NCBI GenBank assembly: GCA_014860455.1
Contig: JACZJQ010000085.1
Coordinates: 1-41,225 of the forward strand
Length of the DNA: 41,225 nt
Reading direction: 5' to 3'
DNA from: Bryobacteraceae bacterium
Lineage (GTDB): Bacteria; Acidobacteriota; Terriglobia; Bryobacterales; Bryobacteraceae
Part shown: one piece after another, positions 1 to 41,225 of the stretch
Layout of the letters: each line of letters begins with the position of its first letter
How positions within the stretch are numbered: position 1 is the first letter of the stretch
Position numbers and translations under genes: made by a program
Notes under the pieces: model-generated
Seen by the model: the letters and a program-made list of their open reading frames with translations, nothing else
Databases searched by the model: none
What the model was told of the DNA's origin: nothing

Positions 1-903
<903 letters not shown>

Positions 904-946
904 TCTATCGCTCCCCTCATTGCTCCCTTCCTCAGGGTTCCGGTTC

Positions 947-1351
947 TCAGAAGTCGCCTTCGGACTCCGGCTCCCAGTCCGGCAGAATCCCGGATAGGAT
1001 GCCGCTCAGCTTCTCAGGCAGGAATGGCTTTTTCAGGTAACCCCTTGCACCCAGGCCCATCAGGGAATCGACGCGCTGATCGGTTGAATCGGTGGAGACG
1101 ACCACCACCGGGATACGGCTGAGTTCGGGATCCGACCGCAGCGCCCGCAGCAGGCCCTCGCCATCGAGCACCGGCATGTTGATGTCGGTCAGGATCAGGT
1201 CGACCTCGATTGCGGACAGCTTCTCGAGCGCTTCAGCGCCGTTGGATGCCTCGGCGCAATGTTCGATCCCGAACCCGGCGATCTCCAGCGTGCGCCGTAC
1301 GAAGGACCGCATCACCGGCGAATCGTCGACGATCATGAGACGTTTTGTCAT
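947..1351 (-). CDS. cheY: CheY-like single-domain response regulator
   Basis: A 134-residue stand-alone receiver domain. The start MTKRLMIVDDSPVMRSF supplies the acidic pair Asp9/Asp10. The phospho-acceptor is Asp56 in LTDINMPVLDG. The conserved Thr/Ser is in VVVSTDS and the invariant Lys is in GYLKKPF (Lys108). There is no output domain. The ATG at 1351 overlaps the cheD stop in an ATGA, giving translational coupling. In the scheme known for this family, CheA phosphorylates it and it then acts on the motor or another output. The acidic C-terminal tail (EPESEGDF) is unusual but short. The frame is also open upstream through cheD, but that extension is out of frame with cheD and not coding. 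Confidence 0.92.
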   Translation of the reverse strand: MTKRLMIVDDSPVMRSFVRRTLEIAGFGIEHCAEASNGAEALEKLSAIEVDLILTDINMPVLDGEGLLRALRSDPELSRIPVVVVSTDSTDQRVDSLMGLGARGYLKKPFLPEKLSGILSGILPDWEPESEGDF

Positions 1352-1941
1352 GGCCTGCCTCCCGTGGCGCACTCGGCGCGCGCCGACAGTTCCTTTTCTC
1401 CCTCTCTCGGGCCGCGGATGAAGAACCTGCCCGTGCCCACCTCGAGCCGCACCGTGCGCGAGTTCGATCCACCCACGTCCTCGCCATGCACCATCACTCC
1501 GGCTTTCCACAAGATCTTGCGCAGTGCCGCGTAGTTGCGCTTGCCGATGTTGAACACTCCTTCGTCGTTGACCACGGCCGCCCCGCCGGCGAGCCGCACC
1601 AGCAGACGGCGCTTTTCGGCGCCCTGCTGGTAGGCTGCCCGGAACAGCATCGGCGTGCCGGTGTCGGCGTAGCGGTAAGGATTCTCGCGGCCGCCCGTGA
1701 CCCGGTCGACTGATGAATCGGGAAGCATGAAATGCAGCAGCCCGCCGACCTTCGCCACCGGATCCCAGATGGCCACGGCAATGCACGAGCCGAGAGCGTA
1801 GGTGATGATGTCGGCGTGGGGGTCGGCGCTCACCCGGCAGTCGCCCACGCCAACTATGAGCGGCTTTTGGCCCGCCGGACGCGAGGCCGCGGCCTCAGGC
1901 AGGCTTTCTGTAGACGGCCGGCATGACGTATTCCAGCTCAT
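1348..1941 (-). CDS. cheD: CheD, chemoreceptor glutamine deamidase
   Basis: CheD deamidates glutamines on chemoreceptors and can be sequestered by CheC/CheX. The protein has Thr47, Cys53 (in ALGSCIAVAIWD) and His70 (in GLLHFMLPDS). The spacings of 6 and 17 match the Thr-Cys-His catalytic set known from Thermotoga CheD. The conserved NIGKRNY and GGSNSRTVRLEVGTG blocks follow. The ATG at 1941 overlaps cheR by 47 bases and gives about 25 extra N-terminal residues. A later start, for example GTG at VGVGDC, would leave a gap instead, so the start is uncertain. The 3' end overlaps cheY by 4 bases. cheD, cheX and cheB together imply a full adaptation module. Confidence 0.93.
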   Translation of the reverse strand: MSWNTSCRPSTESLPEAAASRPAGQKPLIVGVGDCRVSADPHADIITYALGSCIAVAIWDPVAKVGGLLHFMLPDSSVDRVTGGRENPYRYADTGTPMLFRAAYQQGAEKRRLLVRLAGGAAVVNDEGVFNIGKRNYAALRKILWKAGVMVHGEDVGGSNSRTVRLEVGTGRFFIRGPREGEKELSARAECATGGRP

Positions 1942-2779
1942 TCCTTACCCCCATTAGGCCCTCTGAGTGGCCGATCAGCAGCCAGCCTCCGGGCTCGAGT
2001 TGCGCCGCGAATTTGCGCACCAGCCTCTCCTGCGTATGCTTGTCGAAGTAGATCATCACGTTGCGGCAGAAGATGACCCGGAAAGTGCCGGCATTCTCGA
2101 ACGGTTCCATGAGGTTTAGCCGGCTGAACTCCACCTTTGAGGCCAGGTCCGGACGAATCCTGAAACTGCCGCTCAGCTCGCCTACTCCCTTTTGCAGGAA
2201 TCTCCTGCGCCAGTCCGCGGGCAGGTCGGCGAGTTTGTCCAGGGTGTAGACGCCGGCGCGCGCCTTGGCCAATGCCTTGTTCGAAATGTCGGTTGCCAGC
2301 AAACGCAGTTTGCCCAGATTCTGCTCGCCCATGACGTCGGCTGCGTGCATGAGGATCGTGTAGGGTTCCTCGCCGGTCGAGCAGCCGGCGCTCCAGACGC
2401 CGGTCCGTCCGTGCGACGACGCAATGAGCGGCAGAATTTTGGTTCTCAGCAGCTCGAAATGTTGCGGCTCGCGCTGGAAGCTTGTGTAGTTGGTCGCAAG
2501 GGCGTCGATCAACGACGTCAGTTCGCCGCCCGTACGGTCGCTTCTGAGCACCTCCAGATACTCGCCGATGGTGCCGAGCCCGAGCGCGGCCAGGCGCTTG
2601 GAGAGCCGGGCCGTCACCAGGGCCTCCTTGCCCTGCTTCAGATCCAGGCCGAAGGTCTTGTGGGCCAGGTCCCGGATCTCGGCGAACTCGTGCTGGCTGA
2701 CACGCCGCGCCGGCTGAGTATCAGCCGCCGGCGGAGCAGGTGTCCACGTGACGCCGGACTGGCTTGCCGGTCCGCTCAT
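1895..2779 (-). CDS. cheR: CheR, chemoreceptor glutamate methyltransferase
   Basis: A 294-residue S-adenosylmethionine-dependent methyltransferase. An N-terminal helical domain (about 28-90) leads into ATNYTSFQREPQHF, the CheR substrate and SAM loop. Most family members have TxFFR here, so the first Phe is replaced by Ser. The SAM motif is SAGCSTGEEPYTI (129-142). Asp in LATDISNKAL contacts the ribose, and CRNVMIYFD is the C-terminal signature. The first 27 residues are a Pro/Ala-rich tail. It methylates receptor glutamates and opposes CheB. The start overlaps the cheA stop (ATGA at 2776-2779). There are no TPR repeats, so this is the classical stand-alone form. Confidence 0.95.
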   Translation of the reverse strand: MSGPASQSGVTWTPAPPAADTQPARRVSQHEFAEIRDLAHKTFGLDLKQGKEALVTARLSKRLAALGLGTIGEYLEVLRSDRTGGELTSLIDALATNYTSFQREPQHFELLRTKILPLIASSHGRTGVWSAGCSTGEEPYTILMHAADVMGEQNLGKLRLLATDISNKALAKARAGVYTLDKLADLPADWRRRFLQKGVGELSGSFRIRPDLASKVEFSRLNLMEPFENAGTFRVIFCRNVMIYFDKHTQERLVRKFAAQLEPGGWLLIGHSEGLMGVRNELEYVMPAVYRKPA

Positions 2780-4581
2780 GCCGCCCTCGCCGGGCCGACC
2801 GCCAGCAGCATCCCGACGTCGAGAATCAGTCCCACCCGGCCGTCTCCGAGGATGGCCCCGCCCGAGATGCCCCTGACGCGGCTGAAAGCCGGGCCCAGGC
2901 TCTTGATTACGACCTCCTGTTTGCCGACCATTTCGTCGACCAGCAGGCAGAAGTCGCGGCCCTCGCTCTCGCCGACGATCATGAGCCCATCGGTGAGAGC
3001 GCCGCTGCGCTCCTCGAGGCCGAGCTTCCGGGTGAGCCTAGACACCGGAATCAGGCGCTCGCGCACCAGCGCCATCTCACCCCTGCCTTCGACCGTGAAG
3101 ATGGCGTCCGGCGAAGGTTTGATCATCTCCCGCACGGCGAAGATCGGGACAATGTAGCGCTCGCCCGCGGCCGTCACCACTAGCCCCTCGATGATGGCGA
3201 GCGTCAGCGGCAGCTTGAGCAGGAACGTGCTGCCCTGTCCGGCGCGGCTGGAAATATCGATCCTGCCGCGGAGTTTTTCCACCTGCTTGCGCACGACATC
3301 CATGCCGACGCCACGGCCTGAAACGTCTGTGACGCGCTCGGCCGTCGAAAAGCCCGGCTGAAAGATGAGATGGTAGATTTCGTGGTCGCTCAGCGGTGTT
3401 CCCGGAGCCACCAGGCCCCTGGCAACGGCCTTGTCGAGAATCCGCTTGCGGTCCAGGCCGCGGCCGTCGTCCGAGACTTCGACGACGATCTGTCCGGCCT
3501 GGTGCGAGGCTCTTAGAAACAGCCTGCCGGTTTCGCTCTTGCCCGCCGCCTTGCGCTCGGCCGGAAGTTCCAGACCGTGATCCATCGAATTGCGGATCAT
3601 ATGAACCAGCGGGTCGCCGAGCTGCTCCACCAGCGTGCGGTCCAGTTCGACATCCTCGCCCGACATCTCGAGATCGGCCTGCTTGCCCGACTTCCTCGCC
3701 AGATCCCGCACCAACCGGTTCATCCGGCGAAACAGCTGTCCGATCGGCACCATACGCATGGCCATGGCGGTTTTCTGCACCTCGGCGGTGACGCGGCCGA
3801 GTTGCGAGACGTCGCGCTGCAGCCGCGGCGTGCGCGCGGCGGCGAGGTCCGGGTTGTGTTCGAGCATCGACTGGGCGATGACAAGTTCTCCGACCATGTC
3901 GACCAGGTACTCGAGCTTCGCCGTCGCGACTTTGACCGCGGAGGCTTCGGTGTGGGCCGCCGGGGCATCAGCGCGAGGCCCCGGCGGCGCGGGGCTGGAA
4001 GCCTCGCCAAGGGAGCCGGCCTCAAGCGGGGCCTGTTCGCCAGCCGGCGGCTGATCGGCTTCTGCGCCAGGCGCGGCCGCCAGCATCGCCCGGCGGACCT
4101 CGCCCACCAGCGCCTCGTGGGCCGGCGGCGGACCTGACGCCGGGTTTTCCACATATCTGAGCCAGGACGAGATGTAGTCGCCGGCGTGCAGCACCGCGTC
4201 TACCCGCGCCGGGTTCAGCGTGAGCTCCGAGGTCCGTACCCTGTCAAGCAGGGTCTCCACCTCGTGCGCCACCTCCTGGATTACGGCGAAGTCGAGGAAC
4301 CCGGCCAGCCCCTTGATCGTGTGGAAGCTGCGGAAGACGCCGTGGACCGATTCCTCTGCAGCGCCGCCGTTGTCGATCTCGATCATCAGGCCTTCAATGC
4401 TTGAGAGGTGTTCGCGCGCCTCCATCAGGAACTCCTGCACGAGTTCCGGGTCCATCGCCAGCGGGTTCATCACCGGCTGAGGCGGTTCGGCGCCGGCCAC
4501 GCCGCGCGAGAGATCCGCCAGGGTCTCGGGCACTCCGGGGCTCGCCGTATCCTGGACTTCTGTCTTCTGGTCTTGACGCAT
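2776..4581 (-). CDS. cheA: CheA, chemotaxis sensor histidine kinase (no P2 domain)
   Basis: 601 residues. The P1 Hpt domain has phospho-accepting His87 in FRSFHTIKGLAGF. A Pro/Ala/Glu-rich linker (about 150-215) follows where P2, the CheY/CheB docking domain, normally lies. Then come the P3 dimerisation helices (about 215-290) and the P4 ATPase with N box HMIRNSMDHG (327-336), G1 DDGRGLD (371-377), F box FQPGFST (407-413) and G2 GRGVGMD (422-428). The C-terminal P5 CheW-like domain is at about 465-595. The ATG at 4581 has AAGGAAA upstream. It autophosphorylates under receptor and CheW control and passes phosphate to the CheY and CheB encoded downstream. Absence of P2 is read from sequence; docking may rely on P1 or P4. 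Confidence 0.96.
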   Translation of the reverse strand: MRQDQKTEVQDTASPGVPETLADLSRGVAGAEPPQPVMNPLAMDPELVQEFLMEAREHLSSIEGLMIEIDNGGAAEESVHGVFRSFHTIKGLAGFLDFAVIQEVAHEVETLLDRVRTSELTLNPARVDAVLHAGDYISSWLRYVENPASGPPPAHEALVGEVRRAMLAAAPGAEADQPPAGEQAPLEAGSLGEASSPAPPGPRADAPAAHTEASAVKVATAKLEYLVDMVGELVIAQSMLEHNPDLAAARTPRLQRDVSQLGRVTAEVQKTAMAMRMVPIGQLFRRMNRLVRDLARKSGKQADLEMSGEDVELDRTLVEQLGDPLVHMIRNSMDHGLELPAERKAAGKSETGRLFLRASHQAGQIVVEVSDDGRGLDRKRILDKAVARGLVAPGTPLSDHEIYHLIFQPGFSTAERVTDVSGRGVGMDVVRKQVEKLRGRIDISSRAGQGSTFLLKLPLTLAIIEGLVVTAAGERYIVPIFAVREMIKPSPDAIFTVEGRGEMALVRERLIPVSRLTRKLGLEERSGALTDGLMIVGESEGRDFCLLVDEMVGKQEVVIKSLGPAFSRVRGISGGAILGDGRVGLILDVGMLLAVGPARAA

Positions 4582-4644
4582 CGTGTTTCCTTAATCTGCT
4601 GAGCGGGTATCTGGCCGATCCTGCGGGCCCTGCGCCTGCCAGAG

Positions 4645-4669
4645 CGTACGGCGGACCGTCCGCCGTACG
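4645..4669. repeat. Perfect 11-bp hairpin between mcp and cheA
   Basis: CGTACGGCGGA (4645-4655), a 3-base loop CCG, and its exact reverse complement at 4659-4669. It lies in the only sizeable gap (4582-4708) of the che operon. Neither strand has a T-run after the stem, so it is not a standard intrinsic terminator. A processing or mRNA-stability hairpin that sets receptor against kinase expression is plausible. An operator is the alternative. Confidence 0.7.
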
Positions 4670-4708
4670 GATTGGAGGCTTGGCTTGTCGCGGCTCGGGT
4701 CGGTGAGC

Positions 4709-6304
4709 TTAGAAATCCTGGAAATCCTCCATTGGGATCGCCGCCGAGCTGGCTGCGGACGGCTGAGCGGCCTTGCGCGCGGACGGCGCCGTCCTGGCCG
4801 ATACGGTCGCTCTGGCCAGCGGGGCTCGCGCCGTTGTTCGCGGCGCAGCGGCGACCGAAGCCGTATCGCTGGCGCCGACGAGCTGCCGCAACCTTCCGAC
4901 CGCATCGTTCAGCCGCGAGGCCTGCGAGCTCATCATCTCGCCTGCCGATGCGCTCTGCTCGGCGCTGGCGGCGGTGGACTGGGTGACGCTCTGCATCTGG
5001 GTGACCGAACGCGAGATCTGGTCGATACCCCGCGCCTGTTCCTGGCTGCCCACATGAACCTCGTTTGCCAGCACGCTGATGCGCGCCGCATTGCCGACCA
5101 CTTTCGAAACCCACTCGGCCACGTCATCGAGCTTCGATTTGCCCTCGTTCGAGCGCACGATCGACTCCTCTATCAGCTCGGAGGTGTCCTTGGCCGCCTG
5201 GGCCGAGCGCTGCGCCAGGTTGCGGACCTCGTCGGCCACCACGGCGAAGCCCATGCCCGCCTCTCCGGCCCGAGCCGCTTCGACGGCCGCGTTGAGCGCC
5301 AGGATGTTGGTCTGGAACGCGATCTCGTCGATCACCTTGATGATCCGACCGATCTTTTCGCTAGAGGAATTGATCTCGCGCATCGACGAGATCATCTCGT
5401 CCACCTTGGTATTGGTTTCCTTCAGCATGCGGTCGACGGTCTCCACCTCGGACGCCGCCGTGCGGGCGTTCTCGGCGTTTTTCTGCGTCATCGAGTTGAT
5501 CTCCTCAGTCGAAGCCGAAGTCTCCTCAAGAGACGCCGCCTGCTCGCTGGATCCCTGCGCCATCGACTGGCTGGCCGAGGACACCTGGCTTGCCGCCGAG
5601 GCGACCTGTGAGGCGCCCTCGGCGATTTCTGACGTGATCAGCCGCAACTGGCGGTTGCTGCCGCGCACAGTGTGGAAGCTGAACGCCGCCGCGCCAACGG
5701 CCAGCACGCACAGAATGATGGCGATCCACTGTGCGCCGCCGGCCCGGGTCTGCGCCGTATCGACCGAACGCTTCATTTCGTCCCTCTGGGCTTCGACGGC
5801 CCGGCGGGCCTGGTTCGAGACGCGCTCAGCCAGGGGCTGGAAGTCAGCCGCTTGAAGCCTCGTGGCTTCGTCGAATCGCTGGCCCTCAAGCGCCGCAATC
5901 AGCATCGGTGTCAGCCGGGCCCATTCAGCCACCGAATTGGCGACCTCGGCCTGCATCGACGCTACCTCGGCGCTTGATCCCATCGTCTCCAGCCGGTCGA
6001 GGTTGGCTCTGCCGCGCTCCAACTCCTGCTGCATGATGTTTCTGGCCGCCGCGATCCCGGCATTGTCCGATGTCAGGCCGCACAGCATCATCGATTTCTG
6101 TGCGGCCGTCATCTTCGCCACCCCGACCTCGACCTCAGCCAGCAACTGGCTCTTCACGGCCTCGATGTCTGATGCCGAAGAGAGCTCGCTCCGCAACGAC
6201 ACGATCGTGAAGATGCTGAAGCCGCCAACCAGGAAGAGAATCACCGTCAGCGCTGCCTGCGCCATGGTCAGCTTCGCGCCGAAGCTCATTGTCTGTCGTT
6301 CCAT
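4709..6304 (-). CDS. Methyl-accepting chemotaxis protein
   Basis: 531 residues. TM1 is at about 17-37. A periplasmic helical region of about 155 residues follows, resembling a four-helix-bundle sensor. TM2 is at about 192-212, then a long coiled coil. The conserved hairpin tip [20 protein letters not shown] (about 326-345) continues into [18 protein letters not shown]. Only about 15 residues separate TM2 from the signalling coil, so no complete HAMP domain is visible. An Ala/Arg/Thr-rich tail ends in PMEDFQDF, which is not a classical CheR/CheB-tethering pentapeptide. The ATG at 6304 has AGGAGC eight bases upstream. It is the only receptor in the operon; the ligand is unknown. Confidence 0.95.
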
Positions 6305-6344
6305 TTCTGTTTGCTCCTCTGCCAGCCGTCAAACTGTGGGCCGC

Positions 6345-6869
6345 CTAGCCGGCGTCCACGACGCCGAGCGGCAGATCTTCCAGCCGCCTGATCTCCTGGG
6401 CCGACAGCACCCGGTCGATGTCGAGCAGGATCTTCACCTTGCCCTTCACCTTGGCCATGCCGAGGATGTAGTCCACCCGCAGATCGTCCCCAAATTCAGG
6501 GGTGTCCTCGATGTCGGACTCCTGCATGGTCAGCACCTCGCTGACCCCGTCGACGATGACGCCCATCATCAGCGGCTGGCCCTGCTCCTCCACCTGCACG
6601 ACGACGATGCAGGTGCGTTGGGTGTATTCGGCCGATTCCAGCCCGAACTTCAACCGCAGGTCGATGACCGGAATCACCTTGCCCCTGAGGTTGATCACCC
6701 CTTTGACAAAATTGGATGTCTGGGGGACCGATGTGATGTCCTGGATCCCCATGATTTCCCTGATCTTCAGCACTTCCACGCCGAACTCTTCTTTGCCCAG
6801 GTGGAATACGAGATACTTGCCGCCCCGGAGCTTCTCTCCGCTCACGGATTCAATAGTCGCTGCCTGCAC
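6345..6869 (-). CDS. cheW: CheW, receptor-kinase coupling protein
   Basis: 174 residues forming one CheW-like SH3-pair domain. It has YLVFHLGKEEFGVEV, VPQTSNFVKGVINLRG and VIPVIDLRLKFG, which are the standard CheW blocks. CheW links chemoreceptors to the P5 domain of CheA in polar arrays. The start is GTG at 6869, decided by a perfect AGGAGG (6875-6880) with a five-base spacer. It is the first gene of the operon. The 145-base region upstream (6870-7014) must carry the promoter, but I could not pick out convincing -35/-10 boxes. A C-terminal extension (SAQEIRRLEDLPLGVVDAG) is slightly longer than usual. Confidence 0.96.
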   Translation of the reverse strand: MQAATIESVSGEKLRGGKYLVFHLGKEEFGVEVLKIREIMGIQDITSVPQTSNFVKGVINLRGKVIPVIDLRLKFGLESAEYTQRTCIVVVQVEEQGQPLMMGVIVDGVSEVLTMQESDIEDTPEFGDDLRVDYILGMAKVKGKVKILLDIDRVLSAQEIRRLEDLPLGVVDAG

Positions 6870-7005
6870 GCTAGCCTCCTACGTCGTTGCCGCGGATTGC
6901 CTCACGGTGGGGCGTCCGCTAGTGGGCTTATCGGACGGCAGGGCGAGTTGTTTAGCTTCGGTTTTCGGGTATGTGCAGGAATACCGCGGCAGCGGCGGTT
7001 ACGGG

Positions 7006-7030
7006 CGAAACCGGCTATGGCGCGGTTTCG
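7006..7030. terminator. Hairpin across the GNAT stop codon, terminator-like
   Basis: CGAAACCG (7006-7013) and CGGTTTCG (7023-7030) form a perfect 8-bp stem with a 9-base loop that includes the minus-strand TAG stop of the acetyltransferase gene. No T-run follows on the minus strand. Rho-dependent ending or an RNA-stability role is possible. The remaining gap to cheW (6870-7005) shows only a weak 6-bp inverted repeat (6913-6918 with 6932-6937). Confidence 0.35.
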
Positions 7031-7797
7031 GTTGTGGCGAAGATGTAGAACCTTGTCCGGGAGCGGAAACCCATTGAACGGTAGAGCGAGTATGCGCCGG
7101 GCGAGGATTGCAGCACCACGGGCCCTCTGGCGCCCTGTTCAAGAAGCCGTGCCACGGCGTGGCGGACGGCGGCTTCACCGTAGCCCTTCCGCCTGCAATC
7201 GGGCATGGTGGCCACCGAATAGACACCCAGAACCCCGGACGAATCCACCGCCGCCGTGGTGGTCACCGGCCTGCCCGCTTCGTATCCCACCCAAGCCTTC
7301 AGCGGACCGGCCCAGAAATGATCCAGCGAGTACACGGCGTCGGCCATGGCCGGCGGGATGTGGAAGCTGGCGCAAACCAGGCGCGAGAAGTGCCGCCTCG
7401 TCTGCTCGTCTTCCACCTGCCGGAAGGCCAGGTTGGGCAGCCGGCGCCGTGGTTCAACCAACTGCCTGGTGTCCATGCCAGGCGATTCGGCGATCGATTG
7501 TAGCCCCTCCTCTTCAAAGGACTCAAAGAGCCGCCGCAACTCCCGGCGCGGCAGGTCGCTTTCGCAGATCCAGAACGACCAGGGCGTGCCGGCCGACTCG
7601 TAATGCTGCCGCGCCACCCGGATCCGGCGCTTCAATTCGCCCGGGACGTCAGGTACCGCCGCATCAAGCAACGCGATGTTGAAGACCGAGTACGCCACCG
7701 GCGCGGTGATCAACACCACGCCAGACCGCCTCTCCAACTCTCCGTAGCCGGACAGCGCCGCCGTCAGGTTCCTCGCATTTGCATCGGCCAGGTTCAT
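7015..7797 (-). CDS. GNAT-family N-acetyltransferase
   Basis: 260 residues from the ATG at 7797, which overlaps the priA stop as ATGA and is therefore preferred over an upstream in-frame start at 7845 inside priA. The C-terminal half carries the GNAT acetyl-CoA signature: VDSSGVLGVYSVATMPDCRRKGYGEAA splits into a beta4 strand followed by the pyrophosphate loop RRKGYG. A later segment SLYRSMGFRSRTRFYIF is the typical end of the fold. The N-terminal 120 residues are less conserved and may be a second, degenerate GNAT lobe. The substrate cannot be told from sequence. Coupling to priA is probably expression convenience, not a shared pathway. Confidence 0.85.
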   Translation of the reverse strand: MNLADANARNLTAALSGYGELERRSGVVLITAPVAYSVFNIALLDAAVPDVPGELKRRIRVARQHYESAGTPWSFWICESDLPRRELRRLFESFEEEGLQSIAESPGMDTRQLVEPRRRLPNLAFRQVEDEQTRRHFSRLVCASFHIPPAMADAVYSLDHFWAGPLKAWVGYEAGRPVTTTAAVDSSGVLGVYSVATMPDCRRKGYGEAAVRHAVARLLEQGARGPVVLQSSPGAYSLYRSMGFRSRTRFYIFATTETAP

Positions 7798-10214
7798 AGC
7801 AGGCTCAGCGGATCGACATCGATAATCAGTGAGCCGGCGGGCCACTTGTCCTCGGCCGCGCGGCGCAGGACGCCTCGCAGCAACTCGTTCAATTTGGGCC
7901 TTGATGCGGTCTTCACCAGGGTCTGGCGCCGGAACTCGTTCTTCAGCCGGGCCACTGGAGCCTCGGCCGGGCCCAGCACTTTCACATCCTGCCCGGCCTG
8001 GTTGAGCATGCCGGCTGCCAGTTCGCTCATCCGCACCGCTTCATCCTCCTTTTCAGCCTTGACCAATATATTCGCCAGGGCGCTGAACGGGGGGTAGCGC
8101 ATCAGGCGCCGGAACTCGAGCTCCTTTTGGTAGAAGCCGTTGTAGTCTTGCCGCGCGGCCATGCGGATGGCGTAGTGGTCCGGGTTCAGGCTTTGGACGA
8201 CGACGCGGCCGGGCAGGTGATGGCGTCCGGCGCGGCCGGCGACCTGGGTCAACAACTGGAAGGTCCGCTCGGCGGCGCGGAAGTCGGGCAGGCCCAGTCC
8301 TGTGTCGGCCGAGACCACTCCCACCAGGGTAACGTTGGCGATGTCGTGGCCCTTGGCGATCATCTGGGTGCCGACCAGGATATCGAACTGGTGTTCGCGG
8401 AACCCACCCAGGATGCGCTCGTAGCTATCCTTTCCCTGGGCGGTGTCGCGGTCCAGGCGGGCTACCCTGGCGCGCGGGAAGTGGCGGTGCAACTCGTCCT
8501 CCACCTTCTCCGAGCCGCTGCCGAGGAAGTGGATATAGTCGCTGCCGCAGGCCGGGCACTGCTGGGGCACGCGTATCGAGGAGTCGCAGTAATGGCACAG
8601 CAGGCGGTTGTCGCGGCGGTGGAAAGTCAGGCCCACGGCGCAGTTGTCGCAACCGATGCGCTCGCCGCATGATCGGCAGGCCACAGAGGACGAGAATCCG
8701 CGGCGGTTCAACAGCAGCATGCTCTGTTCGCCGCCTTCGAGATTGGAACCCAACTCCTCCACCATCCGGCGGGAGAACAGAGCGTTTTTCCGCGTTTCGA
8801 GAAACTCCTGCCGCATGTCGACGATTTCAACCACCGGCATGGGCCGGCCACCGATTCTGCCCGGCAGTTCAAGCAGCGTGGACTTGCCCCGCGTGACGTT
8901 GTACCTGCTCTCCAGGCTCGGCGTCGCCGAACCGAGCACCACCGCGGCATGCAGAGACCGCGCCCGGACGATGGCCAGGTCGCGGCCATGATAGCGCGGC
9001 GCCTCCTGCTGCTTGTAGCTCTGGTCGTGCTCCTCATCGACGATAATCAGACCCAGATCCGGCACCGGCGCAAAGACCGCCGAGCGCGTGCCGACGCCAA
9101 CCCGCGCCTTGCCCGTGCTCAGCCGCCTCCATTGATTCGCCCGGTCACGGTCGTTGAACGCCGAGTGCAGGATCGCCACCTGATCACCGAAGCGCTGCTG
9201 GAACTGGCCGGCGACCGCCGGGGTCAACCCGATTTCCGGCACCATCAGCAAGGCGCCGCGGCCCAGTTTCAGGGCCTCATCGATGGCGTTCATGTAGACT
9301 TCGGTCTTGCCCGAGCCGGTGACGCCGTGGAGCAGGAAGGTCTGGAACCGCTTCGCTTGAAGAGCGCAGCCAATCGAGTCCACCGCGGCCTGCTGGTCCT
9401 GGCTCAGAGCGTGGGCCGGCCGTGCCCATCCGGCGTCGGATTCCAGGCCGGCCGTCTCCAGATCGATCAGCCCCTGCCGGCCGAGGGCGCGGGCGGCGGC
9501 ACCGGCGCCCTTCACCCGCTTTTCCAACTCAGCGAGGTTATGCGACCCGGGGTGAAGTTCCAGGAAAGCGATCAGCTCCCGCTCCGCCTTTTTCAGCTTC
9601 GCGCCTTCAGGCCGGCCCTTAAACGCGGCCAGCAGGCTGGCCGATGCCGCACGCGCAGGATCACGGGAGACCAGTTCCTGCTCGGCTTCCACCAGGCCCT
9701 TGGTTTCCAGCGTTTTCAGCAGCTTGCGGGCACCCGGGACTTTCGTTTCAAGTGTCGTCTCGGCCAGCGGGCGTTTCTCAACCGCGTGTAGGATCAGGAC
9801 CGCGGGATCCTGACCCAGTTCGCCAAACACCGCCTGGCGAACCATATCGCGGCCGCGCTCAGTCAAACCCCAGACCTTGCCGCGCCGCAGTTCCCCGCCC
9901 AGCGGCGCCATGGTTCTCAGTACCTCGCCCAGCGGCGAGCAATAATACTCGGCGATCCATCGTCCCAGCGCCATCAGTTGTTGGTCGAAGACCGGCTCGG
10001 CGTCGACGAGCTTCAGCGCCGGCCGCGTATCGACGCCCGGATGGGCGTTATGGACCTTGAGCGCCACGCCGGTCAGCGTCCGGCTGCCGAAAGGGACGAT
10101 CACCCGACAACCCGGCTTCACCCGGTGTGCGAGCGTCTCCGGCAAAGCATAGGTAAACGGCCGGTCCAGTGGCACCGGAAGGCTGACATCGACAAAAGAA
10201 AAGTTGGTCTCCAT
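7794..10214 (-). CDS. priA: PriA, primosomal replication-restart helicase
   Basis: About 806 residues. The N-terminal DNA-binding region begins VDVSLPVPLDRPFTYALP. The SF2 helicase core has Walker A HGVTGSGKTEVY, Walker B IIVDEEHDQSYKQQ, motif LGSATPSLES and, near the end, VAGRAGRHHLPG. The intervening zinc domain has eight cysteines in CRSCGERIGCDNC and CHYCDSSIRVPQQCPAC. PriA recognises stalled forks and reloads DnaB. The ATG at 10214 is chosen over a GTG two codons upstream (10220). Neither has a clear ribosome site. All essential motifs appear intact. It is divergent from the small secreted-protein gene at 10275, leaving about 60 bases for both promoters. Confidence 0.96.
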   Translation of the reverse strand: METNFSFVDVSLPVPLDRPFTYALPETLAHRVKPGCRVIVPFGSRTLTGVALKVHNAHPGVDTRPALKLVDAEPVFDQQLMALGRWIAEYYCSPLGEVLRTMAPLGGELRRGKVWGLTERGRDMVRQAVFGELGQDPAVLILHAVEKRPLAETTLETKVPGARKLLKTLETKGLVEAEQELVSRDPARAASASLLAAFKGRPEGAKLKKAERELIAFLELHPGSHNLAELEKRVKGAGAAARALGRQGLIDLETAGLESDAGWARPAHALSQDQQAAVDSIGCALQAKRFQTFLLHGVTGSGKTEVYMNAIDEALKLGRGALLMVPEIGLTPAVAGQFQQRFGDQVAILHSAFNDRDRANQWRRLSTGKARVGVGTRSAVFAPVPDLGLIIVDEEHDQSYKQQEAPRYHGRDLAIVRARSLHAAVVLGSATPSLESRYNVTRGKSTLLELPGRIGGRPMPVVEIVDMRQEFLETRKNALFSRRMVEELGSNLEGGEQSMLLLNRRGFSSSVACRSCGERIGCDNCAVGLTFHRRDNRLLCHYCDSSIRVPQQCPACGSDYIHFLGSGSEKVEDELHRHFPRARVARLDRDTAQGKDSYERILGGFREHQFDILVGTQMIAKGHDIANVTLVGVVSADTGLGLPDFRAAERTFQLLTQVAGRAGRHHLPGRVVVQSLNPDHYAIRMAARQDYNGFYQKELEFRRLMRYPPFSALANILVKAEKEDEAVRMSELAAGMLNQAGQDVKVLGPAEAPVARLKNEFRRQTLVKTASRPKLNELLRGVLRRAAEDKWPAGSLIIDVDPLSLL

Positions 10215-10274
10215 CCCCACGGGGCGTAACCTTCATGATTTGGCGGCGTTCTTCAATCTAGCAGGAGTTCACGA

Positions 10275-10661
10275 ATGAAAAAACTGTTTATCCTTTCCCT
10301 GATGCTCTGTCTTCTCGGCGGACTCGCCCTGGCGGCGGGAATCGACGGCAAGTGGGTGTCGGAACGCAAGATGGAACGCGACGGCCAGTCGTTCACCATC
10401 AAGCAGACGTTTGATCTGAAGTCGGACGGCGCCAAGCTCACCGGAACCGTCACGATGGCGTTTGGCGACATGGAGCCGCGCTCGATGCCGGTCAGCGACG
10501 GCAAGATCGACGGCGCAAAGTTCAGCTTCGCCACCACCATGTCCACGCCCAACGGCGAGTTCAAGACCATCTACAACGGCACCGTGGAAGGCGACATGCT
10601 CAAAGGGACCGCGGCTCGCGAAGGCGGCCAGGATCGGCCCTTTGAAGCGAAACGCCAGTAA
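10275..10661 (+). CDS. Small secreted protein, paralogue A (unknown function)
   Basis: 128 residues with a clear signal peptide (MKKLFILSLMLCLLGGLALA, cleavage near AAG). The mature part of about 107 residues is rich in alternating strands, with GKWVSERK, FDLKSDGAKLTGTVT, GKIDGAKFSF and YNGTVEGDMLKGT. It ends RPFEAKRQ. This looks like a small lipocalin-like or avidin-like beta-barrel, with the TGTV/GKIDG rhythm common in Acidobacteriota secreted proteins. The ATG has AGGAG at 10263-10267. No function is recognised. The gene at 10689 is a tandem paralogue sharing the TFDLK, TGTV and PFEAK blocks. It is probably periplasmic or outer-membrane associated. Confidence 0.85.
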   Translation: MKKLFILSLMLCLLGGLALAAGIDGKWVSERKMERDGQSFTIKQTFDLKSDGAKLTGTVTMAFGDMEPRSMPVSDGKIDGAKFSFATTMSTPNGEFKTIYNGTVEGDMLKGTAAREGGQDRPFEAKRQ

Positions 10662-10688
10662 CGTCCTCTCTTAAGGAGATTAGAACCA

Positions 10689-11102
10689 ATGAAGACCATC
10701 ACGCTGATCGGGCTCTGCCTGTTCCTGCTCTGCGGCGCCGCCCTGGCTGCCGACCTGAATGGGAAGTACGTAGCGTCCATGAAGTTCACCCCGCCCAACG
10801 GCGGCGAGGAACGGACCATGACCATCACCTTCGACCTGAAGACCGCTGGCGGCGCCATCACCGGCACGGTGGCGGGTGGCGGCATGCGCCGCGGAGCCGA
10901 CGGCGAAGCGCCTCCGCCGAATCCTATTAAGGAAGGCAAGATTGAAGGCGATAAGTTCACTATCAAGGTCGTCTCCCAGGGACGCAACGGCGAAGTGACC
11001 ACGGTCTATGCCGGCACCGTCGCGGGCGACACGATGAAGGGTACCCTGGCTCGCGAAGGCAGCCAGATGGAGCCGCGCCCGTTCGAAGCGAAAAAGCAGT
11101 AG
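10689..11102 (+). CDS. Small secreted protein, paralogue B (unknown function)
   Basis: 137 residues with a signal peptide (MKTITLIGLCLFLLCGAALA). The body repeats the plan of the preceding gene: NGKYVASMKF, TFDLKTAGGAITGTV, EGKIEGDKFTI, YAGTVAGDTMKGTLAREG and the end RPFEAKKQ. It differs by a Gly/Arg/Pro-rich insertion (GGGMRRGADGEAPPPNP) in the middle. It starts 27 bases after its neighbour with AAGGAG at 10673-10678, so the pair is probably co-transcribed after a local duplication. Function is unknown; a beta-rich extracytoplasmic module is inferred. Confidence 0.85.
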   Translation: MKTITLIGLCLFLLCGAALAADLNGKYVASMKFTPPNGGEERTMTITFDLKTAGGAITGTVAGGGMRRGADGEAPPPNPIKEGKIEGDKFTIKVVSQGRNGEVTTVYAGTVAGDTMKGTLAREGSQMEPRPFEAKKQ

Positions 11103-11124
11103 ATTAGCCTGATCGCGGGCAAAA

Positions 11125-11152
11125 TGGGCTTCGCTGGAAACGGCGAAGCCCA
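11125..11152 (+). terminator. 10-bp hairpin after the secreted-protein pair
   Basis: TGGGCTTCGC (11125-11134), an 8-base loop and GCGAAGCCCA (11143-11152) make a perfect stem 22 bases after the stop of the second paralogue. There is no T-run after it. A second, smaller stem follows (GGCCGGC at 11178-11184 with GCCGGCC at 11193-11199). Position suits transcription termination or a protective 3' end before garD. Confidence 0.45.
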
Positions 11153-11277
11153 ATGTGTGCGCGTTCATGTAGCGCCGGGCCGGCAGATGCCAGCCGGCCA
11201 AACCAATTCCCCGGCTTGGTGGATACAAGCTGGATGGATACCAGTTGAATGAATATTGGATGGATAATGGACAGGTC

Positions 11278-12810
11278 ATGTCCGCACCCACGGCGCTCCG
11301 CGTCCATCCCGATGACAACATCGGAATTGTCGTCCGTCCAGAAGGTGTCAAGCCGGGCGAGCCTGTTGCCGGCGGGGCAGCGGTGCTGGATGCGACGCCG
11401 CAGGGCCAGAAGATCGCCACAGCCGGTATCGAGGCCGGCGAGCCGGTCATCCGCTACGGCCAGGTGATCGGGCGCGCGCTGCGGCAAGTCCAGGCCGGCG
11501 GCTGGCTGCGCGAGCAGGACATCTCGCTGCCTGAACCGCCCGACCTGGACCGCCTGGAACTGGCCACCCGCGTCCCGCCCGATCAGCCGCCCCTTGAAGG
11601 ATTTACGTTCGAGGGTTACCCCAACAGCGACGGCAGCACCGGCACCCGCAACCTGCTTGGAATTACGACGACGGTGCAGTGCGTCGCCCCGACGGTGGAG
11701 TTCGCCGTCCAGCGGATCCGCAATGAGATCCTGCCGCGGTTCCGGAACGTGGACGGAGTGGCCGCCATCACGCACAACTTCGGCTGCGGCGTGGCCATCG
11801 ACGCGCCGGGTGCGGAAGTACCGATCCGGACGATCGCCCATCTGAGCCGTCATGCCAACATCGGCGGTCGGTCGCTGATCGTCAGCCTGGGCTGCGAGAA
11901 GATGCAGCCGGCGCGTCTTGAATCGCCGCCGGGCTCCGGCCTGAGCGTGCTCGATCCCGCGCCCGATGTGATCCGCCTTCAGGACCGGCTGGGCTTCGGC
12001 GCCATGATCTCGTCGATCTGCGAGGCGGCCGAGAAACGGCTGGAGGAACTCGACAGGCGGCGCCGCACGCAGTGCCCTGCGAGCGAACTCATCGTCGGTC
12101 TTCAGTGCGGCGGCAGCGATGCGTTTTCAGGCGTGACGGCGAATCCTGCCGTCGGCTTCGCCGCCGACCTGCTGGTGCGGGCCGGGGCGACGGTGATGTT
12201 CTCCGAAGTGACAGAAGTCCGCGACGCGGTGCATTTGCTGACCCCGCGCTGCGCGACGGTGGAGGTGGCGCAGCGGTTCATCGACGAGATGCGGTGGTAT
12301 GACGCGTATCTGGCGCGGCTGGGCGCGGACCGGAGCGCGAACACGACTCCGGGCAACAAGCGCGGAGGGCTGGCCAACATTGTCGAGAAGGCGCTGGGGT
12401 CAGTGGCGAAGTCGGGCACGACGGCCATCCGCGCGGTGGCGGGTCAGGGCGAAAAGGTGACGGCCAAAGGGCTGGTGTTCGCGGCCACGCCGGCGTCGGA
12501 CTTCGTCTGCGGCACGCAGCAGTTGGCTTCGATGAATCTGCACATTTTCACGACGGGCGAGGGGACTCCGTATGGGCTGGCGATGGCGCCGGTGGTGAAG
12601 GTGAGTTCGCGGACGGCGCTGGCGGAGAAGTGGCCGGATTTGATTGACGTCGATGCGGGGCGGATTGCGACGGGGCAGGCGGACATTGAGAGCGTGGGGT
12701 GGGAGATGTTCAGATTTGTGCTGGAGGTGGCTGGGGGACGGAAGACGTGGGCGGAGCATTGGGGGTTGGCGAACGGGCTGGCACCGTTTCATCCGGGGGC
12801 GGTGACGTAA
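11278..12810 (+). CDS. garD: GarD, galactarate dehydratase
   Basis: 510 residues from the ATG at 11278; an ATG eleven codons upstream is possible but does not align with the family. An N-terminal SAF-like domain (about 1-90) precedes the UxaA/GarD catalytic region. Stretches match E. coli GarD nearly word for word from memory: [57 protein letters not shown] and [14 protein letters not shown]. GarD dehydrates galactarate to 5-keto-4-deoxy-D-glucarate. No garL, garR or gudD is adjacent. The MFS gene at 14756-15970 could import the substrate. Third-position usage becomes G-rich in the last 250 bases. No strong ribosome site is visible. Confidence 0.95.
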
Positions 12811-12973
12811 GGGATCCTGCGGCACAAGCGTTCCAGACCACTGTATGATGTGGTTCATTGAACTCCACTGCAGAAAATTTGTCAGGAATTGCGGGAGGGA
12901 CAGGCCGGGCCGGATCCCCGGATCCCGAAAACGCATAAAGAAAGACGATCAGAATCGCTAGGAGCTTCTTCGC
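12811..12973 (+). promoter_or_regulatory. Leader region before the membrane-protein gene, weak promoter candidate
   Basis: TATGAT at 12844-12849 is a good -10 box (five of six consensus), but the hexamer 17 bases upstream (GGCACA) is a poor -35. AGGAG at 12960-12964 is a clear ribosome site for the ATG at 12974. A GGATCC-CC-GGATCC palindrome lies near 12912-12925. Nothing else is recognisable in these 163 bases. Confidence 0.3.
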
Positions 12974-13480
12974 ATGACGAGCTACTACTGGATCGCCATC
13001 GCCATCGGTATTGTCATCTACCAGTGGCTACGCTGCGACACCACCGAGGAGAAACCAAGGCACGAGCGCGGCGCGATCGTGTTTCCTGTTAGAAGCAAGC
13101 AGCGTAGATTCTGGTTGTTCAGTGTGATTGGAGCTGTGACGCTCTTGATCCTTGGCTTCACGATCATCGCAGATGGCGTCGTGATTTGGTTCGCAATGAT
13201 CATGCTGTTCTTGGGCCTCGTGTCGCGACCCAGGGATATTGAGATCTCGGAACGGAACATAAGCAAGGTGTGGGCGGCGGGCTTATTCCGGACATCAGTA
13301 CCTTGGGAGCATGTGACGCATGCAATCGACCACACTTCAGAACGTTCTGTCCGGGTGATGGTGGGTGAAAGGTCAAGAATCGTCCATAGTCGCCTTCATT
13401 CAGCCAGGGGGGAATTCCTCAGTGAGTTGCAGAAACACACGCGAGTGCTGCCATCAGCGCGTGCGAATCTCCACGTCTAA
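12974..13480 (+). CDS. Membrane protein of unknown function
   Basis: 168 residues that I do not recognise. An N-terminal hydrophobic helix (about 4-19, YYWIAIAIGIVIYQWL) is followed by a basic loop. Two further helices (about 46-85, RFWLFSVIGAVTLLILGF and VVIWFAMIMLFLGLV) form a hairpin. The last 80 residues are soluble and mostly strand-like, with SERNISKVWAAGLFRTSVPW resembling a PH-like fold such as bacterial PH (YdbT/DUF304-type) domains. That similarity is only a suggestion. AGGAG sits nine bases before the ATG. Base and codon use are clearly less GC-rich than the flanking genes, suggesting relatively recent acquisition. Confidence 0.7.
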   Translation: MTSYYWIAIAIGIVIYQWLRCDTTEEKPRHERGAIVFPVRSKQRRFWLFSVIGAVTLLILGFTIIADGVVIWFAMIMLFLGLVSRPRDIEISERNISKVWAAGLFRTSVPWEHVTHAIDHTSERSVRVMVGERSRIVHSRLHSARGEFLSELQKHTRVLPSARANLHV

Positions 13481-14007
13481 CGGCTGGATTTCTGGGAACC
13501 GCGTCAGCCTGACCCGTCCCGCCTGCAATTTCCCCAAAATTCCTCCAAAGCCCAATAAAAACTCCTCTCCTGTCGCCCACCCGACTCCTCAGAGCCCGGC
13601 TCAACCCACCGCCGCCGCTGATTCCCCCGACAATCGCCTGCACTTTCTCATGGAACCCCCCGCTGGGACGCAGCAGCCTGTCCCGGATCTCCGCTTTGGC
13701 CTTGTTGTTCGAAAAGCATCGCAGTCCAAAACGCGGTTGCAGTACATCTGGCGAATCGCGAAGCCGACAGAGTTTGTGGGTCTGTGCGAAGTTATCGTGA
13801 CGCGGGCCGGGAGCGAGTGGGTCGTCAGCGGGTACCAGCGGGCGTGTTGAAATGTGATGCAGCGTCAGGCCCCTTGTCCGGCACGCGGATGAGCAGTAGT
13901 GGACTGTGGTCTGGCTGAGCAGGAACCTGCGGAGGCAGAGATGAACCCGGCAGCGAGAATGAAACTGCGCGGCTTGGGCGCTTTGCGCCGGGTGATTGGC
14001 GGTTAGG
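13481..14007. other. Gene-poor stretch of 527 bases, possible gene remnant
   Basis: No gene is supported with confidence. A plus-strand frame is open from 13365 to 13850. Its first part overlaps the preceding gene in another frame and is Pro/Ser-rich, but its last 50 codons (ending SEWVVSGYQRAC) read more like real protein. It may be the tail of a decayed gene. From 13851 to 14007 I see no gene, hairpin or repeat worth naming. The stretch sits between the atypical membrane gene and the toxin-antitoxin pair. Confidence 0.4.
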
Positions 14008-14289
14008 TCAGGCGGCTTCCAGGACGTGCATTTCGATGCGTAGGCCCGCGGCTGCCGCCATGTTCACCAGCGCGTCGAGGGCAAACAGGGTGATCTTGCC
14101 ACGCATCAGGTCGGAGACGCGCGGCTGCGTCACGCCGAAAAGCTGGGCCGCCTGGGCCTGGCTCATTCCGGTACGGGTGATGTGATCCTTCAAGGCGATC
14201 ATCAGGATCGAGCGCAGTTTCATGTTGGCGGCCTGCTCGGGCGTGTTTTCGATAGCGTCCCAAACACTGGTAAAACGTTGCTTGTTCAT
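14008..14289 (-). CDS. HigA-like XRE-family antitoxin
   Basis: 93 residues with a helix-turn-helix at about 42-62 (MSQAQAAQLFGVTQPRVSDL) followed by MRGKITLFALDALVNMAAAAG, the pattern of HTH_37-type antitoxins paired with Gp49-like toxins. It neutralises the toxin and, with it, represses their promoter. The ATG at 14289 overlaps the toxin stop in ATGA, so the antitoxin is translated after the toxin, the higBA order. It probably binds the 7-bp inverted repeat at 14635-14650. The C-terminal tail RIEMHVLEAA is typical for this group. Confidence 0.9.
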   Translation of the reverse strand: MNKQRFTSVWDAIENTPEQAANMKLRSILMIALKDHITRTGMSQAQAAQLFGVTQPRVSDLMRGKITLFALDALVNMAAAAGLRIEMHVLEAA

Positions 14290-14624
14290 TGCCCTTGCTC
14301 CTTCAATAGCTCGCGGTAACGCTTGGCGGCAAGCTCCACGTCCGCATTGCTGGTCTTCCCGGTCTTCTTCTGGAAGCAGTGCAGCACGTAAATCGCGTCG
14401 GTGAATTTCGCCACATAGAGGACGCGGATCGCGCCAGCCTCATCCCGAATTCGAATCTCCTTGACACCCTGGCCCACCGCATTCATGGGCTTCCAGTCGT
14501 CCGGCTCCTGGCCATTTTGCACCTGGTCCAACTGATGACCGGCCTCACGCCTGGCCGCCAGCGGGAAGGCGCGAAGGTCTTCCAAGGAACTGCCCCGAAA
14601 CTCGACAGGTTTGGGTTTAACCAC
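14286..14624 (-). CDS. HigB/RelE-type toxin (Gp49-like, DUF891)
   Basis: 112 residues from a GTG at 14624. Diagnostic blocks are EFRGSSLEDLRAFPLAARRE, DDWKPMNAVGQGVKEIRIRD, IRVLYVAKFTDAIYVLHCF and QKKTGKTSNADVELAAKRY, matching the phage-derived Gp49-like RelE/ParE-superfamily toxins, which cleave mRNA at the ribosome. The frame is open far upstream, but the promoter at 14632-14660 places transcription start at about 14625, so the GTG is chosen over a TTG at 14630. The toxin precedes the antitoxin. A bicistronic toxin-antitoxin module is firm; RNase activity is inferred from family. Confidence 0.88.
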   Translation of the reverse strand: MVKPKPVEFRGSSLEDLRAFPLAARREAGHQLDQVQNGQEPDDWKPMNAVGQGVKEIRIRDEAGAIRVLYVAKFTDAIYVLHCFQKKTGKTSNADVELAAKRYRELLKEQGQ

Positions 14625-14631
14625 GTCCAAC

Positions 14632-14660
14632 AGTATACAAAGTTTTGTATGTTCTGCAAA
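14632..14660 (-). promoter_or_regulatory. Toxin-antitoxin promoter with embedded operator
   Basis: On the minus strand the -35 box is TTTGCA (14655-14660), then a 17-base spacer, then -10 TATACT (14632-14637). An exact inverted repeat ATACAAA-GT-TTTGTAT (14635-14650) fills the spacer and touches the -10, as expected for autorepression by the antitoxin complex. Predicted transcription start is one or two bases before the toxin GTG, giving a leaderless mRNA. The sequence is AT-rich against its surroundings. Confidence 0.7.
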
Positions 14661-14755
14661 GTGGTCCCACCGGCACGGGATCGTTCCGGCGCTCCGGGCC
14701 GCGAGGGGGGGGAATGGCACGTTGTGATTTGCGGACTCTGTGCGTGGTGGTGGGG

Positions 14756-15970
14756 CTACACAGGTTGGCTGAGGGTGCGGGGGCGCTTGACCAGGGTGAG
14801 GTAGGAGAGGAAGCCGGCGGCTAGGACTAGGGCGACGGCCAGCATGGGCGCGTCGTAGGAGCCGGTGCGGTCGATCAGCCAGCCGGTGAAAATCGGGGCG
14901 ATGATGCCGGAGAGGTTCGAAGCGAAGTTCTGCAACCCCGTTACGCGGCCGATGCTCGAGCCGGGCAGCAGGGTCTGGGTGAGCGCCCAGTAGTTGGCGG
15001 TGGCCAGGCCGAGTCCGGAGAGCGACACCACGGCAAACACCAGGGCCACGGCATCGGAACTGGAGTAGGCGCCAATCAGTTCGGTGGCGGCGACGGCGAG
15101 TCCGGCGAGTGTGAAGCGGCGGCGGATGACGACCGGGTCGGCGCCTGCCGAGATCAGGCGGTCGGCCCACCAGCCGGCTAGTGTGGCGACGATGGCCATG
15201 CCACCGAAACTGAACATGGTGTACCAGCCCATGCTCTTCAGTTCCAATCCACGGCGTTCGACGAAGTAGGCGGGCAGCCAGGTGAGGCAGAAGTACTGGA
15301 AGTAGTTATAGGAGAACGTGCCGATCATAATGCCCCACATCAGCGGCATGCGGAGGAATTTGCCGAGCGGCTCGGCGGGGGTGCGGGCCTCTGGGGCGGC
15401 ACGGTCGTGTTCGACGGCCAGCAGGCGCCAGGGGATGAGCCAAAGCAGGCCGCCGATACCGGTGACGACGAACATCCAGCGCCATCCGGCGGTGGCGAGA
15501 ATCCAGGCGGCGACGAAGCTGCCGAACGCGGGGCCGAGTTTGGCACCGGCGAACAGGAGGCCGACGGCGAGTCCGCGCTTCTCTTCCGGCAGGTTCTTGC
15601 CGATCCAGCGCAGGCTGGCCGGCGTCACCGGCGCTTCGCCGACGCCGAGCAGCAGCCGCAGACCGATCAATTGCGGCAGGTTGCGCGCAAACGCCATTGC
15701 GCCGGCGGCGAGGGACCAGATCGTGTAGCCCCAGGCGTAAGTGCGCACAGTTCCCCAGCGGTCCACCAGCACGCCGACGGGGATCTGCAGCAGGGCATAG
15801 GTCCAGAAGAACGCCGAGTTCAGGATGCCGCGGCCGGTGTCGGTGAGGTCGAAATAGGTCTTGAAATCGGATGAGGCGAGAGCCACGGAGAGGGTGGCGC
15901 GGTCGAGAAAGGCCATCATCATGCCGAAGGTGAGCAGTCCGACGATGGTCCAACGTCTGGTTTCGGTCAT
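14756..15970 (-). CDS. MFS transporter, anion:cation symporter (hexuronate/hexarate-like)
   Basis: 404 residues from the ATG at 15970; an upstream extension to 16165 is rejected because it is low-complexity and overlaps the divergent gene. Twelve hydrophobic helices are visible. The start TRRWTIVGLLTFGMMMAFLDRATLSVAL has the DRA motif of the ACS family (ExuT, GudP, TtuB), and VLVDRWGTVRTYAWG matches the MFS loop 2-3 signature. RLLLGVGEAPVTPASLRWIG is typical of sugar-acid carriers. Nearby garD makes galactarate or glucarate a reasonable substrate guess, but the toxin-antitoxin pair lies between and no shared operon exists. Substrate remains unproven. Confidence 0.9.
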   Translation of the reverse strand: MTETRRWTIVGLLTFGMMMAFLDRATLSVALASSDFKTYFDLTDTGRGILNSAFFWTYALLQIPVGVLVDRWGTVRTYAWGYTIWSLAAGAMAFARNLPQLIGLRLLLGVGEAPVTPASLRWIGKNLPEEKRGLAVGLLFAGAKLGPAFGSFVAAWILATAGWRWMFVVTGIGGLLWLIPWRLLAVEHDRAAPEARTPAEPLGKFLRMPLMWGIMIGTFSYNYFQYFCLTWLPAYFVERRGLELKSMGWYTMFSFGGMAIVATLAGWWADRLISAGADPVVIRRRFTLAGLAVAATELIGAYSSSDAVALVFAVVSLSGLGLATANYWALTQTLLPGSSIGRVTGLQNFASNLSGIIAPIFTGWLIDRTGSYDAPMLAVALVLAAGFLSYLTLVKRPRTLSQPV

Positions 15971-16058
15971 TCGGTATCCGGTTCGCTGCGGTCCCCATAG
16001 AGTATCAGAGGGGCGAAGCGATGGAGGCGGGCACGATGGGTATGCTAACCTCGCCGAT

Positions 16059-16970
16059 GTGAGCGAAGCAGAGCGGCTGGGGCGTCGCGTATCGATCCTG
16101 AGCATGGCCGTTTCAGGCGCGCTCGCGGTGATAAAGATCTCGGCCGGCCTGTTGGCCGGATCCACGGCCGTGGTAGCTGACGGCGTCGAGAGCGCCGGCG
16201 ACGTGCTGGCGTCGGCAGTGATTCTAGTGGGCCTATGGGTGGCGTCTCGGCCACCTGACGAAAACCACCCTTATGGACACGGCCGTTTCGAGACGCTCAC
16301 CGGACTGGGTGTGGGACTTGCCCTGGCCGTTACGGGCGTGCTGATCGCGTGGCGGTCGATGTTGAACATAGACGATTCGCATAGCCCGCCCGAGGGTTGG
16401 GTGGTTTCCACCCTGCTGGTTTCCATCGTGGCGAAGGCGGTTTTGTCGACCTTCAAGTTCAAGGCGGGCCGGCGCATTGGATCGTCGGCGCTGGTGGCCG
16501 ACGCCTGGAACGACACGGTGGATATCCTGTCGGGAACGGTGGCACTGGTGGCTGTTGGGTTGACGATCTACGACCCGGCGCACTTCATGCAGGCCGACCA
16601 CTGGGGCGGCGGCGCGGTCGGCGTGATCGTTGTCGTGCTTGGCTTGCAGGTGATCCGCGAAACGGCGCTCCACCTGATGGACACCATGCCGTCGGAACAG
16701 CGGATGAGATTGATCCGCGCGTCGGCCATGAAGGTGCCCGGCGCGCTTGCCGTCGAGAAGTGCTTCGCGCGCAAGACCGGGCTGCGTTACCACGTCGACC
16801 TGCATCTGGAAGTGGATTCGGAACTCACCGTCAGGGCTTCGCATTCCATTGCCGAGGAGGTCCGCAATCACGTCAAGGATGAGTTGCCGTGGGTGGCCGA
16901 CGTTTTGATCCATGTTGAACCGTTCGGTGGGACCGGCTGGCACGGCAGGGATGGAAAGCAAAATGGATAA
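16059..16970 (+). CDS. CDF-family cation efflux protein
   Basis: 303 residues from a GTG at 16059. Six membrane helices are predicted. The metal-site helices are VADGVESAGDVLAS (TM2) and LVADAWNDTVDILSG (TM5), so the usual TM2 His is Glu and the TM5 site begins with Asp, not His. The loop NHPYGHGRFETLTGLGVGL is a cation-diffusion-facilitator hallmark. The C-terminal cytoplasmic domain (about 210-290, with YHVDLHLEVDSELTVRASH) is the usual metal-sensing ferredoxin-like fold. It exports divalent metals such as Zn, Fe or Mn against protons. No clear ribosome site; TATGCT at 16041-16046 could be a -10 for a near-leaderless mRNA. Overlaps polX by 8 bases. Confidence 0.9.
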   Translation: MSEAERLGRRVSILSMAVSGALAVIKISAGLLAGSTAVVADGVESAGDVLASAVILVGLWVASRPPDENHPYGHGRFETLTGLGVGLALAVTGVLIAWRSMLNIDDSHSPPEGWVVSTLLVSIVAKAVLSTFKFKAGRRIGSSALVADAWNDTVDILSGTVALVAVGLTIYDPAHFMQADHWGGGAVGVIVVVLGLQVIRETALHLMDTMPSEQRMRLIRASAMKVPGALAVEKCFARKTGLRYHVDLHLEVDSELTVRASHSIAEEVRNHVKDELPWVADVLIHVEPFGGTGWHGRDGKQNG

Positions 16971-18690
16971 CGTCTCCATCGCCAAACTTCTGAGCGAGAC
17001 CGCCGACCTGATGGAAATCGCCGAAGAGGACGGTTTCCGAATCCGCAGCTACCGCAACGCCGCCGGCGTCGTCGAAGGCTACCCGGAGCAGATGACGGCG
17101 ATCCTTGCCGACCCGTCGCGCAAGCTCACCAGCATTGCCGGCATCGGTAAGGGCATCGCGGCTGTGATTGAAGAGATTGTCGCGCGCGGTTCGTTCGCCA
17201 GGCGCGACGAGATGTTGGAACGCTATCCGCCGACGGCGCTTGAGATGCTCCGCATCCCTGGGCTCGGGCCGAAAACGATCCGGACGCTGTGGGATCACTT
17301 CCGCGTGTCGACGCTCGAAGAACTGGAACAGCTTTGTCACGACCACCGCCTGCAGGAGTTGCCTCGCATGGGCGCGAAGCTCGAAGAGAAGATCCTCAAA
17401 GGGCTGGCGCACTACCGGCAGGGCGCGGGACGGTTCCTGCTGGGCTTCGCCTCGGCGGCGGCGGCGGAGTTGACTGACTATCTCTCCGCGACGCCCGGCG
17501 TGGAACGGGTGACGCCGGCGGGAAGCCTGCGGCGCGGGCGCGAGACGGTGGGCGATCTGGATCTGCTGGTGACCGGCGAAGGCGCGGCGGCGGCGCTGGA
17601 GCGGTTTGTCGGGCATCCGAAGGTGCATGACGTGCTGGGCAAAGGCGAGTTGAAAGCCAGCGCGCGATATGGCATCGAGGGGTTGCAGGTGGATGTGAAG
17701 GCGGTGCCGGCGGAGAGCTTCGGCGCGGCGATGCAGTATTTTACTGGCTCGAAGGACCACAACGTCCAACTGCGGCAACGCGCGCAGCGCATGGGTTTGA
17801 CGCTGAATGAATACGGTCTGTTTCGCGTGGACGATGAATCGCGCGTTGCAGGCGCAACCGAACAGGAGATTTACGCGTCGCTCGGCCTGGCCTGGATTCC
17901 GCCGGAGTTACGCGAGAATCAGGGCGAGATCGAAGCGGCCGAGAAGCACGAATTGCCGGTGCTGCTTGAGATCGAAGAGATCCGCGGCGACCTCCATATG
18001 CACACGCGCGCCTCTGATGGCCGCGGGACGCTGGAAGAGATGGCCGAAGCCGCGCGGGCGATGGGTTATGAATACATCGCGGTGACCGATCATTCAAAGG
18101 CGCTGGCGATGGCCAACGGTCTGGACGAGGCGCGCGCGGTGGCCTTCGCTGAAGAGGTGCGGCGGTTCAATCGCGAAGATCGCGGCATCCGCGTCTTCTC
18201 GGGCCTGGAATGCGACATCCTGCGCGACGGCCGGATGGACCTTTCAGAAGACGCGCTGGCCGAGTTGGATTTCGTCGTTGGCAGCGTCCACTCCTATATG
18301 AATCTGGAGCAGGGCGAGATGACTGACCGTCTGATGCGCGCGCTAGAAAGCCCGTCGCTGAAGGCGTTCGGGCACCCGACAGGCCGGGTACTGCTGCATC
18401 GCGAGGCATATGTGTATGACTTCGACACGGTGGCCCGCGCCACTGCCGCGCGCGGCGTGTGGATGGAGATCAACTCCAGCCCCGAACGTCTCGATCTGCA
18501 TGCCTCTCTGATCCGGCGCGCCAAGGTGCTGGGCTGCAAGTTCGTCATTTCAACAGACGCCCACCACCCGAAACATCTTGCCAACATCCGTTTCGGCGTC
18601 CGCATGGCCCGCCGCGGCTGGCTTGAGGCCGGCGATGTCATGAATACACTGCCGCTGGCCGCGATGGAGGCGGCCATAGGAAAACAATGA
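16963..18690 (+). CDS. polX: PolX, DNA polymerase/3'-5' exonuclease
   Basis: 575 residues. An N-terminal helix-hairpin-helix region (about 1-150, with IAGIGKGIAAVIEEI and IPGLGPKTIRTLW) precedes the family X palm with GSLRRGRETVGDLDLL. Catalytic Asp198, Asp200 and Asp244 (LQVDVKA) are in place. The C-terminal PHP exonuclease has GDLHMHTRASDGRG (His345, His347), VTDHSKALAM, FSGLECDIL, FVVGSVHSY and ISTDAHHP. It repairs gapped DNA. The ATG at 16963 overlaps the CDF stop by 8 bases; the frame is open to 16912 but there it overlaps transporter codons. All metal ligands appear intact. Confidence 0.96.
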   Translation: MDNVSIAKLLSETADLMEIAEEDGFRIRSYRNAAGVVEGYPEQMTAILADPSRKLTSIAGIGKGIAAVIEEIVARGSFARRDEMLERYPPTALEMLRIPGLGPKTIRTLWDHFRVSTLEELEQLCHDHRLQELPRMGAKLEEKILKGLAHYRQGAGRFLLGFASAAAAELTDYLSATPGVERVTPAGSLRRGRETVGDLDLLVTGEGAAAALERFVGHPKVHDVLGKGELKASARYGIEGLQVDVKAVPAESFGAAMQYFTGSKDHNVQLRQRAQRMGLTLNEYGLFRVDDESRVAGATEQEIYASLGLAWIPPELRENQGEIEAAEKHELPVLLEIEEIRGDLHMHTRASDGRGTLEEMAEAARAMGYEYIAVTDHSKALAMANGLDEARAVAFAEEVRRFNREDRGIRVFSGLECDILRDGRMDLSEDALAELDFVVGSVHSYMNLEQGEMTDRLMRALESPSLKAFGHPTGRVLLHREAYVYDFDTVARATAARGVWMEINSSPERLDLHASLIRRAKVLGCKFVISTDAHHPKHLANIRFGVRMARRGWLEAGDVMNTLPLAAMEAAIGKQ

Positions 18691-19244
18691 GCATGAAATT
18701 GATTTCGTCGGAAGAGATCTGCCGCACGCCCATTTTCTGGGTGACGCTGGACCAGGCCGTCGACCCGGACGGTTTCGAGATCCGGCGCGCCATCGTGCAG
18801 CACCAAGGCTCGGCGGTCATGATGGCCGTCGACGAGAAGAACCGCGTCCTGCTGGTCCGCCAGTACCGCCTGCCGGCGCGCGACTACATGTGGGAACTGC
18901 CCGCGGGCCGCGTCGATGCGGGCGAGACCGTACTCAAGGCCGCCAAGCGCGAGCTCATCGAGGAGACCGGCTACAAGGCGCGCACCTGGACCAAGCTGTT
19001 TACCTTCTTCGCCAGCCCCGGCTTTGTCGCCGAGCGGATGACGATCTACGTTGCGCAGGATCTCAAGGCCGGCGGGGCCACGCCGATGGAGGACGAGCGG
19101 ATCGAGACGGGCTGGTTCACGATGGCCGAGATCGGGCGCATGATCGAGTCCAATGAGATCAAGGACGCAAAGACGGTGATCGGCTGGGCAGTCTGGCGGG
19201 AGCGCGCTAGAGCTGCTGGTAAACGTAGTCGAGCATCTTCTTGA
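18687..19244 (+). CDS. NUDIX hydrolase, ADP-ribose pyrophosphatase type
   Basis: 185 residues with the Nudix box running from Gly74 to about Tyr96: GRVDAGETVLKAAKRELIEE plus TGY, matching Gx5Ex7REUxEExGU. The preceding LLVRQYRLPARDYMWELPAG and following FTFFASPGFVAERMTIYVA are typical of ADP-ribose pyrophosphatases of the NudF kind. It probably hydrolyses ADP-ribose to AMP and ribose-5-phosphate. The ATG overlaps the polX stop (ATGA), giving a three-gene coupled unit with polX and the CDF gene. Its last 38 bases overlap the end of rdgB on the other strand. Confidence 0.93.
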   Translation: MSMKLISSEEICRTPIFWVTLDQAVDPDGFEIRRAIVQHQGSAVMMAVDEKNRVLLVRQYRLPARDYMWELPAGRVDAGETVLKAAKRELIEETGYKARTWTKLFTFFASPGFVAERMTIYVAQDLKAGGATPMEDERIETGWFTMAEIGRMIESNEIKDAKTVIGWAVWRERARAAGKRSRASS

Positions 19245-19803
19245 GAGCCTGTCCGCGGTGGCTGACGGCGAGTTTGCGGTTGGCGTCCACCTCGCCGAAG
19301 GTGCATTCAAATGGCGGGTGGAAGAACAGCGGGTCGTAGCCGAAGCCGTTCGGGCCGCGCGCTTCGGTGGTGATGCGGCCTTCCACCGAGCCGCCGAAGA
19401 CGCCCAGCAACCGGCCCTCGTGAGCCAGGGCGATAACGCATTGGAACCAGGCGATGCGCTGCTCAACGCCGTCGAGTTTCTCAAGCAGCAGGCGGTTGTT
19501 GTCCTCGTCGGTTGCTTTGGGTCCGGCGAACCGCGCCGAACGCACGCCGGGCGCGCCGTCGAGAGCGGCGACAACCAAGCCGGAATCGTCGGAGAAGACC
19601 GGGCGGTGCGCGTGGACACTGTAGTGGATCGCCTTTTTGATGGCGTTTTCCTCGAACGATTCGCCGTCCTCGACGCACTCGGGCAGGCTACTGATATGCT
19701 CGATGGCCTCGATCTGGATTTGGCGGTGGCCGAAGTGATCGGCGGCGATGCGGAATTCGCGCAACTTGCCTTGGTTTGTCGTCGCGCAGCGGATCAACTT
19801 CAT
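19207..19803 (-). CDS. rdgB: RdgB/HAM1, XTP/dITP pyrophosphatase
   Basis: 198 residues. The start [17 protein letters not shown] is the usual TxNxxK nucleotide-binding motif. [33 protein letters not shown] and [13 protein letters not shown] are the HAM1 signatures, and [10 protein letters not shown] is the standard end. It removes inosine and xanthosine triphosphates from the nucleotide pool. It overlaps rph by 4 bases (ATGA) as its downstream partner, the common rph-rdgB pairing. Its 3' end overlaps the NUDIX gene by 38 bases on the opposite strand. Both products are nucleotide-cleaning enzymes, though on different transcripts. Confidence 0.96.
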
Positions 19804-20522
19804 CGCCTGCCTCCGATCGCTATCACCTGGGCCTCGAACAGTTCCGCAACTCCTTTCCTTGCAAGTGCGAGGAGTTCAGCCAGTCGCTCGTCGCCGAAGG
19901 TGGCCTTTTCGGCTGTAGCCTGGAGTTCGACGAACTCGCCCGATCCGGTCATGACCACATTCATGTCGACCTCGGCCTGCGAGTCTTCGTCATAGGCGAG
20001 GTCGAGCATTGGTGTTCCGCCGACAATGCCGACACTGGTGGCGGCCACCATGTCGCGGAGCGGATTTTTCGAAAGAGCGCCGAATTCGAGCAGTTTCTTC
20101 ACCGCCAGCGCCAGTGCGACATAGCCGCCTGTAATGGCTGCTGTGCGCGTGCCGCCATCGGCCTGCAGGACATCGCAATCGATGATGATGGCGCGCTCGC
20201 CGAGCGCTTCCATGTTGGTGACGGCGCGCAGGCTGCGGCCGATCAGGCGTTGAATCTCCTGTGTGCGGCCCGACGGTTTGCCCTTGGTCACCTCGCGCGG
20301 CGTCCTTGTGGCTGTGGCGCGCGGCAGCATCGAATACTCCGCCGTCACCCAGCCTTTGCCGGAGTTGCGCAGGAACGACGGCACCGAGTCCTCCACCGAT
20401 GCGGTGCAAAGCACGCGGGTATGCCCGATCTCGATCAACGCCGAGCCTTCCGCGGTCAGCAGATAGCCGGTAGTGATCTTCACTGGCCGCATCTGGGCGG
20501 CTTCGCGCATATCGCTTCGCAT
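19800..20522 (-). CDS. rph: RNase PH
   Basis: 240 residues. The start [20 protein letters not shown] aligns with the family's usual MR-D-R...RPV opening, so the ATG at 20522 is chosen. Other marks are [53 protein letters not shown] and [19 protein letters not shown], which hold the phosphate- and RNA-binding residues. It trims tRNA 3' ends phosphorolytically. It starts 8 bases after the 46-residue membrane-peptide gene and overlaps rdgB. All visible motifs are intact. Confidence 0.97.
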
Positions 20523-20530
20523 GGGGACAG

Positions 20531-20671
20531 CTAACCTCGCGAGATGGAGTAGAAAAGCAGCAAGCCGAGGATCAGGAAGCCGACGACGACAATGAGGACG
20601 CAGCCAATCGCGCTCGGCGCCTTCGGGCCCGACTTCGCCTGCCGGCTCCCCTTCGCTCTGATCTTGGCCAT
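20531..20671 (-). CDS. Single-span membrane peptide, 46 residues
   Basis: A short minus-strand gene read directly from the sequence, ATG at 20671 to TAG at 20531. It encodes a basic N-terminus ([20 protein letters not shown]) and one strongly hydrophobic helix (about 22-42, ending [10 protein letters not shown]). It fills the gap between the isomerase-like gene (stop 11 bases upstream) and rph (8 bases downstream), so it is almost certainly in the same transcript. Such a layout, K/R-rich head then one helix, is typical of small inner-membrane anchors. I recall similar short proteins in Acidobacteriota but cannot name a function. Confidence 0.65.
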
Positions 20672-20682
20672 AAGACTAGATT

Positions 20683-22572
20683 TTAGCGCTTCAGACGCTT
20701 CGACACTTCGTTGAAGAACATCTGCAGGTTCTCAATTGACGCCGGCGAAAGGTCTTTTATCAGAATCGACACCACCGGCCGCGCCCGTTGCTCAAGCGCC
20801 ATTTGCGTGGCCAGGAACTGCGCCTGATGGTAGTCGGCCTTGTATCCGGCTGCAGGCAGAGTCTCCGCTCTTTCGCTCATCAGCACCGTCGACAGGCAGC
20901 GTCCATGGCCGATCACCATCTCGTGAAAGCTGTGGTTCATCGCCGGGCCTTCGTAGATGTCCACCGGCATCTTCATGGCGGACCGGAACACCTTCTCGCC
21001 CACCTTGTCCAGGACCTTCCTCACCGCCTGGCCGCGCTTGTCGTAACGAGTGTCGCCGAAGAACGTGAGTTCCCCGTACTCGACCGCGCCCGACGCGGCG
21101 AGCTGGGTGAGGATCGCGGCGTAGATTCCAGGGGCATCGCGGCCTTCAGGCTCGACGGCGATCCGCAGCTTGTCGTAATACAACGTCAGCCCGCGCCACT
21201 TCGACTGCCGGATGGCGGTCTTCAGCGCCTTCCATTCGGCGGTCTTTTCCGTTCCGCCAAGGACGCGCCCATACTCATAGATCGGCTGCGTGATGGCCTT
21301 GTACAACTCGACGCTCGGCTGGGTAACGAAGTTCATCCCGCGCAGCCAGCCGAGGCCGAACACTGTGTAATGCATGAACTGCATGAAAGCTGACAACGGC
21401 GCGTCTTTGTCGAGCACCAGGTGCGCCAAAGGGTAACCCGACCGCTTGAGCAAGGCGAGTTTCTGCTTGTCGACGCCGGCTTCGCCTTTGCGCTCCACGG
21501 CGAGAAATACGCGGTCCTGGCGCGAATCCTTCGCCGGGCGGTAATTCGCCAGCCGCGGCGTTTCGTTGATGACGATCTTGATGCCGATGTCTTCGCTCTT
21601 GCCGAGGCTCTCCTCGAAATCCTGTTTCGTCCAAAGCGATGCGGCGGAAAGCGGCTTCGAGGCAAGCAGGGTGACTTTGTCGCGCCCGGCGGCGCCGTGC
21701 GCGTGGAGGAAAGCCGACAACTGCAAAGCGACGTCCACCTGTTCGGGGGTGAGGCATGCGCCCTCGAACCAGCGCTTCAGGTCCACGCCGGCGAGGGCGA
21801 GCGGAATCAGGCTGCCCTTGGTCATCGGGCTGGAATGGCGTCCTCCCGTGGAGTTGCCGCCGTCGAGTTGAAGCTCGATCTTGCGGTAGCCGCGCGGGCC
21901 GGCAAAACGGTCGAGGATCGAGCCCGGCAGCGTCATGTAGATGAAGTTCGGTCGGCTGTCAGTGCCGAGCTTGTCGTATAGCGTCGCCAGTTTCTCAAGA
22001 TTGACGACAGGTTCGAAGGAGGTCATGCCCATGGCCATGCCCACGACCAGCGTCGATTTCAACCCTTCGGCGAGCGAGCCGGCCTTGGCTTCGATGTAAG
22101 CGAGGATCGCCTTCAGCTTCGCCGGGTCGGTGGAATCGAGCACAAACAACTTGGGGCCCTTGTTCAACAGCCCGGCGGCGACGTAGGCCGACTTATCCTC
22201 GGCCGATCCGCCCATACCCGCCCAGATGACGAAGCGCAGCCGCGACTTATGGGTGTCGCGGATGCCCTGCTTCACCTCGTCCACTTCGCGCTGGACCACG
22301 GCGGGCCAGCTGGGATTTTTCGACGTCAGCCAGGCGAGATGGAAGACTCCGTAGCTATTCTTCGTGGCGTTGCCCTCTGAGTCGCACTCCATGCCGAGAG
22401 CGACAAGCGGGCTCTTCGCAGCGTTCAGGCCCCCCAAGCCCTTGCGGCGGGCCTTGGAGTCGAGCGCCTGAAGCTTCTGAAGCAGGTTTTCCTGTTGGAG
22501 CCGGGAAGCTGTAGCGGTTGAGACGGACTGGTCGCCGGACAGTTTGAGTCGCACCTTGCCGTTGTACCACAT
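20683..22572 (-). CDS. Divergent phosphoglucose isomerase-like (SIS-domain) protein
   Basis: 629 residues from the ATG at 22572. Two SIS-like halves are visible. RLRFVIWAGMGGSAEDKSAY is the first phosphosugar-binding loop, with TLVVGMAMGMTSFEP after it. GNSTGGRHSSPMTKGSLIPL is in the position of the isomerase active-site GGR(Y/F)S signature. FHEMVIGHGRCLSTVL lies near the end, where the catalytic Glu and His would be found. This resembles the isomerase half of bifunctional transaldolase/isomerase proteins; no transaldolase part is present. It likely interconverts glucose-6- and fructose-6-phosphate. An alternative ATG at 22599 would share bases with the divergent start at 22598. Confidence 0.72.
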   Translation of the reverse strand: MWYNGKVRLKLSGDQSVSTATASRLQQENLLQKLQALDSKARRKGLGGLNAAKSPLVALGMECDSEGNATKNSYGVFHLAWLTSKNPSWPAVVQREVDEVKQGIRDTHKSRLRFVIWAGMGGSAEDKSAYVAAGLLNKGPKLFVLDSTDPAKLKAILAYIEAKAGSLAEGLKSTLVVGMAMGMTSFEPVVNLEKLATLYDKLGTDSRPNFIYMTLPGSILDRFAGPRGYRKIELQLDGGNSTGGRHSSPMTKGSLIPLALAGVDLKRWFEGACLTPEQVDVALQLSAFLHAHGAAGRDKVTLLASKPLSAASLWTKQDFEESLGKSEDIGIKIVINETPRLANYRPAKDSRQDRVFLAVERKGEAGVDKQKLALLKRSGYPLAHLVLDKDAPLSAFMQFMHYTVFGLGWLRGMNFVTQPSVELYKAITQPIYEYGRVLGGTEKTAEWKALKTAIRQSKWRGLTLYYDKLRIAVEPEGRDAPGIYAAILTQLAASGAVEYGELTFFGDTRYDKRGQAVRKVLDKVGEKVFRSAMKMPVDIYEGPAMNHSFHEMVIGHGRCLSTVLMSERAETLPAAGYKADYHQAQFLATQMALEQRARPVVSILIKDLSPASIENLQMFFNEVSKRLKR

Positions 22573-22597
22573 GCGGCCGCGGATGCTATGTTGAGGC

Positions 22598-22996
22598 ATG
22601 AGACGACGCCTGTTTCTGGCCGCCGCGGCCGTGTCGGCGGCATGCAGCCGCCTGCCCAAGCGGGTTCTCGTTCCTGTGCCGCCGGAGGCGGTGGGCGAGT
22701 GGCGGCGCTCGGCCATGGAGACGCACGACCCCGCAGGCGCGCCGCCCGATGCCGCCAGGCTGAAACCGGAGCAGTGGGTCCGGGCCGCTTATGTCAACGG
22801 CCAGCGCTCGATCGGCGTCTCGGCGTTCGGGTTTTCCAGTGACGCTTCGGCGTTTGAGTTGCAGCAGCGCTGGAACCGCGGCGGCGGCGATGTCACATAT
22901 CAGAGGAAGTCGATCTTCGTCGTCTGCAACTCGCCCACGGAGCCCACTGCTGCGCTGATCGAATTCATCAGAATGCTGGAGAAGTCGTGGCCCTGA
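22598..22996 (+). CDS. Small lipoprotein of unknown function
   Basis: 132 residues. The opening MRRRLFLAAAAVSAACSRLP is a short signal with lipobox SAAC (Cys16), so a lipoprotein is predicted. The mature part has WVRAAYVNGQRSIGVSAFGF and YQRKSIFVVCNSPTEPTAAL, a compact alpha/beta segment that I do not recognise. The spacing of GAGG to the ATG is too short to be useful. TATGTT at 22587-22592 could be a -10 giving a leaderless start. The end overlaps the GTG of the transglutaminase gene by 10 bases, so the two are probably co-translated and may work together at the inner membrane. Confidence 0.72.
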   Translation: MRRRLFLAAAAVSAACSRLPKRVLVPVPPEAVGEWRRSAMETHDPAGAPPDAARLKPEQWVRAAYVNGQRSIGVSAFGFSSDASAFELQQRWNRGGGDVTYQRKSIFVVCNSPTEPTAALIEFIRMLEKSWP

Positions 22997-25089
22997 ACGG
23001 CGTCAAGCGCGAGACGGCCGCCAACCGCTTCTTCCAGATCTCGGTCTGGGTGATGCTGGCCAGCGGCTATCTCGCCATTGCCGGATCCGGAGCGCTCGAC
23101 ATCCCAAGCGTGTTGGTGACCGGCGCGGCTCTGCTTCTGCGCGCACTCGTTCTTGCGGGTGTGGTCAAGCTCAACATCCCGGAACGGGCGCCGGGCATCG
23201 CGTCGCTTGTCTACATCCTGTTCTTTCCCATTGACTACCACTACCTCTCGCGCGACCTGATCCAGTCCACCATCCACCTGATCCTCTTCCTCGCCGTCGT
23301 CAAGATCCTCACCGCGTCGTCCTCGCGCGACCATCTGTTTCTCGGCGTCATCGCGTTCCTTCAAATTCTGTCGGCGGCGATGTTCTCGCTCAGCCTCAGC
23401 TTCTTCTTTTTCCTTGTGGCCTTCCTGGTCTCGGCCATCGCTTCGATGACTTCGGGCGAGATCCGGTCCTCGTCCGCCGGGCGGCGGATGGCCACCGCCG
23501 CTTCGGCGCGTCTTCCGCGGAAGCTCATGTGGCTGACCGCGATTCTCACCACCGGTGTGCTGCTGCTAACGGGAGGGCTTTTCCTTATCCTGCCGCGCAC
23601 GGCGCGGGCTGCGTTTGAACGGTTCGCCCGTCCCGGCGACCGCGTGACGGGCTTCTCGCGCGAGGTCACGCTGGGCCAGATGGGCGAATTGCGCAAACCC
23701 TCGCGGGCTGTGATGCATGTCTACTTCGACCCCGGCCCGCCCAGAAAGCACTTCTACTGGCGCGGTGTGGCGCTTTCCGAGTTCAACGGCTGGAAGTGGT
23801 ACAACTCGCCCGAGCCGCCGAAACTGCTGCAGGCCCGCCAGGACATCCTGACGCTGGTCGACGACGACCAGTTGCGCCGGTCCGGCGGCCCGCGTATCAA
23901 CTATGAGGTCGTGCTCCACACCAGGCCGTCGGAGGCGCTCTTCGTCGCCGGCCTGGCCGAGCGCATGAGGGTACCCAACAGCCTGGTCTGGCTCACCGAG
24001 GGCGGCGGCCTGCGGGTGCCGTTCAACGATGACACCAACTACCGCTACTCGGTCTACAGTTACTTCGGCGGACCCGACGCGCAGGACTTTCTCGGCTACA
24101 CACGCCTGCCCGAACAGGTTCGCAACTACAATCTGTTGCTGCCGCCGGTGGACCGGCGGATCCTCGACCTCGCCAAGCGCCTGACGTCGGGCCATCAGGA
24201 CGATCTCTCCCGCGCCCGCGCCGTGGAGAGCCACCTGCTGACGCAGTACGCCTATTCGCTCGCCCCCCTGGAGAAGGAGGCCGACGATCCGCTGGCCCAT
24301 TTCCTGTTCGAGCGCCGCAAGGGCCATTGCGAGTATTTCGCCTCGGCCATGGCCGTGATGCTTCGCGCGTCCTGGATCCCGGCGCGCGTGGTGACTGGTT
24401 TCAATCAGGGCGCCAACAATCCGCTCACCGGGCTGCATGTTGTACGGGCCTCCGACGCCCATGCCTGGGTGGAGGCCTGGATTCCAGGCAGGGGCTGGAC
24501 CGTGTTCGACCCCACGCCCGGTAATCTGGACGAGGGCCGCGACCTCATGTCCCGGATGTCGATGTGGATGGATGCGGTCGACGTTTTCTGGCAGGAGTGG
24601 GTGATCGGCTACGACCTCGACCGCCAGTTGACGCTGGCTTTTCGTATCGGCCAGTCGTCACGTGAGAAATTGACACTGCCGCATCTCGGACAGTGGTGGA
24701 AACGCGTTCGCGAGTCGATGAGGGTGCAAGGTCCGGTGGTCAGTCCGCGGCTTGGCTGGCTGCTGGTTCCCGCGGCTTTGGCGGCCGTTGCCCTGTTGCT
24801 GGCCAGGCAGTACCGGAGACGTCTGCTGCGACGCGCAGCAAGGGGCGAGATCACGCCCAGCGAGGCGGCGCTGCTCTACCGGCGGTTCCTCGCCATGTTG
24901 CGCAAGCGGGGGGTTGTCCGCGGCGTTTCGGCGACGCCCATAGAGTTTGCCAAATCCATCGCCTCGCCGGCTCTGGCCGGACCGGCGATGGAGTTCACGC
25001 TGGCCTACAACGAACTGCGATATGCGGGGCGGCTGGAAGCATCCGCACGCATGGCCGAATTGCTGGATAGAATTGAACGAACACCATGA
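22987..25089 (+). CDS. TgpA-like membrane transglutaminase
   Basis: 700 residues. The N-terminal part has about six or seven membrane helices (15-205) of DUF3488 type. It is followed by an extracytoplasmic transglutaminase core with Cys448 (RKGHCEYFASAM), His492 (SDAHAWVEAWIPG) and Asp508 (VFDPTPGN) as the catalytic triad. A further helix lies at about 608-626. The C-terminal cytoplasmic DUF4129-like tail (TPSEAALLYRRFLAMLRKRG) completes the TgpA plan. The start is GTG at 22987, inside the lipoprotein gene's end. It overlaps the DUF1080 gene by ATGA. TgpA proteins are inner-membrane enzymes acting on periplasmic substrates. The usual MoxR ATPase and DUF58 partners are not present here. Confidence 0.93.
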   Translation: MALNGVKRETAANRFFQISVWVMLASGYLAIAGSGALDIPSVLVTGAALLLRALVLAGVVKLNIPERAPGIASLVYILFFPIDYHYLSRDLIQSTIHLILFLAVVKILTASSSRDHLFLGVIAFLQILSAAMFSLSLSFFFFLVAFLVSAIASMTSGEIRSSSAGRRMATAASARLPRKLMWLTAILTTGVLLLTGGLFLILPRTARAAFERFARPGDRVTGFSREVTLGQMGELRKPSRAVMHVYFDPGPPRKHFYWRGVALSEFNGWKWYNSPEPPKLLQARQDILTLVDDDQLRRSGGPRINYEVVLHTRPSEALFVAGLAERMRVPNSLVWLTEGGGLRVPFNDDTNYRYSVYSYFGGPDAQDFLGYTRLPEQVRNYNLLLPPVDRRILDLAKRLTSGHQDDLSRARAVESHLLTQYAYSLAPLEKEADDPLAHFLFERRKGHCEYFASAMAVMLRASWIPARVVTGFNQGANNPLTGLHVVRASDAHAWVEAWIPGRGWTVFDPTPGNLDEGRDLMSRMSMWMDAVDVFWQEWVIGYDLDRQLTLAFRIGQSSREKLTLPHLGQWWKRVRESMRVQGPVVSPRLGWLLVPAALAAVALLLARQYRRRLLRRAARGEITPSEAALLYRRFLAMLRKRGVVRGVSATPIEFAKSIASPALAGPAMEFTLAYNELRYAGRLEASARMAELLDRIERTP

Positions 25090-26027
25090 AGACTCTGAAA
25101 CTCCTCCTTCTTGCATCCACCTTGCTCTCCGCCGCACCGGTGGACTACAACGGCCGCTGGAACATCAAACTCGACCATGCGCGCAGACGCGTCTGGTGGC
25201 TGGAAGTCAATGCAGCCGGTACGCCGGCGATGAACGGCGCTTTTGTCGGCGCGCCAGGCGGGCAGGTGGACAAGATCCCCGAGATCCGCATGGAAGGCGA
25301 CACGCTGGTATTTAAGTTCACCCGCAAAGGGCGCAACGAGCGGGTGGTCGAGCTCGTGTACAAGGCAAAATTCGAGGGCGGCGTGCTGAACGGCGAGACG
25401 GTGGAGTCCGTCAATGGCGCCGCGAAGCCGGTGGTGAAATGGACGGGCTACCGCGCTCCGGTGATCATGGATAAGGACGACGGATCCTGGGTTGAGGGCA
25501 AGCCGGTGGCGCTGCTTGACGGCAAATCGATGAACGGCTGGAGTTGGGTGGTGAAGGACGGTCCGGGCTGGGTGGTGGAGAACGGGCTTCTGAAGAACCA
25601 GAAGGGCGCATCGGACCTGGTCTCGGACGCCAAGTTCTGGAACTTCATCCTGAAGACTGAATACCGCTACGACAAGGGATCGAACTCGGGCGTCGGCGTC
25701 CGCGGCCGGTATGAGATCCAGATCATCGACGACTACGGCCGCGATATGACCACCCATGGCACGGCGACGCTCTATAGCCGGGTGCTGCCTTCGGCGAAAC
25801 CGGTGAAGCCCGCCGGCGAGTGGCAGTCGATGGACATCCGCGTGGTCGGGCGGCAGTTGAGCGTCTGGGTGAATGGCGTGCAGGTCCACGACAAGACGCA
25901 GATCGACGGGCTGACGGCGATCGCAATCGACGCCGACGAGGACAAACCGGGTCCACTGGTGTTTCAGGGCGACCACGGTCTGATCGAGTTCCGCAAGATC
26001 GAAGTCACGCCGCTTGTGAAGCGCTGA
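25086..26027 (+). CDS. Secreted DUF1080 (3-keto-disaccharide hydrolase-like) protein
   Basis: 313 residues with a signal peptide (MKTLKLLLLASTLLSAAP). Residues 20-120 look like a separate beta-rich module, with DYNGRWNIKL, RMEGDTLVFKFTRKGR and YKAKFEGGVLNG, comparable in rhythm to the two small secreted proteins at 10275-11102. Residues about 135-310 form the DUF1080/PF06439 jelly roll: PVALLDGKSMNGWSWV, WVVENGLLKNQKG, FILKTEYRYDKGSNSGVGVRG, YEIQIIDDYG and GPLVFQGDHGLIEFRKIEV. Members cleave or bind keto-glycosides. The ATG overlaps the transglutaminase stop. A role in polymer scavenging is inferred. Confidence 0.9.
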   Translation: MKTLKLLLLASTLLSAAPVDYNGRWNIKLDHARRRVWWLEVNAAGTPAMNGAFVGAPGGQVDKIPEIRMEGDTLVFKFTRKGRNERVVELVYKAKFEGGVLNGETVESVNGAAKPVVKWTGYRAPVIMDKDDGSWVEGKPVALLDGKSMNGWSWVVKDGPGWVVENGLLKNQKGASDLVSDAKFWNFILKTEYRYDKGSNSGVGVRGRYEIQIIDDYGRDMTTHGTATLYSRVLPSAKPVKPAGEWQSMDIRVVGRQLSVWVNGVQVHDKTQIDGLTAIAIDADEDKPGPLVFQGDHGLIEFRKIEVTPLVKR

Positions 26028-26046
26028 AGCGGCACTGCTGAAACCG

Positions 26047-26122
26047 CGACCAAACGAACTTGTTTCGTGGTTTGTTCTCAGAGAATAGATTACGAAACTT
26101 GCTGCAAGAGTTCGTTTGGTCG
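26047..26122. repeat. AT-rich element bounded by 14-bp inverted repeats
   Basis: CGACCAAACGAACT (26047-26060) and its exact reverse complement at 26109-26122 bracket a low-GC loop. Inside is a second pair, GTTTCGT (26062-26068) with ACGAAAC (26092-26098), and a small CTTG-CTG-CAAG hairpin (26098-26108). It lies between the convergent genes ending at 26027 and 26137. A two-way terminator is the simplest reading. A small palindromic mobile element is the alternative. No second copy is seen in the window. Confidence 0.7.
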
Positions 26123-26136
26123 AGTTGCGCGCAGGC

Positions 26137-27138
26137 CTATTGGCTTGACGGATCCTGTTTCTTTTCAGCGATCTGCGCGGGGTCTTTCTTCCTGCCGATG
26201 CCGAGGAAGCGGCCCGTGCTTCTGAAGGCGGTCTTGAGTGCGCCGCCTGTCTTTCGAGCGCTTACGCCGAGGGCGTTTGATGTGTGCTTGTCGGCGGTCT
26301 GAAGCGCCGAGCCTGTGTGTTTGCCGCCTGTGCCGATGGAGGTGAGGGTGTGGTTGCCACCGAGGATGAAGGCCTTGGCCGGAACTAATGCCGGGTGCAG
26401 CGCGATGACCTCGCGCGGTTCGGCCGATTCAATGCGGGCGATCACTTCGGGCGTGAATTCCGACACCATCTTGGCGCGTAGGCCCCATTTGCGGGAAGAG
26501 GTCCAGACTGCGCCGTTCATGGGCGCACCTGGTTCGCCGACGTTAATGAGTTTGCCGGGCGGCATGGCGGTGACGGCCTGGCAGCGATCTCCGCCGCAAC
26601 CGAGGCGGTTGCAAGTGCCATTGCTGAGAAAAGACGCGTGCTTGCCGTGCGAAACCCAGACCGTTGCGCCGGAGGTTTCGGCCGCCAGATCCGCGGCCCG
26701 TGCACCATGGGCGGCATCGCAGACCGTTCCTTCGTGGGCGGCCGAATACCAGTATTTCGCCTTGTATTCGCCGGTCATCTCGGGTTCTGCTTCGAGCAGA
26801 ACGGCGACATGTTCGACATCGAACGGGTGCTGGCCGAAGCCGCAGTCACGGGCCCACAGGTGGTAGTAGTGGATCTCGATCCGCGTGCGGCCCACGCCCA
26901 GAGGGAAGACCTGGCCGTAGATGGTGCCGTTTCTGACAGGCTTTACGGGGTCCTTGGTTCCGGCGAGGAACTCCGAGGGCATCACATCGCATTCGGTCGC
27001 GCTCAGCATGAATGTGGGGCGGAAACGTTCGAGCAGAGCCTGTTCGAAGGCGTCGTCGAGTCCATCGCGGTCCTCGTCCCCGGCCCACGCAGCGAATGCC
27101 GCGCAGAATGCCAGCATCAGGATGGCGCGGGGCAGCAT
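26137..27138 (-). CDS. Secreted VPS62-like protein with five C-terminal 11-residue repeats
   Basis: 333 residues from the ATG at 27138, chosen because it gives a clean signal peptide (MLPRAILMLAFCAAFAAWA). Directly after comes DEDRDGLDDAFEQ, a calcium-loop-like acidic motif. The central part has LERFRPTFML, IEIHYYHLWARDCGFG, HPFDVEHVAVLL, YSAAHEGTVCDA and VWVSHGKHASFL, reminiscent of the VPS62/DUF946 domain. Six or more cysteines suggest disulfides. Residues 260-314 are five tandem 11-residue repeats (for example GGKHTGSALQT and ADKHTSNALGV), likely an amphipathic helix. Divergent from ispH with an 82-base gap. Role unknown. Confidence 0.8.
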   Translation of the reverse strand: MLPRAILMLAFCAAFAAWAGDEDRDGLDDAFEQALLERFRPTFMLSATECDVMPSEFLAGTKDPVKPVRNGTIYGQVFPLGVGRTRIEIHYYHLWARDCGFGQHPFDVEHVAVLLEAEPEMTGEYKAKYWYSAAHEGTVCDAAHGARAADLAAETSGATVWVSHGKHASFLSNGTCNRLGCGGDRCQAVTAMPPGKLINVGEPGAPMNGAVWTSSRKWGLRAKMVSEFTPEVIARIESAEPREVIALHPALVPAKAFILGGNHTLTSIGTGGKHTGSALQTADKHTSNALGVSARKTGGALKTAFRSTGRFLGIGRKKDPAQIAEKKQDPSSQ

Positions 27139-27192
27139 CTGCTTCGATGCTACCCCACATCCGCCGTCAGAAGCGGGTAAAAGGGCGCTCAT

Positions 27193-27201
27193 TGATATAC
27201 T
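27193..27201 (+). promoter_or_regulatory. Extended -10 promoter of the isoprenoid/hopanoid operon
   Basis: TGATATACT at 27193-27201 is a TGn-TATACT extended -10. It would start transcription at about 27208, leaving a 13-base leader before the ispH ATG at 27221. The hexamer 17 bases upstream (GCGGGT) is not a -35, but extended -10 promoters can do without one. No other promoter-like site is seen up to hpnD. Confidence 0.5.
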
Positions 27202-27220
27202 GGAATCAACTTCACTCACT

Positions 27221-28207
27221 ATGTCTGGAAATCCAAGCTCCAACAGGAAGGTTATCCTTCTGCGTCCGAGGGGGTTCTGCGCCGGTGTGGTGAGGGCGAT
27301 CGATGTCGTTAAAATCGCTCTCGAACTCTACGGAGCGCCCATCTACGTGCGGAAGGAGATCGTGCACAACCGCCATGTGGTGGAGGAGTTGCGCGAACTT
27401 GGCGCGATCTTCGTCAACGAACTGCATGAAGTTCCCGATGGCAGCCGGGCGATCTTCTCGGCCCACGGCGTCTCGCCTGCCGTGCGCAAAGCAGCCCTGG
27501 AGAGAGATCTAAAGGTTGTCGACGCCACCTGCCCTCTGGTGACCAAGGTCCACCTGGAGGCGGTGAAGTTCGCCCGTTTGGGCTTCACGATTCTACTGAT
27601 CGGCCACAGAGACCACGAGGAGATCGAGGGCACGTTCGGAGAAGCCCCTTCATCGACCTTCATCATCGAAACCGAGCAGGATGCCGAGAAGGTGCAGGTT
27701 CCCGATCCGTCGAAGGTCTGCTATCTGACCCAGACAACGCTTTCACTCGACGAAACCCGCGGCATCATCGAAGTGCTCAACCGCCGGTTCCCGCAGATGA
27801 CAGGCCCGAAGTCGCAGGACATCTGCTACGCGACCGAGAACCGTCAGATGGCGGTGAAGGCGGTTGTGCCGATGTGCGAGTTGCTGCTGGTGGTTGGATC
27901 GCAGAACAGTTCGAACTCGAAGCGACTGGTCGAGGTCTGTCAGAACAACGGCGTGCCGGCGTATCTGCTGGATGACAAGTCGTATCTGAAGGACGAGTGG
28001 TTCGACGGCGTCGAGACGGTTTCGGTGACCGCCGGCGCATCGGCTCCGGAACACCTGGTTCAGGAGCTTGTCGAGGCGCTGGTCGGGCGCGGATACCGCA
28101 CGGTGGAAGAGGTGGACATCATCGAAGAGGATGTCCGGTTCCAGTTGCCCGGCGAGTTGCAAGGTGCGGGCGTCCGTTTGACAACCATTTCAACAACAGT
28201 GGCATGA
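27221..28207 (+). CDS. ispH: IspH/LytB, HMBPP reductase
   Basis: 328 residues. Three iron-sulfur cysteines are present: Cys20 (RPRGFCAGVVRA), Cys104 (DATCPLVTK) and Cys202 (DICYATENRQ). His49 (EIVHNRHVV), His82 (FSAHGVSP), His132 (GHRDHEEIEG) and Thr172 (LTQTTLS) are the substrate-binding residues. It converts HMBPP to IPP and DMAPP, the last step of the MEP pathway. The frame is open to 26921, but that stretch overlaps the divergent gene; the ATG at 27221 gives the normal length. It overlaps the next gene by ATGA. As first gene of the operon it ties C5 supply to hopanoid synthesis. Confidence 0.97.
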   Translation: MSGNPSSNRKVILLRPRGFCAGVVRAIDVVKIALELYGAPIYVRKEIVHNRHVVEELRELGAIFVNELHEVPDGSRAIFSAHGVSPAVRKAALERDLKVVDATCPLVTKVHLEAVKFARLGFTILLIGHRDHEEIEGTFGEAPSSTFIIETEQDAEKVQVPDPSKVCYLTQTTLSLDETRGIIEVLNRRFPQMTGPKSQDICYATENRQMAVKAVVPMCELLLVVGSQNSSNSKRLVEVCQNNGVPAYLLDDKSYLKDEWFDGVETVSVTAGASAPEHLVQELVEALVGRGYRTVEEVDIIEEDVRFQLPGELQGAGVRLTTISTTVA

Positions 28208-29256
28208 GCGCCGGACTACATCAGGGAAGGGACACGCTGCCACGGTCCGTTGCCGAAGCGGCCGCGCGCGCCGAAGCCGCATTGCGCCGTTGGACGGGCG
28301 AGCCTGAAGTCCGCATCTCTCTGCCCGCGGCCGAGACGCTGCCGGCGTTTCTCGGCCAGATTGCTGCGCCGGTGGAGTTTGCCGTGTTGCCTTCAAGGAT
28401 GGCCTCGGTGCCGCGTCAGTGGAGGCCTTTGTTTCTGCCGCTGGCGATCCTGCAGGCCGAAGGTCGGACGTATCGCCCCGATGGGGCGGGCGGCCAGTCC
28501 TGGACCGCGGATGTCTCGGTCATCGACCGTCTGAAAACGAAACTGGGCGGAGGGGCGCTGGCAGCGGCCAAACGGGCGCTGCTCGAAACCGGCGGGCAGG
28601 CGATGTGGTGGCTGCCCGCGCGGTTGGAACTGCTGGCTGCGGGGGAAGCCGCAACGCCGGCGATCCAGGGCCGCTGGGAATTGACCAAACGAATTCAGGC
28701 CGATCTGTCGGTGCAGGACGCGGCACTGTCGCGTCTGGCTCTGGACGCCGATGCTCCGGCGGCGTTCGATCCGGGCCGCGCGGACCGGTTGATCGAGGCC
28801 CAGGGAGGCGAGGGCTGTTGGAGCCTGAACGAGTTTGCCGGTCCGGTGGTCTCGACCGCCTTTGCGCTGGATGCGCTGAACCGCCAGGGCGTTGACGATC
28901 GCGACGCGGCGGTGCTGCGCGGCGGCGAATGGCTTCGTTCGGTCCAAAACGCAGACGGCGGCTGGGGTTCGGACGAACGACAGAATTCCACGCCGGTGCG
29001 AACTGCGTGCGCCGTCATGGGACTGGTGGCCGGAGGCGACGCCGGAAGCGAAAGCGTGCGCCGCGGCCTTGACTCTCTGCTGCGAACGCAAGGCGAAGAT
29101 GGCCGCTGGCAGGATGACGGTCTCAACTGGGCGCTGCTCGCCGGCTACGCCGAGTGCCGTTCCACGCTGGACGGGCTCACGCTGCCGTTGATTGCGTTAA
29201 AGACATTCGTGAGACATTTTAGCGCCGGGACGTTTACCGGCGCCACTGGGGCTTAA
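28204..29256 (+). CDS. Half-size squalene-cyclase/prenyltransferase-repeat protein
   Basis: 350 residues, about half the length of squalene-hopene cyclase. Three QW-type repeats are visible in the C-terminal half: QGGEGCW (200-206), QNADGGWGSDE (248-258) and QGEDGRW (296-302). They mark an alpha/alpha barrel. I find no DxDD protonation motif, the catalytic acid of class II cyclases. The N-terminal 150 residues carry no motif I know. It is not a functional cyclase by these signs; it could bind squalene or hopane, or assist the cyclase or HpnH. The start overlaps ispH (ATGA) and its stop lies three bases before hpnH. Confidence 0.85.
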   Translation: MSAGLHQGRDTLPRSVAEAAARAEAALRRWTGEPEVRISLPAAETLPAFLGQIAAPVEFAVLPSRMASVPRQWRPLFLPLAILQAEGRTYRPDGAGGQSWTADVSVIDRLKTKLGGGALAAAKRALLETGGQAMWWLPARLELLAAGEAATPAIQGRWELTKRIQADLSVQDAALSRLALDADAPAAFDPGRADRLIEAQGGEGCWSLNEFAGPVVSTAFALDALNRQGVDDRDAAVLRGGEWLRSVQNADGGWGSDERQNSTPVRTACAVMGLVAGGDAGSESVRRGLDSLLRTQGEDGRWQDDGLNWALLAGYAECRSTLDGLTLPLIALKTFVRHFSAGTFTGATGA

Positions 29257-29259
29257 ACC

Positions 29260-30369
29260 ATGAGATTCCCTCTTTCACTGACGGCCGGCATGGCCGGATA
29301 CATTGCGAAGAACAAGATGATGCCGAAGCCGGAATGGCAGTTGAAACGGGCGGGCGAGCCGGACCCGAGCAACCCGTTCCAGATTCTGCACTCCTCGCTC
29401 GGCAACCAGCAGACCACGCCGCACCCCATGATCAACAAGCGCTTCCCGCTGGTGCTGATGCTCGAGCCGCTGCACGCCTGCAACCTCACGTGCACGGGTT
29501 GCGGGCGGATCCGCGAGTATGAGAACACAATCACCGAGCAACTATCCGCCGAGCAGTGTTTGAACGCGGTGGACGAATGCGGCGCGCCGATCGTCTCGAT
29601 CTGCGGCGGCGAACCGTTCCTGTATCAGCCGATCGCGCAATTGACGCAATCGATCCTGGATCGCGGTAAGCACATCTACCTGTGCACGAACGGCATGTTT
29701 ATCCGGCGGCGGTTGAAAGAGTTTCAGCCCAACCCGCGGCTGTTCATCAACGTCCACCTGGACGGCATGGAAGCCACGCACGACCTGTGCGTCGAGCGCG
29801 AGGGCGTCTTCAAGGAAGCCGTCGAAGGCATCAAAATCGCCAAGGCGGCCGGCTTCAAGGTCTGCACCAATACGACGATTTACAAGGAAACAGACATGGC
29901 CGAGATCCGCGCCCTATTCCAGTTCCTTGAGACGCTTGGCGTGGACGGCCACATGGTGTCGCCGGCCTATGGCTATTCGGCGGTGAACGACCGCGAGATT
30001 TTCATGACACGCGATGACGTGATTGAGAAGTTCCGGGACGCGTCGGAATTGTGGGAGCGGTTCCCGATCAATAATTCACCGATCTACCTGGACTTCCTGA
30101 AAGGCGAGCGCGACCTGCCCTGCACCGCCTGGGGCAACCCGACCTACAACACGTCGGGCTGGAAGGGCCCATGCTATCTGATCACCGACGGCCACTATAA
30201 AACGTTTGAGGAGTTCATGACGCGCACGCCCTGGGAGAGCTACGGCGCGGGCAACGATCCACGTTGCGAGCACTGCATGACGCATTGCGGCTACGAGCCG
30301 TCGGCGGCGCTGGGCATCAATTCGAAGAGCGGCGACAGCATGAAGTTGTTGAAGTGGGCGCTGAAGTAG
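29260..30369 (+). CDS. hpnH: HpnH, radical SAM adenosylhopane synthase
   Basis: 369 residues. The radical SAM cluster motif CxxxCxxC is Cys74, Cys78 and Cys81 (ACNLTCTGCGRI). Other HpnH marks are AVDECGAPIVSICGGEPFLY, YLCTNGMFIRRRL, NVHLDGMEATHD and CTAWGNPTYNTSGWKGPCYL. The C-terminal cysteine set DPRCEHCMTHCGYEPS completes the protein. It joins the 5'-deoxyadenosyl radical to diploptene, giving adenosylhopane. Residues about 22-60 (PKPEWQLKRAG through QQTTPHPMINK) look like an insertion compared with the family as I recall it. Spacing to the preceding gene is three bases. Confidence 0.95.
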   Translation: MRFPLSLTAGMAGYIAKNKMMPKPEWQLKRAGEPDPSNPFQILHSSLGNQQTTPHPMINKRFPLVLMLEPLHACNLTCTGCGRIREYENTITEQLSAEQCLNAVDECGAPIVSICGGEPFLYQPIAQLTQSILDRGKHIYLCTNGMFIRRRLKEFQPNPRLFINVHLDGMEATHDLCVEREGVFKEAVEGIKIAKAAGFKVCTNTTIYKETDMAEIRALFQFLETLGVDGHMVSPAYGYSAVNDREIFMTRDDVIEKFRDASELWERFPINNSPIYLDFLKGERDLPCTAWGNPTYNTSGWKGPCYLITDGHYKTFEEFMTRTPWESYGAGNDPRCEHCMTHCGYEPSAALGINSKSGDSMKLLKWALK

Positions 30370-30400
30370 AGTTTGAGCCGAATCCGGGGAGGTACGCCCG

Positions 30401-31375
30401 GTGAGGCCCGCGCTGGTGACCGGGGCGTCGGGTTTCCTGGGCTGGCACGTGGCGCGTGTGCTCATCGAGCGCGGCTACCGGGTCCGGGGGCTGGCGCGGC
30501 GTGCCGGGTCGATCACAGATCCGGAGATCGAGGAGATCTCAGGCGACCTGCGAGACCCGGATTCGCTGCGGCGGGCGGTGGCGGGCTGCGAGCTGGTGTT
30601 TCATGTGGCGGCCGATTACCGGCTCTGGGCCAAGGACCCAAGCGAACTCTACCGGTCCAATGTGGACGGGACGAGGAACCTGCTTGCCGTATGTGAGAAC
30701 GCGGGAGTGGATAGAATCGTCTATACAAGCACGGTTGGATGTATTGGGCTGGTCAAAGGTTCGCTTGGAGACGAGTCAACGCCGGTCCGATTGGAAGATA
30801 TGACGGGGAGTTACAAGCGGTCGAAGTTCCTCGCCGAGCGCGAGGCGCTCGGTTTCGCATCGCGAGGCTTGCCTGTCGTCATCGTGAATCCCACCGCGCC
30901 CGTGGGCTCGCATGACGTGAAGCCGACGCCGACTGGGCAGACGATTCTCGATTTCATCCGCGGCCGTATGCCGGCTTACCTCGACACGGGCCTGAACTTG
31001 GTGGATGCGCGCGAGACGGCCGAGGGCCACTGGCTGGCTTGCGAAAAGGGCAAGCCGGGCGAGCGCTACATTCTAGGCAGCGAGAATCTGACGCTCTGCG
31101 AGATCTTTCATAAGCTCTCGTCGATCACAGGCAGGCCGGCGCCGAAGATGCGGATTCCTTGGGTGGTGGCATTCGGCGCGGGCGTGGTGTCAACGGCTCT
31201 CGCCAACGTGACCGGCAAGCCGCCGCGGGCGCCGCTGGACGCGGTGCGGATGGCGCGCAAGCGGATGTTTGTTTCGACGGAAAAGGCGCGGAGGGAGTTG
31301 GGTTTCAATCCGTCCCCTGCCGAGAATGGCCTGCGCCACGCCGTCGAGTGGTTTGAGGCGAATGGCTATGAGTAA
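30401..31375 (+). CDS. hpnA: HpnA, hopanoid-associated SDR epimerase/dehydrogenase
   Basis: 324 residues, an extended short-chain dehydrogenase. NAD binding is by GASGFLGWHVARVL at the start, the catalytic pair is YxxxK in GSYKRSKFLAE, and NPTAPVGSHDVKPTPTGQ is a typical HpnA segment. The start is GTG at 30401, with GGGAGG about 10 bases upstream. HpnA is known by its steady place in hopanoid clusters, and its substrate is not settled; a sugar-nucleotide epimerase role is only inferred from fold. It overlaps hpnG by 14 bases. Confidence 0.92.
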   Translation: MRPALVTGASGFLGWHVARVLIERGYRVRGLARRAGSITDPEIEEISGDLRDPDSLRRAVAGCELVFHVAADYRLWAKDPSELYRSNVDGTRNLLAVCENAGVDRIVYTSTVGCIGLVKGSLGDESTPVRLEDMTGSYKRSKFLAEREALGFASRGLPVVIVNPTAPVGSHDVKPTPTGQTILDFIRGRMPAYLDTGLNLVDARETAEGHWLACEKGKPGERYILGSENLTLCEIFHKLSSITGRPAPKMRIPWVVAFGAGVVSTALANVTGKPPRAPLDAVRMARKRMFVSTEKARRELGFNPSPAENGLRHAVEWFEANGYE

Positions 31376-32078
31376 TCAGCCGATTGCCGTGATTGCGGCG
31401 ATGAGCCGGGAGTTTTCGGGACTTTTGGCCCATGCCACGACCGTTGAGGCGGTGCGGACGCGGGCAGCGTACGCCTGCAGGGTGAGCATCGGCGGCCGTG
31501 AGTGGCTGCTGGTGGCCGATGGTCCCGGACCGATGCGCGCCGCGGCTGCCGCCAAGGTGGCGCTTGGGTTGGGCAAGCCGGGGGCTATGGTCTCGACCGG
31601 GTATTGCGGGGCTCTGGACCCGGCTTTGAACGCCGGCGACATCTTCCAGGCCGACACGATCATCGGCGAAGCAGATGAGCGCTGGAGCACTTGCCGGGCT
31701 GAGGCGGATTGCGCCACGGCCGAGTCAGGCGCGCTGCTTTCGAGGGACCGGGTGGTTGTCACGGCCAAGGAGAAGCAAGCGCTGCACAGTTCGCTGGGTG
31801 CAAGGGCCGTCGAGATGGAAGCCTCGGCGGTGGCCAAGTCGGCGGGCGATGCCGGCATTCGGTTCTATTGCATCCGCGTGGTGAGCGATTCCGCGCACGA
31901 CACGCTTCCCATTGATTTCAACCTTTACCGCACGCCATCGGGGCGATTCAGCCAGGGCCGGATTCTGGGCGCGGCGCTGGCACGCCCGTCTTCGTTCCGT
32001 GGACTGATCAAGCTCAACGCCGACAGCAAACGGGCATCTCGTATTTTGGGAGACTACCTTGTCCACTGTGAGTTCTGA
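31362..32078 (+). CDS. hpnG: HpnG, adenosylhopane nucleoside phosphorylase/hydrolase
   Basis: 238 residues with the purine-nucleoside phosphorylase fold. Marks are VIAAMSREFSGLL, DGPGPMRAAAAAK, ALVSTGY-like VSTGYCGALDP and the MExE motif VEMEASAVAKSAG, with DSAHDTLP near the end. HpnG removes adenine from adenosylhopane to give a ribosylhopane product. An ATG at 31362 and another at 31368 are possible, both inside the hpnA end; GAGG lies a few bases upstream. It overlaps the following dehydrogenase by 20 bases. It is closely related in fold to MTA/SAH nucleosidases, but the hopanoid setting decides the name. Confidence 0.9.
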   Translation: MAMSNQPIAVIAAMSREFSGLLAHATTVEAVRTRAAYACRVSIGGREWLLVADGPGPMRAAAAAKVALGLGKPGAMVSTGYCGALDPALNAGDIFQADTIIGEADERWSTCRAEADCATAESGALLSRDRVVVTAKEKQALHSSLGARAVEMEASAVAKSAGDAGIRFYCIRVVSDSAHDTLPIDFNLYRTPSGRFSQGRILGAALARPSSFRGLIKLNADSKRASRILGDYLVHCEF

Positions 32079-33150
32079 ACCCATACCGTCCGCCATGAGG
32101 GCCGCCGTCTATACCGGCAACGGCCGTCTTGAAGTGCAGCAGATTCCGGTGCCCGAGATCGGGCCGGGCGAACTGCTGGTGAAGGTTCATGCTTGCGGGA
32201 TCTGCCACACGGATCTAAAAAAGGTGGAGCATGACCTGTTGCCGCCGCCGCGGGTGTACGGCCACGAAACGGCAGGCGAGGTGGTGAAGGTGGGGGCGGG
32301 AGTGGAGAAGTTCAAGGTGGGCGACCGTGTGGTAGCGTTCCATCACATCCCGTGCCGGAACTGTTTCTATTGCGACAGGAAGCTGTATGCGCAGTGCGCG
32401 GGGTATAAAAAAGTTGGCATTACGGCCGGCTTCGAGCCAGCCGGCGGAGGGTTCTCCCAGTACATCCGGATTATGGACTGGATTGTGCGCGATGGCGTGC
32501 TGTTGATCCCGGATGGAGTTTCCTATGAAGTGGCCAGTTTTGTCGAGCCGGTGAATACCTGCCATAAAGCGGTGGTGGAGATGGACCCGCAACCCGGCGA
32601 CACGGTGCTGATCCAGGGCCAGGGTCCGATCGGGCTGATCTTCACGATGCTGGTGAAGCGGTCTGGCGCACGGATCATCGCCACCGACACGATGGAAGAG
32701 CGGCTGGCGCTGGCGCGCAGGTTTGGCGCCACCGAGGCCGTGGACCCCAGGACGACGGATGTGGTGGCGCTGGTGAAGCCGATGACCGAAGGGCGGGGCG
32801 TGGATCAGGTGTTCGTCGCGGCGTCGGCGCCTGGCATCGTCGAGGAGGCGTTGAGGGCGTCGAGGCCGGGGGCGAAGATTTTGCTTTTCGCTCAAACATC
32901 GGATACAGAAAGGATCGAATTGTCGGGAGCGGGCATCTGCAAGGATGAACGTTCGCTGATCGGAGTTTATTCGGCTTCGGTTGATTTGCAGGCCGAGTCG
33001 GCCCGGCTGGTTCTTGAAGGAGAATTGCCCGTTGCGGATCTGGTGAGCCACTCTCTCGGCCTTGATAAGATTAATGAAGGCATTCGCATGGCATTGCATC
33101 CGGATGGCAAATCGCTGAAGATTATGGTTCAGCCACAGAGGACGTCTTAA
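32059..33150 (+). CDS. Zn-dependent MDR alcohol dehydrogenase 1 in hopanoid operon
   Basis: 363 residues. Catalytic zinc ligands are Cys49 (ACGICHTDLKK), His69-Glu70 (YGHETAGEV) and Glu163 (SFVEPVNTCH). Structural zinc cysteines are 99, 102, 105 and 113 (PCRNCFYCDRKLYAQC). The nucleotide fold is GQGPIGLIFTML. It would reduce an aldehyde or oxidise an alcohol with NAD(P). The start is TTG at 32059, favoured by GGGAG six bases upstream; a later ATG at 32095 has no ribosome site. Position directly after hpnG suggests a ribosylhopane substrate. A sugar-alcohol dehydrogenase unrelated to hopanoids is the alternative. Confidence 0.9.
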   Translation: MSTVSSEPIPSAMRAAVYTGNGRLEVQQIPVPEIGPGELLVKVHACGICHTDLKKVEHDLLPPPRVYGHETAGEVVKVGAGVEKFKVGDRVVAFHHIPCRNCFYCDRKLYAQCAGYKKVGITAGFEPAGGGFSQYIRIMDWIVRDGVLLIPDGVSYEVASFVEPVNTCHKAVVEMDPQPGDTVLIQGQGPIGLIFTMLVKRSGARIIATDTMEERLALARRFGATEAVDPRTTDVVALVKPMTEGRGVDQVFVAASAPGIVEEALRASRPGAKILLFAQTSDTERIELSGAGICKDERSLIGVYSASVDLQAESARLVLEGELPVADLVSHSLGLDKINEGIRMALHPDGKSLKIMVQPQRTS

Positions 33151-34191
33151 GTGAACACCGAAATGCTGGCCGCGGTGCTCTACGGGAAGGAACAGGTCCG
33201 CGTAGAGAGAGTAGCTATTCCAAAGCTGGATCCGGGGGATGTACTGGTGCGTGTGCGCACGGCTCTGACGTGCGGCACGGATGTCAAGGTATTCCGGCGC
33301 GGCTATCACGCCAGGATGATTGTGCCTCCGGCGCTGTACGGGCATGAGTTCGCGGGCGACATCGTCGCCGTGGGCGACCATGTGGACAACTTCCGGGTGG
33401 GGCAGCGGGTGGTGGCGGCCAATTCGGCGCCCTGCCTGAACTGCTTCTACTGCCGGCGCGGCTCGGAGAACCTGTGCGAGGACCTGTTGTTCAACAACGG
33501 GGCCTACGCCGAGTACCTGAGGGTTCCAGCGCGCATCGTCCAAAGAAACCTCTACGAGATCCCGCCTCACCTGGGCTACCATGACGCCGCACTGGTTGAA
33601 CCGCTGGCCTGTGTCCTGAAGGGTTTGGAGGATTCCAAACCGAAGCCGGGCGACAACCTGGTGGTGATCGGACAAGGGCCGATCGGCATGATGTTTGTCA
33701 GGCTGGCGAAGGTGTATGGCTGCCGGGTGATCGCGCTCGGCCGCCGGACCTCGCAACTGGACCGCGCCCTACGCATGGGCGCCGACGACGCGTTGATCAA
33801 CACCAACGACGACGAAGTGGTGCGCCAGATCCGGAAACTGACAAGCGGGCACGGCGCCGACATTGTGATCGAAGCGGTCGGCAATCCCGAGACCTGGGAA
33901 CTGTCGGTGAAACTGCTGCGCCGCGGCGGCGTGGTGAACTTCTTCGGCGGCTGCCCCAACGACACGCGGGTGAACCTGGAAACGTCGCTGCTGCACTACT
34001 CCGAACTGACTTGCCTGGCGAGCTTCCACCACACGCCGGCCTACATCCGCAAGGCGTTGGACGTCGTTTCGCACCGGCACATAACGGCCGACGATTTCAT
34101 CAATCGTGAAGAGCCGCTCGAGAATTTGCTGGACGTCATGCGCCACTTGATGAGCCATAACGGCCACATGAAGACGGCCATCATCCCCTAG
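33151..34191 (+). CDS. Zn-dependent MDR alcohol dehydrogenase 2 in hopanoid operon
   Basis: 346 residues, the second of the tandem pair and clearly paralogous in layout but distant in sequence. Catalytic ligands are Cys41 (LTCGTDVKVF), His65-Glu66 (YGHEFAGDI) and a Glu in LVEPLACVLKG. Structural cysteines are 95, 98, 101 and 109 (PCLNCFYCRRGSENLC). The dinucleotide site is GQGPIGMMFVRL. A GTG at 33151 follows the previous stop directly, with AGAGGA upstream; ATG at 33163 is a second option. The two enzymes could form a heteromer or act in series on the hopanoid side chain. Substrate is unproven. Confidence 0.9.
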   Translation: MNTEMLAAVLYGKEQVRVERVAIPKLDPGDVLVRVRTALTCGTDVKVFRRGYHARMIVPPALYGHEFAGDIVAVGDHVDNFRVGQRVVAANSAPCLNCFYCRRGSENLCEDLLFNNGAYAEYLRVPARIVQRNLYEIPPHLGYHDAALVEPLACVLKGLEDSKPKPGDNLVVIGQGPIGMMFVRLAKVYGCRVIALGRRTSQLDRALRMGADDALINTNDDEVVRQIRKLTSGHGADIVIEAVGNPETWELSVKLLRRGGVVNFFGGCPNDTRVNLETSLLHYSELTCLASFHHTPAYIRKALDVVSHRHITADDFINREEPLENLLDVMRHLMSHNGHMKTAIIP

Positions 34192-34206
34192 CCGCGGGCG
34201 CATCCG

Positions 34207-35118
34207 GTGTTCCGTCAGCCAATCGATTTCCTTGCCGATCCCCAGTTCATGCAGCGGACCTGGTCCGTCGATGAATCTCTGGAGTACACACGCTGGTTGG
34301 CAACCCACCATTACGAGAACTTCCACGTCGTCAGCCTGTTCCTGCCCAAGGCGCTGCACCAGGACTTCTTCAACGTGTATTCGTATTGCCGGTGGTCTGA
34401 CGATCTGGGCGACGAGACCGGTTCGGCCGAGACATCCCTGAAACTGCTCGAATGGTGGCGTGGACTGCTGCAGTCAATGTATGCGGGCCACGCTCCATCG
34501 CATCCGGTCTTCGTGGCGCTGGCGCGGACGGTGGAACGGCACAGGATTCCAGTCGAGCCGTTCGACAACCTGCTGGACGCGTTCATCCAGGACCAGACCC
34601 AGACCCGCTATCAGAATTGGGACGAGGTGATGGCCTATTGCGTCAATTCTGCCAATCCTGTGGGCCGGCTGGTGCTGATGCTCGGCGGCTACCGCGACGA
34701 GGAACGGTTCCGGCTCTCGGACGCCACCTGCTCGGCGCTGCAGCTTGCCAATTTCTGGCAGGACGTCTCGGTGGACTTGTTGAAGGACCGCGTCTACCTG
34801 CCGCTCGATTTGTTCGAAAAGCACGGATACTCGGTCCCGCAGCTCTACCGGCGCGAGTCCGCGCCACAGTTCGCCGCGCTGATGAAGGAGGCCGTGGATT
34901 ATACACAGAAGCTGTTTGAGGCCGGGCTGCCGCTGGTGAAGATGCTCGACAAACGGCTGGCTCTCGACGTTGACCTGTTCTCGCGTGGCGGCATGAGGGT
35001 GCTCGCCAAGATCCGGCGGCAGCGCTACGATGTGCTGTCGAAACGGCCATCAATTTCAAAGACAGAACGGGCACTGCTGCTGGTCCGCAGCCTGGCCCGG
35101 ATCACGCTTGCGGCATGA
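34207..35118 (+). CDS. hpnC: HpnC, squalene synthase-type enzyme
   Basis: 303 residues of the trans-isoprenyl synthase fold. The first Asp-rich motif is SDDLGDE (Asp65, Asp66, Asp69) after YSYCRW, and the second is NFWQDVSVDLLKDR (Asp186, Asp190), both with Mg-binding spacing. HHYENFHVVS near the N-terminus is an HpnC hallmark. HpnC acts on presqualene diphosphate made by HpnD, giving hydroxysqualene. The start is GTG at 34207 with a weak GCGGG upstream; ATG at 34249 is an alternative. It overlaps hpnD by ATGA. Confidence 0.95.
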   Translation: MFRQPIDFLADPQFMQRTWSVDESLEYTRWLATHHYENFHVVSLFLPKALHQDFFNVYSYCRWSDDLGDETGSAETSLKLLEWWRGLLQSMYAGHAPSHPVFVALARTVERHRIPVEPFDNLLDAFIQDQTQTRYQNWDEVMAYCVNSANPVGRLVLMLGGYRDEERFRLSDATCSALQLANFWQDVSVDLLKDRVYLPLDLFEKHGYSVPQLYRRESAPQFAALMKEAVDYTQKLFEAGLPLVKMLDKRLALDVDLFSRGGMRVLAKIRRQRYDVLSKRPSISKTERALLLVRSLARITLAA

Positions 35119-35942
35119 CGACGATCGGCGACTCTTACGAACACTGCGTCGCGGTTGCCCGCGCCAGGGCGAAGAATTTCTACTGGTCGTTCGTGCTCCT
35201 GCCGCGCGAGAAGCGCCGGGCGATGTGCGCGGTCTATGCCTTCATGCGTGAGTGCGACGACCTGTCCGACGGTCCGCGAGCCTCGGCCGAGGCGATGGCT
35301 GCCTGGCGCGCCGACCTCGACCGCACGCTCGGCGGCGATCCCGCCGTGCACCCGATTTGGCCCGCGCTGCACGATGCCGTGGAACGCTTCCGCATCCCTC
35401 ACCACTACCTGCACGAGATGATCGACGGCGTCCAGAGCGACCTTGCGGCTCACGTCTTCGAGACCTTCGACGAACTCTACCGATACTGCTATCTGGTGGC
35501 GTCAGTCGTCGGCCTGACCATCATCCACATCTTCGAGTTCGACGACCCCTCGGCGCCGGCGCTGGCCGAGAGATGCGGCATCGCTTTTCAGTTGACCAAC
35601 ATCATCCGCGACGCCGGCGAGGATCAGTCGATGGGCCGCGTCTATCTTCCCCAGGATGATCTGCGGCGGTTTGGCGTCACTCGATTGGACCAGGATAGCC
35701 CCGAGTTGCGGCGTCTGCTGGCCCATTACGGCGAACGCGCCCGGGCCTATTACGACGAGTCCCGGCCACTGGTTCGCATGATGCACAGCGACTCGCGGGC
35801 ATCGCTGTGGGCGCTGATCGAGATCTACAGCCGGCTGCTGCGGCGGATCGAGAAATCGGGCTACGATGTGCTGTCGCGGCGCATCCGGCTGTCGAACTGG
35901 GAGAAAGCCCGCATTCTGATCGAAAGCCGTTTCCGCGCCTGA
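35115..35942 (+). CDS. hpnD: HpnD, presqualene diphosphate synthase
   Basis: 275 residues. NFYWSFVLLPREKRRAMCAV, the first Asp motif ECDDLSDG (Asp48, Asp49, Asp52) and the second RDAGEDQSMGRVYLP (Asp166, Asp170) are all in place. It condenses two farnesyl diphosphates into presqualene diphosphate. Translation is coupled to hpnC through the overlap. No hpnE (the hydroxysqualene reductase) follows; the next gene is a STAS protein. The operon thus ends here or runs into the STAS gene after a 50-base gap with no terminator seen. Confidence 0.96.
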   Translation: MTTIGDSYEHCVAVARARAKNFYWSFVLLPREKRRAMCAVYAFMRECDDLSDGPRASAEAMAAWRADLDRTLGGDPAVHPIWPALHDAVERFRIPHHYLHEMIDGVQSDLAAHVFETFDELYRYCYLVASVVGLTIIHIFEFDDPSAPALAERCGIAFQLTNIIRDAGEDQSMGRVYLPQDDLRRFGVTRLDQDSPELRRLLAHYGERARAYYDESRPLVRMMHSDSRASLWALIEIYSRLLRRIEKSGYDVLSRRIRLSNWEKARILIESRFRA

Positions 35943-35992
35943 GTTACCCTCCGGACCCGGTTTCCGCGATAAACTGAGTTCTTCTCACTGTT

Positions 35993-36334
35993 ATGTCACT
36001 GGTGATCGAGACCCGAAACGTCGGCGATGTGGCCGTCCTCATGCTCGCAGGCGACCTGCGGCTGGGCGAGACGTCCACCAGCTTCCGCAACGCCATGCGG
36101 GAGTTGATCCAGGGCGGCGCGAAGAAGATCTGCGTCGACCTCGCGGGCGTCGAGCACCTGGATTCGTCCGGCATCGGCGAGATCGTCGGCGCGCACTCGC
36201 TGGCCTTCTCCACCGGGGCGAAGATCAAGCTGATCCGCCCGACCGAGAAGATCATGAAGCTTCTCCACCTCACCCGCCTTTCCACCGTTTTCAAAGTCCA
36301 CACCACCGAAGAGGAAGCGCTCGCCGCTTTCTAG
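35993..36334 (+). CDS. STAS-domain anti-sigma factor antagonist
   Basis: 113 residues, one STAS domain. VLMLAGDLRLGETSTSFRN and KKICVDLAGVEHLDSSGIGE are typical. Ser58 in DSSGIG is the residue phosphorylated in SpoIIAA-type antagonists. It probably binds a switch kinase or anti-sigma partner, but no such kinase lies beside it. TAAACT (35970-35975) could be a -10, without a good -35, so it may have its own promoter or be read through from hpnD. There is no clear ribosome site. Next gene starts 16 bases on. Confidence 0.93.
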   Translation: MSLVIETRNVGDVAVLMLAGDLRLGETSTSFRNAMRELIQGGAKKICVDLAGVEHLDSSGIGEIVGAHSLAFSTGAKIKLIRPTEKIMKLLHLTRLSTVFKVHTTEEEALAAF

Positions 36335-36350
36335 CCCGCAAAGGAGTCCC

Positions 36351-39300
36351 ATGCGCAAACTCGCCCTGCTCTTTCTGATGGGAGCCATACTGCTCGCCCA
36401 GACGGCCGAAGACTTCGCCGGATTCCGGCTGCGCGCTGTCGGTCCAGCGCTGATGTCCGGACGCATTGTCGACATCGTCGTCGATCCGGCGCACAAGGCC
36501 ACCTGGTATGTCGCAGTGGCTTCGGGCGGGGTCTGGAAGACGACCAACGCTGGCACGACCTGGACGCCCGTGTTCCAGAACGAGGGCTCCTATTCGGTGG
36601 GCGCGCTGGCGATGGATCCGAAGAATCCAAACACGATCTGGGTGGGTTCCGGCGAATCCAACAACCAGCGCTCGGTGGGCTACGGCGATGGGGTCTACCG
36701 CTCCGACGACGGAGGCCGCACCTGGCGCAACGTGGGCCTGAAAACGTCCGAACACATCGGCCGCATCATGATCGACCCGCGCAACACAGATGTAGTCTAT
36801 GTCGCCGCCTATGGTCCGCTTTGGTCGGCGGGCGGCGATCGCGGTCTTTACAAGACCGCTGACGGCGGCAAGACGTGGAAGAAGATTCTGGACATCTCGG
36901 AGAACACGGGCGTAGCCGACATCGCCATGGATCCGTTCGATTCCGACGTCATCCTGGCGTCGGCGCACCAGCGGCGGCGGCACGTTTTCACGCTCATCCA
37001 TGGGGGGCCGGAGTCGGCTCTGTACAAATCGACCGATGGCGGCGCGACGTTCAAGAAGGTCCGGACCGGGCTGCCGGGCGGGGAGCTCGGCCGCATTGGG
37101 CTGTCGTTTTCGAAGGCGCAGCGCGGGCTGGTCTATGCGCGTGTCGAAGCCGCGGGCGGCGCGGGTGGCGTTTTCCGGTCGCTTGACGCCGGCGAAAGCT
37201 GGGAGCGCCGCGATACCTACGCCGGCCTGCCGATGTACTACCTGAGCGTCACGCCCGACCCCAGCGTCGCCGAGCGCGTCTACCTGCAGGATGTTTACGT
37301 CCGGGTCTCCGACGATGGCGGCAAGACGTGGCGCGTCGTAGGCGAACGCAACAAGCATGTCGACAATCATGTCTATTGGATCGACCCCGACGATTCGGAC
37401 CATATCCTGGCCGGCTGCGACGGCGGGCTGTACGAGTCCTGGGATCGCGGGGCGATCTGGCGCCACATCACCAACCTCTCAGTGACACAGTTCTACAACG
37501 TGGACGTCGACAACGCCTCGCCCATTTACAACATCTACGGCGGCACGCAGGACAACTCGACGCTCGGCGGCCCGTCGCGCATGATGCGGCTGCAAGGCGC
37601 GTCGAACGCCGACTGGTTCATCGTCACCGGCGGCGACGGCTTTGTCTCCCGCATCGACCCAACGAATCCGGATATCGTCTACGCCGAATCGCAATACGGC
37701 GGCCTGGTCCGGTTGAACCGCCGCACGAGCGAGCGGACCTCGATCAAGCCGGTCGAGGGCAAGGGGGAAGCGGCTCTGCGGTTCAATTGGGAATCGCCCT
37801 ACATCATTTCGCCGCATAGCCCGTCGAGGCTGTATTTCGGCGCCAACAGGCTGTTCCGGTCCGACGACCGCGGCAGTTCCTGGACCGCGGTGTCGGGCGA
37901 CCTCACGCGCAATGTCAACCGCGACCTGCTGCCCGTCATGGGCAAGATCTGGCCGCCCGAGGCGCTGCTGAAACACGCTTCGACTTCGACTTTCGGCAAC
38001 CTCACGGCGGTGAGCGAATCGCCCAAACTCGAAGGGCTGATCTATACGGGCTCGGACGACGGGCTGATCAGCGTGTCGGAAAACGGCGGCAAGACGTGGC
38101 GCAAAGTCGAGAAGATCGACGGTCTGCCGGACCTGTCGCCGATCGGCGTTTTCGTCCAGCGCATCGCTGCGTCCAGGCGTGATGCGAACGTGGTCTACGC
38201 GCTGTTTGAGAACCACAAGAACGGCGACTACAAGCCCTATGTGTTTCGCTCGGCCGACCGCGGCAAGACCTGGACATCGATCTCCGGCGACCTGCCGGCA
38301 AACGGCCCGGCACTCGGTTTCGCCGAGGACCATGTGAATCCGAACCTGCTGTTCGTGGGCACCGAATTCGGATTGTTTGTCACCACCGACGGCGGCAGGA
38401 AATGGGTGCGGCTCAAGAACAATCTGCCGGTGATTCCGGTGCGCGATCTGGCCATCCAGGCGCGCGAGAACGATCTGGTGCTGGCAACCTTCGGCCGCGG
38501 CTTCTATGTCCTGGACGATTACACGCCCCTGCGCCTGTTCACGCCGGAGGTGTCGAAGAAGGATGCGCACGTCTTCCCGGTGAAGAAGGCGGCCATCTTC
38601 TATCCCGACTCGGGGCGCTCCCGCGGCTCGCAGGGCGAGCAGTACTGGATGGGCGAGAACCCGCCGTATGGCGCGGCCATCACTTATTGGCTAAAGGACG
38701 GATTGAAGTCGAAGCGGCAGATCCGTCAGGACGCCTCGAAACAGGCAGAGAAAGACAAGAAGCAGACCGGCTATCCGTCGCCCGCCGATTTGACAGCGGA
38801 AGCCGACGAGGAAGCGCCGCAGATCCTGTTGACCATCAGCGACGCATCGGGCAAGGTGGTCAAACGTCTCACTGGCCACACCGGCAAGGGCATCCATCGC
38901 ATCCACTGGAACCTGCGCGGCCCGGCCGTATCGGCAGGAGAGGGCGGCGGCAGGCGTTCTTCCGACGACGATGCATCGGCCGCGGCATTCGGGGCTGGCG
39001 GTGCGTTCGTCAATCCAGGCGTCTACAAGGTGACGCTGGCCAGGCGTTTGAGCGGCGTGATCACGCCGTTGCCCGGCGAGCAGAGCTTCACCGTCGAGAT
39101 GGATCCGGCGGCGCAAATCACAGAAGCCGACCGCAAAGCCGCGGCCGATTTCCAGGTTCGCGCGCTCAGGATGCAGCGGGCGCTGGCCGGGGCCATGGAG
39201 CAGGCCAACGGGGCCAGGACGAGGATCGACGCCATCAAGCGCGCGCTCGTCGATTCACCCGCGGATGCGAAGTTCATGGAACAGGCGTCGAGCATGTCAA

Positions 39301-39593
39301 CGCGCCTGACCGCGATCCTACGGGCCATGCGCGGCGACGAAACGCGGCGCGGGCTTGAATCGGGTTCGGCGTCGTCGATCTCGTCGCGCATCAGTTCCGC
39401 CGGCTACGGGTCGCGTTCCGCGCTGGGCCGTCCGACCGGGACGATGGAGTCCAATCTGCGCATCGCCGGCGAGGAGTTTGCCGTCGAACAGCCGAAGTTG
39501 AAGGCCCTGTTAGACGAACTCAAGAAGTTCGAACAGGCCATTGACGCCGCCGGCGTACCCTGGACCACGGGCCGAACGCCCGAGCCGAAGTAG
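36351..39593 (+). CDS. Large secreted Asp-box (sortilin/VPS10-like) beta-propeller protein
   Basis: 1080 residues with a signal peptide (MRKLALLFLMGAILLAQ). Eleven Asp-box-like motifs of SxDxGxTW type run through the first 700 residues, such as YRSDDGGRTWRNV, YKTADGGKTWKKI, RVSDDGGKTWRVV, FRSDDRGSSWTAV and FRSADRGKTWTSI. They imply one or two beta-propellers. The C-terminal 350 residues hold a fibronectin-like segment (HRIHWNLRGPAVS) and a helical tail. Such proteins are common and large in Acidobacteriota. Some are called glycosyl hydrolases, but no catalytic residues can be named. AAGGAG lies just before the ATG. Confidence 0.93.
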   Translation: MRKLALLFLMGAILLAQTAEDFAGFRLRAVGPALMSGRIVDIVVDPAHKATWYVAVASGGVWKTTNAGTTWTPVFQNEGSYSVGALAMDPKNPNTIWVGSGESNNQRSVGYGDGVYRSDDGGRTWRNVGLKTSEHIGRIMIDPRNTDVVYVAAYGPLWSAGGDRGLYKTADGGKTWKKILDISENTGVADIAMDPFDSDVILASAHQRRRHVFTLIHGGPESALYKSTDGGATFKKVRTGLPGGELGRIGLSFSKAQRGLVYARVEAAGGAGGVFRSLDAGESWERRDTYAGLPMYYLSVTPDPSVAERVYLQDVYVRVSDDGGKTWRVVGERNKHVDNHVYWIDPDDSDHILAGCDGGLYESWDRGAIWRHITNLSVTQFYNVDVDNASPIYNIYGGTQDNSTLGGPSRMMRLQGASNADWFIVTGGDGFVSRIDPTNPDIVYAESQYGGLVRLNRRTSERTSIKPVEGKGEAALRFNWESPYIISPHSPSRLYFGANRLFRSDDRGSSWTAVSGDLTRNVNRDLLPVMGKIWPPEALLKHASTSTFGNLTAVSESPKLEGLIYTGSDDGLISVSENGGKTWRKVEKIDGLPDLSPIGVFVQRIAASRRDANVVYALFENHKNGDYKPYVFRSADRGKTWTSISGDLPANGPALGFAEDHVNPNLLFVGTEFGLFVTTDGGRKWVRLKNNLPVIPVRDLAIQARENDLVLATFGRGFYVLDDYTPLRLFTPEVSKKDAHVFPVKKAAIFYPDSGRSRGSQGEQYWMGENPPYGAAITYWLKDGLKSKRQIRQDASKQAEKDKKQTGYPSPADLTAEADEEAPQILLTISDASGKVVKRLTGHTGKGIHRIHWNLRGPAVSAGEGGGRRSSDDDASAAAFGAGGAFVNPGVYKVTLARRLSGVITPLPGEQSFTVEMDPAAQITEADRKAAADFQVRALRMQRALAGAMEQANGARTRIDAIKRALVDSPADAKFMEQASSMSTRLTAILRAMRGDETRRGLESGSASSISSRISSAGYGSRSALGRPTGTMESNLRIAGEEFAVEQPKLKALLDELKKFEQAIDAAGVPWTTGRTPEPK

Positions 39594-39867
39594 ACGCCGG
39601 CACCCGGAGAATCCAATGCGGCTCTCGCTGGACCGGGGGAGCCGGTTTCAGGGCAATGAGAAGGCGAAGGCCAACCCGGCTTGCGGACGCCGTTCGACCC
39701 CGGATGCCGAGAATCCGGTGACAGATTCTTGTATACCTCAGCGGCGGACGGGGCGTCTCGTCTACCATAGTAGATGGTACGAATCCCGTCTGGACGTTCG
39801 CCCACCCGCGGGGGGGCGGTTCGCGCGAATTCCGGGCCATACACATCGTGAAAGGAAGCCTACCGGA
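39594..39867 (+). other. Intergenic region of 274 bases before the beta-barrel gene
   Basis: The frame of the next gene is open through here, but the composition does not look like protein. TACCAT (39763-39768) and ATGGTA (39774-39779) make a short hairpin with a 5-base loop. TATACC at 39732 is a possible but weak -10. AAAGGAAG just before 39860 is the ribosome site for the GTG at 39868. I see no RNA gene or riboswitch fold. Confidence 0.4.
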
Positions 39868-40620
39868 GTGCTTCGAAATTGTTACCACGCGGGCGGGCTC
39901 ATCGTGCTCGCCGCGGCCATCCTGTTCCCTGCCCAGGCTCAAGAGAAACAACAGGCCTTCCACCGGAAATTCGAAGTGGGCTTCCGCGTCGGTTACATGC
40001 CGCTAAAGCTGATGAGGAAGTCCGACGCAACGACCTCATATACGAGCTTCGTCCCGCCGCTTGAGGTGAAGGCGCGCTCGTTTCCGCAGGAACGTCCAGT
40101 GACGGGCGGCGGGTCGCTCGTCTACCGATTCAACGACAAATGGGGCGCGGGCGTGGACGCCCTGTACCGCAAGGTGGGTTACGACGAACTGGTCATAACC
40201 CAGACCATCGTCGAATCGGGCCAGACTGCGGTGCCATACGGCTATACGAGCGAACGGACGCGAGCTGCATTCTGGGACGTCCCGGTTCTGCTGCGCTACA
40301 CCAAATATCAGCAGCGCGGAATCCGGCCGCGCGTGACGGGGATGATCGGCCCATCGATGCGCTTCGTCAAGGGCATCGACAGCTATCGGGAGTTCGTCAA
40401 CAAGAACGCCAACGTCACCCAGACCAGCACGCCCATCACGCCGGCATCGAAGATGACGCCCGGCGCGACGGCGGGCCTTGGCATCTCGTGGCAGGACGAA
40501 ATCGGCGTGAAGTTCTCGGTCGAGGGGCGCTACACGCGCTGGCAGAAGGACGCATTCCGCAACGGCCCGACGGTTTCCACCAGGAACACGGTGGAAGTGC
40601 TTGTGGGCTTCTCTTTCTAG
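39868..40620 (+). CDS. Outer-membrane beta-barrel protein
   Basis: 250 residues from a GTG at 39868, with AAAGGAAG about 8-10 bases upstream and a signal peptide (LIVLAAAILFPAQAQ) that fixes the start. The mature protein alternates strands with aromatic ends: FEVGFRVGYMPL, GGSLVYRFNDKWGAGVDALY, FWDVPVLLRYTKY, RPRVTGMIGPSMRF, GATAGLGISWQDEIG and VEGRYTRWQKD, ending VLVGFSF with a terminal Phe, the classic outer-membrane signal. It resembles OmpW/PorT-like small barrels. Function is unknown. Located just upstream of a TonB receptor gene; co-expression is possible. Confidence 0.85.
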   Translation: MLRNCYHAGGLIVLAAAILFPAQAQEKQQAFHRKFEVGFRVGYMPLKLMRKSDATTSYTSFVPPLEVKARSFPQERPVTGGGSLVYRFNDKWGAGVDALYRKVGYDELVITQTIVESGQTAVPYGYTSERTRAAFWDVPVLLRYTKYQQRGIRPRVTGMIGPSMRFVKGIDSYREFVNKNANVTQTSTPITPASKMTPGATAGLGISWQDEIGVKFSVEGRYTRWQKDAFRNGPTVSTRNTVEVLVGFSF

Positions 40621-40641
40621 GGCGTCGGAGCAAGTCAAACA

Positions 40642-41225
40642 ATGCGAATGAAGATCGTTACAATCGGGCTTTTCTTGGTTTTCCGCGCTGCTGCTTACGG
40701 GCAGGAATCGGCTTCGCTTTCCGGCGGCGTGATCGATGCCGAACTCTCTCTGGTCGGCGAGGCAAAGGTGACGCTATCTGACCTGAAGCGCGACACCAAG
40801 CTCCAGACCGTGACCAACAACAACGGCATTTACGTTTTCGAGGGGCTGCAGCCGGGCGAGTTTCTGCTGGAAGTGGAAAAGGACGGGTTCAAGAAACTGC
40901 GGGTGGAGCGCCTACGGCTGGCATCGCGGGACCGGGTATCGCTGACATTGAAGCTCGAAGCCGCCGGCGAGGGCAGTACGGCGGTCACGCTCAGCGGCGA
41001 TGTCGAGGCCGTGTCGGTGGACCTTTCTTCGGGCCTGGCTCTGGATCGCGAGTATGTTGAAAACCTGCCTGTCAACGGCCGCAACATCCAGACGCTGCTG
41101 CTGTTCATGCCTGGTGTGGTGAATCCCGCCGGCGGCATTGGCGGCGTGGACGATCTGAATGTGAACGGTCTTCGCGCCAGCACCAACTACTACATGGTGG
41201 ACGGCGTCAATGCCAACCGCGGCGC
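40642..41225 (+). CDS. TonB-dependent receptor, Oar-like (N-terminal part, cut by window edge)
   Basis: Open from the ATG at 40642 to the window edge (194 codons). A signal peptide (MRMKIVTIGLFLVFRAAAYG) is followed by a carboxypeptidase-regulatory-like domain (about 22-105: TVTNNNGIYVFEGLQPGEF and EVEKDGFKKLRVERL). The plug then begins, with ENLPVNGRNIQTLLLFMPGV and VNGLRASTNYYMVDGVNANR, the standard Acidobacteriota Oar-like layout. The barrel is outside the window. It takes up large or scarce substrates across the outer membrane, powered by TonB. The ligand cannot be told. Confidence 0.93.
   Translation, partial: MRMKIVTIGLFLVFRAAAYGQESASLSGGVIDAELSLVGEAKVTLSDLKRDTKLQTVTNNNGIYVFEGLQPGEFLLEVEKDGFKKLRVERLRLASRDRVSLTLKLEAAGEGSTAVTLSGDVEAVSVDLSSGLALDREYVENLPVNGRNIQTLLLFMPGVVNPAGGIGGVDDLNVNGLRASTNYYMVDGVNANRG

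Follow-up and report, generated by a model that had tools for sequence, protein, structure and literature searches.

A zinc dehydrogenase gene behind hpnG as a candidate for the last step of bacteriohopanetetrol formation in Terriglobia

The window analysed here is the whole stretch of 41,225 nucleotides of contig JACZJQ010000085.1 from a Bryobacteraceae bacterium, and it contains a run of hopanoid (hpn) genes in which two zinc dehydrogenase genes of the MDR type, here called MDR1 and MDR2, lie between hpnG and hpnC. The features of the locus are as follows (bit scores and cut-offs are those of the family models named):

29260..30369, + strand: hpnH, adenosylhopane synthase (radical SAM); TIGR03470, 420.1 bits, cut-off 225.05
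30401..31375, + strand: hpnA, hopanoid-associated SDR/epimerase; TIGR03466, 450.1 bits, cut-off 367.65
31368..32078, + strand: hpnG, nucleoside phosphorylase family; TIGR03468, 132.9 bits, below the cut-off of 187.1 but the best family
32059..33150, + strand: MDR1, zinc MDR dehydrogenase with an NAD-type motif (D210); PF08240, PF00107
33151..34191, + strand: MDR2, zinc MDR dehydrogenase with an NADP-type motif (G197-R198-R199); PF08240, PF00107
34207..35118, + strand: hpnC, squalene synthase component; TIGR03464, 336.1 bits, cut-off 250.45
35115..35942, + strand: hpnD, presqualene diphosphate synthase; TIGR03465, 257.7 bits, just below the cut-off of 278.6

A sequence-only reading of this DNA had described two intact zinc MDR genes between hpnG and hpnC (32059-34191) and this was borne out, as both ORFs are intact (MDR1 with a TTG start and 363 amino acids, MDR2 with a GTG start and 346), both products score above the gathering scores of PF08240 (GroES-like ADH_N) and PF00107 (ADH_zinc_N), and all zinc ligands are present (catalytic C49, H69, E70 and E163 and structural C99, C102, C105 and C113 in MDR1; catalytic C41, H65, E66 and E150 and structural C95, C98, C101 and C109 in MDR2). 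The ligands are kept at 97% or more across 67 MDR1 and 54 MDR2 sequences, and we take their division into catalytic and structural sets from general knowledge of MDR proteins and alignment to threonine dehydrogenase. The same reading had called the genes an overlapping unit, which holds for hpnA/hpnG and hpnC/hpnD but not for MDR1 and MDR2, which abut, and holds for hpnG/MDR1 only if MDR1 begins at its TTG. An in-frame ATG at 32095 (M13), conserved in at least 97% of the 67 MDR1 sequences, may be the real start; several MDR1-orthologous ORFs reach further upstream than its equivalent. An AlphaFold2 model of MDR1 built from 4 alignment rows was poor (mean pLDDT 55.1).

Judged by its motif, MDR1 looks NAD-type, residue 210 being acidic in 67/67 sequences, and MDR2 looks NADP-type, with an acidic residue 197 in 1 of 54. 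The nearest families are dehydrogenases of the polyol/amino-alcohol type. By sequence, the nearest solved relatives of MDR1 are L-threonine 3-dehydrogenases (TDH, e.g. PDB 2d8a, E 1.2e-40), whose zinc ligand positions and acidic cofactor residue align with those of MDR1, but the TDH model TIGR00692 gives 167.7 bits for MDR1 and 162.2 for MDR2 against a cut-off of 458.35, and the genomic context of MDR1 is lipid biosynthesis. For both proteins, scyllo-inosose 3-dehydrogenase IolM, a cyclitol/polyol-type MDR, ranks within the first three NCBIfam matches, again below its cut-off (NF041097, 161.8 bits for MDR1 and 163.9 for MDR2 against 450). Scores for the NADPH-dependent aldehyde reductase Ahr are likewise below the cut-off (NF047908, 77.5 and 103.5 bits respectively against 470). 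The cofactor loop of MDR2 aligns with that of NADP-dependent secondary alcohol dehydrogenases (e.g. PDB 1y9a) where an 86-residue Rossmann stretch is compared, but at full length its closest structures are 4cpd and 4ej6.

The hpnG of the window starts at ATG 31368, inside a longer ORF (31269-32078), and its runner-up NCBIfam family scored 86.1 bits compared to the 132.9 bits of TIGR03468. HpnG was called throughout from position together with TIGR03468 scores below the cut-off, which was passed in 0/80 and 0/61 genomes; a control search of 14 well-known genomes below the cut-off gave matches in 7 and 6 of them, and the identity of HpnG is soft throughout. A survey for conserved association of an MDR gene with hpnG, as the sequence-only reading had proposed, found it beyond the source genome: MDR1 lies directly downstream of hpnG on the same strand in 58/58 MDR1 genomes of the family sample, with 1-82 nt between the matches, and hence the arrangement is not due to chance. 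In the phylum sample it lies directly behind hpnG in 32 of 46 MDR1 genomes, comprising 28/28 in the family f2, 1/1 in f50, 3/3 in f1 and 0/12 in f28. The adjacencies in the family sample and in f2 are inherited rather than independent events. In one genome (G190) the hpnG-MDR1 pair is found some 48 kb away from SHC-hpnH-hpnA. HpnH and MDR1 occur together in 42 genomes of the phylum sample, HpnH alone in 34, MDR1 alone in 4 and neither in 217 (Fisher p 1.7e-25, a value which ignores kinship).

In the family sample the two genomes that lack HpnG (G039 and G060, each 82% complete) are also without MDR1, as are the two f2 genomes with SHC and HpnH but no HpnG match (G067 and G332). As functional proof the latter co-losses are weakened, because hpnG and MDR1 are neighbours in congeners and one deletion could explain each loss. 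The G067 contig carries, after hpnH, ORFs which by their look we take to be insertion-sequence transposases, and then ends.

In 54 of the 58 family-sample genomes MDR2 comes immediately after MDR1, and each of the 46 phylum-sample genomes with MDR1 has it too, but the two are not a fixed pair. They lie apart in 19 of the 28 f2 genomes, and in all 19 MDR2 is directly upstream of hpnC-hpnD while MDR1 remains behind hpnG. Contig ends were dismissed as the cause, the MDR2 regions that were opened being internal to their contigs, as are the MDR1 regions of G172, G340 and G207, and the split may have been a single event. MDR2 is also found without MDR1 or HpnH (in G192) and is kept in G332, which has neither an HpnG nor an MDR1 match. 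The separation of the genes, together with their different cofactor motifs, argues against the earlier suggestion of an MDR1-MDR2 heteromer, and the f2 splits rule out such a heteromer as a requirement of the gene linkage.

Genes at these places are not new as an observation, Sinninghe Damsté et al. (2017, PMC5462960) having reported unknown genes, named ug1 and ug2, in the same positions. There, ug1 stands directly after hpnG in cluster C in SD1-SD3 Acidobacteria, which is the place of MDR1 in the 58 family and 28 f2 genomes, and we infer from position that MDR1 is ug1, the main-text passages not giving its coding content. The second gene, ug2, is described as a Zn-binding alcohol dehydrogenase of ca. 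350 amino acids before hpnC in cluster A, matching MDR2 in size and place, both in the window and in the 19 split f2 genomes. One passage has SD3 clusters without ug2 beside hpnC, unlike the 54 family genomes in which MDR2 directly follows MDR1, while another gives ug2 for all SD1 and SD3 genomes. Text searches of an open-access library gave no named enzyme that we recognised for the conversion of ribosylhopane to bacteriohopanetetrol (BHT), and a 2025 paper describes that enzyme as still not established.

MDR1 does not follow the pathway everywhere. Among the tested acidobacterial genomes with HpnH but without MDR1, 28 of 31 have SHC and HpnG matches, so that BHT would need another route there, and at E<1e-100 none of 36 genomes that carry HpnH and have titles other than Terriglobia gave an MDR1 orthologue (several of these are small, incomplete MAGs; a 37th, G391, is a Terriglobia MAG). 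MDR1 thus cannot be the sole general BHT enzyme, and a single universal enzyme is disfavoured for it; a lineage-specific one is not. G280, reported as 100% complete, keeps MDR1-MDR2 without SHC, HpnH or HpnG, and its relative G126 has them on a different contig from its hpn cluster. The 12 genomes of f28 have MDR1 without a convincing HpnG: 2 of 3 HpnG candidates tested score higher to futalosine hydrolase/MTA nucleosidase models, and MDR1 follows hpnA in the loci opened.

With gene integrity, zinc ligands, cofactor motifs, gene order and the separability of MDR1 and MDR2 all observed, a possible route can be set out. Diploptene receives 5'-deoxyadenosine through HpnH, and HpnG then takes off the adenine to leave ribosylhopane (or its phosphate), for the reduction of which a zinc MDR is, as the sequence-only reading had it, chemically suitable. 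MDR1 would most likely bind the open-chain aldehyde (ribose C-1', which is C-35 of the hopanoid), its catalytic zinc would polarise that aldehyde and hydride from NADH would yield BHT. MDR2 would be a separate NADP(H)-type dehydrogenase travelling with hpnC-hpnD, and in other lineages some non-homologous enzyme would carry out the step instead. Cell-free reduction to BHT has reportedly been described with NADPH, whereas MDR1 looks NAD-type. We infer the substrate, direction and cofactor use given here for MDR1. It is quite possible that MDR1 is a Terriglobia-specific enzyme which reduces the HpnG product to BHT; the fuller proposal, that it is the Terriglobia ribosylhopane-to-BHT reductase and that the last step was solved independently elsewhere by non-homologous enzymes, we put forward more tentatively.

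It is rather unlikely, but conceivable, that BHT is formed by HpnA (an SDR) or by an unlinked reductase and that the two MDRs are dehydrogenases for general polyol/sugar conversion or redox balancing which settled in the operon. The hpnA gene is as well placed as MDR1 and lies beside hpnG in 8 of 11 MDR1-less genomes of other families that were opened, and in G280 and G126 the MDR pair stands outside any hpn cluster; moreover, hpnA was proposed for the ribosylhopane step by Sinninghe Damsté et al. (2017, PMC5462960). However, the same paper cites evidence that Burkholderia can form BHT without hpnA and that Rhodopseudomonas lacks the gene, the opened stretches of 3 of the 11 genomes (G119, G294 and G111) have no hpnA, and the survival of the hpnG-MDR1 pair through break-up of the cluster would be hard to explain if MDR1 were a bystander. 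That MDR1 acts in the side-chain arm at some other step, such as an oxidation or C-34 epimerisation, we think unlikely; MDR2 might then be a partner of opposing cofactor, perhaps with NAD-linked oxidation by MDR1 and NADPH-linked reduction by MDR2. The restriction of both genes to the lineage, their opposite motifs and the presence of MDR2 in 46/46 MDR1 genomes would fit this, but MDR2 outlasts HpnG and MDR1 in G332 and accompanies hpnC-hpnD rather than hpnG in split clusters, and these bacteria are not known to us to make any unusual side-chain product. The same split, with the G192 and G332 cases, makes it very improbable that MDR2 rather than MDR1 is the ribosylhopane reductase, even though its conserved NADP-type motif, aligned to NADP-dependent alcohol dehydrogenases, would suit reductive biosynthesis.

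The place of its gene right behind hpnG in many relatives makes MDR1 a good candidate for the enzyme still missing from the end of BHT formation, and the clean split, with MDR1 beside hpnG and MDR2 beside hpnC, marks it as the first of the two to consider. BHT is a membrane lipid and a parent of hopane fossils, which serve in reading Earth history, and this gap in its formation becomes testable with a candidate whose place directly behind hpnG is fixed in two families, across 58 and 28 genomes. If the step was indeed solved independently, no single gene would mark BHT formation across bacteria.

Homologues of MDR1 with 40-42% identity occur in 9 cyanobacterial genomes, and were dropped as backing for a hopanoid role when none of the 6 loci opened had an adjoining hpn match. 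An MDR search of a plasmid collection at E 1e-40 gave 0 matches. A comparison of neighbours at 10 loci, judged by eye with crude ORF calling in GC-rich DNA (one locus, L110, being that of the MDR1 genome G126), looked for a conserved oxidoreductase beside hpnG where MDR1 is absent, and among families present at 3 or more of the 10 only HpnA stood out. Single distant MDRs were seen at loci L117, L184 and L188.

Two zinc-dependent medium-chain dehydrogenase/reductase (MDR) proteins, MDR1 and MDR2, are encoded between hpnG and hpnC in the following cluster:

29260-30369, + strand, hpnH
30401-31375, + strand, hpnA
31368-32078, + strand, hpnG
32059-33150, + strand, MDR1
33151-34191, + strand, MDR2
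34207-35118, + strand, hpnC
35115-35942, + strand, hpnD

The sequence-only reading had described both dehydrogenases as intact, and this was borne out: each is full length and carries an ADH_N and an ADH_zinc_N domain, and their zinc ligands are all present and at least 97% conserved (67 MDR1 and 54 MDR2 sequences). Neither reached any NCBIfam equivalog cut-off, the best matches below cut-off being threonine dehydrogenase and scyllo-inosose dehydrogenase, and in a tree of 72 rows they fell on separate sides, each with its own orthologues. MDR1 may start at the ATG at 32095 (conserved M13), in which case hpnG and MDR1 would not overlap. Adjoining hpnH, at 28207-29256, is a 349-aa protein whose squalene-hopene cyclase (SHC) match is confined to its C-terminal part and which may represent a truncated cyclase or one put to another use; the cyclase ORF of the cluster is 559-753 aa in five other family genomes, and the window's genome encodes a full-length cyclase at another locus (G000:C228:2437-4299).

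HpnG was named because of its best-family score (132.9 bits in the window, compared to 86.1 for the next family) and its position; the TIGR03468 cut-off was passed by 0/80 genomes in the phylum-sample search and 0/61 in the family sample, and a control search gave sub-cut-off matches in 7/14 and 6/14 well-known genomes. Among 61 genomes of the window's family, its own included, HpnG matches were found in 59 and MDR1 orthologues in 58 (60-78% identical, besides the window itself). The association with hpnG was upheld among these relatives, with MDR1 directly downstream on the same strand in 58/58 (1-82 nt between matches) and MDR2 directly after MDR1 in 54/58. The sole family genome with HpnG but without MDR1 (G048) has its hpnG at a contig end, and two genomes, each 82% complete (G039 and G060), were without both. 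G060 does have a similar but more distant MDR (L241:2-1162), followed by what look by eye to be sugar (rhamnose/inositol) genes.

Across 297 Acidobacteriota genomes, HpnH was above cut-off in 76. MDR1 orthologues, delimited by a clean break in E-values from 2.6e-104 to 4.8e-63, occurred in 46, and 48 genomes had MDR2 orthologues at E<1e-100. HpnH and MDR1 occurred together in 42 genomes, HpnH alone in 34, MDR1 alone in 4 (G173, G270 and G341, 84-93% complete, and G280) and neither in 217 (Fisher p 1.7e-25, not corrected for kinship). MDR1 adjoined hpnG in 3/3, 28/28 and 1/1 genomes of families f1, f2 and f50, and in 0/12 and 0/2 of f28 and f39. Five f1 stretches (L245-L249) share the hpnG-MDR1-MDR2-hpnC-hpnD order of the window but, unlike it, have no hpnH match between the cyclase-like ORF and hpnA.

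MDR1 and MDR2 adjoined each other in 18/18 genomes of all other families and in 9/28 of f2. With all loci opened, MDR2 lay directly before hpnC and hpnD in 19/19 f2 genomes where the two are apart, so that the hpnG-MDR1-MDR2-hpnC-hpnD order shared by the window and its relatives broke exactly between the two dehydrogenases. The split genomes present in the tree cluster together, and thus this may be a single old event rather than 19. That MDR1, not MDR2, belongs to the hpnG arm is new here. In one genome (G254, L252:5790-6852) hpnC behind MDR2 consists of two adjoining ORF pieces and may be broken or frame-shifted.

In a search reaching beyond Terriglobia, covering the best 80 among the HpnH matches listed, from several phyla, MDR1 adjoined hpnG at three loci (L204, L210 and L220), all titled Acidobacteria or Terriglobia, and hpnG was not found in the stretch for many of the others. 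Of 37 of these genomes searched whole, one had an MDR1 orthologue at E<1e-100, a Terriglobia MAG (G391) with hpnA, hpnG, MDR1, MDR2 and an hpnC/hpnD fusion consecutively. Homologues at 40-42% identity occur in nine cyanobacteria, with no hpn gene adjoining in the six loci opened, and one genome of a further, 5-genome phylum had a match of 36% identity at E<=1e-60. The association with hpnG is real, and old within Terriglobia; among the 80 best-listed loci it was confined to those titled Acidobacteria or Terriglobia.

The residue ending the second Rossmann strand usually distinguishes NAD- from NADP-type enzymes. It is acidic in 67/67 MDR1 sequences (D in 65, E in 2), while the matching MDR2 stretch, mostly G-R/K-R and acidic at position 197 in 1/54, aligns with an NADP-dependent alcohol dehydrogenase. 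By this rule MDR1 is predicted to be NAD-type and MDR2 NADP-type, a difference in motifs that is new here.

The association itself has been published, with no function given. Excerpts of Sinninghe Damsté et al. 2017 (PMC5462960) describe a cluster C made up of hpnA and hpnG plus ug1, an unknown gene; in cluster A, hpnC-D-E is preceded by ug2, in many cases a Zn-binding alcohol dehydrogenase of ~350 aa. From position, we infer that ug1 is MDR1 and ug2 is MDR2. According to the same excerpts, C. thermophilum, a producer of bacteriohopanetetrol (BHT) and its cyclitol ether, lacks ug2. The excerpted text of a 2025 paper (PMC12583986) gives the enzyme converting ribosylhopane to BHT as not established, and neither MDR was seen named as this reductase in titles and opening abstract lines of the open-access literature searched. 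The best single reading is that MDR1 is a candidate BHT-forming reductase of Terriglobia, which we put forward tentatively. HpnA might be the BHT reductase and the MDRs operon bystanders, which we consider unlikely and rank behind MDR1, and it is less probable again that MDR1 performs another side-chain step. That MDR2 is the ribosylhopane reductase is improbable.

Searches for HpnG and SHC covered 80 of the 83 genomes selected, among them 73/76 of those with HpnH. Matches to both were present in 28 of the 31 tested with HpnH but not MDR1, so another enzyme would be needed there. The three exceptions include G309 (81% complete), without an SHC match. G067 and G332 have SHC and HpnH with neither HpnG nor MDR1 found in the genome; all four are present in the respective congeners, G231 and G190. 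G332 keeps hpnA and MDR2, and no MDR2 orthologue was found in G067. This co-loss is weak evidence of function because the missing genes neighbour each other in the congeners. On the G067 contig C102 (L102:8455-10676), shc-hpnH is followed by transposase-like insertion-sequence ORFs (by eye) and the contig end, with hpnA, hpnG, MDR1 and MDR2 not found on it.

In the f28 loci opened, MDR1 lies directly behind hpnA. HpnG matches in this family are weak, two of three checked scoring higher to other nucleosidase families, and an MTA/futalosine-type nucleosidase might replace HpnG; three stretches (L135, L134 and L240) held no convincing HpnG, and most f28 genomes have SHC and HpnH. G280 has MDR1 and MDR2 with no SHC, HpnH or HpnG found, and in G126, a member of that family, SHC-hpnH-hpnA-hpnG and the MDR pair occupy separate contigs. 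In both (L107 and L111 respectively) the MDR1-MDR2 tandem stands outside any hopanoid cluster, preceded in G126 by a proline dehydrogenase-like ORF (by eye).
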